A DNA stretch of 64,000 bases from Bacteroidales bacterium. Its GTDB lineage: Bacteria; Bacteroidota; Bacteroidia; Bacteroidales; UBA932. The number at the start of each line of letters is the position of its first letter. Positions within the stretch are counted from its first letter, which is position 1. Shown here piece by piece: positions 1 to 64,000 of this stretch. The position numbers and the translations under genes are program-made. A model generated the notes under the pieces. The model saw only the letters and a list, made by a program, of their open reading frames with translations, made no database searches and was not told where the DNA came from. The DNA lies in assembly GCA_017455065.1 (NCBI GenBank), contig JAFTBU010000010.1, positions 95,028-159,027 on the forward strand, written 5' to 3'.

Positions 1-11
1 GGAGCTCTCCG

Positions 12-725
12 TCAAGAAGCATCTTTGATCCCTTTCCAGCTGTCCGGTACCGGCGCAGTGACCACCATTTCTTCTCCTTTCACGGGGTGTACGAACCGTA
101 TCTCGCGGGAATGCAGGCAGATGCCTCCGTCGGGATTGGATCTCGGAGCCCCGTATTTCAGATCCCCTTTGATGACGCAGCCCATGTGGCTGAGCTGGCA
201 GCGTATCTGATGGTGCCTGCCTGTCAGCAGTTCCACTTCCAGCAGGTGATAACGCTCAGTGGAGTACAGATACCGGTAATTCAGCTTAGCCAGCTTGGCT
301 CCGGGAGTGCCTTCCCTGACCACATAGGATTTGTTCTGCTTTTCGTTGCGCCCCAGCCAGTCTTCCAGATGCCCCTCGTCCCGGGCGGGTCTGCCGCAGC
401 ACAGCGCCCAGTAGGTCTTGTGCACGTTGGAGTCGCGGAACATGGCTCCCAGCCTCTCCAGCGCTTTGGATGTCTTGGCCAGGATGCAAATGCCGCTCAC
501 CGGGCGGTCGAGTCTGTGGGGGATTCCGAGAAAAACCTTCCCGGGTTTGGCGTCCCTCATGGCGATGAAGGCCTTGTAGCTCTCGGCGAGGCACTCGTCC
601 CCAGTCTTGTCTCCCTGGGTGATTTCCCCGACTTTCTTGTTGACCACCAGCAGATGGTTGTCTTCGTACAGTATCCTGGATGCCAGGTCGTCGTATTCGC
701 TCTGTGTCAGTGTGCGGTATTCCAT
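12..725 (-). CDS. RluA-family pseudouridine synthase
   Basis: Predicted to isomerise uridine to pseudouridine in rRNA or tRNA. The 237-residue protein has the RluA signature HRLDRPVSG at residues 70-78; Asp73 is the expected catalytic aspartate. The frame stays open for 40 codons upstream, but the ATG at 725 is chosen because a TATCTTTG -7 box at 730-737 lies only 4 bases before it and because family similarity begins here. There is no obvious N-terminal S4 domain, so it resembles the short RluA/RluC-like forms. The RNA target cannot be told from sequence. It is divergent from dnaK. Confidence 0.85.
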   Translation of the reverse strand: MEYRTLTQSEYDDLASRILYEDNHLLVVNKKVGEITQGDKTGDECLAESYKAFIAMRDAKPGKVFLGIPHRLDRPVSGICILAKTSKALERLGAMFRDSNVHKTYWALCCGRPARDEGHLEDWLGRNEKQNKSYVVREGTPGAKLAKLNYRYLYSTERYHLLEVELLTGRHHQIRCQLSHMGCVIKGDLKYGAPRSNPDGGICLHSREIRFVHPVKGEEMVVTAPVPDSWKGIKDAS

Positions 726-729
726 ATGG

Positions 730-737
730 CAAAGATA
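730..737 (-). promoter_or_regulatory. -7 promoter box of the pseudouridine synthase gene
   Basis: The minus strand reads TATCTTTG, an exact match to the Bacteroidota -7 consensus TAnnTTTG, 4 bases before the ATG at 725. Transcription would start at or next to the start codon. No clear -33 TTTG was found at the usual 20-base spacing. Confidence 0.55.
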
Positions 738-768
738 GCAATTCCTGCGGTACGGCGTTCCGGGAGTG

Positions 769-781
769 TGACAAATTGTCA
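769..781. promoter_or_regulatory. Palindromic operator candidate TGACAA-A-TTGTCA
   Basis: A perfect 6+6 inverted repeat with one central base lies between the divergent pseudouridine synthase gene and dnaK. A near-identical, longer palindrome lies between htpG and the gene at 61770 (61733-61747). Two sites of this form, each next to a major chaperone gene, suggest a shared transcription factor. It is not the HrcA/CIRCE element. Function is inferred. Confidence 0.4.
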
Positions 782-871
782 GAATCAGGGCAGTGGCAGG
801 AGTTTTGATGTATCCCTTTCGCCGCCAGGCAGGCGGCATCATCATACGAATAACAATAAAAAACAGATATT

Positions 872-2794
872 ATGGGAAAAATTATCGGAATCGACCTCGG
901 AACCACAAATTCCTGCGTCGCAGTCATGGAAGGCAATCAGCCTACCGTCATCATCAATGACGAGGGTGCACGTACCACCCCGTCCGTAGTCGCTTTCACC
1001 GACAGCGGTGAGCGCAAAGTCGGCAGCCCGGCAAAGCGTCAGGCTATCACCAACCCCAACAACACCGTGTTCTCCATCAAGAGGTTCATGGGTGAGACTT
1101 ATGACCAGGTCACCAAGGAAGTGGCCCGCGTACCTTACAAAGTCGTCCGCGGAGACAACAACACTCCCCGCGTGGACATCAGCGGCAAACTCTATTCTCC
1201 TCAGGAGATTTCGGCTATCATACTCCAGAAGATGAAGAAGACGGCTGAGGACTATCTACGTCAGCCTGTCACCGAGGCGGTCATCACCGTCCCCGCATAC
1301 TTCTCCGACAGCCAGCGTCAGGCCACCAAGGAGGCCGGCAAGATCGCAGGACTCGATGTCAAGCGTATCATCAACGAGCCTACCGCAGCTGCTCTTGCAT
1401 ATGGTCTGGACAAGAAGAACAAGAATATGAAAGTCGCGGTCTATGACCTCGGCGGCGGTACCTTCGATATCTCCATCCTCGAACTCGGCGACGGAGTCTT
1501 CGAAGTGAAATCCACCAACGGTGACACCCACCTCGGAGGTGACGATTTCGACCAGGTCATCATCGACTGGCTCGCAAGCGAGTTCGCTTCCGAGAACGGC
1601 GGCATGGACCTCAAGAAAGACCCTATGGCTCTCCAGAGACTCAAGGAGGCTGCCGAGAAGGCCAAGATCGAGCTTTCCAACCAGACTTCCACGGAGATCA
1701 ACCTGCCTTATATCACTGCAGTGGACGGCATGCCCAAGCATCTCGTCAAGACCCTCACCAGGGCCAAGTTCGAAGGCCTGTGCGACGATCTGTTCCGCAG
1801 GAGCATCGAGCCTTGCCGCAAGGCTCTCGAGGATGCCAAGCTGACCGCTTCCCAGATAGACGAGGTCTTGCTCGTCGGTGGATCCACCCGTATCCCCAAG
1901 GTTCAGCAGCTCGTCAAGGAGTTCTTCGGCAAAGAGCCCAACCGCAGCGTCAATCCCGATGAGGTCGTCGCTATCGGCGCTTCCATCCAGGGCGGTGTGC
2001 TCGCAGGTGATGTCAAGGATGTCCTCCTGCTCGATGTCACCCCTCTGAGCCTCGGTATCGAGACCCTCGGCGGCGTGATGACCAAGCTCATCGAGTCCAA
2101 TACCACCATCCCTGTGCACAAGGAGCAGGTGTTCTCCACCGCAGCTGACAACCAGCCTTCCGTCGAGATCCGCGTCCTCCAGGGCGAGCGTCCCATGGCC
2201 AAGGACAACAAGCAGATCGGTATCTTCCATCTGGACGGTATCGCTCCCGCACCCCGCGGCATACCTCAGATCGAAGTTTCCTTCGATATCGATACCAACG
2301 GTATCCTCTCCGTGTCCGCAAAGGACAAGTCCACCGGCAAGGAGCAGCACATCCGCATCGAGGCTTCTTCCGGCCTGAGCGACGCCGAGATCCAGAGGAT
2401 GCGTGACGAGGCCAAGGCCAATGAGGAAGCCGACAAGGCCGAGAAGGAGAGGGTCGACAAGATCAACAACGCCGATGCCATGGTCTTCCAGACCGAGAAG
2501 AATCTCAAGGACTACGGCGACAAGCTTCCTGCCGACAAGAAGGGCGCCATCGAGTCCGCCTGCGCAGAACTCAAGAAGGCTGTCGAGGCCAAGGACATCG
2601 CTTCCATCGAGAAGTACAACGCCGAACTCGAGGCTGCATGGCATGCCGCTTCCGAGGATATGGCCAAGGCTGCCCAGGGTGGACAGCAGGGCGGCCCTCA
2701 GGGCGGTGGCTTCAACCCTGGTGCAGGCCCTCAGGGCGGTCCTCAGCCGGATTACGGCGGACAGGGCAACGACAACACTCCCGACGAACAGTAA
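872..2794 (+). CDS. dnaK: Molecular chaperone DnaK (Hsp70)
   Basis: ATP-dependent cytosolic Hsp70 that folds and remodels proteins with DnaJ and GrpE. The 640 residues are full length. The N-terminal ATPase domain carries [12 protein letters not shown], the AVITVPAYF and DLGGGTFD phosphate loops and the VGGSTRIP segment. The substrate-binding domain and helical lid follow, and the tail is rich in Gly, Gln and Pro, as usual. No dnaJ or grpE adjoins it. The next gene begins 12 bases downstream and may be cotranscribed. No convincing -7 box was found close to the ATG; the palindrome at 769-781 is about 90 bases upstream. Confidence 0.98.
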
Positions 2795-2806
2795 TACTCC
2801 GGTGAT

Positions 2807-3358
2807 ATGAAAAGATTGATTTTACCTGCGCTCGCACTGCTGTGTGCGGTGGCCTGCGCCCCCAAGCAGAAGGCTTACCTCTGGAATGCCGAGAATGCCA
2901 TTCTCAATGAGGAAGTGTATGCCCAGCAGTACGCCTTGAACAAGGCTGAATGGGACGCCGCCTTCGAGTTCCTCGCCGACCCCAAGTCTGCGGAACTCCC
3001 GGCCGGCACCTACAACCTCACGGACCGCACTTATGCCAAGGTGCAGATTGCGGACACCCGTACCGCCCAGAATTTCGAGGCACACCGCAGGGGGATCGAC
3101 CTTTTCTACATCGTGGAGGGTGAGGAGCTGGTGAATACCTGCGACCCTTCGGAGATGACCGAGCCGGTCGCGGAGTACAATGAGACCAAGGATGTGATCC
3201 TGTTCAAGAGTTCGTCCAATCCGCAGAGGCATGTGGTGACCAAGGGCAAGTACATCGTGCTCTTCCCTTGCGACGCCCACCAGCCGATGCTCGCTCCCGA
3301 CGGCGTACCCGCTCCCATCCACAAGATAGTGGTGAAGCTGCCTTACACGCAGCCATAA
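2807..3358 (+). CDS. YhcH/YjgK/YiaL (DUF386) family lipoprotein
   Basis: A 183-residue protein of the EbgC/NanQ family, small cupin-like proteins that act on sugar anomers such as sialic acid or serve as a beta-galactosidase subunit. Family features seen are an E.HR..IDL segment, the YIVEGEE motif and the late FPCDAHQPM motif, whose acidic and histidine residues bind metal. Most family members are cytosolic and about 150 residues long. This one starts with a lipoprotein-like signal (AVAC at residues 13-16), which predicts attachment to a membrane facing the periplasm. It follows dnaK by 12 bases and ends before a terminator. The actual sugar substrate is unknown. Confidence 0.8.
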   Translation: MKRLILPALALLCAVACAPKQKAYLWNAENAILNEEVYAQQYALNKAEWDAAFEFLADPKSAELPAGTYNLTDRTYAKVQIADTRTAQNFEAHRRGIDLFYIVEGEELVNTCDPSEMTEPVAEYNETKDVILFKSSSNPQRHVVTKGKYIVLFPCDAHQPMLAPDGVPAPIHKIVVKLPYTQP

Positions 3359-3381
3359 TAAATAGCTACGAATGTTAACGG

Positions 3382-3413
3382 GTCGGCATGATTTATTTTG
3401 CCGACTCTTTTTT
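3382..3413 (+). terminator. Rho-independent terminator after the DUF386 lipoprotein gene
   Basis: A 7-bp stem (GTCGGCA at 3382-3388 with TGCCGAC at 3399-3405) and a 10-base loop are followed at once by a T-rich tract. It would end the dnaK-DUF386 transcript. Confidence 0.8.
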
Positions 3414-3459
3414 TTATATATATTTAGCATTGTAGTACCATTCATTAACAATTAATACA

Positions 3460-4542
3460 ATGAAAAAGATCTTCCACGTGTTTGTGGCCATGCTGTTCGT
3501 GTTGTCATGTCAGCCACGTGTCAGATTTGCCTTTGACGACATCGAATACATAACATCATTCGGATCGGATGAAAGATATCTCCCGACACATACGCGGTCG
3601 GTCATCGATCTCGGGATTGACGGTATCAGCTCATTCAAGATATATGGGCCGTATCTCATAGTCTCATCAAAAGATGACAAAGGCCAGATCAAGGTGCTGG
3701 ACAAAAACGCCCCTTACACTCTGCTCGGAAGTTTCTTCCCGAAAGGCAATGGCCCGGGGGAGCTTATCTATCCCGTACCCGCCGGCACATTCCAGTATCA
3801 GACCGGTGAAGACGGTACAGTTTGCGCCGAGTTCAGCGACGGCACAGGAAAGATCATAAGGTTCAATATAACTGAATCTGTCTGCGAGGGCCGTACTGTG
3901 ACGGAAAAGGTGAGCGATGCCGGCAGATTGACTTTCGAGACAGTCGATTTGGGTGAGGATGGCATTTTCTACAAAGAGATGTCTTCGGAGCGTGATGCCC
4001 AGATCCGCTTCATCGTAAGGGACGGGGAGAAGATAGTCACCCGAAGCATGGAAAAACTCAATGCCCCGATAATCCGGAACAAGGTTGACGATGGGACACG
4101 CTTCAACGTACTTTCCGGGCAGGTGTTCTACAACCCCCGCGTCAAGCGCTTTGCTGAGACGCTGGGAGAGATCAATGCCGTGCACATGTATTCGCTCGAT
4201 GATTCCTTTGCGAAGACGTTCTGTTTCGGAGACAAACTGTATGACTTCAATGAAATAGCCGACAGGGACTTTGCCAACCGGCCCGTCACCTGTGTCTCTT
4301 CCCGGGCCTATGATGATTTCCTGGTTGTCCTGTATCTGGATGGCGTGACGGAAAGGGAATTTCAAACCGATCCGTCGTGGCGTCCTTCGCTGCTCTTGAT
4401 ACTGTGGGACGGAAGCGAAGTAAGGAAGCTGAATATTCCGGACAGGGTGGACAGCTTCGACGTGGATTTTGAAACTCTCCATATCTTCGCCTTCGATTCG
4501 GATTCCGAGACAATGTACATCTATGATGCGTCCGATGTATAG
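3460..4542 (+). CDS. 6-bladed beta-propeller lipoprotein
   Basis: A 360-residue secreted protein. The N-terminus has a signal peptide ending in a lipobox-like SCQ at residues 16-18. The body lacks enzyme motifs but shows the repeated short-strand pattern of the Bacteroidota 6-bladed propeller (BF3164-like) lipoproteins, including the characteristic KGNGPGE segment near residue 99. Such proteins are common in multiple copies in Bacteroidales and have no established activity; a binding or sensing role is an inference. It stands alone, between a terminator upstream and convergent fba downstream. Similar proteins occur at 25565 and 28115. Confidence 0.7.
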   Translation: MKKIFHVFVAMLFVLSCQPRVRFAFDDIEYITSFGSDERYLPTHTRSVIDLGIDGISSFKIYGPYLIVSSKDDKGQIKVLDKNAPYTLLGSFFPKGNGPGELIYPVPAGTFQYQTGEDGTVCAEFSDGTGKIIRFNITESVCEGRTVTEKVSDAGRLTFETVDLGEDGIFYKEMSSERDAQIRFIVRDGEKIVTRSMEKLNAPIIRNKVDDGTRFNVLSGQVFYNPRVKRFAETLGEINAVHMYSLDDSFAKTFCFGDKLYDFNEIADRDFANRPVTCVSSRAYDDFLVVLYLDGVTEREFQTDPSWRPSLLLILWDGSEVRKLNIPDRVDSFDVDFETLHIFAFDSDSETMYIYDASDV

Positions 4543-4551
4543 TTCTGACAC

Positions 4552-4591
4552 AAAAAAAGGAAGTGACCTGTAATTACTTACGGGTCACTTC
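4552..4591 (-). terminator. Rho-independent terminator of fba
   Basis: Read on the minus strand, a 9-bp stem (4583-4591 with 4560-4568) is followed by seven T residues at 4558-4552. It lies just past the fba stop codon and may also block read-through from the convergent lipoprotein gene. Confidence 0.8.
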
Positions 4592-4617
4592 TGTATGTTA
4601 TGCCTGTGCGGAAGGAA

Positions 4618-5619
4618 CTACTCGGCCTTTCCGTCGGAACCGAGGACATTGATGATCTTGTGAATGTACATCTCCTTCATCGCATCGCGGGCGGGCTTCA
4701 GATACTGGCGGGGATCGAAGTGGCTGGGATTCTCAGCAAGATGCTTGCGGATGGCGCCGGTCATGGCCAGACGGGAGTCGGAGTCGATGTTGATCTTGCA
4801 GACAGCGCTCTTGGCGGCCTCGCGGAGCTGCTCCTCGGGGATACCGATAGCGTTGGGCAGATTGCCACCGTACTTGTTGCACATATCCACATACTCCTGG
4901 GGAACTGAAGAGGATCCGTGGAGGACGATGGGGAAGCCGGGGAGCTTCTTCTCGATCTCATGCAGCACGTCGAATGCGAGCGGCGGAGGTACGAGCTTGC
5001 CGGTCTGGGGATCTACGGTGCACTGCTCGGGCTTGAACTTGTAAGCGCCGTGGGAAGTACCGACGGAGATGGCGAGGGAGTCGCAACCGGAACGGGTGGA
5101 GAACTCGATGACCTCCTCGGGACGGGTATAGTGGGACTTCTCTGAAGCGACATCATCCTCGACACCTGCGAGGACTCCGAGCTCAGCCTCCACGGTCACA
5201 TCATATTTGTGAGCGTAGTCGGCGACTTTCTTGGAGATCTCGATGTTCTCCTCGAAAGGCTTGGAAGAAGCGTCGATCATCACGGAAGAGAAACCCATGT
5301 CGATGCAATCCTTGCAAAGCTCATAGGAATCACCATGGTCGAGATGGAGGACGATTTGGGGATGCTCCCATCCGAGCTCCTTGGCATATGCCACTGCGCC
5401 TTCAGCCATGTACCTCAGAAGAGTGGAGTTGGCGTAGTTGCGGGCTCCCTTGGAAACCTGGAGGATCACAGGGGACTTGGTCTCCGCTGCAGCCATGATG
5501 ATGGCCTGGAGCTGCTCCATGTTGTTGAAATTGAAGGCGGGGATTGCATATCCTCCCTTGACGGCCTTTGCAAACATCTCACGGGTGTTGACGAGGCCCA
5601 AATCTTTGTAAGAAATCAT
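4618..5619 (-). CDS. fba: Class II fructose-bisphosphate aldolase
   Basis: Cleaves fructose 1,6-bisphosphate to glyceraldehyde 3-phosphate and dihydroxyacetone phosphate in glycolysis, and runs the reverse step in gluconeogenesis. The 333-residue protein has class II features: a zinc-binding HLDHGDS segment, the VEAELGVLAG segment, the SVGTSHGAYK loop and VLHGSSSVP near the C-terminus, with KINIDSDSR following. It has its own terminator downstream. Upstream it shares a completely symmetrical promoter region with gmk, although these genes have unrelated functions. The 40 bases between its -7 box and the ATG make this the long-leader member of the pair. Confidence 0.95.
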   Translation of the reverse strand: MISYKDLGLVNTREMFAKAVKGGYAIPAFNFNNMEQLQAIIMAAAETKSPVILQVSKGARNYANSTLLRYMAEGAVAYAKELGWEHPQIVLHLDHGDSYELCKDCIDMGFSSVMIDASSKPFEENIEISKKVADYAHKYDVTVEAELGVLAGVEDDVASEKSHYTRPEEVIEFSTRSGCDSLAISVGTSHGAYKFKPEQCTVDPQTGKLVPPPLAFDVLHEIEKKLPGFPIVLHGSSSVPQEYVDMCNKYGGNLPNAIGIPEEQLREAAKSAVCKINIDSDSRLAMTGAIRKHLAENPSHFDPRQYLKPARDAMKEMYIHKIINVLGSDGKAE

Positions 5620-5659
5620 TTTAAGAAATATTTAATCAACAATAATTTCGTGCGGAGTG

Positions 5660-5677
5660 CAAAAATAATTATTTTTG
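5660..5677. promoter_or_regulatory. Palindromic divergent promoter of fba and gmk
   Basis: The 18 bases from C5660 to G5677 form a perfect palindrome that reads TATTTTTG, a -7 box, outward on both strands: 5660-5667 for fba (minus) and 5670-5677 for gmk (plus). The two boxes are 2 bases apart, so RNA polymerase should not be able to hold both at once. The gmk ATG follows its box by 8 bases. Confidence 0.6.
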
Positions 5678-5685
5678 TGTGATTT

Positions 5686-6261
5686 ATGAAGAAAATGAAG
5701 GGCAAAGTAATCATATTCTCAGCTCCTTCCGGTTCCGGGAAGAGCACGATTGTCAGGCACATACTCGAGCTCTACCCTGACATGGAGTTTTCCGTTTCCG
5801 CGACCTCCCGCCCTCCCAGGGGAGAGGAAGTCCACGGAAGGGAGTATTACTTCATTTCCAACGAAGAATTCTCCCGCAGAGTGGAGGCCGGCGAGTTCGT
5901 CGAATGGGAGCAGGTCTATGCAGGCCGCTGCTACGGCACCCTGAAGAGCGAGATAGAGCGTATCTGGGCCAAGGGCCACGTGGTGATCTTCGACGTGGAT
6001 GTCAAGGGCGGAGTCAATCTCAAGAACTATTTCGGGGACGATGCCTTCTCAGTCTTCATCAAGGCACCCAGCATCGAAGAACTCCGTCGCCGCCTGGTGC
6101 TCCGCGGCACCGACACCCCCGAGGCCATAGAGGAGAGGGTGGCGAAAGCTTCCGAGGAGATGACCTGGCAGGACAAGTTCGACTTCGTGCTTGTCAATGA
6201 CGACCTGCAGACCGCTTACGCAGAGGCTGAAAAGGCAGTCGCCGCTTTCCTGGGAAAATGA
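5686..6261 (+). CDS. gmk: Guanylate kinase
   Basis: Phosphorylates GMP to GDP with ATP. The 191-residue length is normal. The P-loop APSGSGKST is at residues 13-21, followed by the GMP-binding SATSRPPRGEE and GREYYFIS segments and by FDVDVKGG. A second in-frame ATG at 5695 is an equally possible start, because the first lies only 8 bases after the -7 box. It overlaps nadD by four bases (ATGA), so the two are translationally coupled. Confidence 0.95.
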   Translation: MKKMKGKVIIFSAPSGSGKSTIVRHILELYPDMEFSVSATSRPPRGEEVHGREYYFISNEEFSRRVEAGEFVEWEQVYAGRCYGTLKSEIERIWAKGHVVIFDVDVKGGVNLKNYFGDDAFSVFIKAPSIEELRRRLVLRGTDTPEAIEERVAKASEEMTWQDKFDFVLVNDDLQTAYAEAEKAVAAFLGK

Positions 6262-6815
6262 GAATCGCCGTCTATACCGGTACCTTCAACCCCCTGCATA
6301 TAGGCCACCAGGCCATTATGGAGCGCCTCACTGACAGCGGCGCCTTCGATATGGTGTACCTCGTCGTATCGGCGCAGAGCCCTTTCAAAGGGGCCGAGCA
6401 TGTCAAGAGCGCCCGCTCCCGCTACCGCAAGGCCGTCGCAGCCCTCCGCCGCCATCCCGGGATCATGGCCCGGGCCGATGACATCGAACTCCGCATGGAG
6501 CCCCCTTCCTATACGATAAGGACCCTTGACGCCCTCCGCGAGAGGGAGCCCGGAAACAGTTTCACTCTGGTGATGGGCGCTGACAATCTGGCCGGAATCA
6601 GCGGCTGGAGGGATTATAAAAGGATACTTTCAGAATACGGGGTGGTGGTGTATCCCCGCCGGGGCTATGATACGGAGCAGATTGCTGCCCGCCTGCACGC
6701 CGAAAATCCGGATTACAGGATTTCCCTGCTGGACGCCCCCATGGTGGACATCTCCTCGACCCGCATACGTGAAGCCGTGGCCCGGGGAGAGGATATGTCT
6801 GAGTATCTGATGTAG
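6258..6815 (+). CDS. nadD: Nicotinate-nucleotide adenylyltransferase
   Basis: Transfers AMP from ATP to nicotinate mononucleotide, giving deamido-NAD in NAD synthesis. The 185-residue protein has the nucleotidyltransferase motif GTFNPLHIGH at residues 8-17, VMGADNLAG in the middle and the ISSTRIR signature close to the C-terminus. It is cotranscribed with gmk through an ATGA overlap. It converges with the regulator gene that ends 5 bases beyond its stop; no terminator is visible between them. Confidence 0.93.
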   Translation: MRIAVYTGTFNPLHIGHQAIMERLTDSGAFDMVYLVVSAQSPFKGAEHVKSARSRYRKAVAALRRHPGIMARADDIELRMEPPSYTIRTLDALREREPGNSFTLVMGADNLAGISGWRDYKRILSEYGVVVYPRRGYDTEQIAARLHAENPDYRISLLDAPMVDISSTRIREAVARGEDMSEYLM

Positions 6816-6820
6816 CCGCC

Positions 6821-9706
6821 TTACTTGTCTTTCTTGCGGTACTCGCTCGGAGTCATTCCGAGAGCTTTCTTGAATGCTTTGCTGAAATACTGCTGGTCGT
6901 TGTAGCCGGTCATGTCGGCGATCTGCGCGATCAGGTAGCGTCCCGAATCCAGCAGCTCGCAGGCCTTCTCTATCCTGGCTTCGTGGATGAGGTCCACGGG
7001 TGTCTTGCCGAATATGGCCTTGGTCCGTTTGTACAGTACGGAACGGCTCATGTTCATATAGTCCGACACGGCCGGTATGTCCAGGTCCCTGTCTTCCAGG
7101 TTGCCGTCTATGTAGTCCAGGAGCTTTTCTCCGAACTCCCTGTCCGCCTCGTTGAGGCCGGAAAGGTAGGTCTCCTTCCTGCCGGGTTTCCCGCTTTCCT
7201 GTTTTTTCCTGTCCCTGATCCTTTTGACCCGGACGGCCAGGGCGATGGCAGCAGTCAGGACCAGTATCCCTGCCAATGAAAGCAGCAGGTCCCGGAGTCC
7301 GGACCAGCGTACGCTGATGGGAATGCTGACGGTGTTGTCCGTCAGGATGCCGTCGCTATTGGTGGAACGTATCCTCAGTATGTAATTTCCGTTTTTGAGC
7401 TCGCTGAAACTGAGTTCGTTGCCGCGGATTCGGGACCATCCTTCGTCCAGCCCTTCTATGGTATAGTGGAAGGTGATGTTGGAGGCATCCTTCATGTCCG
7501 CCGCCGCAAACTCCAGGGCCAGGCGGTCATCGTCCCGTATCACTATCCTCCTGCCTGCCGCGGCGTCCCGGGTGAGGTCTCTGCCATTGTCCTTGCAGGA
7601 AAGGATGATGATCCGGGGAGAATAACGGCTGCCGGAGATTTCCTCAGGATTGAAATACAGCAGGCCCCTGTTGGTGTTGAAATAAATCAGCCCGTCGGAG
7701 GCCAGCATGGGGGAACCTTCATTGAAGATGGTGGCTTCGCCCATGCGGGAATACGGATAGCTCACCAGGCTTCCGCTCTCGATGTTGTATTTGTTGAGGC
7801 CTCCCGCCGTGGCAATCCACAGGTTCCCCTTTTCGTCGTAGACCGATGACAGCAGGATATTGGACAGCAGTCCGTCCTCCATGGTGATGCGTTCCAGTTT
7901 GCTACCGTCCGAAGGGTTGACCCGGAAGAGTCCGCTGCCGAACGAACAGGCGAAGACGGTGCTGTCGATGCAGCTGAGGTACTGGATGTCGTCGGTGCTG
8001 TAATATTCGTTTTCAAATCCCGAGATGTTCCAGAAATGCATGTCTTCCGGTTCGGAATGGGGAGAGCTCAGGACGAAGATGCCCAGGCGGCCGGAGGTGA
8101 TGATGCTGCCGTCGGGGCCGCTGGTGACATAACGCAGGCGGTTCCTGTCCGAAGTGGGGAAGGGGAGGCGGTTGCTGCGGCTGATGAATGAGCGCTCGGT
8201 GCCGTCCAGGTCCACGTAGGAAAGGCCTTCGTCGAAAGATGCTATCCACAGCCTCCGCCCTTCGTCCTCATGAAGGGAATAGAGCTGGTCGCTCGGGATG
8301 GCATAGAAGTCGTCATCGTCCTTGGTATAATGCCTGATGCTGTACCCGTCATGCACTCTGTTTCCCGAAGGGGTCAGCTCGAAGAGGCCCTCACCCTTGC
8401 AGGCCAGCCATACGCTGCGGTCGTGGGTCTGGGTGATGGCATATACGTTTCCGATGGGGTCGGAGCCCTCCCTGCTGACGCTTCCGTCCGCCATCAGATG
8501 GCCTATGAGACGGAACTGTCTGTTGAATACATGAACCCGTCTGTCCCTGGTGCACATCCAGAAATTGCCCTCCCTGTCCTGCATGGAAGCGCGGACGCTG
8601 TTGGCGGAAGAGATGTCGGCGCCCTCGGAGGCAGGCCTGAAGTTGAACTGCTCCGAGGTGAAGACCACCTCCCTTATACCTGTCAATGAAGAGCTGATCC
8701 ACAGGTTCCCCTGCCTGTCGGGGAAGACGGTGGCGATGTCGTTTTCAGCATCCCATTCCGCATCTGATTCCCAGTCGTAGAATTTGACGAGGCTCCTGTG
8801 CTCCCTGTCATACCAGTACAGGATGTCCTGGCCGGAGAAGACCCACACAAAACCGTTCGCGTCGGAAAAGAGTTCCGACCTGCCTTCCCCGGCGCCTGTG
8901 TGCAGGATGTGGGTGGTTTTTCTGAAGGTGTCGTGGATATAGACGGTGCCGTCGTCCGTTACCGCCATGAGCTCATCCGTGCCCGGTATCACGCACAGGT
9001 CCGCCACATGGAAGAAGGTACCGAGATAAATGGTCGTGACCTCCCTGTCGTCATAGCGGTAGATGCGCCCTAGGGTGGAGCCGAAATAGCTCTGCCCCTT
9101 GTGCTCGGCGGCGCAGAAGGCGCCGTCGGCGAAAACCGTAATCCTGGACTCGGTGTACAGGCCTCCGCTCATCAGATAGAAGACCTTCCCGTCGCTGCGT
9201 GTGAACACTCCGTTGGCGGACATGTCCCGGGCTCTCGGAATGACTTCCAACACTCCGTCTATATAGCTGGCCAGCCGGCCATCATCGGTGCTGAAATACG
9301 AATACCCTTTGCCGTCTCCGCCGAAAGCGGTGTTGATTTTCACTCCGCTTGTGTTGACATGCCCGAAGGCATCTATGCCGGGGTCGTACCTGAACAGGTT
9401 GCCGTTTTCATCTATGGCCCACACGCAGTCTCCGTCTGCTTCGACCTGTATCACCCTCTCGTTGTGCACGGCCTCGGGGTCGTCCTTGGACAGGGTATAG
9501 CGCTTGAGATTGGTGCCGTCATAACGGTACACGCCGTTCAAGGAAGCGAACCATATCAGGCCCCTTCCATCCTGGCTGATATCTCCTACCAGACGCAGGT
9601 CATAGCCTTCCCGGTTGAGCTCTTTCAGGAAGTGGCCGGGGACGGCTGACAGCCTCGGCTGGAAGAGGAGCAGAAGGATGAAAAACAGGGTGTATCGTGC
9701 TTTCAT
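6821..9706 (-). CDS. Periplasmic propeller-sensor AraC-type transcriptional regulator
   Basis: A 961-residue one-polypeptide sensor-regulator. A signal/anchor segment at residues 1-21 is followed by about 720 residues of two-component-regulator propeller repeats (for example GLIWFASLNGVYRYDG, LWIATAGGLNKYN), a Y_Y_Y domain (about 740-800), one transmembrane helix (about 806-826), and an AraC-type double helix-turn-helix (about 870-958) ending in GYNDQQYFSKAFKKALGMTPSEYRK. The histidine kinase and receiver domains of Bacteroides hybrid two-component systems are absent, so the signal would pass straight through the membrane. Such regulators usually control glycan genes, but no SusC/SusD pair adjoins it. 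Two TATTTTTG boxes (9752-9759 and 9783-9790) lie upstream. Confidence 0.85.
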   Translation of the reverse strand: MKARYTLFFILLLLFQPRLSAVPGHFLKELNREGYDLRLVGDISQDGRGLIWFASLNGVYRYDGTNLKRYTLSKDDPEAVHNERVIQVEADGDCVWAIDENGNLFRYDPGIDAFGHVNTSGVKINTAFGGDGKGYSYFSTDDGRLASYIDGVLEVIPRARDMSANGVFTRSDGKVFYLMSGGLYTESRITVFADGAFCAAEHKGQSYFGSTLGRIYRYDDREVTTIYLGTFFHVADLCVIPGTDELMAVTDDGTVYIHDTFRKTTHILHTGAGEGRSELFSDANGFVWVFSGQDILYWYDREHRSLVKFYDWESDAEWDAENDIATVFPDRQGNLWISSSLTGIREVVFTSEQFNFRPASEGADISSANSVRASMQDREGNFWMCTRDRRVHVFNRQFRLIGHLMADGSVSREGSDPIGNVYAITQTHDRSVWLACKGEGLFELTPSGNRVHDGYSIRHYTKDDDDFYAIPSDQLYSLHEDEGRRLWIASFDEGLSYVDLDGTERSFISRSNRLPFPTSDRNRLRYVTSGPDGSIITSGRLGIFVLSSPHSEPEDMHFWNISGFENEYYSTDDIQYLSCIDSTVFACSFGSGLFRVNPSDGSKLERITMEDGLLSNILLSSVYDEKGNLWIATAGGLNKYNIESGSLVSYPYSRMGEATIFNEGSPMLASDGLIYFNTNRGLLYFNPEEISGSRYSPRIIILSCKDNGRDLTRDAAAGRRIVIRDDDRLALEFAAADMKDASNITFHYTIEGLDEGWSRIRGNELSFSELKNGNYILRIRSTNSDGILTDNTVSIPISVRWSGLRDLLLSLAGILVLTAAIALAVRVKRIRDRKKQESGKPGRKETYLSGLNEADREFGEKLLDYIDGNLEDRDLDIPAVSDYMNMSRSVLYKRTKAIFGKTPVDLIHEARIEKACELLDSGRYLIAQIADMTGYNDQQYFSKAFKKALGMTPSEYRKKDK

Positions 9707-9751
9707 GTGTGGAAAATGCCTTATTTTGGGATAAAAATAGGGCTAAAAAGA

Positions 9752-9790
9752 CAAAAATACAAGTATTAGGAACGATAAAACACAAAAATA
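9752..9790 (-). promoter_or_regulatory. Two -7 boxes upstream of the propeller/AraC regulator
   Basis: The minus strand reads TATTTTTG twice, at 9752-9759 and 9783-9790. Either could serve the regulator, giving leaders of roughly 40-75 bases. A clear -33 element was not found. Confidence 0.4.
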
Positions 9791-9805
9791 CAAATCCTCA
9801 AGACT

Positions 9806-9813
9806 TATATTTG
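9806..9813 (+). promoter_or_regulatory. -7 promoter box facing rightward with no coding gene
   Basis: TATATTTG matches the consensus exactly and points toward a strong terminator at 9888-9933, with no open reading frame between them. The -33 element is not evident, so promoter strength is uncertain. Confidence 0.4.
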
Positions 9814-9816
9814 CAC

Positions 9817-9933
9817 CAGAATAAAAACACGATAACCAGCTAATTTCAGCCCAGGATACAATTGATATTTGGTTAATAGATTGGGGCGAAAGGGAGTCAA
9901 CCTGTGAAGGCAAGGCTCCCTTTCTTTTTTTTT
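9817..9933 (+). ncRNA. Candidate small RNA, about 115 nt
   Basis: The interval from the expected start after the -7 box at 9806-9813 to the terminator at 9888-9933 holds no ATG-initiated frame. The terminator faces plus although the only plus-strand gene upstream ends at 6815, with a minus-strand gene in between. That makes an independent short transcript the simplest reading. Its 3' end runs into the corA stop codon on the other strand, so it could also act as an antisense end-blocker. It does not resemble 6S RNA, tmRNA or RNase P RNA in length. The transcript is inferred, not demonstrated. Confidence 0.4.
9888..9933 (+). terminator. Strong Rho-independent terminator on the plus strand
   Basis: A 9-bp stem (GAAAGGGAG at 9888-9896 with CTCCCTTTC at 9916-9924) encloses a small inner hairpin (CCT/AGG) and is followed by nine T residues at 9925-9933. 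On the minus strand no T-run follows, so it does not terminate corA. Confidence 0.8.
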
Positions 9934-10885
9934 ATAGCATCTTCTTCTTCCTGAACAGCAGCCAGGCGGCGGCGACGATGACCACCATAGACGCGAGTAT
10001 GGCTATCCAGGCCCAATTGAATTCCGCGAAAGGAAGTTTCACGTTCATGCCGTAGAAACTGGCCACGAGAGTGGCAGGCATGAGGAGAAGGGAGATGAAG
10101 GTGAAGATCTTCATGATCCTGTTCTGGTCGAGGTTGATGATACCCACTACGGTCTCCTGGAGGTACTCGAGCCTCTCGAAGGTGAAATTGGTGTGGTTTA
10201 TCAGTGATGCTATATCCTGCAGGATGATGTTCAGATCTTCCCTGATCTCGGGGTCCTTGGGGCAGAGCTTGCTCTTCAGGATGTTTGAGACCAGGCGCTG
10301 TTTGTCCACCACATTCTCCCTTACGAACATGGCGTTCTCCTGGAGCTGGTTGATGTCCAGGAGGAACTCCTCGCTGATATCTTCTTTCTGGTTGATCCTC
10401 TTGCTGAACTGGCTCACGTCCTTGGCCATCAGCTCCACGATGTCCGCGTCCAGGTCCACTCGCTTGTCCATAATCTCGACGAATACGGTGAAACCGTCCG
10501 GGAACTGCTCGGGCAGAGCCTGCATCTTCATCTGCAGGGTGTCGAAGGATCTCAGGGGATTTTCCCTGATGGTGGTGAGTATCTTGCTGACCAGGATGAA
10601 GGACACGGGGTCCATCATCATCTCGTCGTCGGCCGGGGACATGAAGTTGGTGTTTGCGAAGATGGCGTTGCCCTCCTCGAAGAAACGTGAGGAACTTTCG
10701 ATCTCCTCCGCCTCGGCGCGGCTCTGTATTTCAGTATTCAAAAAGGATTCCACCGCCCTCTTCTGTTCTCCTGTAGGTTTCTGCAGGTCTATCCAGAGGA
10801 CGTTTTCTTTGCTGATAGTAGCAAACTCCGTTTCGGACTGGGTGAAGACTATCTCCGTCCCACGTCTGTAGAAAATCTTGATCAT
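9932..10885 (-). CDS. corA: CorA-family magnesium/divalent cation transporter
   Basis: Inner-membrane channel-type importer of Mg2+ (some family members move Co2+, Ni2+ or Zn2+). The 317-residue protein has the usual long cytosolic alpha/beta and helical stalk domain, then two C-terminal membrane helices. The first of these ends in the diagnostic YGMNV selectivity motif (about residue 278), and the positively charged tail FRKKKML follows the second. The short periplasmic loop after GMN is acidic, as expected. It is a single gene with a leader of about 80 bases holding a strong GC hairpin. Confidence 0.92.
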   Translation of the reverse strand: MIKIFYRRGTEIVFTQSETEFATISKENVLWIDLQKPTGEQKRAVESFLNTEIQSRAEAEEIESSSRFFEEGNAIFANTNFMSPADDEMMMDPVSFILVSKILTTIRENPLRSFDTLQMKMQALPEQFPDGFTVFVEIMDKRVDLDADIVELMAKDVSQFSKRINQKEDISEEFLLDINQLQENAMFVRENVVDKQRLVSNILKSKLCPKDPEIREDLNIILQDIASLINHTNFTFERLEYLQETVVGIINLDQNRIMKIFTFISLLLMPATLVASFYGMNVKLPFAEFNWAWIAILASMVVIVAAAWLLFRKKKML

Positions 10886-10942
10886 TGCCTTCCTTGCTTG
10901 TTCCCGGCATTCTCGTCGGAAGGGGTGAAACTTTACGGGTTA

Positions 10943-10976
10943 GCCGGCATTACGGAGAAGCCGGCGTGCAAAAATA
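10943..10976 (-). promoter_or_regulatory. corA promoter box and leader hairpin
   Basis: The -7 box TATTTTTG (10969-10976, minus) is followed 3 bases later by a stem of two GCCGGC arms (10960-10965 and 10943-10948) with an 11-base loop in the untranslated leader. A hairpin at the extreme 5' end may stabilise the RNA or take part in magnesium control; the latter is speculation. Confidence 0.45.
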
Positions 10977-11001
10977 AGACAATAATTTTGATTTTACGCC
11001 A

Positions 11002-11625
11002 TTAAGGTTTGAAAATCTGTCTGTTGACTATGGATCGGCCGAGGGTGAGACTGTCGGCGTACTCCAGATCGTCCCCGAAACCAAGGCCCCTGGCCAGGGT
11101 GGACACTTTCACCCCGTACTTCTCCAGCTGCCTGTATATATAGAAGGAGGTGGTTTCCCCCTCCACATCCCCGCTCAGGGCCAGGATGACCTCGATGTCT
11201 TTTCCCTGTGCTCCGGCCACCCTCTCCACCAGTTCCCTGATGGTGATGTCCGAGGGGCCTATGCCGTTGATGGGGGAGATGATGCCGCCCAGTACATGAT
11301 ACACTCCGTGGTACTGTCCCGTGGCTTCGATGTTCATGACGTCCCGGACATTCTCCACGACGCAGATGGTGCCGTGGTCCCTGGTCTTGTCGGCGCAGAT
11401 GGAGCAGGTGTCCCCGTCGGAAATCATCATGCAGGTGCTGCAGTACTTCACATCCTCGGCCAGACGGTCCACCGCCCTCGCGAACTGGTGTATGTTCTCG
11501 GAGGGCTGCCTGAGCAGGTGGAGGGCCAGCCTCAGGGCGCTGCGCGAACCCACGCCCGGGAGGGAGCTGATCGCTTCCACCGCGTCCTGGAGTACCTGTG
11601 ACGGATATTTCTCGTTATGTATCAT
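11002..11625 (-). CDS. recR: Recombination mediator protein RecR
   Basis: Works with RecF and RecO to load RecA on gapped DNA. The start at 11625 gives 207 residues. Features are the N-terminal helix-hairpin-helix LPGVGSRSALRLALHLL, a four-cysteine zinc motif (YCSTC ... CSIC, about residues 57-75), and a Toprim domain with VVENVRDVMNIE and the LALSGDVEGETT segment. A longer frame to 11688 exists, but it would run across the -7 box at 11635-11642 and lacks family similarity. It is divergent from the GH3 operon. Confidence 0.95.
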   Translation of the reverse strand: MIHNEKYPSQVLQDAVEAISSLPGVGSRSALRLALHLLRQPSENIHQFARAVDRLAEDVKYCSTCMMISDGDTCSICADKTRDHGTICVVENVRDVMNIEATGQYHGVYHVLGGIISPINGIGPSDITIRELVERVAGAQGKDIEVILALSGDVEGETTSFYIYRQLEKYGVKVSTLARGLGFGDDLEYADSLTLGRSIVNRQIFKP

Positions 11626-11634
11626 CTTGCATTG

Positions 11635-11662
11635 CAAAGATAGTGAACTTTTGCTATCTTTA
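11635..11662. promoter_or_regulatory. Inverted-repeat divergent promoter of recR and the GH3 operon
   Basis: TATCTTTG on the minus strand (11635-11642) serves recR with a 9-base gap to its ATG; TATCTTTA on the plus strand (11655-11662) serves the glycosidase operon. The arms AAAGATAG and CTATCTTT form a perfect 8-bp inverted repeat with a 10-base spacer, so the two promoters overlap in space. Confidence 0.5.
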
Positions 11663-11688
11663 TAATCTGATAATAATTGATAGCACAA

Positions 11689-13977
11689 ATGAAAAAGACC
11701 GTATTAACCATGATGTCGGTGCTCGCGCTCGCTGCTGCCGCATCGGCCCAGCCGGCTCTCAGGCAGGACAATATCGAAGATGTCATCAAGGCCATGACCC
11801 TCGAGGAAAAGGCCACGCTGCTCGTGGGCGGTGCCCGCGGGGCCATAGTGGAAGGTGTAACTTCGGGCCATGCCGCCGGCCCCGTGCAGGGAGCTGCCGG
11901 CAACACCAGGCCCATCCCCCGTCTCGGCATTCCCATGACCTACCTCGCCGACGGCCCTGCCGGCCTGCGCATCAGCCCAACCCGTGCCGGCACTGACAAG
12001 ACCTTCTATTGCACCGGCTTCCCCGTAGGGACCCTGCTCGCTTCCTCCTGGGATGTGAACCTCGTGCAGAAAGTCACCACCGCCATGGGCAATGAGGTAC
12101 TGGAGTACGGTGTGGACGTGCTTCTCGCCCCCGGCGTGAACCTCCACCGCAACCCTCTGTGCGGCCGCAACTTCGAATATTTCTCCGAGGACCCCGTCCT
12201 CTCCGGCAATATGGCAGCCGCCTACATCAAGGGTGTGCAGAGCAACGGCGTCGGCACCTCCATCAAGCATTACGCCGCCAATAACCAGGAGACCAACCGC
12301 AACGAAGACGACGCCATCATCTCCGCCCGCGCCCTCAGGGAGCTGTACCTGAAGAATTTCGAGATCGCCATCACCTCCGCCGAACCCTGGACCGTGATGT
12401 CCTCCTACAACAAACTCAACGGAGAGTACACCCAGCAGAGCGAAGACCTGCTGACCAAGGTGCTCCGCGACGACTGGGGCTACCAGGGCATAGTCATGAC
12501 CGACTGGGGCAGCAAGGCCGGCACCGTCAAGTCCGCCGCTGCCGGAAACGACCTGATGGAGCCCGGCAACCAGACTGAGATCGACCGCATCATCGCCGCC
12601 GTCAAGGACGGAAGCCTCTCCATGGAGGAGGTCGACCGCAACGTCCGCAACATGCTGAATTACATCGTGAAGACCCCCAGCTTCCGCAAATATTCCTACA
12701 GCAATTCCCCCGACCTCAAGGCCCATGCCCGGGTGGCCCGGGATGCCGCCGCGGAGTCCATCGTCCTGCTGCGCAACGAAGCTGCCACCCTTCCTCTCAA
12801 GGGCGGTGAGAGCGTCGCCCTCTACGGAGTGGGTGCCATCGATTTCGTCGCCGGAGGCACCGGCAGCGGCAACGTGAACAAGGCCTATGTGGTCAATATG
12901 GTCGAAGGCCTGCAGAACGCCGGCTTCAAGCTCGACGCCAGCCTGCAGGACTTCTACAAAGCATATATGGAGTATGACAGGGCTTCCCGCCGTCTTTCCA
13001 ACGCCAATGTCCGCAGCTACAAATTCGCCGAGCCCGCATTCCCCGCCCAGGCCGCTGCCGCCCAGGCCGCCAGGAACGACGTGGCCGTCATCGTGATAGG
13101 CCGTAACGCCGGAGAAGGCGCCGACAGGCGTGTGACCGACGACTTCGAGCTCACCGCAGCCGAGCGCGCCCTCATAAGCGATGTCTCCAATGCATTCCAC
13201 AAGGAAGGCAAGAAAGTGATCGTGGTGCTGAACGTGGGCGGAGTCATCGAGACCGCATCCTGGAAAAACATGGCCGACGCCATCCTCCTACCCTGGTCTC
13301 CCGGACAGGAAGGCGCCAATGCCATTGGCGACATCCTCGCCGGCAAGGTGAACCCTTCAGGAAAGCTTCCCATGACCTTCCCGAACACCTATTTCGACAT
13401 CCCTTCCTCAGCCAATTTCCCCTATGACTACCAGAGGAACGCCGTGCAGCAGAACCGCCGCCAGCCTCTGAAAGACGTCGATGTCACCAATTATTCTGAG
13501 GACATCTGGGTCGGCTACCGCTATTTCGACACCGCCGCCAAGGCAGTCTCCTATCCCTTCGGATTCGGCCTTTCCTATACCAGCTTCGCCTATTCCCGTC
13601 CTTCTGTGAAGGCCGGAAAGGACGGTTTCACCGCCAGCGTGACCGTGACCAATACCGGCAAGGTGGCAGGAAAGGAAGTGGTGGAACTCTTCGTCGCCGC
13701 TCCCGCAGGCGGCCTCGACAAGCCCGCCAAGGAGCTCAAGAGCTTCGCCAAGACCAAGCTCCTGCAGCCCGGCGAGAGCCAGACCCTCACTTTCAATGTA
13801 TCGTCCTACCAGACCGCATCCTTCGACCAGCAGGCCAATTGCTGGGTGGCTGCAGCCGGCACCTACACGGTGTACTTCTGCGCCAGCGTCTCCGATGTCA
13901 GGGGATCCGCCTCCTTCAAGCTCGCCAGGCCTCTCAGCTGGAAAGTCAGCGATGCCTTTGCCGCCGTTGCCAAATAA
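11689..13977 (+). CDS. Periplasmic beta-glucosidase-like glycoside hydrolase, family GH3
   Basis: Predicted exo-acting retaining glycosidase of 762 residues. The start at 11689 gives a classic signal peptide (MKKTVLTMMSVLALAAAASAQ), so the enzyme is exported. The GH3 TIM-barrel carries GVNLHRNPLCGRNFEYFSEDP, IKHYAANNQE and the nucleophile Asp272 in VMTDWGS. An alpha/beta sandwich domain and a C-terminal fibronectin III-like domain (from about residue 640) follow. Beta-glucosidase, xylosidase and related activities cannot be separated from sequence alone. It is first in a tightly packed operon with mntP, a lipoprotein hydrolase and a GH2 enzyme. Confidence 0.92.
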   Translation: MKKTVLTMMSVLALAAAASAQPALRQDNIEDVIKAMTLEEKATLLVGGARGAIVEGVTSGHAAGPVQGAAGNTRPIPRLGIPMTYLADGPAGLRISPTRAGTDKTFYCTGFPVGTLLASSWDVNLVQKVTTAMGNEVLEYGVDVLLAPGVNLHRNPLCGRNFEYFSEDPVLSGNMAAAYIKGVQSNGVGTSIKHYAANNQETNRNEDDAIISARALRELYLKNFEIAITSAEPWTVMSSYNKLNGEYTQQSEDLLTKVLRDDWGYQGIVMTDWGSKAGTVKSAAAGNDLMEPGNQTEIDRIIAAVKDGSLSMEEVDRNVRNMLNYIVKTPSFRKYSYSNSPDLKAHARVARDAAAESIVLLRNEAATLPLKGGESVALYGVGAIDFVAGGTGSGNVNKAYVVNMVEGLQNAGFKLDASLQDFYKAYMEYDRASRRLSNANVRSYKFAEPAFPAQAAAAQAARNDVAVIVIGRNAGEGADRRVTDDFELTAAERALISDVSNAFHKEGKKVIVVLNVGGVIETASWKNMADAILLPWSPGQEGANAIGDILAGKVNPSGKLPMTFPNTYFDIPSSANFPYDYQRNAVQQNRRQPLKDVDVTNYSEDIWVGYRYFDTAAKAVSYPFGFGLSYTSFAYSRPSVKAGKDGFTASVTVTNTGKVAGKEVVELFVAAPAGGLDKPAKELKSFAKTKLLQPGESQTLTFNVSSYQTASFDQQANCWVAAAGTYTVYFCASVSDVRGSASFKLARPLSWKVSDAFAAVAK

Positions 13978-13980
13978 ACC

Positions 13981-14529
13981 ATGGATATAGCCGGACCCGT
14001 CCTCGTTTCCCTGTCGCTCTGTGCCGACTGTTTTGCGGTGAGCCTTTGCTCAGGGGTGACCCTCGGCAAGGCAAGGTGGGCGGACATACTCCGCGTCGCC
14101 CTGGTCTTCGCCTTCATCCAAGCTGGGCTCCTCTTCGCGGGATGGGTCTTCGGAAACCTGCTTTCCGGCCTGGTCCACAAGATATCCCATGTCCTGGGCT
14201 TCCTCCTGCTGCTCTATGTGGGGGGCTCCATGCTCTGGGAAGGCATAAAGGGTGAGGCGGACGTAAGGGATCTCAAGGGATTCCGTAACATGGTCATAGG
14301 AGGTGTCGCCACCAGTATAGACGCCCTCGCCGTCGGTGCGGCCCGTTCCATCGACGGGCAGCCCGTGCTGGACTCCGTGCCCTATGTGGCCTGTCTTTTC
14401 GTCATCACAGCATTGTCCGTCGTCGCAGGCATCTGGGGCGGCAGGAAGATAGGTGCCGTCTATGGACGGGCCGCCGAAATCGTCGGAGGACTGGTCCTGG
14501 TCGGCATAGGGATTTCCATATTGATATGA
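13981..14529 (+). CDS. mntP: Manganese efflux pump MntP
   Basis: Small inner-membrane exporter of Mn2+, 182 residues with six predicted membrane helices in two homologous halves. Both family motifs are present: SLSLCADCFAVSLCSG (about residues 10-25), corresponding to the D-A/C-F-AVS element, and GGVATSIDALAVG (about 103-115). It begins 3 bases after the GH3 stop and its stop overlaps a possible ATG of the next frame. An Mn exporter within a glycosidase operon is odd; cotranscription is inferred from spacing only. Confidence 0.9.
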   Translation: MDIAGPVLVSLSLCADCFAVSLCSGVTLGKARWADILRVALVFAFIQAGLLFAGWVFGNLLSGLVHKISHVLGFLLLLYVGGSMLWEGIKGEADVRDLKGFRNMVIGGVATSIDALAVGAARSIDGQPVLDSVPYVACLFVITALSVVAGIWGGRKIGAVYGRAAEIVGGLVLVGIGISILI

Positions 14530-14546
14530 ATCAAAACAGCATAAAC

Positions 14547-15572
14547 ATGAAAAGAATCATTGTCCCCCTCGTCCTCGCCATCGTGGCATGCATCTCATGC
14601 CGGCAGGAGGGCGCCTACAAAGTCATAGAGAGTGAGCAGCGCGACGGCTACAGCTGCCAGCTCATCGAGTATCCCGTGGGAGACGGCGAACTCGTCCGCT
14701 CCTTCCTGCTCATCCCCGACGGTGCCAAGGCGGGGGCTGGCCTGCCCGGACTCGTGCTGCTGCACGACCACGGCGCCCGCTTCGACATTGGCAAGGAAAA
14801 ACTCGTCAAGCCCCTCCCTTCGGCTCCAGAAAACATCAAGCGCTCCGCCCAGCAGTGGACTTCCAACTTTGACGGAGTCTATTTCGGCGACAAGCTCGCG
14901 TCCCTGGGCTATGTGGTGATAGTCCCCGACCAGCTCTATTGGGGCGGCCGGAGCACCGAGCTCTGCCAGCAGTGGTCCAGGATGACTTTCTGCGGGGAGA
15001 AAGGTGACATCGCCAAGGTCAAGAACGAAGTCTATGAAGGCCAGAGGGCTGTGTACGACAGCCTGGCGGCCAAGGGTGTCATCTGGGCGGAGAAGACCAT
15101 GGACGAGGATGCCGTGGCGGCCGGGATACTCGCCGGCATGGACTGCGTGGACGCATCCAAGATAGGTTCCTTCGGCTGGTCCATGGGAGCCCACCGCAGC
15201 TGGATGCTTGCGGCTTTCTGCCCCACGGTCAAGACCGGGGTCGCCCTCTGCTGGATGACCCTGAAAGAGACCCAGGCCCACCCCTACAAGGCCTCCGACT
15301 ACTCCATGTACATACCCCGTCTGAGGGACAATTATGACTTCCCCGACATAGCCCGCTGGCTCGTCCCCAAGCCCTTCCTCTTCCTGGCAGGCACCCAGGA
15401 CAAGCTTTTCCCCGTCTGGTCCGTGGACTCCGCCTATGCCACCATGCAGGGCATCTACAACCAGGACGGCGCAGAGGGCCTGCTCCTCACCGAGTATTTC
15501 GAAGGCCCCCACCATTGCGGCCTCGACGTGCAGGAGCGCATCATAGAATTCTTTGACGAAACCTTAAAATAA
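14547..15572 (+). CDS. Alpha/beta-hydrolase lipoprotein (acetyl xylan esterase/dienelactone hydrolase-like)
   Basis: A secreted hydrolase of 341 residues from this start. An upstream in-frame ATG at 14526 overlaps the mntP stop but would spoil the signal sequence. The N-terminus has a lipoprotein signal with IVAC at residues 12-15. The alpha/beta-hydrolase fold is marked by GLVLLHDHGA near the oxyanion hole, the nucleophile elbow GWSMGAHR and a late LFLAGTQDKLFP strand; the final histidine is in EGPHHCGLD. The family includes large lipoprotein esterases of Bacteroidota. Between two glycosidases, removal of ester groups from a plant glycan is a reasonable but unproven role. Confidence 0.75.
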   Translation: MKRIIVPLVLAIVACISCRQEGAYKVIESEQRDGYSCQLIEYPVGDGELVRSFLLIPDGAKAGAGLPGLVLLHDHGARFDIGKEKLVKPLPSAPENIKRSAQQWTSNFDGVYFGDKLASLGYVVIVPDQLYWGGRSTELCQQWSRMTFCGEKGDIAKVKNEVYEGQRAVYDSLAAKGVIWAEKTMDEDAVAAGILAGMDCVDASKIGSFGWSMGAHRSWMLAAFCPTVKTGVALCWMTLKETQAHPYKASDYSMYIPRLRDNYDFPDIARWLVPKPFLFLAGTQDKLFPVWSVDSAYATMQGIYNQDGAEGLLLTEYFEGPHHCGLDVQERIIEFFDETLK

Positions 15573-18539
<2,967 letters not shown>

Positions 18540-18565
18540 GACTGGCTTTAAAAATGGTGCAAGTG

Positions 18566-18597
18566 TTTGCAAATTAGGATTTTTCTACGTATTTTTG
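18566..18597 (+). promoter_or_regulatory. Consensus promoter of the S1 gene
   Basis: TTTG at 18566-18569, a spacer of exactly 20 bases, then TATTTTTG at 18590-18597. This is the best match to the full Bacteroidota sigma consensus in the window. It leaves a leader of about 60 A+T-rich bases before the ATG at 18663. Confidence 0.75.
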
Positions 18598-18662
18598 CGC
18601 GCCTTTTTCGGCACAAGACATATTGTATAACTACTAGTTTGTTTCAATTCACTAATTTTTAA

Positions 18663-20879
18663 ATGGGTAAATTTGAAATCAAGACCGCCAAGAACGGTCA
18701 GTTCTATTTCAATCTCAAGGCAGACAACGGCCAGGTGATCCTCACTTCCGAGATGTACACCGCCAAGAAGTCCTGCGACAATGGTATCGCTTCTGTGAAG
18801 AAGAATGCTGTTGATGAGACCAGATTCGCTCTCACCCAGTCTGAGAACGGAAAGTATCACTTCAACCTCAAGTCCGGCAACCACCAGGTGATCGGATCCA
18901 GCCAGATGTACGAATCCGAGGCTTCCGCAAAGGCCGGTATCGAGTCCGTCATGAAGAACGCTCCCGAGGCTGAGGTAGTGGAGATCGCCGAAGAGGCAGC
19001 TCCCGCAAAGGAAGAGGCTCCCGCCGCTCCCGTCAAGGAAGAGGCCGCTCCTGTCAAGGAGGAAGCCGCTCCCGCAAAGAAAGAAGAAAAACCTGCAAAG
19101 AAAGAGACCAGGACAGGTATGCTCAACGCCTCCGTCGCTCCCGAGGATTTCGACTGGGATGCATTCGAAGGTGGAGACATCTACGGAGATTCCGACAAGG
19201 CAGCCATCCAGGCAGCTTATGACAAGACTCTCTCGAGGGTTGTCGAGAACGAGGTCGTAGAGGGTGAAGTCACCGCCATCAACAAGCGTGAGGTGGTCGT
19301 CACCATCGGCGGCAAGAGCGAGGGTGTCATCCCTGCTCCCGAGTTCCGTTACAACCCGGACCTGAAGGTCGGTGACAAGGTGGACGTCTACGTAGAGTCC
19401 GCTGAGGACAGGAAAGGACAGCTCGTCATTTCCCACCGCAAGGCCCGCGCTCTCAAGTCCTGGGATAGGGTCAATGAGGCATTCAACAACGACGAGGTCG
19501 TCAAGGGCTTCGTGAAGACCCGCACCAAGGGTGGTATGATCGTCGACGTGTTCGGCATCGAGGCTTTCCTGCCCGGCAGCCAGATCGACATCAAGCCCAT
19601 CCGTGACTATGACGCATATGTCAACCAGAACATCGACTTCAAGATCGTCAAGATCAACCAGGAGTTCCGCAACGTCGTCGTCTCCCACAAGGCCCTTCTC
19701 GAGGCCGAGCAGGAGCAGCGCAGGGCTGAGCTCATCGGCAAGCTTGAGAAAGGTCAGATCCTCGAGGGTGTCGTCAAGAACATCACCAACTACGGTGTGT
19801 TCGTCGACCTCGGCGGAGTTGACGGTCTCATCCACATCACCGATCTTTCCTGGGGCCGTATCAACCACCCCGAGGAAGTCGTCACCCTTGACGAGAAGAT
19901 CAAGGTCGTCGTTCTCGACTTCAACGAGCAGCAGAAGAGGATCGCCCTCGGACTCAAGCAGCTCACTCCCCATCCTTGGGACAACCTCAATCCTGACCTC
20001 AAGGTCGGTGACAAGGTTAAAGGTAAGGTCATCCTCCTCGCCGACTACGGTGCATTCATCGAGATTGAGCCGGGTGTAGAGGGACTCGTCCACGTTTCCG
20101 AGATGTCCTGGTCCCCCAGGCTCCACTCCGCACAGGAATTCCTCAAGGTCGGCAGCGAGGTTGAGGCTCAGATCCTCTCCATCGACCGCGAGGCCCGCAA
20201 GATTTCCCTCGGACTCAAGCAGCTCACTTCCAACCCTTGGGAGAACATCCATGACAAGTATCCCGTGGGCAGCAAGCACAAGGCTACCGTCCGCAACATC
20301 ACCAACTTCGGTGTGTTCGCAGAGCTCGAGGACGGCGTAGAGGGACTCGTGCACATCAGCGACCTCAGCTGGAACAAGATCAAGCACCCTTCAGAGGTTG
20401 TTTCCTCCGGTGACGTGATCGACGTCCAGATCCTCGATTTCGACGAGACCAACCACAAGCTCAGCCTAGGCCACAAGCAGCTCACCGCCAACCCTTGGGA
20501 TGAGATTGAGGCCAAGTATCCTGTAGGTTCTGTCGTTGAGGGCACCATCGCTTCCCTCACTGACAAGGGTGCCAACATCACCCTCGACGGAGAGGCTGAA
20601 GGATTCGCCTTCACCCGCGACCTCGTCAAGGAAGACGGCAAGCAGGCTGTTGCCGGCGAGACCCTGCCCTTCAAGGTAGTCGAGCTCCGTCGCAGCACCC
20701 GCCGCATCCTCCTCAGCCACCTGCGCACCTACGCAGAGGTGAAGGAGAAGGCAGCCGCCGCTGAAGCTGAGTCCACCAAGAAGGCTGTCAAGAAGGTCAA
20801 TGCCAATGTAGAGAAGACCACTCTCGGTGACATCGACGCCCTTGCAGCTCTCAAGGAGAGGCTCGAGAAAGGTGAGTAA
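18663..20879 (+). CDS. rpsA: Ribosomal protein S1 with two N-terminal YegP/DUF1508 domains
   Basis: A continuous 738-codon frame. Residues 1-103 are two tandem YegP-type (DUF1508) repeats, each with an F.F.LK...G.VI..S..Y..K pattern. Residues 105-150 form a Lys/Glu/Ala/Pro linker with PVKEEAAPVKEEAAPAK repeats. A standard Bacteroidota S1 then begins at Met153 (MLNASVAPEDFDWDAFEGGD) and carries six S1 RNA-binding repeats, the middle ones spaced at about 85 residues (for example NYGVFVDLGGVDGLIHITDLSW). S1 draws mRNA to the 30S subunit, which matters in a phylum without Shine-Dalgarno sequences. The role of the YegP part is unknown. The promoter at 18566 lies before the YegP part, and none is visible before Met153, so the fusion is probably the expressed form. 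Confidence 0.9.
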   Translation: MGKFEIKTAKNGQFYFNLKADNGQVILTSEMYTAKKSCDNGIASVKKNAVDETRFALTQSENGKYHFNLKSGNHQVIGSSQMYESEASAKAGIESVMKNAPEAEVVEIAEEAAPAKEEAPAAPVKEEAAPVKEEAAPAKKEEKPAKKETRTGMLNASVAPEDFDWDAFEGGDIYGDSDKAAIQAAYDKTLSRVVENEVVEGEVTAINKREVVVTIGGKSEGVIPAPEFRYNPDLKVGDKVDVYVESAEDRKGQLVISHRKARALKSWDRVNEAFNNDEVVKGFVKTRTKGGMIVDVFGIEAFLPGSQIDIKPIRDYDAYVNQNIDFKIVKINQEFRNVVVSHKALLEAEQEQRRAELIGKLEKGQILEGVVKNITNYGVFVDLGGVDGLIHITDLSWGRINHPEEVVTLDEKIKVVVLDFNEQQKRIALGLKQLTPHPWDNLNPDLKVGDKVKGKVILLADYGAFIEIEPGVEGLVHVSEMSWSPRLHSAQEFLKVGSEVEAQILSIDREARKISLGLKQLTSNPWENIHDKYPVGSKHKATVRNITNFGVFAELEDGVEGLVHISDLSWNKIKHPSEVVSSGDVIDVQILDFDETNHKLSLGHKQLTANPWDEIEAKYPVGSVVEGTIASLTDKGANITLDGEAEGFAFTRDLVKEDGKQAVAGETLPFKVVELRRSTRRILLSHLRTYAEVKEKAAAAEAESTKKAVKKVNANVEKTTLGDIDALAALKERLEKGE

Positions 20880-20882
20880 TCA

Positions 20883-21677
20883 ATGAACTTCACTCTGACG
20901 ATAATGGGCACGGCTTCGGCCATGCCCATTTCTGATAGGAATCCAAGCGCCCAGGCCCTGAACGTGCACGGGCGCTTGTTTCTCATTGACTGCGGCGAAG
21001 GCACACAGCAGCAGATCAGGCGCATGCACCTCTCTTTCCTCAAAGTCGAGGCGGTGTTCATCTCCCACATACACGGAGACCATATGTTCGGCATCTTCGG
21101 CCTGCTTTCCACCATGGCCATGTACGGACGCACTGCGGAGCTGCACCTCTACGCCCCCCAGTCTTTCGGGCCGGTGCTCAAGTTCTACCTTTCGTATTTC
21201 GGCGAAGGGATGAACTATGAGATTGTCTTCCATCCCCTCACCATGAAGGCCCCGGAAGTGGTGCACGGGAAATCCTTCCTCAGTGTGACAGCCTTCCCAC
21301 TCAGGCACAAGATCGAGTGCTACGGATTCCGTTTCGATGAGATCCTCACCCCCCGCGCCGCTGCCAAGAGGGCTCCCCGTTCCTATGCCTATTGCAGCGA
21401 CACCATGCCTTTCCCTGAGCTCCCTGAGTGGGTGAAGGGAGTGGATATGCTCTATCACGAGTCCACCTACCCCGAGGAAATGGCTGACAAGGCCGCCGCC
21501 CGCTTCCACTCCACCGCCGCCCAGGCCGCCCGCTGCGCCCTCGAAGCCGGCGCCGGCAAGCTCCTGCTGGGACATTATTCATCCAGGGTGCGCGACTACA
21601 GCATCTACGAGCAGGAGGCGAAGGCGATTTTCCCCGAGTCTCATGCGGCCCAGGACGGAGAAGTTTTCGATTTTTAG
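20883..21677 (+). CDS. rnz: Ribonuclease Z (tRNA 3' processing), shortened
   Basis: Metallo-beta-lactamase-fold endonuclease that trims tRNA 3' ends. Zinc ligands are seen in SHIHGDH, LRHKIE, YCSDT, HEST and the late LLGHYSSR. At 264 residues it is about 40 shorter than the usual 300-310. The missing part lies between GFRFDE and RSYAYCSDT, where relatives carry a longer segment reaching toward the substrate. The catalytic residues are retained, so activity is still expected. It starts 3 bases after the S1 stop and is probably cotranscribed. Confidence 0.9.
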   Translation: MNFTLTIMGTASAMPISDRNPSAQALNVHGRLFLIDCGEGTQQQIRRMHLSFLKVEAVFISHIHGDHMFGIFGLLSTMAMYGRTAELHLYAPQSFGPVLKFYLSYFGEGMNYEIVFHPLTMKAPEVVHGKSFLSVTAFPLRHKIECYGFRFDEILTPRAAAKRAPRSYAYCSDTMPFPELPEWVKGVDMLYHESTYPEEMADKAAARFHSTAAQAARCALEAGAGKLLLGHYSSRVRDYSIYEQEAKAIFPESHAAQDGEVFDF

Positions 21678-21690
21678 TATATTCGCAGAT

Positions 21691-22611
21691 ATGAAGAGAT
21701 TGATCCTGGCGCTTACGGCACTGCTGCTGCTCACATCGGCGGTCATCCCTGCGTACGAGTCCTATATAAAGAAATACGCAGACACGGCGGTCCGCGAGAT
21801 GCACCGCAGCGGAGTCCCCGCCAGCATCACCCTCGCCCAGGGCCTGCTCGAGTCCAATGCCGGGCAGTCCACCCTGGCGGTCAACGCCAACAACCATTTC
21901 GGCATCAAATGCCACAACGACTGGAAAGGCAAACGCTACCTCCACGACGATGACGCCAGGAACGAGTGCTTCAGGGTCTATGCCAACGCCGACCAGTCCT
22001 TCACCGACCATTCGGACTTCTTGCGCTTCCAGGACAGGTACAAGGGCCTGTTCGAGCTCAAGACCACGGATTACAAGGGCTGGGCCCGGGGATTGAAGAA
22101 GGCAGGCTATGCCACCGACCCCGCCTACGCCGAAAAGCTCATACGCATCATCGAAGAATACGGCCTGTACCGCTACGATACGGGTGTGGACATACCCGAG
22201 ACTCCGCTCGAGCTCGAGAAGGCTGTGGAGATCACCGCCGATTTCAAGGAAGAATACCGCTTCCCCCTGAACCGCAGCGTCTTCCAGCGCAACGGCGTCC
22301 CCTTCGTGATAGCGACCGCGGGTGACAGCTACGCCAGCATTGCCAAGGCCAACAACCTCTTCCTGCGCGAGATCCTCTCCTTCAACGACGCCCCTTCGGG
22401 AGCGGTGCTCGTGCCCGGCGAGACCGTCTATCTGCATGCCAAAAAGAACAAGGCCGCCAGGGGAGTGGACAAATATGTAGTGGGTGACGAGGGTGAGTCC
22501 CTGCGCGACATCTCCCAGAAGTTCGCCGTGAAGCTCTCCGCCATAGTCAAACTCAACCATCTTCCCCGGAACCATGTGCCCCAGGAAGGTGATACCATAC
22601 TGCTGAGATAA
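21691..22611 (+). CDS. Exported N-acetylglucosaminidase (FlgJ/GH73-like) with two LysM domains
   Basis: Predicted cell-wall hydrolase of 306 residues. The start at 21691 gives a signal peptide (MKRLILALTALLLLTSAV). Residues about 20-165 form the glucosaminidase domain: ASITLAQGLLESNAGQS carries the catalytic Glu, followed by NNHFGIKCH and SFTDHSDFL. Two LysM peptidoglycan-binding repeats occupy about 205-250 and 260-306. Its stop shares one base with the mltG start, so two septal or lateral murein enzymes are coupled. This domain order is common in Bacteroidota without flagella. Confidence 0.88.
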   Translation: MKRLILALTALLLLTSAVIPAYESYIKKYADTAVREMHRSGVPASITLAQGLLESNAGQSTLAVNANNHFGIKCHNDWKGKRYLHDDDARNECFRVYANADQSFTDHSDFLRFQDRYKGLFELKTTDYKGWARGLKKAGYATDPAYAEKLIRIIEEYGLYRYDTGVDIPETPLELEKAVEITADFKEEYRFPLNRSVFQRNGVPFVIATAGDSYASIAKANNLFLREILSFNDAPSGAVLVPGETVYLHAKKNKAARGVDKYVVGDEGESLRDISQKFAVKLSAIVKLNHLPRNHVPQEGDTILLR

Positions 22612-23642
22612 TGAAAAAGATCATCCTGGCGATACTTGCAGTCCTCGTGGCGGTAGCTGCCGTCACGGCGTGGAACTGGCTGAGGGACAACCGCCTGCCC
22701 GCCTTCGAGGGGGAAAGTGTGGAGCTGTATGTCTATCCGGACACCCCCGTGCAGGAGGTGCTGGACAGCATCGCTTCGCAGACCACGGTCAAATGGCCCC
22801 GCCGCCTGGAGAAAGTGTTCGAAAAACACGAGGTGGCCACTTATATGTCCCCCGGACACTATGTGATAGAGCCTTCATACACCGCGACTTATGTGACCAG
22901 GATGCTGAACAACTGCTGGCAGACTCCCGTGCGCGTGGTGCTTTCCGGCACCCTGCGCCGCAAACCCGAGATAGCCCGCAAGATCGCAAACCAGCTGATG
23001 CTGGACTCGACTGCCGTCATCACCGCGATGAATGACAATGCCTTTCTTTCCCGCTACGGCTACGACACCACTTCGGTCTTCGCCATGATGCTTCCCGACA
23101 CCTACGAGATGTACTGGACGGCCTCTGTCGAAGATTTCTTCGACGTGCAGACCAAGGCCGTGGATGCCTTCTGGACGGAAGAAAATCTGGCGAAAGCCAA
23201 AAAACTCGGGCTGACCCGCAGGCAGGCTACCATAGTGGCTTCGATAGTGAGCGGAGAGACCCATTATGTGCCGGAGATGCCCAAGATAGCAGGTGTCTAT
23301 CTGAACCGCCTGCGCATAGGCATGAAACTACAGGCTGACCCGACCATAGCCTATTGCTACGACTATGACCTGCAGAGAGTGTTGAAGCGCAATCTCGAGA
23401 TAGATTCGCCCTACAACACCTACAGATATGCCGGCCTGCCTCCGGGACCTATCTATGTCCCTACGAAGAACACGCTGAACGCAGTGCTCAATCCTGATTT
23501 CGGGGGTGGGAATCTCTTTTTCTGCGCCGATCCTTCATTCAACGGCTCGCACCGTTTCGCCAGGACCTACAGCCAGCATCTGACTAACGCCCGCGCTTAC
23601 CAGAGGGCTTTGGATCAGAGGAATTCTTCTCCTGCCAAATGA
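22611..23642 (+). CDS. mltG: Endolytic murein transglycosylase MltG
   Basis: Inner-membrane lytic transglycosylase that cuts nascent glycan strands and sets their length. The 343-residue protein has one N-terminal membrane helix (about 2-21), a LysM-like region, and the YceG domain with IVASIVSGET (catalytic Glu216), YLNRL, MKLQADPTIAY and the YNTYRYAGLPPGPI loop. Its last 59 bases overlap the 3' end of the convergent rsh gene on the other strand. It is translationally coupled to the glucosaminidase upstream. Confidence 0.93.
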   Translation: MKKIILAILAVLVAVAAVTAWNWLRDNRLPAFEGESVELYVYPDTPVQEVLDSIASQTTVKWPRRLEKVFEKHEVATYMSPGHYVIEPSYTATYVTRMLNNCWQTPVRVVLSGTLRRKPEIARKIANQLMLDSTAVITAMNDNAFLSRYGYDTTSVFAMMLPDTYEMYWTASVEDFFDVQTKAVDAFWTEENLAKAKKLGLTRRQATIVASIVSGETHYVPEMPKIAGVYLNRLRIGMKLQADPTIAYCYDYDLQRVLKRNLEIDSPYNTYRYAGLPPGPIYVPTKNTLNAVLNPDFGGGNLFFCADPSFNGSHRFARTYSQHLTNARAYQRALDQRNSSPAK

Positions 23643-25461
23643 CCCTCTGCACCCTGTAGGGGAACAGAGTCTTCAGCCTCGGGGCATTGGGACAGTCGTC
23701 CCTGTGTATCTTGATTCCTTCAGTCCTGGTGACGAATCCGAAGACATCGTCCCCATAGCTGGGATTGCAGCAGGCTGCCATACGGTACTCCAGACCCTTT
23801 ACTCCCTTGGCGTTGATGACCAGGATGTCCTCGGAGCCGGAGCCTCCCTTGCCGCTCTCTTTTTTCTCCTCCTCGCCTCGTCCCAGCCGGTTCACCAGCA
23901 GGTCCGGGTCGAGGATGTATTCCTTGATATCATTGATATCTATGGTGCCGTCTCCCACGGCGGCCATGAATGAGATCACGGAGTTGTATCCCAGGTGGTG
24001 CATCATCCTGGCCATGAGCTCGTCCGGGAGGGTGAGCTTCCAGTTGTGCAGTCTCCTCTGCAGCAGCTCGCGGCCTTCGGCGGCCTGCTTGCGCACCTCT
24101 GCGTCCAGCTCCAGCTTGATCTTGCTGCGGGCCTTGGCGGAAACCACCCAGTTCAGCCAGTCGGCGCTGGGCTTCTGGTTCTTGCCGCTCATTATCTCCA
24201 CCACGTCTCCCGTGGAGAGCTTTTCCTTGATGGCGACGGCCTTGCCGTTTATGCGGCCTCCGGTGCAGCGGCAGCCCAGTCCGGTGTGGATGCAGAATGC
24301 GAAATCCAGCACCGACGCCCCTTTTGGCAATATCTTCAGCTCTCCCGTCGGGGTGAAGACGAATATCTCCTTGTCGGGAGGGGAGGGGATATCTTCTGAG
24401 GACAGCTCGTAACGGTGCTCGAGATTGTACCTTACCGAGGTCAGCCATTTGTCCAGGGTGGCGTCTCCCTTCACCCCCTTGTAGGACCAGTGGGAGGCGA
24501 GGCCGCTCTCTGCGATGTCATCCATGCGCTTGGTGCGTATCTGCACCTCCACATAGGCGCCGCGGGCATTCTTGACAGTGATATGCAGGGATTCGTAGCC
24601 GTTGTCCTTGGGCCTGGAGAGCCAGTCGCGCAGCCTCGAAGGGTCGGCTTCATACTCTTTGGTCACGTACGAATAGACCTTCCAGCAAAGGTCCTGCTCG
24701 GTCTTGTGGTCGGCGTCGCACTCGATGATGAAGCGGATGGCGAACACATCGTACACGCCTTCGAAAGGCACCTGCTGCTTGAGCATCTTGCGGTAGATAG
24801 AGTAGGCAGTCTTGGTGCGTATCTTAAGCTTGTAGCGTATGCCTTCGTCAGAAAGCTCTTTCTGGAGAGGCTTGATGAATTCCTCCATCAGCCTCTGGCG
24901 GTCCTTCTCACTGGCTTTGAGCTTGCGGGTGATGGAGCGGTACTGCTCCGGTTCGGCGTACTTGAAATATATGTCCTCCAGCTCGCTCTTGATGTTGTAC
25001 AGCCCCAGCTGGTGGGCCAGGGGGATGTAGAGCATCAGGGTCTCGAGTATCTTCTGGTCACGGGAGCTCTTGGGGAAGATGTGCAGGTTGCGCATCACCT
25101 CCAGCCGGTCGGCTATCTTTAGCAGGGTGACCCTCGGGTCCGTGGAGTACTGGACTATGAGTTTTTTGTAGTTCTCGGCTTCGAGCCTGGTGTCGCGGGG
25201 CTTGATGGTGGAAATCTTGTTGAGCCCGTCCACCATGGTCTTCACGTCCTGGGGAAAGGCGCTGATATCCACTTCCGGATGGAATCTCTGGGCTTCGTGC
25301 AGATAGACGGCTGCGATGCTCTCAGGATCCAGACCGATTTCGTCCTCGACTATGCGTGCCACACCGTCCGGGTGGCCAATGAAGGGCCTCCCGTCGCTGC
25401 GGAAATCGTCGCGAAGGGCTTCGATGGCTATTCGTCTCGCTGTCAGAACCAGGTCGTCCAT
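23584..25461 (-). CDS. relA: RelA-type long RSH (ppGpp synthetase), degenerate hydrolase, no ACT domain
   Basis: A 625-residue RelA/SpoT homologue. The HD domain (about 20-150) keeps GHPDGVA and KIADRLEVMRNL, but the metal-binding HD..ED motif reads LHEAQRF, so ppGpp hydrolysis is probably lost. The synthetase domain (about 225-340) is intact, with YDVFAIRFI, NGYESLHITV and VEVQIRT. A TGS domain (about 385-445), a helical part and a cysteine domain (AACCNPSYGDD ... HRDDC) follow. The protein then stops about 30 residues later, without the usual C-terminal ACT domain. The start at 25461 lies 5 bases after a TATCTTTG box. A hydrolase-dead RelA-like paralogue is usual in Bacteroidota; the missing ACT is not. 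Confidence 0.88.
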   Translation of the reverse strand: MDDLVLTARRIAIEALRDDFRSDGRPFIGHPDGVARIVEDEIGLDPESIAAVYLHEAQRFHPEVDISAFPQDVKTMVDGLNKISTIKPRDTRLEAENYKKLIVQYSTDPRVTLLKIADRLEVMRNLHIFPKSSRDQKILETLMLYIPLAHQLGLYNIKSELEDIYFKYAEPEQYRSITRKLKASEKDRQRLMEEFIKPLQKELSDEGIRYKLKIRTKTAYSIYRKMLKQQVPFEGVYDVFAIRFIIECDADHKTEQDLCWKVYSYVTKEYEADPSRLRDWLSRPKDNGYESLHITVKNARGAYVEVQIRTKRMDDIAESGLASHWSYKGVKGDATLDKWLTSVRYNLEHRYELSSEDIPSPPDKEIFVFTPTGELKILPKGASVLDFAFCIHTGLGCRCTGGRINGKAVAIKEKLSTGDVVEIMSGKNQKPSADWLNWVVSAKARSKIKLELDAEVRKQAAEGRELLQRRLHNWKLTLPDELMARMMHHLGYNSVISFMAAVGDGTIDINDIKEYILDPDLLVNRLGRGEEEKKESGKGGSGSEDILVINAKGVKGLEYRMAACCNPSYGDDVFGFVTRTEGIKIHRDDCPNAPRLKTLFPYRVQRVIWQEKNSSDPKPSGKRGR

Positions 25462-25466
25462 GGAAG

Positions 25467-25474
25467 CAAAGATA
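25467..25474 (-). promoter_or_regulatory. -7 box of the RSH gene
   Basis: TATCTTTG on the minus strand, 5 bases before the ATG at 25461, predicts a nearly leaderless mRNA and excludes the longer open frame that reaches 25647. Confidence 0.55.
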
Positions 25475-25564
25475 TAAAATATCGGAAGAAAAGCATATCT
25501 TCGCAACCTTGTTCCGCAGGGAATACCCTGGATTTTGTGCCCGATCCGCGGTACTGTGGCCCGC

Positions 25565-26626
25565 TTATAATTCCAGATAGGCCAGATAGGATGTTCCCAT
25601 CCGGTCCTGGACGATGGCATAGACATGCTTTCCGCCGGCATCAACACAGAGTTTGCGGATCCGGTAATCCGTAACGATCCGCCGCAGGGCTCTGCCTTTC
25701 CAATTGAAGATGTCTATCTTGTCGCACAAAAGTTTTCTCTCCTCTTCCGGCAGCGATTGATTTACGAGGACGGGAACCTCTCCTCCGCTTGCGAGATAAA
25801 CCGATTTGTCTGTTGCATAGATGTCGGCGTAATGGAGGACGGTTTTCTCGGTCATTTTGATATTTCCTGTAGGGCATTCGTATTCTTGTCCGGCAAAATA
25901 ACCGATATGGCGGGGTTGCAGACCGGGCACGTCATACAACTCCAACACAGCGCTCCAGCATGGTACGATGGCGCATTTGGTTCCGTCAGGTGACAAAGAA
26001 ACGTAATAGGTGTTGGCATAATTTGCCAGCTGGTTCTCTTCCGGGTAATTGTCGTTCTCCGATACGACAGACCCGGACTTGTCCGTTACTTTCAGGCGTG
26101 GTTCTCTAATGGCATCATCGCCCTCCGCGCCCGATGCAATGAATAAATGGACATCGTAGTTCCCGGTCGTTCCACGATACCGCTGCCCGTACAGGAAGTC
26201 TCCCTTCAACTCTTCGACAGCTCCGGATCCTTGTTGCAGCAGGGAATCGACAGAGAAGCGAAAAACGGAATTCTTCGTAAAATCAAAATACCTTACCGTG
26301 CCGTTGTGCACCTCGAAAGTGCCGTATCCGGCCATGATTTCACCCGGACCCCGTCCCCGGTGGAAAGTTTCTCCCAGGAGTTCCCCTGTGTGCTTATCAT
26401 AGATATGGCAGAAGTTGTGTGTACGTTTCTCCGAAGCCAAGGTGACGATATAGGATTCTGTCTCCCAGATGTCCTCTATTACGCCATAATCCAGTTCTCC
26501 TGTCAGCAGGATAAAGCGGGCCTGTTCTTCGACAGGGAATACCGGCTGTTTATAGGCAATCCCGCCTTGCGTGCAGGAAACACAGACAGAGAGGGTCGTC
26601 AAACCCAGAAGGAACAACTTTCTCAT
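25565..26626 (-). CDS. BF3164-like 6-bladed beta-propeller lipoprotein
   Basis: A 353-residue lipoprotein; the start at 26626 gives MRKLFLLGLTTLSVCVSC with a lipobox at its end. The mature part has the propeller hallmark HRGRGPGE near residue 90, SLSPDGTKCA and several short beta repeats. This matches the TolB-like/BF3164 lipoproteins found in many copies in Bacteroidales; no biochemical role is known. It lies between the rsh gene and the uvrB 3'-end remnant. If the island at 26811-31030 is an insertion, this gene was once directly downstream of uvrB. Confidence 0.75.
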   Translation of the reverse strand: MRKLFLLGLTTLSVCVSCTQGGIAYKQPVFPVEEQARFILLTGELDYGVIEDIWETESYIVTLASEKRTHNFCHIYDKHTGELLGETFHRGRGPGEIMAGYGTFEVHNGTVRYFDFTKNSVFRFSVDSLLQQGSGAVEELKGDFLYGQRYRGTTGNYDVHLFIASGAEGDDAIREPRLKVTDKSGSVVSENDNYPEENQLANYANTYYVSLSPDGTKCAIVPCWSAVLELYDVPGLQPRHIGYFAGQEYECPTGNIKMTEKTVLHYADIYATDKSVYLASGGEVPVLVNQSLPEEERKLLCDKIDIFNWKGRALRRIVTDYRIRKLCVDAGGKHVYAIVQDRMGTSYLAYLEL

Positions 26627-26689
26627 AGTGCGTGACAACACTGCTAAAGATATGTAATTTGAGTTAAAAAACCAAGGGCCCTGTTATTT

Positions 26690-26810
26690 TCAGATGAATG
26701 TTCTTTTGATGGACTGACCGACCCCGTCCCCATAAGGCAATTGAGCCTTCCAGACTTTCAGATACTTCTGGAGGACCCACATTTCGTTGCGGAAGTGGGC
26801 TGCTGCTGTG
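26690..26810 (-). pseudogene. Displaced copy of the uvrB 3' end
   Basis: Bases 26748-26810 match the true uvrB 3' end (31031-31093) at 59 of 63 positions. In frame they encode the last 21 codons of the UVR domain with three amino-acid changes, ending in YLKVWK. From there the frame differs from the present uvrB and continues AQLPYGDGVGQSIKRTFI to a TGA at 26690-26692. No start codon or upstream uvrB sequence accompanies it. It is either a duplicated fragment or the original 3' end of uvrB displaced by an insertion. Confidence 0.85.
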
Positions 26811-26813
26811 CTA

Positions 26814-27362
26814 TTAATCTGCTTCGATGTTTTCAGTAGCCTTCAATAGCCAGACGAAAAGATCGAGTTCTGAGGTTTTGAGCTTCGGATACAAGGCCGC
26901 ATAGAATCTTCCGTCGGGGTATTGGGCTGCCCAGCGTGGCTTCTGAACTTTCACACAAAGAGTAGGTTTCCCCTCAGAATTGCACACGATTCTTTGGTCC
27001 ACGACACGATATCCATCTTCAGGAAAGAATAGCTGCCAGACCACCAATGAATATAAATCAAAATCGATAGAATCCAAGTCAATAAAATCCTCCGGGAGGG
27101 AGTTTGACTCAATTTGCTTCTCGTTAAAAACCACTACACAATTTTCATAATTCGCATGATTCTTTATTATACCAAAATGAGTATAATTGTTGCTGAAATC
27201 AAGAATCCTTACCGGTTTGATGACTTTATCGTCCTCCACGCTGAAGATATGCTCCATATTATTCTCGCGGATGGTCAGGTCATATGACTCCTCGCTGCAT
27301 CCTGTCAAAAAACACAGAGAAACAATTGTCAGAACCGTAATTATTAATATGTTCGGTTTCAT
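26814..27362 (-). CDS. Lipoprotein of unknown function
   Basis: A 182-residue protein with a clear lipoprotein signal (FLTGC at about residues 18-22). The mature part is acidic and mixed alpha/beta, with no recognised domain. It ends 3 bases before the uvrB remnant. A 26-codon frame on the same strand stops one base before its ATG, so its translation may be coupled to that leader. Base use is A+T-rich like the neighbouring island genes. No function is proposed. Confidence 0.6.
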   Translation of the reverse strand: MKPNILIITVLTIVSLCFLTGCSEESYDLTIRENNMEHIFSVEDDKVIKPVRILDFSNNYTHFGIIKNHANYENCVVVFNEKQIESNSLPEDFIDLDSIDFDLYSLVVWQLFFPEDGYRVVDQRIVCNSEGKPTLCVKVQKPRWAAQYPDGRFYAALYPKLKTSELDLFVWLLKATENIEAD

Positions 27363-27363
27363 T

Positions 27364-27444
27364 TTAAAAGTTTTTTGTGTTACGAAAATAAAGAATATCT
27401 ATATATAGTATTCGCCGGCTCGAACTCGAAACCAGGTCGTCCAT
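27364..27444 (-). CDS. 26-codon leader ORF, possible remnant of an rsh 5' end
   Basis: ATG at 27444 lies 5 bases after a perfect TATATTTG box (27450-27457). The frame encodes 26 residues beginning MDDLV and stops one base before the lipoprotein ATG at 27362. The first 15 bases (ATGGACGACCTGGTT) are identical to the start of the RSH gene at 25461, which has the same promoter-to-ATG gap. It may be a translated leader, or debris of a duplicated rsh start. Translation is unproven. Confidence 0.35.
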   Translation of the reverse strand: MDDLVSSSSRRILYIDILYFRNTKNF

Positions 27445-27449
27445 ACGGA

Positions 27450-27457
27450 CAAATATA
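27450..27457 (-). promoter_or_regulatory. -7 box of the leader ORF and lipoprotein gene
   Basis: TATATTTG on the minus strand, an exact consensus match 5 bases upstream of the short frame at 27444. It is the only good promoter candidate for the lipoprotein gene at 27362. Confidence 0.45.
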
Positions 27458-27516
27458 ACTAATCCCGTTCAAAATAGAAAGTTTTAAAGAGCATTAATAA
27501 AAATAATTAGTCCCTT

Positions 27517-28131
27517 CTAACAATATAGCCTCATAAAGCTATTTACTTGTCGTAGAAAAAAATTTATCCCGGCCGTCTCGCGCAAATAGGGTTCAATAAA
27601 CGCACTTTTAATTTGAGTGCCAGAAATAGGATTACCGATAAATATTGGATGATTGTCCAGATCGAGTAGAAAGGCATGATAAATAGGATCATCTGGAATA
27701 AAAGGATTATTATGTGCAAACGAGCCGGATTGATCGATATATACTGTCCTATTCGGTGGAAATACTTTTAAGTCATCAATTAATGATTTCCTTGCACCAG
27801 AAGGAGGAGACAATATTACAACCGTCTCAAAGATAGTCTCATTTTCAAGAAGACTGTCTAATTGGTTGAAGTAGCCGAGATTTGTTACTACGCAGCTAGT
27901 GCATTCAGTCGAATCAATATAAAAAACAAGTTTCGGTATTAAATTATCAGATGATATGCCGTAGCTCAATGAATCAGCTTTGACTCGGAGTATATCTTCT
28001 GGAAAAATAATGGCATGTTTCTGAAAATCAGAAATAGTGTTAGCAATTGTAAATACCTTTGGCTTGCATGAAATAAAACTCAACAGGGAACAGATTATTA
28101 ATAGAAAAAGTCGCTTATCTATCGTTGTCAT
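27517..28131 (-). CDS. Thioredoxin-like lipoprotein
   Basis: A 204-residue lipoprotein with signal residues ending in LSFISC (about 18-23). A central segment, VFYIDSTECTSCVV, has the strand followed by CxxC of thioredoxin-fold proteins (Cys97 and Cys100 approximately). Later strands (YHAFLLDLDNHPIFIGNPI) fit the rest of the fold. Proteins like this accompany propeller lipoproteins in Bacteroidales. A periplasmic thiol role is likely, but the partner is unknown. Its start overlaps the end of the propeller gene by 17 bases, so the two are cotranscribed. Base composition is strongly A+T-biased compared with the chromosome around the island. Confidence 0.65.
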   Translation of the reverse strand: MTTIDKRLFLLIICSLLSFISCKPKVFTIANTISDFQKHAIIFPEDILRVKADSLSYGISSDNLIPKLVFYIDSTECTSCVVTNLGYFNQLDSLLENETIFETVVILSPPSGARKSLIDDLKVFPPNRTVYIDQSGSFAHNNPFIPDDPIYHAFLLDLDNHPIFIGNPISGTQIKSAFIEPYLRETAGINFFLRQVNSFMRLYC

Positions 28132-29158
28132 AGTTCATAAGATCAGACAGGCCAAGACGGTAGAACATTGTATCTCCCTTGATGTTTTGGGTGAAGACAT
28201 AGCAATATCCTCCATAAGTATTGATGGAGACAATCTCGTCATCGGTCGAAAACCTGAATACACGGGAACTGTCGGAACCCTTTTTATGTACGGCATAGGC
28301 TACTCCCTCAGGGCTCATAAGGAACTGGAAGGCTATGTATTTCCTATCTTCAGAAAAATTCGATATGTAAGAAGCCTTGCCGTTTGATTCCCTGAAAAGA
28401 TCGAGGGCGTCGTATTCATCTTTGTCATCTCCCAGCACAGGCAGATTCCTGTCACCGAAGTCTATCCTGTACCGCAGGGTGAGGCTGTCCTTTCCTACGG
28501 TATAGACTTCGTTGCGGAAATATCTGACGAACAGAACATCACCATCCTCGGAATACGAAAACGGATAACTCAGCATAAGTCCAGATTTGGTCTTGGAGTC
28601 GCTATGAACGTCGCCTTCGTAGTTGAATTCTGGAGACCAGACTGAAATCTCCTGTGTCGGAACACCCTGAAAAGAGCGTTTGCCGACTACGGTTCCATCC
28701 ATGAGGATTGCGAAGGACTGAAACCTGGGAGTTTCAGTGCTGTAATTGAAAATATGCTCCAGAGAACCTTCAGGAAAATACTTCAAGATCTTGTTACCGG
28801 ATAGGTCGTGTAAGAAGACGCTGCCATTACCTACATTGAAACCCCATAATGAAGAATATTCATTTGCAGCCCTACCGCGCCTGGAGTATGAAACGGGGTC
28901 CTTCCCTGTCTCTGAATCAAAACTCTGTAGAGACTGCGATGAGTGTATATAGACCCTATTGTTCATGAAACATACATGTTCAAAGGCACCAACACCGTCC
29001 TGTGAATCTAAAAATGCAGGGGAGTACCGCCCAAGATCAACTATTATTGATTCTGCACAATCAAAGACTACCGATTCCTTTCCAGCTTGATTGCGGATGC
29101 AGCTGCTGAAGGAGAGTGACAATACAATAAATAATATCAGAAGGGAATATTTATGCAT
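28115..29158 (-). CDS. 6-bladed beta-propeller lipoprotein
   Basis: A 347-residue lipoprotein; the start at 29158 gives MHKYSLLILFIVLSLSFSSC. The mature protein shows the propeller pattern with the SRRGRAANEYSSL segment in the place of the usual GxGPGE turn, and several D/S-rich blade edges. It is related to the proteins at 3460 and 25565, but not closely. It overlaps the thioredoxin-like lipoprotein gene by 17 bases. A TACCTTTG box at 29215-29222 lies upstream. The function of the family is not established. Confidence 0.7.
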   Translation of the reverse strand: MHKYSLLILFIVLSLSFSSCIRNQAGKESVVFDCAESIIVDLGRYSPAFLDSQDGVGAFEHVCFMNNRVYIHSSQSLQSFDSETGKDPVSYSRRGRAANEYSSLWGFNVGNGSVFLHDLSGNKILKYFPEGSLEHIFNYSTETPRFQSFAILMDGTVVGKRSFQGVPTQEISVWSPEFNYEGDVHSDSKTKSGLMLSYPFSYSEDGDVLFVRYFRNEVYTVGKDSLTLRYRIDFGDRNLPVLGDDKDEYDALDLFRESNGKASYISNFSEDRKYIAFQFLMSPEGVAYAVHKKGSDSSRVFRFSTDDEIVSINTYGGYCYVFTQNIKGDTMFYRLGLSDLMNYDNDR

Positions 29159-29214
29159 ATTAGAAATCAATGCAGTAATAACTTTTTAATTGGCATTGCG
29201 TATAAGTTTTTACG

Positions 29215-29222
29215 CAAAGGTA
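29215..29222 (-). promoter_or_regulatory. -7 box of the propeller/thioredoxin-like pair
   Basis: TACCTTTG on the minus strand fits TAnnTTTG and lies 56 bases before the ATG at 29158. No -33 element was recognised. Confidence 0.45.
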
Positions 29223-29330
29223 GTCAGATAGTCTGGAACTGCATCTAACATAAGGAAATGATTATTCATGTTTAATGTGCAGATATTCAATGACATACGC
29301 AGTTAATGAGTTTTTGTTGGCCGGGGAAAT

Positions 29331-30947
29331 CTAACGTGACGCTATCCCCGGCAGTTTGTCAAAGTCTGGATCCCCAAGGGCGTGGACACGTTTCCTAAGA
29401 CGAGAGCGTTTTTCATAGATGTTCTCGCGTGAAGTATCAAGTATTTCCATCATGATATCTGCCTTTATGTCGAGAACGCATAGGCAGAGGAAAACAATCT
29501 CTTGGGGTTTGTCTCCGATTTGCAGCAATCTTATCAGTCTTGAGATGCTTCCGTCAAGTTCCTTGTCTAGAAATGAAACCAGTTCCGCCTCTCCCCGTTT
29601 CATCAGCAAGACATATTTGAAACCCTTTTTCAGCTCCTCTACAGCCTCTTTCTGAGAAATAAGATGATTCTCCAGAGACCAAAGTATGCCATTTACACGA
29701 CCTATTTGCTTGAGACGTCCGATTTTCTCTCCTTCCAAAGACGACAAGATCCGGGCTAGCCGCTCTATTTCGCTGGTGGCTATGTCGTTTTCTCTAACCA
29801 GGCGCCTCTGTTTGAGCCATAGCACTACACCGACGCCAAGCAAGGCCAAGACGATGCCGGCCAAAGAAGCGATGATAGCCGTCCAAATCTGCTTTGAACG
29901 GGCAGCTTCCTGCTCTTTGTAAGATATGATTGCAAATGATACCGGATCGTTTACTACTTCCTGAACGATGGCGACCTCATGGCTTTGCCACTCATTCTTG
30001 TACAGGAAGGCACTCTCGTAATCTGACCTGTGTACCGCTATCCTCTCGAGCCACGTTAGTACGTCCTTTCTGTCCAGTCCTTCGTATCTGCGCAGTTCTT
30101 CAACGATGGCATCTGCGATCCGGGTCTTCCCCAGCAGTTCTGCGGCGTAGGCGTAGGCTCCGGCTTCTTTCGGAGTGAGAGGATACCCCAGTTCGTTCTG
30201 TTTCCTGTTAAGCAGGTCGATTGTCCCCTGCGGGTCTTTCTGTGGCTGCAGTACTTTCATCCTCGCATAATTGGAAGTATAGATTCGTAATGCCTCGGGA
30301 GCGTTTCCCGCATGGGCCAGACCGATCTTGTACAGAGAGTCCGCCAGATTCCATTCATGGCGACTGTGGTGCACAAGGGCGAGCTGGCCGAGAGCTAAAT
30401 CGTAGAGCGGGTCGTCTGTCCGCCTGAAGATTTCGACTCCTTTGGAGGAGTATTCGAATTCTTTGTCTATGTTGTGCAAAACGTTGTAAAGATCGCTGAT
30501 GGACATGTACAACAACCCGATTGCATGGGTGTCTCTCGCTTTGTCTATAAATGATTCCGCACGTGTGAAAGCGACTGCGGCACCTTTATAATCCTTACTG
30601 TAATAAAGAGCGCTTCCTTGATACATCCACATTTTCAAACGTTCGTCCGCCGATCCGTGCCGGTCGTAATAGTGAAGTGCAGGAGCCATTAGCTCAGGAT
30701 CTGTGATGTCACGGTAGGTCTTGTCCATAGCCATGGTTCGGAGCAGAGCGTAGCGGGCGCGCGATGACCTGCTCCTGATCCGGTCAAGGTTAATCTCGTC
30801 CAGAATGACCATGGCGCTGTCCGGCATATCATTCATTAAACTCTCTGCCCGATCCAATATGGGACCCTCTTGCTGTCGACAAGACAGCACAGAAAGGATG
30901 ACGGTCAATAATAATGGGACTCTAAAAAAAAGGCCCTGTTTCATCAT
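29331..30947 (-). CDS. Membrane-anchored TPR protein with C-terminal DNA-binding-like helix-turn-helix
   Basis: A 538-residue protein. A lipoprotein-type signal (LSVLSC, about 18-23) is followed by about 300 residues of TPR-like helix pairs facing the periplasm. One transmembrane helix (IWTAIIASLAGIVLALLGVG, about 353-375) and a coiled coil (about 380-420) come next. The cytosolic end has EIVFLCLCVLDIKADIMMEILDTS and a basic RSRLRKRVH helix, resembling the sigma-4/LuxR-like helix-turn-helix of Bacteroidota TPR regulators. A near-match -7 box (CACCTTTG) precedes it. It probably senses envelope signals and controls the lipoprotein genes downstream; this is inference from order. Confidence 0.65.
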   Translation of the reverse strand: MMKQGLFFRVPLLLTVILSVLSCRQQEGPILDRAESLMNDMPDSAMVILDEINLDRIRSRSSRARYALLRTMAMDKTYRDITDPELMAPALHYYDRHGSADERLKMWMYQGSALYYSKDYKGAAVAFTRAESFIDKARDTHAIGLLYMSISDLYNVLHNIDKEFEYSSKGVEIFRRTDDPLYDLALGQLALVHHSRHEWNLADSLYKIGLAHAGNAPEALRIYTSNYARMKVLQPQKDPQGTIDLLNRKQNELGYPLTPKEAGAYAYAAELLGKTRIADAIVEELRRYEGLDRKDVLTWLERIAVHRSDYESAFLYKNEWQSHEVAIVQEVVNDPVSFAIISYKEQEAARSKQIWTAIIASLAGIVLALLGVGVVLWLKQRRLVRENDIATSEIERLARILSSLEGEKIGRLKQIGRVNGILWSLENHLISQKEAVEELKKGFKYVLLMKRGEAELVSFLDKELDGSISRLIRLLQIGDKPQEIVFLCLCVLDIKADIMMEILDTSRENIYEKRSRLRKRVHALGDPDFDKLPGIASR

Positions 30948-31023
30948 CTTGTAATAAACAAAGGTGAATTGAATAAATAAATGGGAAAAGATGTAAAACT
31001 TGTGTCCTACTATAGACGACGAG

Positions 31024-33168
31024 TTAGTCTTTCCAGACTTTCAGATACTCCTGCAGGGCCCACATTTCGTCGCGGAAGTGGGCTGCTGCTGTGAAGTCCA
31101 GTTCGGCTGCGGACTTGGTCATGCGGCGGCGGTCTTCCTCGATCATCTTTTCGACCTGCTCGCGCGAGAGCGAACGTATCACCGGATCCTGCAGCACTGC
31201 GGCGAGGTCGGCGCGGACGTGCCCTTCGGCGAATGCGGCACCGCTTTCCCTGCGGGAATCGTGGCCGAGGCCCACGGTGACGGTGCCCTTGCCGAGGTCG
31301 GAAGGATTGGGAATATAGACGGGGTCGTCGTAGGAGTTGGGGGCGCTGAAGCGTCCGGTGGTACCTCCGGCGAGGCGGGATGCCAGCACATTCTGGCGTA
31401 TGCCCACCTGCTTCGGAGTGATATGGTGCTGTTTGTTGTATTCTATCTGCTTGGCCCTGCGGCGCTCGGTCTCACGTATGGTCTCCTCCATCGACCGGGT
31501 GACGGTATCAGCGTACATGATTACCAGACCGTTGATGTTGCGGGCGGCGCGCCCGGCGGTCTGGGTGAGGGCGCGGCCTGTCCTGAGGAAGCCCTCCTTG
31601 TCTGCGTCAAGTATGGCCACGAGCGACACCGAGGGGATGTCCAGACCTTCCCTGAGGAGGTTCACTCCGACCAGCACGTCGAACATGCCGTTCTTGAAAT
31701 CCTCTATGATTTCGACCCTTTCGGTGGTCTCCACGTCGGAATGGATGTAGCGTACCCTGACGCCTATCCTCTCCAGATAGCTGTTCAGCTCCTCGGCCAT
31801 CCTCTTGGTGAGCGTGGTCACCAGCACCCTTTCATCGTTCTCGCTGCGCTTGCGTATCTCCTCGACCAGGTCGTCCACCTGGTTCTTGGTGGGCCTGACC
31901 TCGATGGGAGGGTCCAGCAGGCCCGTGGGCCTCACGACTTGCTCCACCACCAGTCCTTCGGACTTCTGGAGTTCGTAATCCGCAGGAGTGGCGCTGACAT
32001 AGACTTTCTGGCCGGTGAGATGCTCGAACTCGTCGAAGGTCAGAGGACGGTTGTCAGCCGCGGCGGGGAGACGGAAACCGTATTCGACCAGCACGGATTT
32101 GCGGCTGTGGTCGCCTCCGTACATGGCGTGAACCTGGGGGAGGGTGACATGGCTCTCGTCCACGAAGGTTATGAAATCCTTGGGGAAATAGTCCAGCAGG
32201 CAGAAAGGCCTCTGTCCAGGCTTGCGCCCGTCGAAATATCTGGAGTAATTTTCTATGCCCGGGCAGTAGCCCATCTCCTTGATCATTTCCAGGTCGTACT
32301 CGACCCTCTGCTTGAGTCTTTTGGCCTCGAGGCCTTTGTCGATGGATTCGAAATACTCCATCTGCCGGACGAGGTCGTCCTGTATCTCGCTCACCGCGGC
32401 AATGCTCCTCTCGCGGGTGGTGACGAAATTGTTGGCGGGATAGATGTTGATCTCATCGATATCCTCGATGCGGGCTCCTGTCACCGGGTCGATTATGGAC
32501 AGGGCGTCCACCTCGTCCCCGAAAAACTCTATCCTCACCGCGTCGTCGGCTCCGGCCAGGTACACGTCCACCGTATCCCCCTTGACCCTGAAGGAACCGC
32601 GGGTGAAATCGGCTTCGGTGCGGCTGTAGAGGGCATCCACCAGCTTGTACAGCAGTCCGGTGAGGCTCCGGGTCTCGCCGCGGCGGACGGTCACGGTCTG
32701 GCTGTGGAAGTCGTCGGGATTGCCTATGCCGTAGAGGCAGGACACCGAAGACACCACGATCACATCCCGTCTGCCGCTCAGCAGCGACGAGGCTGCCGAG
32801 AGGCGGAGCTTCTCGATCTCGTCGTTGATGCTCAGGTCCTTCTCGATGTAGGTGTCAGTGCTGGGGATGTAGGCCTCAGGCTGGTAGTAGTCGTAATAAG
32901 ACACGAAATACTCCACCGCGTTGGCCGGGAAATAGGATTTGAACTCTCCGTACAGCTGTGCCGCCAGGGTCTTGTTGTGACTGAGGATGAGGGCCGGCCT
33001 CTGGAGCCGCTCGATCACATTGGCCATGGTGAAAGTCTTGCCCGATCCCGTCACGCCCAGCAAGCACACGTCGCCTACTCCGGAAGAAAGCGCCGAACAA
33101 AGCTGGTCTATGGCCGAAGGCTGATCTCCCGAAGGCTGGTATTCTGACTGGAGTTTGAAATTCATCAT
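31024..33168 (-). CDS. uvrB: Excinuclease ABC subunit B
   Basis: Damage-verification helicase of nucleotide excision repair; it receives DNA from UvrA and recruits UvrC. The 714 residues include Walker [11 protein letters not shown] (about 38-47), the [12 protein letters not shown] beta-hairpin, FVDESH Walker B, SATPADYE, the late helicase motif QTAGRAARN, and a C-terminal UVR domain. The second ATG at 33165 may be the real start, since the TAAATTTG box (33170-33177) ends one base before the first. The last 63 bases of homology are duplicated at 26748-26810. Confidence 0.95.
31031..31093. repeat. Right copy of the uvrB 3'-end direct repeat
   Basis: This 63-base segment inside uvrB matches 26748-26810 in the same orientation with four mismatches. 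The repeat ends 7 bases before the end of the uvrB stop codon, so it marks one edge of the island 26811-31030. Confidence 0.85.
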
Positions 33169-33169
33169 A

Positions 33170-33197
33170 CAAATTTAACTATAAAATGCTATCTTTG
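33170..33197. promoter_or_regulatory. Divergent promoters of uvrB and the alarmone operon
   Basis: Minus-strand TAAATTTG (33170-33177) serves uvrB and plus-strand TATCTTTG (33190-33197) serves the RelA/SpoT-domain gene, 5 bases before its ATG. The boxes are 12 bases apart, so occupancy is likely to be exclusive. This ties excision repair and alarmone synthesis to one promoter region. Confidence 0.5.
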
Positions 33198-33202
33198 AAA
33201 CT

Positions 33203-34315
33203 ATGGAAACAGACAGTACAGAAAAATACGGGCTGGATTTGCACTGCACCATGATACTCGACGAGTATCGCGAGATGCTGCCCACCTTTGAACTTATGAA
33301 AACCGTGGTCCTGGACATGCTTCGCAAGGAGCTCTCCGACAGGGGTATCTTCGTCACCGCCGTGGACGCCAGGATCAAGACCGAGGCGAGTCTCGCCGGC
33401 AAGCTGGAGCTCAAGGGTGCCAAGTACAGGACCCTTTCCGACATCACCGACATACTCGGAGCCAGGATCATCACCTTCTACACCGACGACGTGGACAAGA
33501 TCTCCTCCCTGGCCGAAAAGCTCTTCGACATAGACTGGGAGAATTCGGTGGACAAACGCAAGATCCTGGACCTGAACTCTTTCGGCTACCTGTCCCTGCA
33601 CTATATATGCCGCATCCCCAAGACCCTGTTTTTCGACGCTGACCATCCCGAGCTCAACGACTGGCCTTTCGAGCTGCAGATGAGGACCACCCTCCAGCAC
33701 ATGTGGGCCAACATGTACCACGATACGGGCTACAAATCAGGTGTGGAGGTACCCAGGGAGCACCTGCGCAATCTCAGCCGCCTCGCGGGAATGCTGGAGC
33801 TGGCGGACGATGAATTCAGCCGCATCCGCACCAGTATCAACGATTACCGCCGCAAGGTCCAGAACCTCGTGGCCGACGGTAATTTCGAGGAGGTTCCCCT
33901 GAACGGCGACACCTTCAAGAGCTACCTCGAACTCAAGCCCTTCGACAGTCTGAACAAGCGCATCGCCGCCATCAACCAGGCGGAGATACACCAGGCTTCG
34001 ATGCTTTCCTATCTGCAGGTCTTCAAGTTCCTCGGGCTCAATACTCTGGGAGACCTCGACCGCCTCATCAAGGAAGAGGACGGCGACGCCTACAAATATG
34101 CCGTGTACGAGCTCGGACAGACCGACCTCGACATCATCTCCTCCACAGTGGCCCTGCAGTACCTCTGCCTTGTGCGCATACTCAAGAGCGGAGGCGGAGA
34201 AAAGGACCTGGCGTCTTTCTTCGAGATCGTCAACGGAAAGAGTTCGCACAATGAGGCCAGGGCACGCTTCGTGATCCAGTCGGCATCCAATCTACCATTC
34301 ATGAAAAACAAATAG
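33203..34315 (+). CDS. RelA/SpoT-domain alarmone synthetase with C-terminal extension
   Basis: Predicted to transfer pyrophosphate from ATP to a guanine (or adenine) nucleotide. The 370-residue protein has no HD, TGS or ACT domain. The synthetase core (about 45-190) shows ARIKTEASLAGKLELKG, the metal Asp region SDITDILGARII, GYLSLHYI, and FELQMRT followed by HMWANMYHDTGYK, so all core catalytic positions look intact. A helical C-terminal part of about 180 residues has no recognised domain. Two bases separate it from an HD hydrolase-kinase gene, suggesting a synthesis/removal pair. It may be a housekeeping small synthetase or a toxSAS-type toxin. Confidence 0.75.
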   Translation: METDSTEKYGLDLHCTMILDEYREMLPTFELMKTVVLDMLRKELSDRGIFVTAVDARIKTEASLAGKLELKGAKYRTLSDITDILGARIITFYTDDVDKISSLAEKLFDIDWENSVDKRKILDLNSFGYLSLHYICRIPKTLFFDADHPELNDWPFELQMRTTLQHMWANMYHDTGYKSGVEVPREHLRNLSRLAGMLELADDEFSRIRTSINDYRRKVQNLVADGNFEEVPLNGDTFKSYLELKPFDSLNKRIAAINQAEIHQASMLSYLQVFKFLGLNTLGDLDRLIKEEDGDAYKYAVYELGQTDLDIISSTVALQYLCLVRILKSGGGEKDLASFFEIVNGKSSHNEARARFVIQSASNLPFMKNK

Positions 34316-34317
34316 CC

Positions 34318-35748
34318 ATGGCAAACGCTCCTATAGATTCTTCCCTGCTCGACAGGGCGATAGTTTTCGCAGTCAAAGCCCATGCCGGCACTGAGCGCCG
34401 CGGCAAAGGCTATCCCTACATAGTCCATCCCATGGAGGCCGTGGAGATAGTCTCCACCATGACCCCCGACCAGGAGCTCCTGGCGGCAGCCGCCCTCCAC
34501 GATACCATAGAGGATACCGATGTGACCTATGAGGATCTGGAGAAAGAATTCGGCAAGAGAGTAGCGGACCTTGTGGAAGCCGAGTCGGACAAATTCACCT
34601 CAGGGGTCTCCGAAAGCGACAGCTGGCGCAGCCGCAAGCAGGCAGCCATAGACCGCCTGGCCCATGCCCCCTACGAGGCCAAGATGGTGGCCCTGGGAGA
34701 CAAGCTCTCCAACATGAGGGCGATATGGCGCGACTGGACCGTCAAAGGGGACGAGCTGTGGAAAATCTTCCACGCCCCTGGCGGTAAAGCCGACCATGAA
34801 TGGCATTACCGCGGCCTGGCGGCGTCCCTCTCGGACCTCGCCGGCACCTTCGCCTATTCGGAGTTCTGTGAGCTGATAGGCCGGGTCTTCGGGGACAATG
34901 CGCAGTGGTATGCCACGCCCATAAACCTTTCCGGCTACAAGCAGAGCGGCGAAGGCTTCAACGCCGTCACCTACGACAGCCCCGACGGACACAGCCTCGT
35001 GAAGATGTACGATGAGGGCGTCCCCTATACAGTGCCGCAGTCTGAGCTGGACAACAGCTCCAAGATACTCACCCTGGGCATTTCCGTGCCCCGTCCGGGA
35101 AGGCTTGTGACCGACGGCAAGCGCATAGGTGCCGAGTTCGAGAGGATCTCTCCCAAGAAATCATTCTCCAGGGTCATCGCCGACGATCCCGGGAAACTCG
35201 AAGAGACCACCGTCACCTTCGCCCGCATGGCCAAGTCCCTGCATTCAAAGCATTGCAACAAGCATGATTTCCCCTCCATAGCCGCAGTCACGGCCGAAGA
35301 AGTGAAGAATGCAAAATATCTGGATGAAGCCCTCAAGGGCCGTATCCTGGATTTCATAGCCTCAGTGCCCGAGATGGACAGCTGCGTCCACGGAGACCTG
35401 CATATAGGAAATGTCATCACCAATTCCGAGGGATGCTGGTGGATAGACCTGGGCGATTTCGGCTGGGGCAACCCCTTGTTCGACCTGGGCATGTTCCACT
35501 TCGTCACCAAATGCGGCGAAGAAGAGATCATCCAGAGGGTCTTCCACATGGGCAAGGCTATGATAGACCGAGTCTGGGAAGTATTCATGAAAGAGTACTA
35601 CGGAGTGGACAAAAAAGAAGAGCTGGATGAGATAGCCAGGACCCTGACTCCCTTCGCAGCTCTCCGTCTTATCCACTTCAACAGCATCAAAGATGTGATG
35701 GATCCGGGGCTCATGGGCTTCATCGCATCCCAGTTCCCCCCGAAATAG
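34318..35748 (+). CDS. MESH1-like HD alarmone hydrolase fused to an APH-like kinase
   Basis: A 476-residue two-domain protein. Residues 1-175 resemble the stand-alone (p)ppGpp hydrolase MESH1: His37 in YIVHPMEA, His61-Asp62 with IEDT in ALHDTIEDT, and Asp in ALGDKLSNMRAI. All the metal and catalytic positions lost in the long RSH are present. Residues about 190-476 form an aminoglycoside-phosphotransferase-like kinase with SCVHGDLHIGN (catalytic loop, His358) and WIDLGDFGWGNPLFDLG (metal loop). The kinase substrate is unknown. It follows the synthetase by 2 bases and converges on guaA with a 3-base gap. Confidence 0.72.
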   Translation: MANAPIDSSLLDRAIVFAVKAHAGTERRGKGYPYIVHPMEAVEIVSTMTPDQELLAAAALHDTIEDTDVTYEDLEKEFGKRVADLVEAESDKFTSGVSESDSWRSRKQAAIDRLAHAPYEAKMVALGDKLSNMRAIWRDWTVKGDELWKIFHAPGGKADHEWHYRGLAASLSDLAGTFAYSEFCELIGRVFGDNAQWYATPINLSGYKQSGEGFNAVTYDSPDGHSLVKMYDEGVPYTVPQSELDNSSKILTLGISVPRPGRLVTDGKRIGAEFERISPKKSFSRVIADDPGKLEETTVTFARMAKSLHSKHCNKHDFPSIAAVTAEEVKNAKYLDEALKGRILDFIASVPEMDSCVHGDLHIGNVITNSEGCWWIDLGDFGWGNPLFDLGMFHFVTKCGEEEIIQRVFHMGKAMIDRVWEVFMKEYYGVDKKEELDEIARTLTPFAALRLIHFNSIKDVMDPGLMGFIASQFPPK

Positions 35749-35751
35749 GCA

Positions 35752-36711
35752 CTATTCCCATTCGATAGTGGCCTGCGGCTTCGACGAAATGTCGAAGACG
35801 ACCCTGTTGACACCCTTCACGTTGGCGATGATGTCGTGCTGGACCTCGTCCAGAAGCTCCCACGGCAGATGCACCACCTGTGCGGTCACGGCGTCGATGC
35901 TGTTGACAGCGCGCAGTGCGATCACATTGTCATAGGTGCGGCGTCCGTCCTTGATGCCGGTCGTCTGTACGGGGACGAATATGGCTCCTGCCTGCCAGAT
36001 CTTGTCATACCAGCCGCTCTTGCGCAGGGCGGTGATCCAGATGGCGTCGGCCTCCTGGAGTATGGCGATCTTTTCGGGGGTGAGCTCGCCGAGGCAGCGC
36101 ACTCCGAGACCGGGGCCCGGGAAAGGATGCCTTCCGAGCAGATGGGGGTCGAGACCGATGGCGGCGCCGACTTCCCTCACTTCGTATTTGTACAGATACT
36201 TCAGAGGCTCCACGAGACCCAGGTGCATCTCCTCGGGGAGACCGCCCACATTGTGATGGCTCTTGATGGTGCCCTTGTCGGAGTGGGACTCGGCGATGTC
36301 GGGCCAGATGGTGCCCTGGGCCAGCCACTTGGCGTTCTCCACCTTGTGGGCCTCCTCGTCGAACACATCGATGAAGGTCTTGCCTATGGCTTTGCGCTTC
36401 AGCTCGGGATCGGTGATGCCCTTGCATGCGGCGAAGAACCTGTCGGCGGCGCGTACGCCTTTGATGTTGAGGCCCATGCCCTCGTAATGCTTGAGCACGT
36501 CCTCGAATTCATTCTTGCGCAGCAGACCGTGGTCCACGAAGATGCAATGAAGCTGGCGGCCTACCGCCTTGTGGATGAGCATGGCAGTCACGGAAGAGTC
36601 CACTCCTCCGGACAGGCCGAGAATCACGTTGTCCGAACCTACCTGAGCCTTGATCTGGGCTATCTGTTCGTCGATGAACGCCTGGGCGTTTAATTTTTCT
36701 CCGTTGTACAT
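35752..36711 (-). CDS. guaA: GMP synthase ATP-pyrophosphatase subunit (no glutaminase domain)
   Basis: Amidates XMP to GMP using ATP. The 319-residue protein has the PP-loop SGGVDSS at residues 34-40, the [10 protein letters not shown] segment, [11 protein letters not shown] and the C-terminal dimerisation domain ending in [12 protein letters not shown]. The N-terminal class I glutamine amidotransferase domain of the usual bacterial enzyme of about 510 residues is absent. The adjacent guaB leaves no room for it. It thus resembles the archaeal split GuaA subunit. It must use free ammonia or a partner glutaminase encoded elsewhere. It is last in the 11-gene purine operon. Confidence 0.92.
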
Positions 36712-36712
36712 T

Positions 36713-38203
<1,491 letters not shown>

Positions 38204-38210
38204 TTATAGT

Positions 38211-40316
38211 TTATCGTTTCATGGAGTCGAGGAAACACTCGAGGGTGTTTTCCATAAGCATGGCAATGGTCATGGGACCCACTCCGCCGGGGACGGGGGT
38301 GATCCAGGAAGCTCTCTGGCGGGCGGCGATGAAGTCCACGTCGCCGCAGAGCTTGCCCTCGGCATTGCGGTTCATGCCCACGTCTATCACCACGGCGCCG
38401 GGCTTGACCATGTCGCCGGTGACCACTTTCTCGCGGCCCACGGCCACCACCAGGACATCAGCCTGAAGGGTGACGGACTTGAGGTCGGCGGTGCGGGAGT
38501 GGGCGATGATCACGGTGGCGTTGCGGTCCAGCAGGAGTTTGGCCACCGGCTTGCCCACGATGTTGCTGCGGCCTACCACCACGGCGGTCTTGCCGCAGAG
38601 GTCTATGCCGCTCTCATCGATGAGCCTCAGGATGCCCTTGGGGGTGCAGGGGACTATGCAGTGCCGTCCTATCCAGAGCTCGCCGACGTTCAGCACGTGG
38701 AATCCGTCCACGTCCTTTTCCTTGGCAATGGCGTCGATCACCTTCGATTCGTCGATGTGCCTGGGCAGGGGGAGCTGCACCAGGATGCCGTCGAGGGTGG
38801 GGTCGGCGTTCATGCCGGCGATGGTCTCGAGCAGGGCCTGCTCGGAGGTCTCTTCGGGCATCTTGATGAGGCGGGAATCCATGCCGATGTAGGTGGCGCT
38901 GCGCACTTTGTTGCGCACATATACCTGGCTGGCGGGATTGTCTCCGACCATGATGACGGCGAGCGAAGGCTTGCGGCCGTACTCGGCTTCGAGGGCGGCG
39001 ACCTTGTCCTTCAGGCCTTCCTTGATGGAGTCGGAAAGGGCCTTGCCGTCGAGGATACGGCCTTCCAGGGCGACGTGGGCGATGTCATGACGGTAGAACA
39101 GGGCATCGCAGGATATTTTGCCCAGTTCCGCATAGACTTTCTCCCTTGCCTCCCTGATGTCCGCACCTTCGGCGACGACCATCATCACGCGTCCTCCGGC
39201 GGTCAGCAGGTGACCTGCCTCCAGCTTGGTCCCCATATGGTAGACTTTTGCGTCCACCTCCTCAGTCCCGAGGATTTCGGCGCCCTTGGGGTAGGAGCCG
39301 GGATAGCCTTTAGAGGCCAATACGACACCGAGGGTCACCGCGTCGCGCCATACCGGCATGGACGTGGGGCGCCCGGAGGCCACTGCCTCGAAGATGTCGT
39401 AGATGTCGCTTTGGAGCAGGGGCAGCACCACTTCCGTCTCGGGGTCGCCGAAACGGGCGTTGAACTCTATCACCTTGATCCCGTCCGGAGTCTTCATCAG
39501 ACCGCCGTAGAGCACGCCCGAGAGGGGACAACCCTCAGTGCACATGGCCTTGGCCGTGGCCTCGAGTATGTTTTTCAGGGCGAATTCCCTGTCTGCAGCG
39601 GTGATGAAAGGCAGGCCGGTGTAGGCGCCCATGCCTCCGGTGTTGGGGCCCTTGTCCCCGTCGAAAGCCCTCTTGTGGTCCTGGGCGAGGGGCATGGGAT
39701 ACACCCTGTCCCCGTCCACGAATGCCATGAAGGAGAATTCGGGTCCGGTGAGGTAGTCTTCCACCACCACGCGGCCGGCTCCGAAAGTCTCGTCGAGCAG
39801 CATGCTGCGCAGGGCCGCTTCGGCCTCCTGGGCATCGGCAGCTATCACCACACCCTTGCCGGCGGCCAGTCCGTCATATTTCAGGACGGCGGGGAAGGGG
39901 CGGGAATTGACGAAGGCGAGAGCCTCTCCGAAATCGTCGAAACTGCGGTATGCCGAGGTGGGGATGCCATATTTGACCATGATTTCCTTGGCGAACTCCT
40001 TGCTGCTCTCCAGGCGGGTGGCAGCCTTGGTGTGGCCGAATATCTTGAGCCCCGCAGCCCTGAAAGCGTCGGCTATGCCTGCGGCCAATGAGGCCTCGGG
40101 TCCCACTACGGTGAGGTCGATGCCTTCTTTGAGGGCGAAGTCCAGCAGTCCCTTGACGTCGGTGTCCTTCAGGGGGACGTTCTCCGCCTGGGCGCCTATG
40201 CCGGCATTGCCCGGGGCGCAATAAATCTTGGCGACCCTGGGGGAACGGCTCAATGCGTCCACTATGGCATGGCAGCGACCGCCGCCGCCCACTACGAGCA
40301 CTTTCCTGTCTTTCAT
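38211..40316 (-). CDS. purD-folD: PurD-FolD fusion: GAR synthetase and methylene-THF dehydrogenase/cyclohydrolase
   Basis: One continuous 701-codon frame. Residues 1 to about 415 are phosphoribosylamine-glycine ligase: GGGGRCHAI at the start (relatives have GGGGREHA), YDGLAAGKGVV, the ATP-grasp VIEFNARFGDPE and the normal PurD ending YRHDIAHVAL. FolD begins in the very next residues (LEGRILDGKAL) and is complete to residue 701, with YVRNKVRSATYIGM, the Lys and Gln of DGILVQLPLP, GRSNIVGKPVA and PVPGGVGPMTIAML. FolD makes 10-formyl-THF, which the next pathway enzyme PurN uses on the PurD product. The junction is seamless, with no sign of frameshift. Confidence 0.93.
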   Translation of the reverse strand: MKDRKVLVVGGGGRCHAIVDALSRSPRVAKIYCAPGNAGIGAQAENVPLKDTDVKGLLDFALKEGIDLTVVGPEASLAAGIADAFRAAGLKIFGHTKAATRLESSKEFAKEIMVKYGIPTSAYRSFDDFGEALAFVNSRPFPAVLKYDGLAAGKGVVIAADAQEAEAALRSMLLDETFGAGRVVVEDYLTGPEFSFMAFVDGDRVYPMPLAQDHKRAFDGDKGPNTGGMGAYTGLPFITAADREFALKNILEATAKAMCTEGCPLSGVLYGGLMKTPDGIKVIEFNARFGDPETEVVLPLLQSDIYDIFEAVASGRPTSMPVWRDAVTLGVVLASKGYPGSYPKGAEILGTEEVDAKVYHMGTKLEAGHLLTAGGRVMMVVAEGADIREAREKVYAELGKISCDALFYRHDIAHVALEGRILDGKALSDSIKEGLKDKVAALEAEYGRKPSLAVIMVGDNPASQVYVRNKVRSATYIGMDSRLIKMPEETSEQALLETIAGMNADPTLDGILVQLPLPRHIDESKVIDAIAKEKDVDGFHVLNVGELWIGRHCIVPCTPKGILRLIDESGIDLCGKTAVVVGRSNIVGKPVAKLLLDRNATVIIAHSRTADLKSVTLQADVLVVAVGREKVVTGDMVKPGAVVIDVGMNRNAEGKLCGDVDFIAARQRASWITPVPGGVGPMTIAMLMENTLECFLDSMKR

Positions 40317-40317
40317 A

Positions 40318-41847
40318 CTAATGCTTGAAATGTCTTACGCCGGTGAACAGCATGGTGATCCCGAGTTCGTCGGCCTTGGCTATGGATTCTTCGTCACGTA
40401 TGCTTCCGCCGGGCTGGACTATCGCAGCCACGCCGTGTCTGGCGGCGAGTTCCACGGTGTCCCCGAAGGGCAGGAAGCCGTCGGAAGCGAGGATGAGTCC
40501 ATCCTTGAATCCGGCTTCATTGGATTCTTTCAGTGCGATCTCGGCAGAACCCACGCGGTTGGTCTGACCGGCTCCCACGCCCGTGGTGTGGAGGTCGCGC
40601 ACCACTGCTATGGCATTGGATTTCACGTGCTTGACTATGTTCCAGCCAAACTGCAGGTCGGCCATCTGGGCGGCCGTCGGTTTGAGCTTGGTGACGCACA
40701 TCCCGGGGGTGAGGGTCTCGATGGCAGTGTCGAGCTGCTGGACCAGCATGCCTCCGTTGACGCTGATGTACTGGGTGGGAGTCTTCCCGCCGGGAGTCAT
40801 GTCCACCTGGAGCACTCGGAGGTTCTTCTTGGTGGCGAGTATCTCGAGAGCGCCCTCGCTGAAAGAAGGGGCGATGACAATCTCCAGGAAGATGGGCTTC
40901 ATGCCGGCGGCCACTTCGGCGGTGAGCTCGCGGTTCACTGCCACGATGCCTCCGTAGATGCTGACCTTGTCCGCCTCGTAGGCGGCCTGCCAGGCCTCTT
41001 CTATGGTCTTGCCTATGGCCGCTCCGCAGGGATTCATGTGCTTGAGAGCCACGCAGAAAGGCTCGCTGAAATCCCTCAGTACGTTCAGGGCGGCATTGGC
41101 GTCCTGGATATTGTTGTAGGAAAGTTCCTTGCCCTGGATCTGCCTGGCGAAGGGAAGTGCGTAAGCGCTCGGGGTCAGCTCGGCGTAGAAGTCGGCGCTC
41201 TGGTGGGGGTTCTCACCGTAGCGGAGAGGCTGCTTGAGATCGTACTCCAGGAAGAGCTTGGGATTCAGGCCGGCCTGCTTGCGCATGTAGGATGCGATGC
41301 ACATATCGTACTGGGCCGTGTGGGTGTATGCCTTGGCCGAGAGCTTGAGCCTGGTCTCATCTGAGGTGAAACCCTTCTCGCGTATCTCTGCGAGCACGGT
41401 GTCATAGTCGGCGGGGTCGCAGACTATGGTGACGTCCTTCCAGTTCTTGGCGGCGCTGCGGACCATCGAAGGGCCGCCGATGTCGATGTTCTCTATGGCG
41501 TCTTCCATGCTCACCCCTTCCTTGGCAATCGTCTGCCTGAAAGGGTAGAGGTTCACGCATACCAGCTCTATGGTCTGGATGCCGTTCTCCGCGAGGGTCT
41601 GCATGTGCTCAGGCACGTCGCGGCGGGCCAATATGCCGCCGTGCACCTTGGGATGGAGGGTCTTCACCCTGCCGTCGCAAATCTCCGGGAAGCCGGTGAC
41701 CTCGCTGATGCCTATGGTCTTGACCCCGCTCTCGTCCAGGAGTTTCTGTGTGCCTCCGGTGGCTATGATTTCCCAACCCAGCGCCTGCAATCCCTTGACG
41801 AAGGGGACCAGACCGGTCTTGTCACTTACACTTACCAGTGCTCTCAT
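40318..41847 (-). CDS. purH: Bifunctional AICAR transformylase/IMP cyclohydrolase
   Basis: Performs the last two steps to IMP: formylation of AICAR with 10-formyl-THF, then ring closure. The 509 residues are full length. The N-terminal MGS-like cyclohydrolase domain has SVSDKTGLVPF, TGGTQKLL and GRVKTLHPKVHGG. The transformylase domain has YGENPHQSADFY, the catalytic LKHMNPCGAAIG and the late FLPFGDTVELAARHGVAAIVQPGGS. It overlaps purN by 4 bases and sits one base before the PurD-FolD gene, which supplies its cofactor. Confidence 0.97.
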   Translation of the reverse strand: MRALVSVSDKTGLVPFVKGLQALGWEIIATGGTQKLLDESGVKTIGISEVTGFPEICDGRVKTLHPKVHGGILARRDVPEHMQTLAENGIQTIELVCVNLYPFRQTIAKEGVSMEDAIENIDIGGPSMVRSAAKNWKDVTIVCDPADYDTVLAEIREKGFTSDETRLKLSAKAYTHTAQYDMCIASYMRKQAGLNPKLFLEYDLKQPLRYGENPHQSADFYAELTPSAYALPFARQIQGKELSYNNIQDANAALNVLRDFSEPFCVALKHMNPCGAAIGKTIEEAWQAAYEADKVSIYGGIVAVNRELTAEVAAGMKPIFLEIVIAPSFSEGALEILATKKNLRVLQVDMTPGGKTPTQYISVNGGMLVQQLDTAIETLTPGMCVTKLKPTAAQMADLQFGWNIVKHVKSNAIAVVRDLHTTGVGAGQTNRVGSAEIALKESNEAGFKDGLILASDGFLPFGDTVELAARHGVAAIVQPGGSIRDEESIAKADELGITMLFTGVRHFKH

Positions 41848-42409
41848 CCTAAAAGTTTGTTAATGGTGTCTATATACAATTGATGTTCGATTATCTGCCC
41901 TATGCGGTGCACTTCGGCCGGGTCGTTGCCGTCGTACTCGAAGGCTTTCTGGGCTATGATCTTCCCTCCGTCCAGCACGGCGTCCACATAGTGGATGGTG
42001 ATGCCGTACACCTTGACTCCGTACTCCACGGCCTGCTCCACCGCATGTGCCCCGCGGAACGAAGGCAGCAGGGAGGGGTGGATGTTGATGATCCTGCCTC
42101 CGTAGGCTTCAAGGAGAGTGTCTCCCACTATCCTCATGTAGCCTGCCAGGCAGACCAGGTCCACTCCGAGCTCGTCCAGGCGTGAGGCTATCTGCTTCTC
42201 ATATTCCTTCTTGCCTCCGGCGTAAGCCTTGGGATTGAATACCATGGTCTCGATGCCGGCGTCCAGGGCCCTCTTGATGACGGGGGCACCGGGGACGTCG
42301 CATACCATCAGGACCACTTGCGCTCCGGGTATCCTCCCGTCGGCGCAGGCATCGGCTATAGCCTGGAAATTGGTTCCGCTTCCGCTGGCAAAGACGGCGA
42401 GTCTTTTTT

Positions 42410-42413
<4 letters not shown>
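41844..42413 (-). CDS. purN: Phosphoribosylglycinamide formyltransferase 1
   Basis: Transfers the formyl group of 10-formyl-THF to GAR. The 189-residue protein is of the folate-dependent PurN type, with FASGSGTNFQAI at the N-terminus, LAGYMRIV, the catalytic region INIHPSLLPSFRGAHAVEQA, and HYVDAVLDGGKII. It overlaps both neighbours, purM and purH, by 4 bases. Its substrate and cofactor both come from the PurD-FolD fusion encoded in the same operon. Confidence 0.96.
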
Positions 42414-43435
<1,022 letters not shown>

Positions 43436-43441
43436 ATCTAA

Positions 43442-44800
<1,359 letters not shown>

Positions 44801-45523
44801 TTATGCGGCTCTTTTGACTTTCAACAATCTGTCATAGGCCTTGGCGTAGGCTGCGACTATGTAGCCGAGGTCCCTGCGGAAGCGGTCCTTGTCCAGCCTC
44901 TCGTCGGTCTCGGCATCCCAGATGCGGCAGGTGTCCGGACTGATCTCGTCGGAGACGATGATCTCGCCGTTCCATGCACGCCCGAATTCGAGTTTCATGT
45001 CCACCAGCTTCAGCCCTGCGCGCTCGAAGAGCTTGACCAGCAGGGTGTTGATGCGGCGGGCGGTGGAGTAGATGGTCTTCAGGTCTTCCTGGGTGGCGAT
45101 GCCCAGGGCTATGGCCTGGGTGTCGTTGATCAGGGGATCCCCGAGGGCGTCGTTGTTGTAGCGCAGGTCGTAGATCACGCAGGAAGGCTTGACCCCTTCC
45201 TCCAGGCCGAGCTTCTCGGCTATGGACCCGGCGATGTAGTTGTGCACCACCACTTCTATCGGGATGATGCATATCTTGTGGCAAAGCTGCTCGTCCTCGC
45301 TCACTCTCTCGATGTAGTGCGTGCGGACTCCGTGATCCCGGAGGTACTCGAAGATCAGGGACGAGAATGCGGTGCTGGTCTTGCCCTTGTCCGCGAGAGT
45401 GGCGCGCTTGATGCCGTCGTACGCGCTGATCACATCCTTGAAACGGAATATGACCTTCTCGGGATCGTCAGTGGCATAAACCTGCTTTTCCTTGCCATCG
45501 AAAAGCAATTCTCTTCTTTCCAT
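44801..45523 (-). CDS. purC: SAICAR synthetase (PurC), standard type
   Basis: Joins CAIR and aspartate with ATP. The 240-residue protein is of the Bacillus-like type: LLFDGKEKQVYAT with the ATP-loop, SAYDGIKRATLADKG, IIPIEVVVHNYIAGS, LVDMKLEFGR and VSDEISPDTCRIWD. Its stop is immediately followed by the purF ATG and its start immediately follows the purL stop, so the three are tightly coupled. A second, divergent PurC is encoded first in the operon (49724-50404). Confidence 0.95.
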   Translation of the reverse strand: MERRELLFDGKEKQVYATDDPEKVIFRFKDVISAYDGIKRATLADKGKTSTAFSSLIFEYLRDHGVRTHYIERVSEDEQLCHKICIIPIEVVVHNYIAGSIAEKLGLEEGVKPSCVIYDLRYNNDALGDPLINDTQAIALGIATQEDLKTIYSTARRINTLLVKLFERAGLKLVDMKLEFGRAWNGEIIVSDEISPDTCRIWDAETDERLDKDRFRRDLGYIVAAYAKAYDRLLKVKRAA

Positions 45524-48500
45524 TTATCTGTTGGTTTTGAAATAATGTACCGCGTTTTCAAACAGGGGCTGCTCCATGTCCTCGTCGATGTTTTTGAAGA
45601 GGTTGGCCTCGTAGCGCTCCGAATGGCCCATCTTGCCGAGTATCAGGCCGTCGGGGCTGACGATGCCCTCGATGGCGAAATACGAGCCGTTGGGGTTGTA
45701 GGGGGATTCCATAGTGACTTCCTCGGTGAAGGGGTTCACATACTGGAAAGCCACCTGCCCGCGCTCGAACAGCTCCTTGGCCAGGCTGTCGCTGACCATG
45801 AACTTGCCTTCTCCGTGGCTGACGGCGACCGTGTGCAGGTCTCCGGTCTTCATCCCGGCGAGCCAGGGGGAAGCCGTGGTGGACACCCGGGTGGTGACCA
45901 TCTGGGAGACATGGCGGTTGATGTCGTTGCGGAAGAGGGTGGGGGATTCCTTGGTCACGCAGCCCGGCTTGCCGTAGGGCAGCAGTCCGCTCTTCACCAG
46001 GGCCTGGAAGCCGTTGCAGATGCCGAGTATGAGTCCCCTGCGTCCGAGGAGCCTTTCCACCGCGGCGGCGACGTCGGCATTGCACAGCACATTGGCAATG
46101 AACTTGCCGCTGCCGTCCGGCTCATCTCCCTCGGAGAATCCTCCGGCCAATGCCAGCACCTGGCACTCGTCGATGCTGCGCACCATCTCGCGGATGCTGC
46201 GGAGCACGTCCTCGGGGGTGAGGTTGCAGAAGACCCCGGTGCGCACCTCGGCGCCCGCCTTGCGGAAGGCCTTTGCGGTGTCGTAGTCGCAGTTGGTGCC
46301 GGGGAATACGGGGATATATACCAATGGCTTGCCTTCCACGGTGCCGATGTATCCTCCCTTGGACTTGCCGCTGCCGTTCCCCGTGATGAGGGCCTTGTGG
46401 CGGGAAGTGGAGGTCTGGGGATAGATGCGGCCGTACCTGGATGCGTTGGCGGCCATCAGGGCGTCGATGTCTATCTTTTCGCCGTTGATGTGCAGCAGGC
46501 CGTCCTCTCCGTCGGTGACTTCACCTATCAGCTCGGCTGAAGGGAAATCCAGGGCCGTGGTGCTCTCTACGAGTATGGAGCCCCAGGCGGCGTCGAACAG
46601 GGCGTCGGGGTCGGTCTTGACATTTACGCCGAACATGTTGCCGAAGGACATCTTGGCGAGGGCCTCTGCGAGTCCTCCGTGCCCTATGGCCCAGGCGGCG
46701 GCTATGCTGCCGTCGGCGATGCGCTCATGCACGAAGTTCCAGTTGGCCTTCAACTGGTCCGTGTCGGGCATACGGTTTTTCAGCGGGGTATGGCGGACCA
46801 GGTAGAGCTTGTGGCCGTCCCATTTGAATTCGGGGGAGATGACCTTGCGGGCATCGACGGTGGTGATGCCGAAGGCAATGAGGGTGGGAGGGACGCTGAT
46901 GTGCTCGAAGGTGCCGCTCATGGAGTCTTTCCCTCCGATGGAAGGCAGTCCCAGGGCGGTCTGCATCTTCAGGGCTCCGAGCAATGCCGCGAGCGGCTTG
47001 CCCCAGCTGTGGGGGTCGGAGGTCATCCTCTCGAAATACTCCTGGTAGGAGAATCTCATGCGGGACCAGTCTCCGCCGGCCGCCACGACCTTGGCGCAGG
47101 CGTCCACCACTGCGTAGGCCGCACCGTGGTAGGGGCTCCAGCTGGAAAGGAAGGGGTCGTAGCCGAATGCCATGATGCTGGCGGTGTCGGTGTAGCCGTC
47201 CACCGGGAGCTTCTGCACCGAGACCTGGGTGGGGGTGGCCTGGAGGGCGCCTCCGTAAGGCATCAGCACGGTGGAGCGGCCGATGGTCGAGTCGAACATC
47301 TCCACCAGACCCTTCTGCGAAGCCACGTTGGGGTCCTTCATGAGATTGAGCATCTTGGCGGCGATACCCTCTCCGGGGATTTCCCTGCGGAAAGGATCCT
47401 TGTCCTCGACGGCGCCCACGCAGGCCTTGGCAAAATGCCTGGCTCCGGCGCTGTCGATGAATTCCCTGGATATGTCGGCCACGGTGACTCCGTGGTGGAA
47501 CATCCTCATCCTGCCCCTGTCGGTGACGTCGGCCACATGGGTGACCTCGACGTTCTCCTCGAGGCAATAGGCCTTGAACTTCTCCATGTCGGCGGCTTCC
47601 ACCACCACAGCCATCCTTTCCTGGGACTCGCTGATGGCGATCTCGGTGGCGTTGAGGCCGCTGTACTTGACGGGTACGCGGTCCAGCCAGATGTCCAGGC
47701 CGTCGGCGAGCTCACCTATGGCGACGCTCACTCCGCCGGCTCCGAAGTCGTTGGATTTCTTGATGAGAGAGGTGACCTCCGGCCTGCGGAACAGGTGCTG
47801 GAGCTTCCTCTCCTCGGGAGCGTTGCCTTTCTGGACCTCGCTTCCGCAAGATTCCAGGGACGACTCCTTGTGCTCCTTGGAAGAGCCTGTGGCCCCTCCT
47901 ATGCCGTCGCGTCCGGTCCTGCCGCCCAGGAGGAGTATCACGTCTCCGGGGGCCGGCCTCTCGCGGCGCACGTCGGCTGCCCTGACGGCACCCACCACGG
48001 CGCCCACCTCCAGTCTCTTGGCGGTGTAGCCCTCGTGGAATATCTCCCTCACATGGGTGGTGGCAAGTCCGATCTGGTTGCCGTAGCTGGAATAGCCTCC
48101 GGCAGCCTTGCGGCTGATGACCACCTGCGGCAGCTTGCCGGGAAGGGTCTGTGAAACCGGTTTGCAGATATCTCCCGCTCCGGTGACCCTCATGGCCTGA
48201 TATACATAAGCCCTGCCTGACAGAGGGTCGCGTATGGCTCCGCCCAGACAGGTGGAAGCGCCTCCGAAAGGCTCTATCTCGGTAGGGTGGTTGTGGGTCT
48301 CGTTCTTGAACTGCAGCAGCCACTTTTCGGTGACTCCGTCCACATCCACGTCCACATAGATGCTGCAGGCGTTGTTTTCCTCGCTCTGCTCCAGGTCGTC
48401 CAGCAGGCCTTTGCTCCTGAGGTACCTGGCTCCTATGGTGGCCAGCTCCATGAGGCAGAGGGGCTTGGACTCGCGTCCGAGCTCCACCCTGATGCGCTTG

Positions 48501-49249
48501 ACTTCCTCCAGCTCGGAGACGATGTCAGAGCTGATGAACGAATCGTCCACGCCGAGCTCGGTGAGCTCGCTGGTGAAGGTGGTGTGGCGGCAATGGTCGC
48601 TCCAGTAGGTGTCGAGTATGCGGAGCTCCGTCTCGCTGGGATTGCGTCCCTCGCCGCGGAAATGGCGGACCACCTCGTCCAGGTCGGCGTCGCTCATGGC
48701 GAGGCCCCAGGCTGCGCGGAATGCCCCGTACTCACCGGGCTGCATGTCGGTGAATCCATGCATGTCGGCGAGGGGCTTGACCTCGGCCCGGCCCGCGGGG
48801 CTCAGGATGGAAAGGTCCTTGGCGCGGGATTCGACGGCGTTGATATAATAATGCCGCACCGCCTCCAGATCGTTCTCGGACATGTCGTCATCGAAAATCA
48901 GAAGGCGGGAGCTGCGGATCTGCACATCGGCACCGGGGTCTATCAGGTGGACGCACTCCAATGCCGACGAGGCCCGCTGGTCGAACTGCCCGGGGATGAA
49001 CTCCACGGCCAGATACCTCTTCCCTTCGAGGGGGCGGGAGTCGGTCACGATGTCCGTCACCTTCTCTCCGAACACGCTGTAGCGGCATTTCTCCAGAAGC
49101 TCGTCGCTGAACCCGAAGAGGTCGTAGACAGCCAGAAGCCTCAGGCTACGGATAGAGAGAGAAAGGTTTTCGTTGAATTCGTTCCTGAGGCTCTCCGCCT
49201 CGACCTGAAACTCCGAATACTTTTCTACGAAAATACGCTTTGAATTCAT
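45524..49249 (-). CDS. purL: Phosphoribosylformylglycinamidine synthase, large single-chain form
   Basis: Converts FGAR to FGAM using glutamine and ATP. The 1241-residue protein contains the N-terminal PurS-like part, linker, two AIR-synthase-like halves (LDTYWSDHCRHTTF, NETHNHPTEIEPFGGA, GGKDSMSGTF) and a C-terminal class I glutaminase. The glutaminase triad is intact, with Cys1078 in LGICNGFQ and the MGHSER histidine-glutamate. The glutaminase defect seen in PurF and GuaA therefore does not extend to this enzyme. It lies between purE and purC with gaps of 1 and 0 bases. Confidence 0.97.
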   Translation of the reverse strand: MNSKRIFVEKYSEFQVEAESLRNEFNENLSLSIRSLRLLAVYDLFGFSDELLEKCRYSVFGEKVTDIVTDSRPLEGKRYLAVEFIPGQFDQRASSALECVHLIDPGADVQIRSSRLLIFDDDMSENDLEAVRHYYINAVESRAKDLSILSPAGRAEVKPLADMHGFTDMQPGEYGAFRAAWGLAMSDADLDEVVRHFRGEGRNPSETELRILDTYWSDHCRHTTFTSELTELGVDDSFISSDIVSELEEVKRIRVELGRESKPLCLMELATIGARYLRSKGLLDDLEQSEENNACSIYVDVDVDGVTEKWLLQFKNETHNHPTEIEPFGGASTCLGGAIRDPLSGRAYVYQAMRVTGAGDICKPVSQTLPGKLPQVVISRKAAGGYSSYGNQIGLATTHVREIFHEGYTAKRLEVGAVVGAVRAADVRRERPAPGDVILLLGGRTGRDGIGGATGSSKEHKESSLESCGSEVQKGNAPEERKLQHLFRRPEVTSLIKKSNDFGAGGVSVAIGELADGLDIWLDRVPVKYSGLNATEIAISESQERMAVVVEAADMEKFKAYCLEENVEVTHVADVTDRGRMRMFHHGVTVADISREFIDSAGARHFAKACVGAVEDKDPFRREIPGEGIAAKMLNLMKDPNVASQKGLVEMFDSTIGRSTVLMPYGGALQATPTQVSVQKLPVDGYTDTASIMAFGYDPFLSSWSPYHGAAYAVVDACAKVVAAGGDWSRMRFSYQEYFERMTSDPHSWGKPLAALLGALKMQTALGLPSIGGKDSMSGTFEHISVPPTLIAFGITTVDARKVISPEFKWDGHKLYLVRHTPLKNRMPDTDQLKANWNFVHERIADGSIAAAWAIGHGGLAEALAKMSFGNMFGVNVKTDPDALFDAAWGSILVESTTALDFPSAELIGEVTDGEDGLLHINGEKIDIDALMAANASRYGRIYPQTSTSRHKALITGNGSGKSKGGYIGTVEGKPLVYIPVFPGTNCDYDTAKAFRKAGAEVRTGVFCNLTPEDVLRSIREMVRSIDECQVLALAGGFSEGDEPDGSGKFIANVLCNADVAAAVERLLGRRGLILGICNGFQALVKSGLLPYGKPGCVTKESPTLFRNDINRHVSQMVTTRVSTTASPWLAGMKTGDLHTVAVSHGEGKFMVSDSLAKELFERGQVAFQYVNPFTEEVTMESPYNPNGSYFAIEGIVSPDGLILGKMGHSERYEANLFKNIDEDMEQPLFENAVHYFKTNR

Positions 49250-49250
49250 G

Positions 49251-49718
49251 TCAAAGTTCTGTTTGCAGGACCTTGTCCGCCTGCTTCTGCCGGAATGCGT
49301 CCAGACGCGCGGAGAGCTCCTTGTCGTTCAATGCCAGGATCTGCACTGCATAGAGTGCGGCGTTCTTCGACCCGTTGACGGCCATGGTGGCCACGGGAAC
49401 TCCCGGGGGCATCTGCACTATCGAGAGCAGCGAATCCAGGCCTCCGAAGGCCGAGCCCTTGACGGGCACGCCGATCACAGGGAGGGTGGTCATGGCCGCG
49501 GCCATGCCGGGGAGATGTGCGGCACCGCCGGCACCGGCGATGATCACCTCCACTCCGCGGTCGCGGGCGGTGCTTATCCATTCACGGAAGAAGTCGGGCG
49601 TCCTGTGGGCGCTGATGACTTTCTTCTCATAACTTACTCCAAACTCGTCGAGGGTCTCGCAAGCGGGGGACATGACGTCCCAGTCGCTCTTGGACCCCAT
49701 AATGATGCTGACTTTCAT
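49251..49718 (-). CDS. purE: N5-carboxyaminoimidazole ribonucleotide mutase (class I PurE)
   Basis: Moves the carboxyl of N5-CAIR to give CAIR. The 155-residue protein has the class I signature [12 protein letters not shown], the [11 protein letters not shown] loop with the catalytic His, and [11 protein letters not shown]. Class I PurE normally needs PurK to make N5-CAIR; no purK is in the window. It lies one base before purL. Confidence 0.93.
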
Positions 49719-49723
49719 GGCGT

Positions 49724-50404
49724 CTAAGCGAAAAAGAGTTTCGAAAGGGTCATAGGGTCGATGTACCTGCCATCTTTGTAGACCCTCATGTTTCCGGATG
49801 CTATTTCGTCTATGAGCATCACCTTGCCGTCCTTGTCGTAGCCGAACTCGAACTTGATGTCATAGAGCACGAGACCCTTCGCCTTGAGGTCGTCAGCTAC
49901 GATCTGGGTGATCTTGCGGGTCATGTCGGCTATCTCGTCGTACTGACGCTCCGTCATGACACCCAGGACCACCAGTCCTTCCTTGGTGACGAGGGGGTCG
50001 CCCTTCTCGTCGTTTTTGAAGGTCATCTCGACATAGGCGGGGAGGTCGGCGCCTTCCTCGACATAGTCGCTGTAGCGGCGGTAGAAGCTGCCGACCGCCT
50101 TGTGGCGGCAGATGACTTCAAGTCCTTTGCCGAAAACCTTGGCGGGACGCACCTCCATGGTGGTGGCGGCCAGGTCGGCATCTACGTAGTGGGTCAGTAT
50201 CCCCGCTGCGTTTATCTTTTCGAAAAAGTAGATGGACATCCTGAGATTTACATCTCCTACACCTTCAATGGTGAGACCAACAGAATTCTCGCCCGGATCG
50301 AAGACTCCGTCTTTGCCGGTGCAATCATCCTTGAATTTGAGCAGATAATTCCCGTTTTCAAGAGCAAAAACGTCCTTGGTTTTACCAGTGTATATTTTTT
50401 CCAT
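49724..50404 (-). CDS. Second SAICAR synthetase-like protein (PurC2)
   Basis: A 226-residue protein of the SAICAR synthetase fold, of a subgroup seen also in Clostridia: [47 protein letters not shown] and [17 protein letters not shown]. It differs markedly from the PurC encoded at 44801. The start at 50404 follows the -7 box by 3 bases; a longer frame to 50419 would cross that box. It is the first gene of the purine operon. Whether both PurC proteins catalyse the same reaction is unknown; one may use another acidic substrate or condition. Confidence 0.8.
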
Positions 50405-50407
50405 GCA

Positions 50408-50438
50408 CAAAAATAGCATATTGTTTTCCTTTATGCAA
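50408..50438 (-). promoter_or_regulatory. Promoter of the 11-gene purine operon
   Basis: TTG (50436-50438), a 20-base spacer and TATTTTTG (50408-50415) on the minus strand form a near-consensus promoter. Only 3 bases separate the -7 box from the ATG of purC2, so the operon mRNA probably starts at the start codon itself. That leaves no leader for a purine riboswitch. All 11 genes down to 35752 follow with gaps of at most 19 bases. Confidence 0.65.
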
Positions 50439-50526
50439 TATCAGTTTTTACTATAGTTATCAACCGCCATTGTTGAAAAGTTTTTTTTAAAACGAGGGTG
50501 AAAATATGTACTTTTATGGCTGTCTT

Positions 50527-51798
50527 ATGGCCGGACAATTGCTCATACAGGGCGGAACAATCCTCCGCGACGGCTCGGCGGAGCTTGCGGACATCCTCGT
50601 CAGTGAAGGCAGGATAAAACGCATCGGCTCCGGCATACAGCCCGAAGGGGGTTGCACCGTCATCGATGCACGGGGACTCCTCGTGACTGCGGGCTTCACC
50701 GACATACACGTACATCTCAGGGAGCCGGGCAATCCCGAAAAGGAAACCTTACGCACAGGCACCCTGGCGGCGGCCAGGGGAGGCTACACCACTGTGTGCG
50801 CCATGCCCAACCTCTCGCCTGTCCCGGACAGTCCTGAGCATCTGGCCGCCGAGGCTCGGATCATCGCCCGCGACGCCGTGGTGAGGGTCCTGCCCTATGC
50901 CTCCATCACCCTCGGGCGCAAAGGCCTGGAGCCGGTGGACATGGAGGCCCTCAAGCCCCTCTGCGTGGCCTTCTCTGACGACGGCAGCGGGGTGCAGGAC
51001 GACGCCGTGATGCTCGGGGCGATGCGGCGCGCAGCGGCCCTGGATGTCATCATCACCGCCCATTGCGAGGACAACAGCCTGCTGCGCGGGGGCTACATCC
51101 ATGACGGGAAATACTGTGCGGAGCACGGCCACAGAGGCATCTGCTCCGAGAGCGAATGGGGCCAGATCCGCCGCGACCTGCAGCTCTGCGAAAGCGCCGG
51201 CTGCCGCTATCACGTTTGCCATATCTCCACAGCAGAGAGCGTGGAACTCATAAGGAATGCCAAGAGGCGCGGGGTCAGGGTGACCTGCGAAACCGCGCCT
51301 CATTACCTGCTTCTGTGCGACGAACAGCTGCAGGAAGACGGCCGCTTCAAGATGAACCCTCCCATACGTTCGGCCTCCGACAGGGACGCCCTCCTGGAGG
51401 GGCTCCTGGACGGTACCATCGACGCCATCGCCACCGACCATGCACCCCACACCGCGGAGCAGAAATCCCGCGGCCTCGAGGGCAGCGCCATGGGCGTGAC
51501 CGGCCTGGAAGCCGCATTCCCGGTGCTTTACACCGGTCTGGTGCTGGGCGGAAAGCTCAGCCTCGGGAAGCTCGTGGACCTGCTGACGGATTCCCCCCGC
51601 CGGGTGATGCGCATCGAAGGCGGACTCTGCGAGGGAGCCTCCGCCGACATCACCCTTATCGACCTGGAGGAGGAATTCACCATACGTGGGGAGGACTTCC
51701 TCTCCAAGGGACATTCCACTCCCTTCGAGGGCATGAGGGTCCGGGGCAGGGTCAAAAGGACGCTCTACGGGGGAGAAACGGTTTGGGAAGACAGATGA
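50527..51798 (+). CDS. pyrC: Dihydroorotase
   Basis: Cyclises carbamoyl-aspartate to dihydroorotate. The 423-residue protein (from the ATG at 50527) is a type I dihydroorotase with metal ligands in DIHVHLREPG, CAMPN, ITAHCEDNS, HVCHISTAESV and IATDHAPHT. An in-frame ATG at 50506 would add 7 residues; the later one is preferred because a TACTTTTA box at 50509-50516 would lie inside the longer frame. It opens the pyrimidine operon, back to back with the purine operon. Its stop overlaps the pyrK start (ATGA). Confidence 0.93.
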   Translation: MAGQLLIQGGTILRDGSAELADILVSEGRIKRIGSGIQPEGGCTVIDARGLLVTAGFTDIHVHLREPGNPEKETLRTGTLAAARGGYTTVCAMPNLSPVPDSPEHLAAEARIIARDAVVRVLPYASITLGRKGLEPVDMEALKPLCVAFSDDGSGVQDDAVMLGAMRRAAALDVIITAHCEDNSLLRGGYIHDGKYCAEHGHRGICSESEWGQIRRDLQLCESAGCRYHVCHISTAESVELIRNAKRRGVRVTCETAPHYLLLCDEQLQEDGRFKMNPPIRSASDRDALLEGLLDGTIDAIATDHAPHTAEQKSRGLEGSAMGVTGLEAAFPVLYTGLVLGGKLSLGKLVDLLTDSPRRVMRIEGGLCEGASADITLIDLEEEFTIRGEDFLSKGHSTPFEGMRVRGRVKRTLYGGETVWEDR

Positions 51799-52541
51799 AA
51801 AGGACTCTGCATATAGAAAGCAACAGCTGCGCCGCCGTGGACAATCTGGGGAGGAAGACTTTCCGGATGGAGCTCCGCGGGGACGCCGGCCTCATGCACT
51901 CCGGGCAGTTCGTGGACATAGCCGTCCCCGGACTGTTCCTGCGCCGCCCCATTTCGGTGTGCGACAGCAGCGAGGGGAGTGTGCTCATCTATTACAAGGT
52001 GGTGGGCGAAGGCACCGCCCGCCTGGCGCAGATGCTTCCGGGCGAATCCCTGGACGTACTGGTCGGGCTGGGACACGGCTTCGACCCGCTCCGCTGCAGC
52101 GGGAAGGCCCTGCTGGTAGGCGGAGGCCTCGGCGCGGCCCCCATGCATCTGCTCTGCCGTGAGCTGCGGTCCCTGGGCCGCGCCGTCACCGTCGTGCTGG
52201 GATTCAACACGGCTTCGGAGGCGGTGCTGCTGGACGAGTTCTGCGCCATGGGAGCCAGCCTGCACGTGGCCACCATGGACGGCAGCCTCGGGGTGAGGGG
52301 CCTGGTCACCGACGCCATCCCCGCCGGGGAGGCGTACGACTGCTTCTACACCTGCGGCCCCATGGTCATGATGAAAGCCGTCTGCAAGGCCCTCGGGGAC
52401 ATCCCCGGGCAGGCCAGCCTCGAAGAGAGGATGGGCTGCGGCGCCGGTTTCTGCTACGGATGCTCCTGCCACACGGCTTCCGGCACCCGTCGCATCTGCA
52501 AGGACGGACCTGTATTCGACAAGGAGGATATAATATGGTAA
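51795..52541 (+). CDS. pyrK: Dihydroorotate dehydrogenase electron-transfer subunit
   Basis: FAD and [2Fe-2S] subunit that passes electrons from PyrD to NAD. The 248-residue protein has the ferredoxin-reductase fold: FLRRPISVCD for FAD, VGGGLGAAPM for NAD, and a C-terminal cysteine cluster CGAGFCYGCSCH with a further Cys in RRICKDGP. The start at 51795 overlaps the pyrC stop by 4 bases. Its last 7 bases overlap the pyrD start, as usual for a heterotetrameric class 1B enzyme. Confidence 0.93.
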   Translation: MKRTLHIESNSCAAVDNLGRKTFRMELRGDAGLMHSGQFVDIAVPGLFLRRPISVCDSSEGSVLIYYKVVGEGTARLAQMLPGESLDVLVGLGHGFDPLRCSGKALLVGGGLGAAPMHLLCRELRSLGRAVTVVLGFNTASEAVLLDEFCAMGASLHVATMDGSLGVRGLVTDAIPAGEAYDCFYTCGPMVMMKAVCKALGDIPGQASLEERMGCGAGFCYGCSCHTASGTRRICKDGPVFDKEDIIW

Positions 52542-53440
52542 AGGACCTGAGCGTCGAACTTTGCGGCCTGAAGCTGCGCAATCCGGTGATCCCCGCCAGC
52601 GGGACCTTCGGATTCGGCCTCGAACTTGCCGGCCTGTTCGACCTGAACATCCTGGGCGGCATCAGCCTGAAAGGCACCACGCGCGAAGAGCGCTTCGGCA
52701 ACCCGACCCCCCGCATCGCCGAATGCCCGGAGGGCATGCTGAACTCCGTGGGCCTGCAGAACCCCGGCATCGAGGCCCTGGTCTCTGAGAAAGTGCCGCA
52801 GCTGCGCAAGCTCTACGACGGCGCCGTCATCGCCAACATCAGCGGCTTCTCCGTCGAAGAATACTCCTACAATTGCGCCGTGGCCGACAAATGCCCCGGC
52901 ATCGACATACTTGAAGTCAATGTGTCCTGCCCCAACGTGCACGGCGGCGGCATGGCCTTCGGCACCGACCCCGATGCAGCGGCGGCGGTGACCCGGGCCG
53001 TCAAGGCCGTCGCCACCAAACCCGTGTTCGTCAAGCTCAGCCCCAACGTCACCGACATCGTGGCGATCGCCCGCGCCTGCGAGCAGGCCGGAGCCGACGG
53101 ACTGACCCTCGTGAACACCTTCCTCGGCATGAGGATAGACATCAAGACCCGCCGTCCGGTGCTCGCCGCCGGGATGGGCGGCTTCTCCGGCAGGGCCATA
53201 TTCCCCATTGCCCTGAGGATGGTCTACCAGGTGAGCCACGCCTGCTCCATCCCCGTGATGGGCTGCGGCGGTGTGGCCAGCGCCGCGGACGTGCTGGAGA
53301 TGCTCATGGCAGGAGCCAGCGCGGTGCAGGTCGGCGCGGAGAACATACGCGACCCCTATGCCTGCCCCGCCATCATCGAGGCCCTGCCAGGCCTCATGGA
53401 CACCCTCGGCATAGACCATCTGAAAGATTTGAAAATATGA
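52535..53440 (+). CDS. pyrD: Dihydroorotate dehydrogenase, class 1B catalytic subunit
   Basis: Oxidises dihydroorotate to orotate on FMN. The 301-residue protein has IPASGTFGFG, SLKGTT, the class 1 catalytic loop EVNVSCPNVHGGG with an active-site Cys, and the FMN phosphate site MGCGGVASAADVLEM. An upstream in-frame ATG exists, but the start at 52535 matches the family N-terminus. It overlaps pyrK and, by 4 bases, pyrF. NAD-linked oxidation with PyrK suits an anaerobe. Confidence 0.95.
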   Translation: MVKDLSVELCGLKLRNPVIPASGTFGFGLELAGLFDLNILGGISLKGTTREERFGNPTPRIAECPEGMLNSVGLQNPGIEALVSEKVPQLRKLYDGAVIANISGFSVEEYSYNCAVADKCPGIDILEVNVSCPNVHGGGMAFGTDPDAAAAVTRAVKAVATKPVFVKLSPNVTDIVAIARACEQAGADGLTLVNTFLGMRIDIKTRRPVLAAGMGGFSGRAIFPIALRMVYQVSHACSIPVMGCGGVASAADVLEMLMAGASAVQVGAENIRDPYACPAIIEALPGLMDTLGIDHLKDLKI

Positions 53441-54138
53441 AAAAAGACGTCATAATAGCCTGTGATTTCAGCAGCGGACGGGAGACCCTGGACTTCCTCG
53501 ACAGCTTCGGCGCCGGGGTCAAGCCCTTCGTCAAGATAGGCATGGAGCTTTTCTATGCCGAAGGTCCGCAGATGGTGCGCGACATCCGCGCCCGCGGGCA
53601 CAGGATCTTCCTGGACCTCAAGCTCCATGACATACCCAACACGGTCCGCAAGGCCATGAAAGTCCTGTCCGGACTGGACGTGGACATGTGCAACGTGCAC
53701 GCCGCCGGCACCATCGCCATGATGCAGGCCGCCCTCGAGGGCCTCACCAGGCCCGACGGCACCAGGCCCCTGCTGATCGCCGTCACTCAGCTCACCTCCA
53801 CCTCCGAGGAGAGGATGAGGGAGGAGCTGCTGATCGATGCGGGGATAGGGGAGACCATCTGCCATTACGCCGCCAACGCCTGCAAGGCCGGCCTCGACGG
53901 CGTCGTCTGCTCACCCCTCGAGGCGGGCATGGTCAAGCAGGCCACCTTCCCCTCCTTCCTCACCGTGACCCCCGGGATACGCTTCGCCGATTCGGCGGCG
54001 GACGACCAGTCCCGCATCACCACCCCCGCCAGGGCCAGGGAGCTTGGCTCCGACTACATAGTCGTGGGCCGTCCCGTCACCGCCGCGGCCGACCCCGTGG
54101 CATCCTACCTCAGATGTGTTGAAGAATTCGTGAAATGA
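53437..54138 (+). CDS. pyrF: Orotidine-5'-phosphate decarboxylase
   Basis: Decarboxylates OMP to UMP. The 233-residue protein is a small TIM-barrel of the classical PyrF type: IIACDFSS, KIGMELF, the catalytic DLKLHDIPNTV and the phosphate-binding end VVGRPVTAAADP. It overlaps pyrD and pyrE by 4 bases each. The final step is thus encoded before pyrE, the preceding step. Confidence 0.95.
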   Translation: MKKDVIIACDFSSGRETLDFLDSFGAGVKPFVKIGMELFYAEGPQMVRDIRARGHRIFLDLKLHDIPNTVRKAMKVLSGLDVDMCNVHAAGTIAMMQAALEGLTRPDGTRPLLIAVTQLTSTSEERMREELLIDAGIGETICHYAANACKAGLDGVVCSPLEAGMVKQATFPSFLTVTPGIRFADSAADDQSRITTPARARELGSDYIVVGRPVTAAADPVASYLRCVEEFVK

Positions 54139-54767
54139 TGGAAAGAATGATAGCAAAGGAGCTCCTCTCGATAGGAGCCGTCTTCCTCAGACCCGAGGAA
54201 CCGTTCACCTGGGCCAGCGGTATAAAGAGCCCCATCTATTGTGACAACCGCCTCACGCTCTCGGCCCCCGATGTGCGCGGCAAGGTGGAAGCCGGACTGG
54301 CCACCCTCGTCAAGAGGTACCATCCCGACTGCCAGATGCTCATGGGCACCTCCACCGCGGGCATAGCCCACGCCGCCATCACAGCCGTGCTGCTCGGACT
54401 CCCCATGGGATATGTCCGGGGTGAGGCCAAGTCCCACGGCCGCACCAACCGCATCGAAGGCAAGATGGAGCCCGGGACCAAGGTGGTGGTCATCGAGGAC
54501 CTCATCTCCACCGGCGGCAGCGCCGTCGAGGTGGTGGAAGCCCTCAGGGAGGCCGGCGCCGAAGTGCTCGGAATAGTGAGCATATTCACCTACGGGATGA
54601 AGCGCGGCCTGGAGAGGATAGCCGCCGCAGGTACTGTGAACCATTCCCTGAGCAACCTCGACGCCCTGGTGGACGAGGCCGTGGAGGAGGGCCTGATAGA
54701 CGCTTCCTGGAAAGAGCGCATACTCGCATTCCGTGACAACCCTTCAGACGAAAGCTGGATAAAATAA
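54135..54767 (+). CDS. pyrE: Orotate phosphoribosyltransferase
   Basis: Adds ribose phosphate from PRPP to orotate. The 210-residue protein has the PRPP-binding motif VVVIEDLISTGGSAV (about 117-131), the flexible loop KSHGRTNRIEG and FTWASGIKSPIYCDNR near the N-terminus. An alternative start lies three codons downstream (54144), but the overlap with pyrF favours 54135. Thirteen bases separate it from pyrB. Confidence 0.95.
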   Translation: MMERMIAKELLSIGAVFLRPEEPFTWASGIKSPIYCDNRLTLSAPDVRGKVEAGLATLVKRYHPDCQMLMGTSTAGIAHAAITAVLLGLPMGYVRGEAKSHGRTNRIEGKMEPGTKVVVIEDLISTGGSAVEVVEALREAGAEVLGIVSIFTYGMKRGLERIAAAGTVNHSLSNLDALVDEAVEEGLIDASWKERILAFRDNPSDESWIK

Positions 54768-54780
54768 CTTAAAGAGATAT

Positions 54781-55860
54781 ATGAAACACCTCATCGATCC
54801 GATGGATCTCACCAGGCAGGAGACAGACGAAATCATCTCCCTCGCCGAAGACATCATCGCGCACCCCGAGCGCTACCAGGGCAGTATGTCCCACCGCAAG
54901 CTCGCCACCCTGTTCTACGAGCCCAGCACCCGTACCAGGCTGAGTTTCACCTCCGCCATGATGGAGCTCGGCGGCAATGTGCTCGGCTTCTCCGACGCTC
55001 GCAGCTCTTCCGTGAGTAAGGGTGAGACGGTGCAGGACACGGTCCGCGTAGTCGGCTGCTTCGCCGAAGTCATTGCCATGCGCCACTACATCGAAGGCGC
55101 CCAGCTCTATGCTTCGGAAGTCTCCCCGGTGCCCATCATCAACGCCGGCGACGGCTCCCACAGCCATCCCACCCAGACTCTCACCGACCTGCTGACCATC
55201 AAGCGCGAGCTCGGCCGCATCGACAATATCACCATAGGCTTCTGCGGCGACCTCCGTTTCGGCCGCACCGTCCATTCCCTCATCAAGGCCCTTACCCGCT
55301 ATGACAATGTCAAGGTGGTGCTGATCGCCCCGGACGAGCTGCGCCTGCCCGACTACATCAAGCAGGATGTCTGCGAGAAGATGGGTGTGGAGTACAAGGA
55401 AGTGGAGACCATGGAGGAGGTGATGCCCGAGCTGGACGTGCTCTACATGACCAGGGTGCAGAAAGAGAGGTTCCTGGACGAGGACGAATTCGACAGGGTC
55501 AAGGACAGCTTCGTGCTGGACTGCCGCAGGATGGCCCTCGCCAAGCCCGGCATGGCCGTGCTGCACCCCCTTCCCAGGGTCAACGAAATCCTCACCGAGG
55601 TGGACTCCGACCCCAGGGCGGCCTATTTCCGCCAGGTGGAGAACGGCAAGTTCGTCCGTGAGGCCCTGATCGTAAAGCTCCACGAATGGAAGAACGACCC
55701 TTCCCACTCGATGCCGGACCACGAGCAGCCAGTACTCGACCCCACCCTGCACTGCTCCAATCAGAAATGCATATGCAACACGGAGCACGCGCCCTACAAA
55801 TTCCGCAAGTCTGACAACGGCACCTACCGCTGCTGGTACTGTGACTCCAAGATCAGGTAA
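54781..55860 (+). CDS. pyrB: Aspartate carbamoyltransferase with a PyrI-type zinc domain at the C-terminus
   Basis: Condenses carbamoyl phosphate and aspartate. Residues 1 to about 310 are the catalytic chain, with the carbamoyl-phosphate loop STRTRLSF at 49-56, DGSHSHPTQTLTD, and HPLPRVNEI. The last 45 residues are unlike a normal PyrB tail. They carry C325-x4-C330 and C351-x2-C354 (HCSNQKCICN and RCWYCDSK), the zinc pattern of the C-terminal domain of the regulatory subunit PyrI. The PyrI nucleotide-binding domain is absent. Zinc-mediated assembly without allosteric control by CTP is the likely outcome. Confidence 0.9.
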   Translation: MKHLIDPMDLTRQETDEIISLAEDIIAHPERYQGSMSHRKLATLFYEPSTRTRLSFTSAMMELGGNVLGFSDARSSSVSKGETVQDTVRVVGCFAEVIAMRHYIEGAQLYASEVSPVPIINAGDGSHSHPTQTLTDLLTIKRELGRIDNITIGFCGDLRFGRTVHSLIKALTRYDNVKVVLIAPDELRLPDYIKQDVCEKMGVEYKEVETMEEVMPELDVLYMTRVQKERFLDEDEFDRVKDSFVLDCRRMALAKPGMAVLHPLPRVNEILTEVDSDPRAAYFRQVENGKFVREALIVKLHEWKNDPSHSMPDHEQPVLDPTLHCSNQKCICNTEHAPYKFRKSDNGTYRCWYCDSKIR

Positions 55861-55882
55861 ATCTTATCAATCAATATCCACA

Positions 55883-57208
55883 ATGGCAACTGAAATTATC
55901 CCCCAGGCTATTTATGATGCCAGGACGCTCGGCAAGCCCAGAATGCTTCTCCTGGGTTTCCAGCACATGTTCGCTATGTTCGGCGCCACGGTGCTCGTAC
56001 CCGCCCTCACCGGTCTTTCGGTGAGCGCGACCCTGCTTTTCGCCGGTGTCGGCACCCTCATCTTCCATCTCATCACCAAATGCAAGGTTCCCGCCTTCCT
56101 CGGCTCATCCTTCGCTTTCATCGGCGGTTATGCCGCCGTAGTGGCTATGGGTGCCGCCCAGGGTCTGGACCAGGCCGCCTCATTGCCCTATGCCTGCATA
56201 GGAGTGTTCTTCGCCGGTCTGATGTATTTCGTGCTGGCAGCCCTGATCAAGGCGTTCGGAGTGAAGAAAGTCATGCGTTTCTTCCCGCCCGTGGTCACCG
56301 GCCCCATCATCATCGCCATCGGTCTGACGCTCTCGGGTTCCGCGCTCAACAACTGCAAGACCAACTGGTGGATAGCCCTGGTGGCCGTGCTCATCATCAT
56401 AGTCTGCAACATCTGGGGCAAGAAGATCATCAAGATCATCCCCGTGCTCCTCGCAGTGTTCGGCTCCTATCTCGTGGCGGCATGCTTCGGCCAGGTGGAT
56501 TTCTCCAAGGTCGGTGAGGCCGCATGGATTGGCCTGCCCTTCAAATTCGAAGACACCGCCTTCCACGTGTTCGCCGATCCCAACTGGGGCCTCGTGCTCA
56601 CCGCCATCATCACCATCGTCCCCATCTCCCTTGCGACGATGATAGAGCACATCGGTGACATTTGCGCCATCTCCAGCACCACGGGTCACAATTATCTCGA
56701 AGACCCCGGCCTGAACCGCACCCTCCTCGGCGACGGTATCGCCACCGCCGTGGCCTCCATGTTCGGCGCCCCCGCCAACACCACCTACGGTGAAAACACC
56801 GGCGTGCTCAACCTCACCAGGGTCTTCGACCCCCGCGTCATCCGCATCGCCGCCGGGCTGGCCATCCTCTTCTCATTCTGCCCCAAATTCGCCGCAGTGA
56901 TCTCCGCCATGCCCGCCGCCACCATCGGAGGCGTCTCCCTGGTGCTTTACGGTATGATCGCAGCAGTGGGTCTGCGCAACCTCATCGAGAACCATGTCGA
57001 TCTCGGCGCTCCCCGCAACCTCATCATCGTAGCCCTCATCCTCGTGCTCGCGGTCGGTGTCAGCTACGGTCCCGGCAACATCAGCTTCACCGTGGGCAAG
57101 GCCACCATCGCCCTCTCCGGTCTCGCCATCGCAGCCCTCACCGGAGTGATCGTCAATGCCATCCTGCCCGGAAAGGATTATGAATTCAAAGGAGGAGATG
57201 TGAAATGA
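55883..57208 (+). CDS. uraA: Uracil permease (NCS2 family)
   Basis: Inner-membrane nucleobase:cation symporter, 441 residues with about 12-14 hydrophobic segments. UraA-type features are [16 protein letters not shown] near the N-terminus, [32 protein letters not shown]-like motif [11 protein letters not shown], and [13 protein letters not shown] with the substrate-contacting Glu. The start at 55883 (MATEIIPQ) is preferred to one at 55841 inside pyrB. Placement after pyrB supports uracil as the substrate. It overlaps apt by 4 bases. Confidence 0.9.
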
Positions 57209-57747
57209 TGACTGACGCCGAACTTATTTCCCATATCCGCGTCGTCCCGGATTTCCCTGTCAAGGGGATACAGTTCTTCGATATCACCACCCTGCTCAAG
57301 GATGCCGGGTGCCTCAAGGAACTGCTGGACCGTCTCTATGAAGAGTACAAGGACAAAGGCATCACCAAGGTGGTGGGCGTCGAGTCCCGCGGCTTCCTGC
57401 TGGGTCCCGCCCTCGCCATCAAGCTCGGCGCCGGTTTCGTGATGGCCCGCAAGAAGGGCAAGCTCCCCGCCGACACCCTCAGCGAGACCTATACCAAGGA
57501 ATACGGTGAAGACGCCGTCGAAATCCATGCCGACGCCATCCAGCCCGGAGACGTGTGCCTGGTCCACGACGACCTGCTGGCCACCGGCGGCACCACAGCC
57601 GCAGTGGTGAGGCTCGTGCGCAAATTCAACCCCGCACGTACCTACTGCAGCTTCATCATCGACATCACCGACTGCCCCAAGATAGCCGATTATCCCGGGG
57701 AAGTGCCGGTATTCTCCCTTCTCGAAGTACAGGAACATAACTCCTAA
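57205..57747 (+). CDS. apt: Adenine phosphoribosyltransferase
   Basis: Salvages adenine to AMP with PRPP. The 180-residue protein is close to the family in full: RVVPDFPVKGIQFFDITTLLKD, GVESRGFLLG, ARKKGKLP and the PRPP loop VHDDLLATGGTT. It is coupled to the uracil permease by a 4-base overlap. It marks a shift from synthesis to salvage at this end of the operon, next to a channel and a purine permease. Confidence 0.94.
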   Translation: MMTDAELISHIRVVPDFPVKGIQFFDITTLLKDAGCLKELLDRLYEEYKDKGITKVVGVESRGFLLGPALAIKLGAGFVMARKKGKLPADTLSETYTKEYGEDAVEIHADAIQPGDVCLVHDDLLATGGTTAAVVRLVRKFNPARTYCSFIIDITDCPKIADYPGEVPVFSLLEVQEHNS

Positions 57748-57762
57748 ACATATCCCAATCCT

Positions 57763-58461
57763 ATGGTTAAAAAAATCATCATCGCAGCTGCTGTCGCTGC
57801 ATTAGGACTGAGCCAGGTATCGATGGCCCAGACGAACTTACAGATCTTCCATGATTTCGGGGCGGACCGCAACTATGCTACGGCTACTCTCGAAGGCTTC
57901 TACGGGGACAAGTGGGGTGACACCTTCTTCTTCTCGGACTTCTATTTCAGGCCTGCGGACGCCAAGCTCGGTACGCTGGCCGGCGGTGCCACCAACGGTG
58001 TCTATTTCGAGATCGAAAGGGCCATCAACTTCTGGCAGGGAACCGCTCTCAAGGACTTCAGCCTCCATGTAGAGTATGACGGATCCACCTGGGGCTCATC
58101 CATGGCCTGCTTCGGTGCCAAGTACAGCTTCCACAACGCGGATTTCTCCAATCTCTTCAACGTGGCCATCATGTATGACGCCATGTTCGGCCAGCAGGCA
58201 CAGGTGCCCGTCAAACTCACCGGTGTCTGGGGATTCCAGAACATCTTCGGCCTCACCGGCCTCACCTTCAAGGGCTTCTTCGATGTCTGGGGACTCGATG
58301 ACCATGTCACCTTCCTGAGCGAACCCCAGCTTTGGTACAACCTGGGCGCCTTCTTCGACAACCATCTCGACATCGGTTCCGAGATCGAACTCTCTTACAA
58401 TTTCGCCGGTCACCAGGGATTCATGGTGAACCCCTGCCTCGGTATCAAGTGGACTTTCTGA
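57763..58461 (+). CDS. Tsx-like (DUF5020) outer membrane channel
   Basis: A 232-residue exported protein with a signal peptide (MVKKIIIAAAVAALGLSQVSMAQ). The mature part is almost entirely amphipathic beta strands with aromatic ends, starting FHDFGADRNYATATLEGFYGDKWG and ending in the C-terminal Phe (KWTF) typical of outer membrane barrels. This fits DUF5020, relatives of the nucleoside channel Tsx. It lies 15 bases after apt and 11 before a purine permease, so passage of nucleosides or bases across the outer membrane is the likely role. Confidence 0.75.
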   Translation: MVKKIIIAAAVAALGLSQVSMAQTNLQIFHDFGADRNYATATLEGFYGDKWGDTFFFSDFYFRPADAKLGTLAGGATNGVYFEIERAINFWQGTALKDFSLHVEYDGSTWGSSMACFGAKYSFHNADFSNLFNVAIMYDAMFGQQAQVPVKLTGVWGFQNIFGLTGLTFKGFFDVWGLDDHVTFLSEPQLWYNLGAFFDNHLDIGSEIELSYNFAGHQGFMVNPCLGIKWTF

Positions 58462-58472
58462 TACGCTGAGCC

Positions 58473-59798
58473 ATGACGACATTTCTGCAGAAGGCTTTCG
58501 GCTTCGATCCTTCGAAGCACAATGTCCGCACTGAAATAGTGGCGGGCATCACCACTTTCCTGACGATGGCCTACATCCTGGCCGTCAATCCTTCCATCTT
58601 CAGCAATGTCCCGGGCATGCCCGTCGGATCGGTCTTCACCGCCACCGCGCTGGCTTCACTGATCGCCACCCTCGTGATGGCCTTCTATGCCAAGAGACCC
58701 TTCGCCCTCGCTCCCGGCATGGGCTTGAACGCCTTCTTCGTGTTCACCGTCTGCCTCACCATGGGCTATGACTGGAGATTCGCCCTGACCGCCGTCTTCA
58801 TCGAAGGTGTCATTTTCATCATCCTGTCAGCCACCAAGGTGCGTACCTGGATACTCGAATCCATCCCCATGAGCATCAAGAACGCCATCGGAGCAGGTAT
58901 CGGCCTCTTCATCGCCTTCATCGGCCTGCAGAACGCCGGTATCGTCGTGAACTCCGATTCCACCCTCGTGACTCTCGGTGACATCACCCACGGCAAGGCC
59001 CTGCTCGCAGTCATCGGCATAGTGATCAGCTGCACCCTGGTGATGCTCCATGTGCGCGGCGGCATACTCATCGGTATCCTCGCCACCGCCATCGTGGGAC
59101 TCTTCATCAAAGACCCCGAGACGGGACTGGCCATCACCCAGTTCAGCGGTTCTCCCATCTCCAAGCCCGACAGCGTAGCTCCCATCTTCTGCCAGTTCCA
59201 GTGGAGCCAGCTACTGAGCTGGGACATGCTCGCCGTGGTGTTCACCTTCCTTTTCATCGACATGTTCGACACCATGGGCACCGTGATCGGCGTCTCCCAG
59301 AAGGCCGGATTCGTGGATGAGAACGGCCATGTGGACAAGATCGAGAGAGTGTTCATGGCTGACGCCATCGGCACCGTCGCAGGCGCCTGCCTCGGCACCA
59401 GCACCACTACCACCTATGTCGAGAGCTCGGCAGGCGTGGGCGCCGGCGGAAGGACTGGTCTCACCGCCTTCACCGTGGCCTGCTGCTTCGCCCTGGCACT
59501 GCTGTTCTCGCCAGTATTCCTGGCAATCCCCGGCGCCGCCACCGCTCCCGCCCTCATCATCGTGGGTATGTTCATGATGCAGCCTGTCACCAAGGTCGAC
59601 TGGACCAACTACCGTGAGAGCATCCCCGCATTCCTGACCATGATCCTCATGCCTCTGTGCTACAGCATCTCCGACGGTATCCTCATCGGATGCATCTCTT
59701 ATGTAGTGCTCTACGCCCTCTCCGGCAAGGCAAAACAGATCAGCGCCACAATGTGGGTACTTGCAGCGCTGTTCATATTGAGATATATCTTTATCTAG
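58473..59798 (+). CDS. Adenine/guanine/hypoxanthine permease (NCS2, AzgA-like)
   Basis: Inner-membrane purine importer of 441 residues with about 12-13 membrane segments. AzgA-subfamily motifs are seen: VRTEIVAGITTFLTMAYILAVNP (in two parts), APGMGLNAFF, GIGLFIAFIGLQNAG, FLFIDMFDTMGT and the long STTTTYVESSAGVGAGGRTG loop. It is distinct from the UraA-type permease upstream. It is last in the plus-strand gene row and converges with htpG with an 11-base gap. Confidence 0.88.
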   Translation: MTTFLQKAFGFDPSKHNVRTEIVAGITTFLTMAYILAVNPSIFSNVPGMPVGSVFTATALASLIATLVMAFYAKRPFALAPGMGLNAFFVFTVCLTMGYDWRFALTAVFIEGVIFIILSATKVRTWILESIPMSIKNAIGAGIGLFIAFIGLQNAGIVVNSDSTLVTLGDITHGKALLAVIGIVISCTLVMLHVRGGILIGILATAIVGLFIKDPETGLAITQFSGSPISKPDSVAPIFCQFQWSQLLSWDMLAVVFTFLFIDMFDTMGTVIGVSQKAGFVDENGHVDKIERVFMADAIGTVAGACLGTSTTTTYVESSAGVGAGGRTGLTAFTVACCFALALLFSPVFLAIPGAATAPALIIVGMFMMQPVTKVDWTNYRESIPAFLTMILMPLCYSISDGILIGCISYVVLYALSGKAKQISATMWVLAALFILRYIFI

Positions 59799-59809
59799 GA
59801 AGGAAAACT

Positions 59810-61669
59810 TTATTTGAGAAGCTCCTCGCTGCGTTTTATGAACTCGGCGAGGGCTTTTCCTTTAAGCATGCCGTTGGAGAGGAGGGCGAGGTCCACCACC
59901 TGCCTGAGCTCGGGGCTTTCCTTGTCCTTGGACTTCCAGATCTTCGCGATCACGGGGTTCTCCATGTTGACGATGATGTTGAAACTCTCGGGCATCTGCG
60001 AATAGAAATTCATGCCTCCGCCCAGAGCGCTCATCTCCCTCCAGCGGCGCATGAACTCGCTCCTGGTGATGAGCACGGGCGCTGCGGTCTCGCCGAGGTT
60101 GCGGGCTTCCACCTGGTACTCTCCGCCTTCGGGCAGGACGGCCTTGAAGAGCTCGTCCAGGGACTTCTTGTCATCATCCGACATTTCGGGCTTGATCTTC
60201 TCCTCCTTGGGGATGAGGTTGTCGGCGGAGTCTGAGTCCACGCGGGCGAAGCGGGCGTCCTTGAGCTTGGTCTCGAGCAGGTTGACGAAATGGGAGTCCA
60301 GCTCGCAGTCCATCAGCAGCACGTCGTAGCCCAGGTTCTTGGCGTCTTCGATATAGCTGTACTGGGCCTCGGTGTCGGTGGCGTACAGATACACGACCTT
60401 GCCGTCCTTGTCCTTCTGGGAATCCTCGATGGCCTTGCGGTAGTCCTCGAGCTTGAAGTAATGGCCGTCGGTGTTCTTGAGCAGGGCGAATTCCATGGCC
60501 CTTTCGCAGAACTTCTCGTCAGTGAGCATGCCGTACTCTATGAAGAGCTTGAGGTTGTCCCACTTGGCCTCGAACTGCTCCTTCTGCTCCTTGGAGATCT
60601 CCTCCAGGCGGTCGGCCACCTTCTTGGTGATGTAGGTGCTGATCTTCTTGACATTGGCGTCGCTCTGCAGATAGCTGCGGCTGACGTTCAGAGGGATGTC
60701 GGGGGAGTCGATCACACCGTGCAGCAGGGTCAGGAAGTCGGGGACTATGTTGTCCACATGGTCGGTGACGAACATCTGGTTGCAGTAGAGCTGGATCTTG
60801 TTCTTGTCGATGGCCATGCGCTCCTTGATCTTGGGGAAGTACAGGATGCCGGTGAGGGTGAAGGGATAGTCCACGTTGAGGTGTATCCAGAACATGGGTT
60901 CCTCCTCCATGGGGTAGAGGGCCTTGTAGAAATTCATGTAGTCCTCATCCTTGAGCTCCGAAGGGGCCTTGGTCCAGATGGGGTCGATGTTGTTGATGAC
61001 ATTGTCCTCGTCGGTCTCCACTGACTTGCCGTCCTTCCATTCGGTCTTCTTGCCGAAGACTATGGGCACGGGCATGAACTTGCAGTATTTGCCCAGAAGA
61101 GACCTGATGCGGCCCTGCTCGCCGTATTCGGCGGAGTCGCCGTCCAGTTCCAGGGTGATGGTGGTGCCCCTCTCGGCCTTCTTGCCTTCGCCCATGGAGA
61201 ATTCAGGGGTGCCGTCGCAGCTCCACTTGACCGCCTTGGCGCCTTCCTTCCAGCTGAGGGTGTCGATGGTGACCTTGGAAGCGACCATGAAGGCTGAGTA
61301 GAATCCCAGTCCGAAATGGCCTATGATGTTCTGGTCCTTGTATTTCTCGAGGAATTCCCCGGCTGAGGAGAATGCGATCTGGTTTATGTAGCGGTCCACT
61401 TCCTCTTCGGTCATGCCTATGCCGTGGTCGGTGACCTTGAGGACTTTCTTCTTTTCGTCCAGGGAGATCTCGACCTTCAGCTCTCCAAGCTCGCCCTTGA
61501 ACTCACCGTTCGAGGCGAGGACCTTGAGCTTCTGGGTGGCGTCCACTGCGTTCGCCACGAGCTCGCGCAGGAATATTTCCTTGTCCGAATAGAGGAATTG
61601 CTTGATGACAGGGAAGATGTTTTCGGTGGTTACGCCGATCTGCCCCTTGAGTGTCTTCGATGTTGCCAT
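59810..61669 (-). CDS. htpG: Molecular chaperone HtpG (Hsp90)
   Basis: ATP-dependent Hsp90 chaperone of 619 residues. The GHKL ATPase domain has FLRELVANAVDAT (relatives have SNASDA), VTDHGIGMTEEEV, and GHFGLGFYSAFMV. The middle domain has FWIHLNVDYPF and LNVSRSYLQSD, followed by the dimerisation domain. It is somewhat shorter than Bacteroides homologues in the C-terminal part. A palindrome shared with the dnaK upstream region lies about 65 bases before its start. Confidence 0.95.
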   Translation of the reverse strand: MATSKTLKGQIGVTTENIFPVIKQFLYSDKEIFLRELVANAVDATQKLKVLASNGEFKGELGELKVEISLDEKKKVLKVTDHGIGMTEEEVDRYINQIAFSSAGEFLEKYKDQNIIGHFGLGFYSAFMVASKVTIDTLSWKEGAKAVKWSCDGTPEFSMGEGKKAERGTTITLELDGDSAEYGEQGRIRSLLGKYCKFMPVPIVFGKKTEWKDGKSVETDEDNVINNIDPIWTKAPSELKDEDYMNFYKALYPMEEEPMFWIHLNVDYPFTLTGILYFPKIKERMAIDKNKIQLYCNQMFVTDHVDNIVPDFLTLLHGVIDSPDIPLNVSRSYLQSDANVKKISTYITKKVADRLEEISKEQKEQFEAKWDNLKLFIEYGMLTDEKFCERAMEFALLKNTDGHYFKLEDYRKAIEDSQKDKDGKVVYLYATDTEAQYSYIEDAKNLGYDVLLMDCELDSHFVNLLETKLKDARFARVDSDSADNLIPKEEKIKPEMSDDDKKSLDELFKAVLPEGGEYQVEARNLGETAAPVLITRSEFMRRWREMSALGGGMNFYSQMPESFNIIVNMENPVIAKIWKSKDKESPELRQVVDLALLSNGMLKGKALAEFIKRSEELLK

Positions 61670-61732
61670 AGTTTTTATATTTATTTGTTTTATTTCAATT
61701 GTCCGGGGAAACAGGTATCAAATGCCATTCCA

Positions 61733-61765
61733 TTGACAATTTGTCAAAAACTTTGCATATCTTTA
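61733..61765 (+). promoter_or_regulatory. Palindrome TTGACAA-T-TTGTCAA and promoter of the acid-sugar kinase gene
   Basis: A perfect 7+7 inverted repeat (61733-61747) lies between htpG and the plus-strand kinase gene. Its left arm holds TTGA at 61734-61737, exactly 20 bases before a TATCTTTA box (61758-61765), which is 4 bases from the ATG at 61770. A protein bound to the palindrome would cover the -33 element. The same core occurs upstream of dnaK at 769-781. Confidence 0.45.
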
Positions 61766-61769
61766 TCCT

Positions 61770-63137
61770 ATGAATTACGCCGCCGCCATACGCAGGAAGC
61801 TCCTCGAGAGCCGGATACGCATAGTCGTACTCGACGACGACCCTACCGGCATACAGACCGTGCACGGCTGTCTGCTTGTCACGCAGTGGCAGCAGGGGAG
61901 CCTCTCCGAGGCACTGAGCCATCCGGAGCCCTTCTTCTATCTGCTGACCAACACCCGCGCCATGACCCGCGAGCAGGCGGCGCAGGTCACCCGTTCCGCC
62001 ATGGAGGCGGTGCTGGAGGCCGCCCGCGACAGGGGCTTCCGGCTGATCTTCATCAGCCGCAGCGACTCCACCCTCAGGGGCCATTTCCCCCTGGAGCCCC
62101 AGGTGATGAAGGAAGTCCTCTCCCGGCACGGCATACCAGTATTCCCCCTGGATTTCTTCATCCCCGCCTTCCTCGAAGCGGGACGCCTCACCCTCGGAGG
62201 CATCCATTACATGAAAGACGGCGAGCGGCTCGTCCCCGTGGCCGAAACGGAGTTCGCCAGGGACAATGTCTTCGCGTACCGCCATTCGGACCTCAGGGGC
62301 TATCTCGAAGAGAAGCTCGGCAGCTCCGCCTTCCGCCATGTCAATCTGGGAAAGGACTTCCAGGAGCTCCCGGAAGGGGAGAGGGACGCCCTCGGCGCCA
62401 AGCTCTGCGCAGGGGAGCTCCCCTGCTATGTCACCCTCGACACCAGGGACTACGATGATATCTACCGTTTCTGCACGGCCCTGCTGCATTGGGCGGGCGA
62501 TTTCGACGGCGCCGTCGTGATCCGCAGCTCCTCCTCCCTGCCCAAGGCCATCGCGGGAGTGGAAGACTGCCCCCTGCTGGACAAGGCTGTCCTGATAGGG
62601 GAGGGTCCCTCCGCCGCCAAGCCCCTTTTCATAGTCGGCAGCCATGTCCGCAAGACCAGCCTCCAGCTCGGAAAACTCCTCGCCTGCGAGGGGACGGCAG
62701 GCCTTGAAATCGACGTCCGGCGCATCCTGGAGCAGGATGGCGGCGTATATATGCAAGAAGTGCTCTCCGGCATACGGAGCCTCCAGCAGGACGGCCTCAC
62801 CCCTGTGGTGTACACCTCCCGGCAGGAGATACGCCTCGACGACGCCGACTCCCGGCAGGCCCTGGGGCAGCGGGTGTCGGATTTCCTCGTCGGCATTGCC
62901 TCCGCCCTCCCGCAGCGGCCCTCCTGCCTCATTGCCAAAGGCGGCATCACCTCCCACGACATCCTCACCAAAGGGCTGGGGGTGCGCGCCGCGACGGTGC
63001 TGGGACAGATACTGACCGGAGTGCCGTGCATACGCACCGGCGCGGACGCCGCCGTCCCGGGATTGCCCTACGTCATCTTCCCCGGCAATGTCGGAGGCGA
63101 AGATGCGCTCTCAGAAGTCTATATGAAATTACGCTGA
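61770..63137 (+). CDS. DUF1537 four-carbon acid sugar kinase
   Basis: A 455-residue ATP-dependent kinase of the OtnK/DtnK (DUF1537) family, which phosphorylates four-carbon acid sugars such as erythronate, threonate or their keto forms. The N-terminal substrate domain has VVLDDDPTGIQTVHG and SRSDSTLRGHFPLE. The C-terminal nucleotide domain has SHVRKTSLQL, IAKGGITSHDI and PGLPYVIFPGNVGG. The usual companion genes (aldolase OtnC, dehydrogenase, PdxA2) are not present; instead a BKACE enzyme follows one base later. Confidence 0.87.
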   Translation: MNYAAAIRRKLLESRIRIVVLDDDPTGIQTVHGCLLVTQWQQGSLSEALSHPEPFFYLLTNTRAMTREQAAQVTRSAMEAVLEAARDRGFRLIFISRSDSTLRGHFPLEPQVMKEVLSRHGIPVFPLDFFIPAFLEAGRLTLGGIHYMKDGERLVPVAETEFARDNVFAYRHSDLRGYLEEKLGSSAFRHVNLGKDFQELPEGERDALGAKLCAGELPCYVTLDTRDYDDIYRFCTALLHWAGDFDGAVVIRSSSSLPKAIAGVEDCPLLDKAVLIGEGPSAAKPLFIVGSHVRKTSLQLGKLLACEGTAGLEIDVRRILEQDGGVYMQEVLSGIRSLQQDGLTPVVYTSRQEIRLDDADSRQALGQRVSDFLVGIASALPQRPSCLIAKGGITSHDILTKGLGVRAATVLGQILTGVPCIRTGADAAVPGLPYVIFPGNVGGEDALSEVYMKLR

Positions 63138-63138
63138 T

Positions 63139-63984
63139 ATGAGAAAGATAATTGTCACGGTGGCCCCTGTCTGCCACCCCGGAAAACCCATCCCCGCCGG
63201 GGCCAAGAACCCTCTCACCCCCGCGGAGATCACTGAAGATGTGCTCAACTGCTACCGCGCCGGCGCCTGCCAGGTCCACCTGCACACCAGGGACCTCAAT
63301 GGTGACCCCACCTTCGAGCTGGATGTCTTCCGCCAGACCATCCAGGCCATAAGGGCCGAGTCGGACATCATCATCCAGGGCAGCACCGGAGGCCTTTCGA
63401 CCCTGACCCTAGAGGAGAGGTGCGTCTGCCTGAATGTGCCGGAGGTGGAGATCGCGAGTCTCAACATGGGCTCCGTCAACTTCGGGGAGACAGTCTATGT
63501 CAACACCCTGCCCGAGATCAGGTATTGGGCGAAACGCCAGAAAGAGAGCGGCGTCGTGCCGGAGATGGAGCTCTTCGACCTTTCGATGGTGGAGACCTGC
63601 TCCCGTCTGGCCGACGAAGGAGTGCTCGAGCGGCCCCTGCATTACAATTTCTGCGTGGGTCCCGGCGCTTCGAGCAATCTTGCAGCCACCGGACGCAATC
63701 TCTGTTTCCTCACGCAGCTCGCCGAGCCCGGCACCAGCTGGGGCATCAACCACGACAGCATGGCGGACTTCTCCATGCTCGCCTGTGCCATAGGTATGGG
63801 TGCCAATGCTGTGAGAGTCGGCTTCGAGGACAGTTTCTACTATGCTCCGGGCCAGGTCGCCCGCAGCAACGCCGAGCTGGTCGAAAAGCTCGTCGCGATG
63901 ATACGTCTGATGGGTTGCGAGCCCGCTACGCCCGCCGAGGCGCGCGAGATGCTCGGGATCACTCGTCAGGTAGTATCTGCTTAG
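63139..63984 (+). CDS. Beta-keto acid cleavage enzyme (BKACE, DUF849)
   Basis: A 281-residue TIM-barrel metalloenzyme. BKACE enzymes condense a beta-keto acid with acetyl-CoA and split it into acetoacetate and a new CoA ester. Zinc-binding and family motifs seen are TVAPVCHPG, CQVHLHTRDLNGDP, QGSTGG and the late VRVGFEDSFYYAPGQVA. Substrate type (aminohexanoate, dehydrocarnitine, beta-ketoglutarate and others) cannot be read from sequence. Pairing with a DUF1537 kinase one base upstream suggests a pathway for a four-carbon or related acid. The gene is complete, 16 bases before the window end. Confidence 0.87.
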   Translation: MRKIIVTVAPVCHPGKPIPAGAKNPLTPAEITEDVLNCYRAGACQVHLHTRDLNGDPTFELDVFRQTIQAIRAESDIIIQGSTGGLSTLTLEERCVCLNVPEVEIASLNMGSVNFGETVYVNTLPEIRYWAKRQKESGVVPEMELFDLSMVETCSRLADEGVLERPLHYNFCVGPGASSNLAATGRNLCFLTQLAEPGTSWGINHDSMADFSMLACAIGMGANAVRVGFEDSFYYAPGQVARSNAELVEKLVAMIRLMGCEPATPAEAREMLGITRQVVSA

Positions 63985-64000
63985 TGGGATCTATGAAGAG

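What the first reader, a model, noticed from the sequence alone, without database searches (positions are those of the whole stretch)
33203..35748. Two-gene alarmone module: RelA/SpoT-domain synthetase plus HD hydrolase fused to an APH-like kinase
The sequence shows a stand-alone synthetase with intact core motifs. Two bases later comes a protein joining a complete MESH1-like HD hydrolase (HD, IEDT) to a kinase with HGDLH and D..D motifs. Known: toxSAS toxins are neutralised by adjacent MESH1-type hydrolases, and APH-type enzymes phosphorylate small molecules or proteins. Inference: the pair makes and removes an alarmone, and the kinase adds another step (toxin control or alarmone modification). 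A hydrolase-kinase fusion next to a synthetase is not an arrangement I recognise as described.
Basis: partly seen in the sequence, partly recalled or inferred. Interest (0 to 1): 0.82.

Follow-up and report, generated by a model that had tools for sequence, protein, structure and literature searches.

The report
Alarmone enzymes wired to a partner-switch
Two genes that look able to make and destroy a bacterial stress signal, one of them fused to a kinase, belong to a larger gene set in gut and rumen bacteria that also carries a phosphatase-kinase-STAS signalling switch, suggesting that outside signals may set the stress-signal level directly.

Summary
At 33203-34315 lies an intact-looking small alarmone synthetase (SAS). 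Two bases later, 34318-35748 encodes an intact-looking MESH1-type HD hydrolase fused to a TIGR02172 (APH-superfamily) kinase. In 87 related loci (75 after redundancy removal) the SAS usually sits with a partner-switching module: PP2C phosphatase, RsbW-like HATPase, stand-alone STAS protein. Of 49 representatives with at least 6 kb on both sides, 40 have a partner-switch gene within 6 kb, 27 have STAS within 60 bp upstream, 33 have the HD, 31 the kinase, 11 the fusion. In the window's own genome the partner-switch operon lies on another contig. A STAS-kinase fusion beside a PP2C-HATPase ties the kinase to the switch. Best explanation: a partner switch whose output is alarmone synthesis and hydrolysis, as SiaABCD and HsbA-HsbD control c-di-GMP. 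The toxin-antitoxin reading is not supported. Seven full-text searches showed no description of the system. Physical interactions, direction of control and the kinase substrate are inferred, not shown.

The parts
33203..34315 (+). Small alarmone synthetase (SAS), 370 aa; PF04607 at residues 57-180
   Evidence: R57, K59, S63, K67, D83, R88, Y129, H133, E157, Q159, R161 invariant in the 60 aligned sequences, window included
33857..34312 (+). C-terminal domain of the SAS (residues 219-370), conserved in the family; candidate regulatory or docking domain
   Evidence: 39-sequence alignment, 59% mean column identity; no PDB sequence match up to E 10; no Pfam match in the protein besides RelA_SpoT at E 0.1 or better
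34318..35748 (+). Fusion protein: MESH1-type HD alarmone hydrolase + TIGR02172 kinase, 476 aa
34318..34905 (+). HD hydrolase part (residues 1-196); H37, H61, D62, E65, D66, D128, N132 invariant in 50 of 50 aligned sequences
34921..35598 (+). TIGR02172 (APH-superfamily) kinase part (residues 202-427); K229, HGD at 358-360, N365, D377 invariant in 49 of 49 aligned sequences

Best explanation
The two genes are the output arm of a sensory system in which a partner switch controls alarmone level. A membrane sensor-PP2C phosphatase (dCache in the three full-length examples scanned; in some loci next to a periplasmic NMT1-like binding protein) and an RsbW-like HATPase kinase set the phosphorylation of a stand-alone STAS protein. 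The STAS protein, in one phosphorylation state, docks on the alarmone enzymes, most likely on the family-specific C-terminal domain of the SAS, and switches alarmone synthesis. The HD hydrolase removes the alarmone. The TIGR02172 kinase links switch and hydrolase: it phosphorylates a component of the switch or of the alarmone enzymes, with a Y_phosphatase3 protein as possible reverser. Shown: conserved active-site residues, linkage and co-inheritance of the parts, HD-kinase and STAS-kinase fusions. Inferred: that the parts touch each other, the direction of control, the kinase substrate, the alarmone made, and that in the window's genome the unlinked partner-switch operon on contig 44 acts on this pair.
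For: Linkage, 49 representatives with at least 6 kb on both sides: any partner-switch gene within 6 kb 40, STAS 39, HATPase 37, PP2C 27, all three 26, HD 33, kinase 31; STAS within 60 bp upstream on the same strand 27. Each of the 7 SAS-bearing genomes of the order has exactly one stand-alone STAS (frame of about 100 aa) by PF01740, in 4 of 7 within 6 kb of the SAS (about 2.5e-8 if STAS genes were placed uniformly). Window genome: one PP2C match, next to its only stand-alone STAS match; operon NMT1 - dCache-HAMP-PP2C - HATPase - STAS. Within-genus control: in the four genera of the sample with both kinds of genome, 6 of 6 SAS-bearing genomes have a PP2C of 157 bits or more and 0 of 5 SAS-free congeners (G008, G001, G120, G201, G274) have a strong one. 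All 9 of the 49 without a linked partner-switch gene have a PP2C of 157 bits or more elsewhere. In G319, where SAS and HD are apart, the HD sits in an HD - kinase - PP2C/HATPase - STAS run (L293). STAS-kinase fusion beside PP2C-HATPase in L306. Key residues conserved in HD 50, kinase 49, PP2C 45, HATPase 57, STAS 60 sequences. Precedents with c-di-GMP: SiaC-SiaD, HsbA-HsbD, BgrV-BgrR (PMC8457831 passages; PMC5085249 abstract).
Against: In the window's genome the partner switch is not linked to the pair (another contig; the pair lies about 35 kb from its contig's nearer end). PP2C is common in the order: a match in 221 of 295 genomes, and one of 150 bits or more in 65 of 288 genomes without a close SAS (hand count). 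G224, same family, has no close SAS yet has a strong PP2C and a stand-alone STAS. Of 34 full-length TIGR02172 copies in 24 SAS-bearing genomes, 19 have no SAS in the fetched stretch (some stretches are cut by contig ends), and the window genome has two such. Fibrobacter loci have SAS and HD without kinase or linked switch. Neighbourhood cannot show binding or direction. The 80 scanned loci are the best-scoring of 552 or more. One linked PP2C-HATPase (L098, 480 aa) shows no dCache.
Confidence: 0.6

Rival explanations
1. Toxin-antitoxin (toxSAS) pair: the SAS is a toxin, the HD an enzymatic antitoxin, the kinase an extra control.
For: HD within 6 kb of the SAS in 63 of 87 loci. FaRel has an SAH antitoxin gene beside it (PMC11782079 passages).
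Against: Profile closest to RelP/RelQ-type chains (E 1e-17) and far from CapRel-type chains (0.0045); no other toxSAS chain matched at E 1 (type names recalled, I did not check which toxSAS chains are held). A Prevotellaceae clade of 7 representatives has no linked HD, and its 5 genomes searched gave no close HD relative. The viral scan gave one remote relative, 29% identity. Linked to sensory genes.
Confidence: 0.08
2. Plain housekeeping alarmone pair: SAS and HD tune (p)ppGpp, and the partner-switch genes are neighbours that control something else, such as an unknown regulator.
For: In the window, in the six Fibrobacter-titled loci and in G101/G286 the pair stands without a linked switch. 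In 6 of 88 loci a LuxR-type gene follows the SAS (one member identified by Pfam), a possible alternative output.
Against: STAS lies within 60 bp upstream of the SAS in 27 of 49 representatives. Parts are often kept when unlinked. HD-kinase and STAS-kinase fusions bridge the two halves.
Confidence: 0.22
3. The kinase modifies the alarmone or a small metabolite rather than a protein, and the Y_phosphatase3 neighbour reverses it. (This rival concerns the kinase step only and can hold together with the best explanation.)
For: The only kinase among 23 PDB profile matches is methylthioribose kinase (E 0.0023). Pfam and NCBIfam relatives are largely small-molecule kinases. A Y_phosphatase3-type cluster lies within 7 kb of the SAS in 23 of 88 loci (one member identified by Pfam).
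Against: Fusions to STAS and to HD place it with protein switches. Fold kinship does not tell the substrate; protein kinases such as Bud32 and PRK11768 (annotated serine/threonine protein kinase) are also among the weak matches.
Confidence: 0.3

Closest known systems
SiaABCD of Pseudomonas aeruginosa (and HsbA-HsbD, BgrV-BgrR)
   Same: Phosphatase and kinase set the phosphorylation of a STAS or STAS-like protein that controls a nucleotide second-messenger synthetase (PMC8457831 passages; PMC5085249 abstract).
   Different: There the output is a diguanylate cyclase; here it would be an alarmone synthetase plus hydrolase, with an added TIGR02172 kinase. Direct control is not shown here.
RelP / RelQ small alarmone synthetases
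   Same: Best PDB profile matches (2be3, 3l9d, 5f2v, 6fgk, 6ewz, 6fgj, 5dec, 5ded; E 1e-17 to 3.5e-16; RelP/RelQ assignment recalled); active-site residues invariant.
   Different: Extra conserved C-terminal domain of about 150 aa; gene set with a partner switch.
DsRel (Tde-SAS) with Tde-SAH of Treponema denticola
   Same: SAS with a C-terminal extension, working with a small hydrolase; the extension restrains synthesis (PMC10434055 abstract and passages).
   Different: Its extension is TPR; no TPR family matches the window SAS at E 0.1. Words beginning kinase, STAS, SpoIIE or operon do not occur in that paper's main text. Its sequence was not compared here.
MESH1-type small alarmone hydrolases
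   Same: HD_4 domain with the conserved metal/catalytic residues; matches 7qoe, 7qoc, 4yf1, 3nr1, 5vxa.
   Different: Fused to a kinase in 12 of 75 representatives.
RsbU/RsbV/RsbW partner switching
   Same: PP2C, STAS with SSxG motif, HATPase with E/N box, often in one gene run (the roles of these motifs are recalled).
   Different: In the classical systems the target is a sigma factor (abstract of PMC11619594 in the listing); here an alarmone module stands in the output position. Whether a sigma factor is also a target was not tested.

Membership tests
Small alarmone synthetase (RelA_SpoT, PF04607) | Synthetase domain over the curated cut-off with conserved active-site residues | tested here: met
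   58.3 bits, cut-off 27; invariant residues
Small alarmone synthetase (RelA_SpoT, PF04607) | Makes an alarmone such as (p)ppGpp | not testable with these tools
   needs enzyme assay
toxSAS toxin-antitoxin | Sequence kinship closer to toxSAS than to RelP/RelQ | tested here: not met
   RelP/RelQ-type E 1e-17, CapRel-type 0.0045; no tree with all toxSAS subfamilies was built
toxSAS toxin-antitoxin | Dedicated neighbouring antitoxin present | tested here: not met
   HD absent within 6 kb in 16 of 49 representatives; no close HD relative in 6 of the 12 such genomes searched. Type II antitoxins of other kinds were not searched for
toxSAS toxin-antitoxin | Toxic alone, neutralised by partner | not testable with these tools
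   needs expression test
MESH1-type small alarmone hydrolase | HD_4 domain with H, HD, ED, D, N residues | tested here: met
   70.3 bits, cut-off 27.2; residues invariant in 50 of 50
TIGR02172 kinase family | Full-length match over the curated cut-off | tested here: inconclusive
   whole profile, 224.2 bits, cut-off 228.2; the orthologous fusions of G081 and G185 pass
TIGR02172 kinase family | Kinase residues K, HGD, N, D | tested here: met
   49 of 49
Partner-switching system (RsbU/V/W type) | PP2C + STAS with SSxG motif + HATPase present together | tested here: met
   in the window genome on another contig, L202; all three within 6 kb of the SAS in 26 of 49 representatives
Partner-switching system (RsbU/V/W type) | STAS or HATPase binds the output protein | not testable with these tools
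DsRel (SAS-TPR) | C-terminal TPR domain | tested here: not met
   no TPR family at E 0.1 or better in the window SAS; divergent TPR is not excluded

The most novel reading that the evidence does not exclude
A new branch of bacterial signalling: an extracellular-ligand partner switch whose output is the cell's alarmone pool instead of a sigma factor or c-di-GMP. The TIGR02172 kinase is a new protein kinase class that physically couples the STAS switch to alarmone hydrolysis. The system is widespread in gut and rumen Bacteroidales.
Probability: 0.45. Interest if true: 0.86.

Novelty: new variant of a known kind. Interest (0 to 1): 0.73.

Why it matters
Alarmone levels are classically tied to ribosome or starvation sensing (recalled). 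A dedicated membrane-sensor route to an alarmone synthetase-hydrolase pair would give these bacteria a direct link from outside signals to growth control. If the model holds, partner-switch control of second messengers extends from c-di-GMP to alarmones, and the TIGR02172 kinases, a name no paper in the searched library holds, get a testable role. It also gives a concrete hypothesis for the uncharacterised C-terminal domain of this SAS family.

Tried and rejected
Toxin-antitoxin reading: rejected on kinship, on HD-less loci and on linkage to sensory genes. PADLOC gave only the candidate PDC-S33, over the synthetase region. Viral origin: the viral scan gave one relative at 29% identity. Genome-level presence of PP2C as proof of linkage: weak, since 221 of 295 genomes have some PP2C; I rely on gene adjacency and the within-genus comparison. 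Kinase as a partner of the SAS alone: not supported, since 19 of 34 copies show no SAS in the fetched stretch. Fold of the C-terminal SAS domain: no PDB sequence match up to E 10, and structure prediction was off. Promoter and terminator scan of 33000-36000: nothing above chance.

Literature (open-access PMC library only, most subscription papers missing). Zero papers: TIGR02172; alarmone synthetase + STAS domain + SpoIIE; partner switching + ppGpp synthetase + Bacteroid. Few: four of five terms on RelA SpoT, SpoIIE, STAS, anti-sigma antagonist, operon, 3 papers; STAS domain + ppGpp + partner switch, 2 papers; small alarmone hydrolase + kinase domain + fused + Bacteroidetes, 1 paper. Three of four of alarmone, anti-anti-sigma factor, RsbW, RelA: 92 papers, 10 listed, so 82 were not seen. 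One search listed 30 of 137, 15 of 60. Nothing listed describes this system by title or abstract start. Papers seen: PMC10434055 abstract, outline and passages; PMC11782079, PMC3153485 and PMC8457831 passages; PMC5085249 abstract and outline; all others only as search listings.

Dropped rows: L145 (viral) left out of the 87 loci. One HD (L117, split in two ORFs) dropped, leaving 50 in the HD alignment. The 87 loci include two contigs held twice (L056/L076, L057/L099) and the very similar G101/G286; the 75 representatives at under 90% SAS identity remove these. Of the 75, 26 had less than 6 kb on one side and are outside the 49. For alignments I gave 60 of 75 SAS representatives (A2), 39 of those 60 (A4), and for A3 10 of 12 fused, 17 of 39 HD and 17 of 37 kinase rows. 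The gene labels in the loci come from my own six profiles built on the first loci, not from Pfam; only selected proteins were checked with Pfam.
Full report
WHAT IS THERE. The window holds a 370-aa small alarmone synthetase (33203-34315) and, two bases downstream, a 476-aa protein joining a MESH1-type HD hydrolase to a kinase (34318-35748). Domains: RelA_SpoT E 1.1e-15; HD_4 E 1.9e-19; APH E 2e-10; the kinase part matches TIGR02172 over its whole length (E 1.9e-66, 224.2 bits, cut-off 228.2). In 60 aligned SAS sequences the residues R57, K59, S63, K67, D83, R88, Y129, H133, E157, Q159 and R161 are invariant. H37, H61, D62, E65, D66, D128 and N132 of the HD are invariant in 50 of 50, and K229, H358-G-D360, N365 and D377 of the kinase in 49 of 49 (one split HD row dropped). 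That these are the catalytic residues is recalled from the RSH and APH families. Upstream is uvrB (-) and downstream are guaA-type and guaB-type genes (-) (guaA-type by Pfam; uvrB and guaB named by recall).

THE SYNTHETASE HAS AN EXTRA DOMAIN. Residues about 219-370 follow the catalytic domain. They are conserved in 39 aligned sequences (59% mean column identity), match no Pfam family at E 0.1 and no PDB sequence up to E 10. The catalytic domain is closest to RelP/RelQ-type chains (E 1e-17) and far from CapRel-type toxSAS chains (0.0045) (type names recalled).

THE PAIR IS CO-INHERITED. Of 295 genomes of the order, 7 carry a close SAS relative. The same 7 carry a strong HD relative: the next gene in 6, one gene away in G245; none of the other 288 does. 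A strong kinase relative (140 bits or more) is present in 5 of these 7 and in 0 of 288 others (Fisher tests, not corrected for kinship). G229, without a close SAS, has a weak kinase match, discussed below.

THE WIDER SYSTEM. With the 7 order genomes this gives 87 loci, 75 at under 90% SAS identity, 49 of these with at least 6 kb on both sides. In the 49: STAS within 6 kb 39, HATPase 37, PP2C 27, any of these 40, all three 26; HD 33; kinase 31; HD-kinase fused 11; STAS within 60 bp upstream on the same strand 27. Labels come from my own profiles; Pfam confirmed selected parts: SpoIIE-type PP2C, HATPase_c_2 and STAS, with PDC/dCache sensor in three full-length PP2C proteins (L202, L059, L306) and none in a shorter one (L098). 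Key residues are conserved: five PP2C aspartates in 45 of 45, HATPase E/N box in 57 of 57, STAS SSxG in 60 of 60. In G218 the order SAS, HD, kinase, PP2C-HATPase, STAS is a tight run with overlapping or near-touching ends.

SPLIT VERSIONS OFTEN KEEP THE PARTS. The window is one of 9 of the 49 without a partner-switch gene within 6 kb. All 9 genomes carry a PP2C of 157 bits or more elsewhere. I fetched 8 of the 9. HATPase and STAS stand beside the PP2C in 6 (G000, G101, G317, G318, G319 and, with weaker scores, G296) and were not seen in 2 (G320; G325, a short contig); G295 was not examined. In the window's own genome this operon is NMT1-like binding protein, dCache-HAMP-PP2C, HATPase, STAS on contig 44 (L202); it holds the genome's only PP2C match and only stand-alone STAS match (64 contigs, 96.7% complete). 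Within-genus control: four genera in the sample hold both kinds of genome. The 6 SAS-bearing ones have a PP2C of 157 bits or more; of their 5 SAS-free congeners, G008, G001 and G120 show no match, and G201 and G274 only weak ones (E 6e-13 and 1e-14). G008 also has no STAS match. Conversely, 16 of the 49 lack a linked HD. Of 12 of these genomes searched, 6 carry a close HD relative elsewhere (56-74% identity) and 6 do not (5 Prevotella or Prevotellaceae, and L066); 4 were not searched. In G319 the distant HD lies in an HD, kinase, PP2C-HATPase, STAS run (L293).

FUSIONS. HD and kinase are fused in 12 of 75 representatives. On the SAS tree the fused state needs 6 changes, at least 5 forced by well-supported branches, so fusion, fission or transfer happened repeatedly. 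In G229, which has no close SAS, a 416-aa protein joins a STAS domain (PF01740, 30.4 bits, cut-off 22.6) to a TIGR02172-type kinase (E 8e-30, 104 bits, under the family cut-off) next to a dCache-PP2C-HATPase protein. Two further kinases, in G304 and G316, carry a degenerate STAS_2-like N-terminus below the Pfam cut-off (22.5 and 22.0 of 29.2 bits). In G315 a kinase away from the SAS stands close to a PP2C gene (L267). The kinase is thus tied by fusion both to the switch protein and to the hydrolase. A Y_phosphatase3-type cluster lies within 7 kb of the SAS in 23 of 88 loci (one member checked with Pfam).

HOW IT PROBABLY WORKS. Known partner switches can drive nucleotide second messengers: unphosphorylated SiaC binds and activates the diguanylate cyclase SiaD, and SiaA and SiaB set its phosphorylation; HsbA and BgrV do likewise with HsbD and BgrR (PMC8457831 passages; PMC5085249 abstract). 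By analogy, a periplasmic signal acts on the PP2C, the STAS protein changes phosphorylation state, and it binds the alarmone enzymes, most likely the extra domain of the SAS. In the DsRel enzyme of Treponema a C-terminal domain restrains synthesis (PMC10434055 abstract), which shows that such a domain can be a control point. The kinase substrate is open: STAS, SAS or HD protein, or a small molecule. None of the binding steps is shown, nor the alarmone made.

AGAINST THIS READING. The window pair is not linked to the switch; the assembly is a draft, and the pair lies about 35 kb from its contig's nearer end. PP2C is common in the order: 221 of 295 genomes have a match, and 65 of 288 genomes without a close SAS have one of 150 bits or more (counted by hand from the listing). 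G224, same family, has no close SAS yet a strong PP2C and a stand-alone STAS. Of 34 full-length kinases in 24 SAS-bearing genomes, 19 show no SAS in the fetched stretch. The six Fibrobacter loci carry SAS and HD without kinase or linked switch, and the 4 Fibrobacter genomes searched have no TIGR02172 match. The sample is the best-scoring 80 of 552 or more. G320 and G325 did not show a full switch in the fetched stretch.

NOVELTY. Each part is of a known kind. The combination, a partner switch attached to an alarmone synthetase, hydrolase and TIGR02172 kinase, was not seen in seven targeted full-text searches of the open-access library, one of which listed only 10 of 92 papers; most subscription journals are not covered. 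Atkinson et al. list divRel and Mesh1-L in Fibrobacteres (PMC3153485 passages), which may be members of this pair. I rate it a new variant of a known kind, with high interest because it makes a specific, testable claim about alarmone control.

Noticed in passing
window 23584-25647 (-): A long RelA/SpoT protein (687 aa from GTG) lies about 7.6 kb from the pair. Its HD region reads LHEAQRF where active hydrolases have HDxxED (motif recalled), so it is probably a synthetase without hydrolase. A second long RSH is on contig 46.
   Followed up: partly
window 38211-40316 (-): PurD and FolD fused in one 701-aa ORF (GARS N, A, C domains followed by THF dehydrogenase/cyclohydrolase).
   Followed up: no
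window 35752-36711 (-): GMP-synthase-type ORF of 319 aa with GMP_synt_C and NAD_synthase-type matches only; no glutaminase match in the ORF.
   Followed up: no
L142 12500-13804: RsbW-like HATPase fused to a YegS/diacylglycerol-kinase-like protein inside the SAS gene run.
   Followed up: no
L096 11098-11703 and 5 other loci: A LuxR-type (GerE) gene follows the SAS directly in Prevotella-type loci that lack a linked HD and kinase, a possible alternative output.
   Followed up: partly
L108 5098-5748 and 4 other loci: A cytidylate-kinase-like cluster (PF13189 in the member checked) near the module.
   Followed up: no
L060, L061, L112, L118: Amino-acid-type ABC transporter genes directly upstream of the SAS in loci without a linked partner switch (named by recall).
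   Followed up: no
L073 and L115: MAGs titled Akkermansia whose SAS falls among Bacteroidales sequences; mis-binning, mis-titling or transfer.
   Followed up: no
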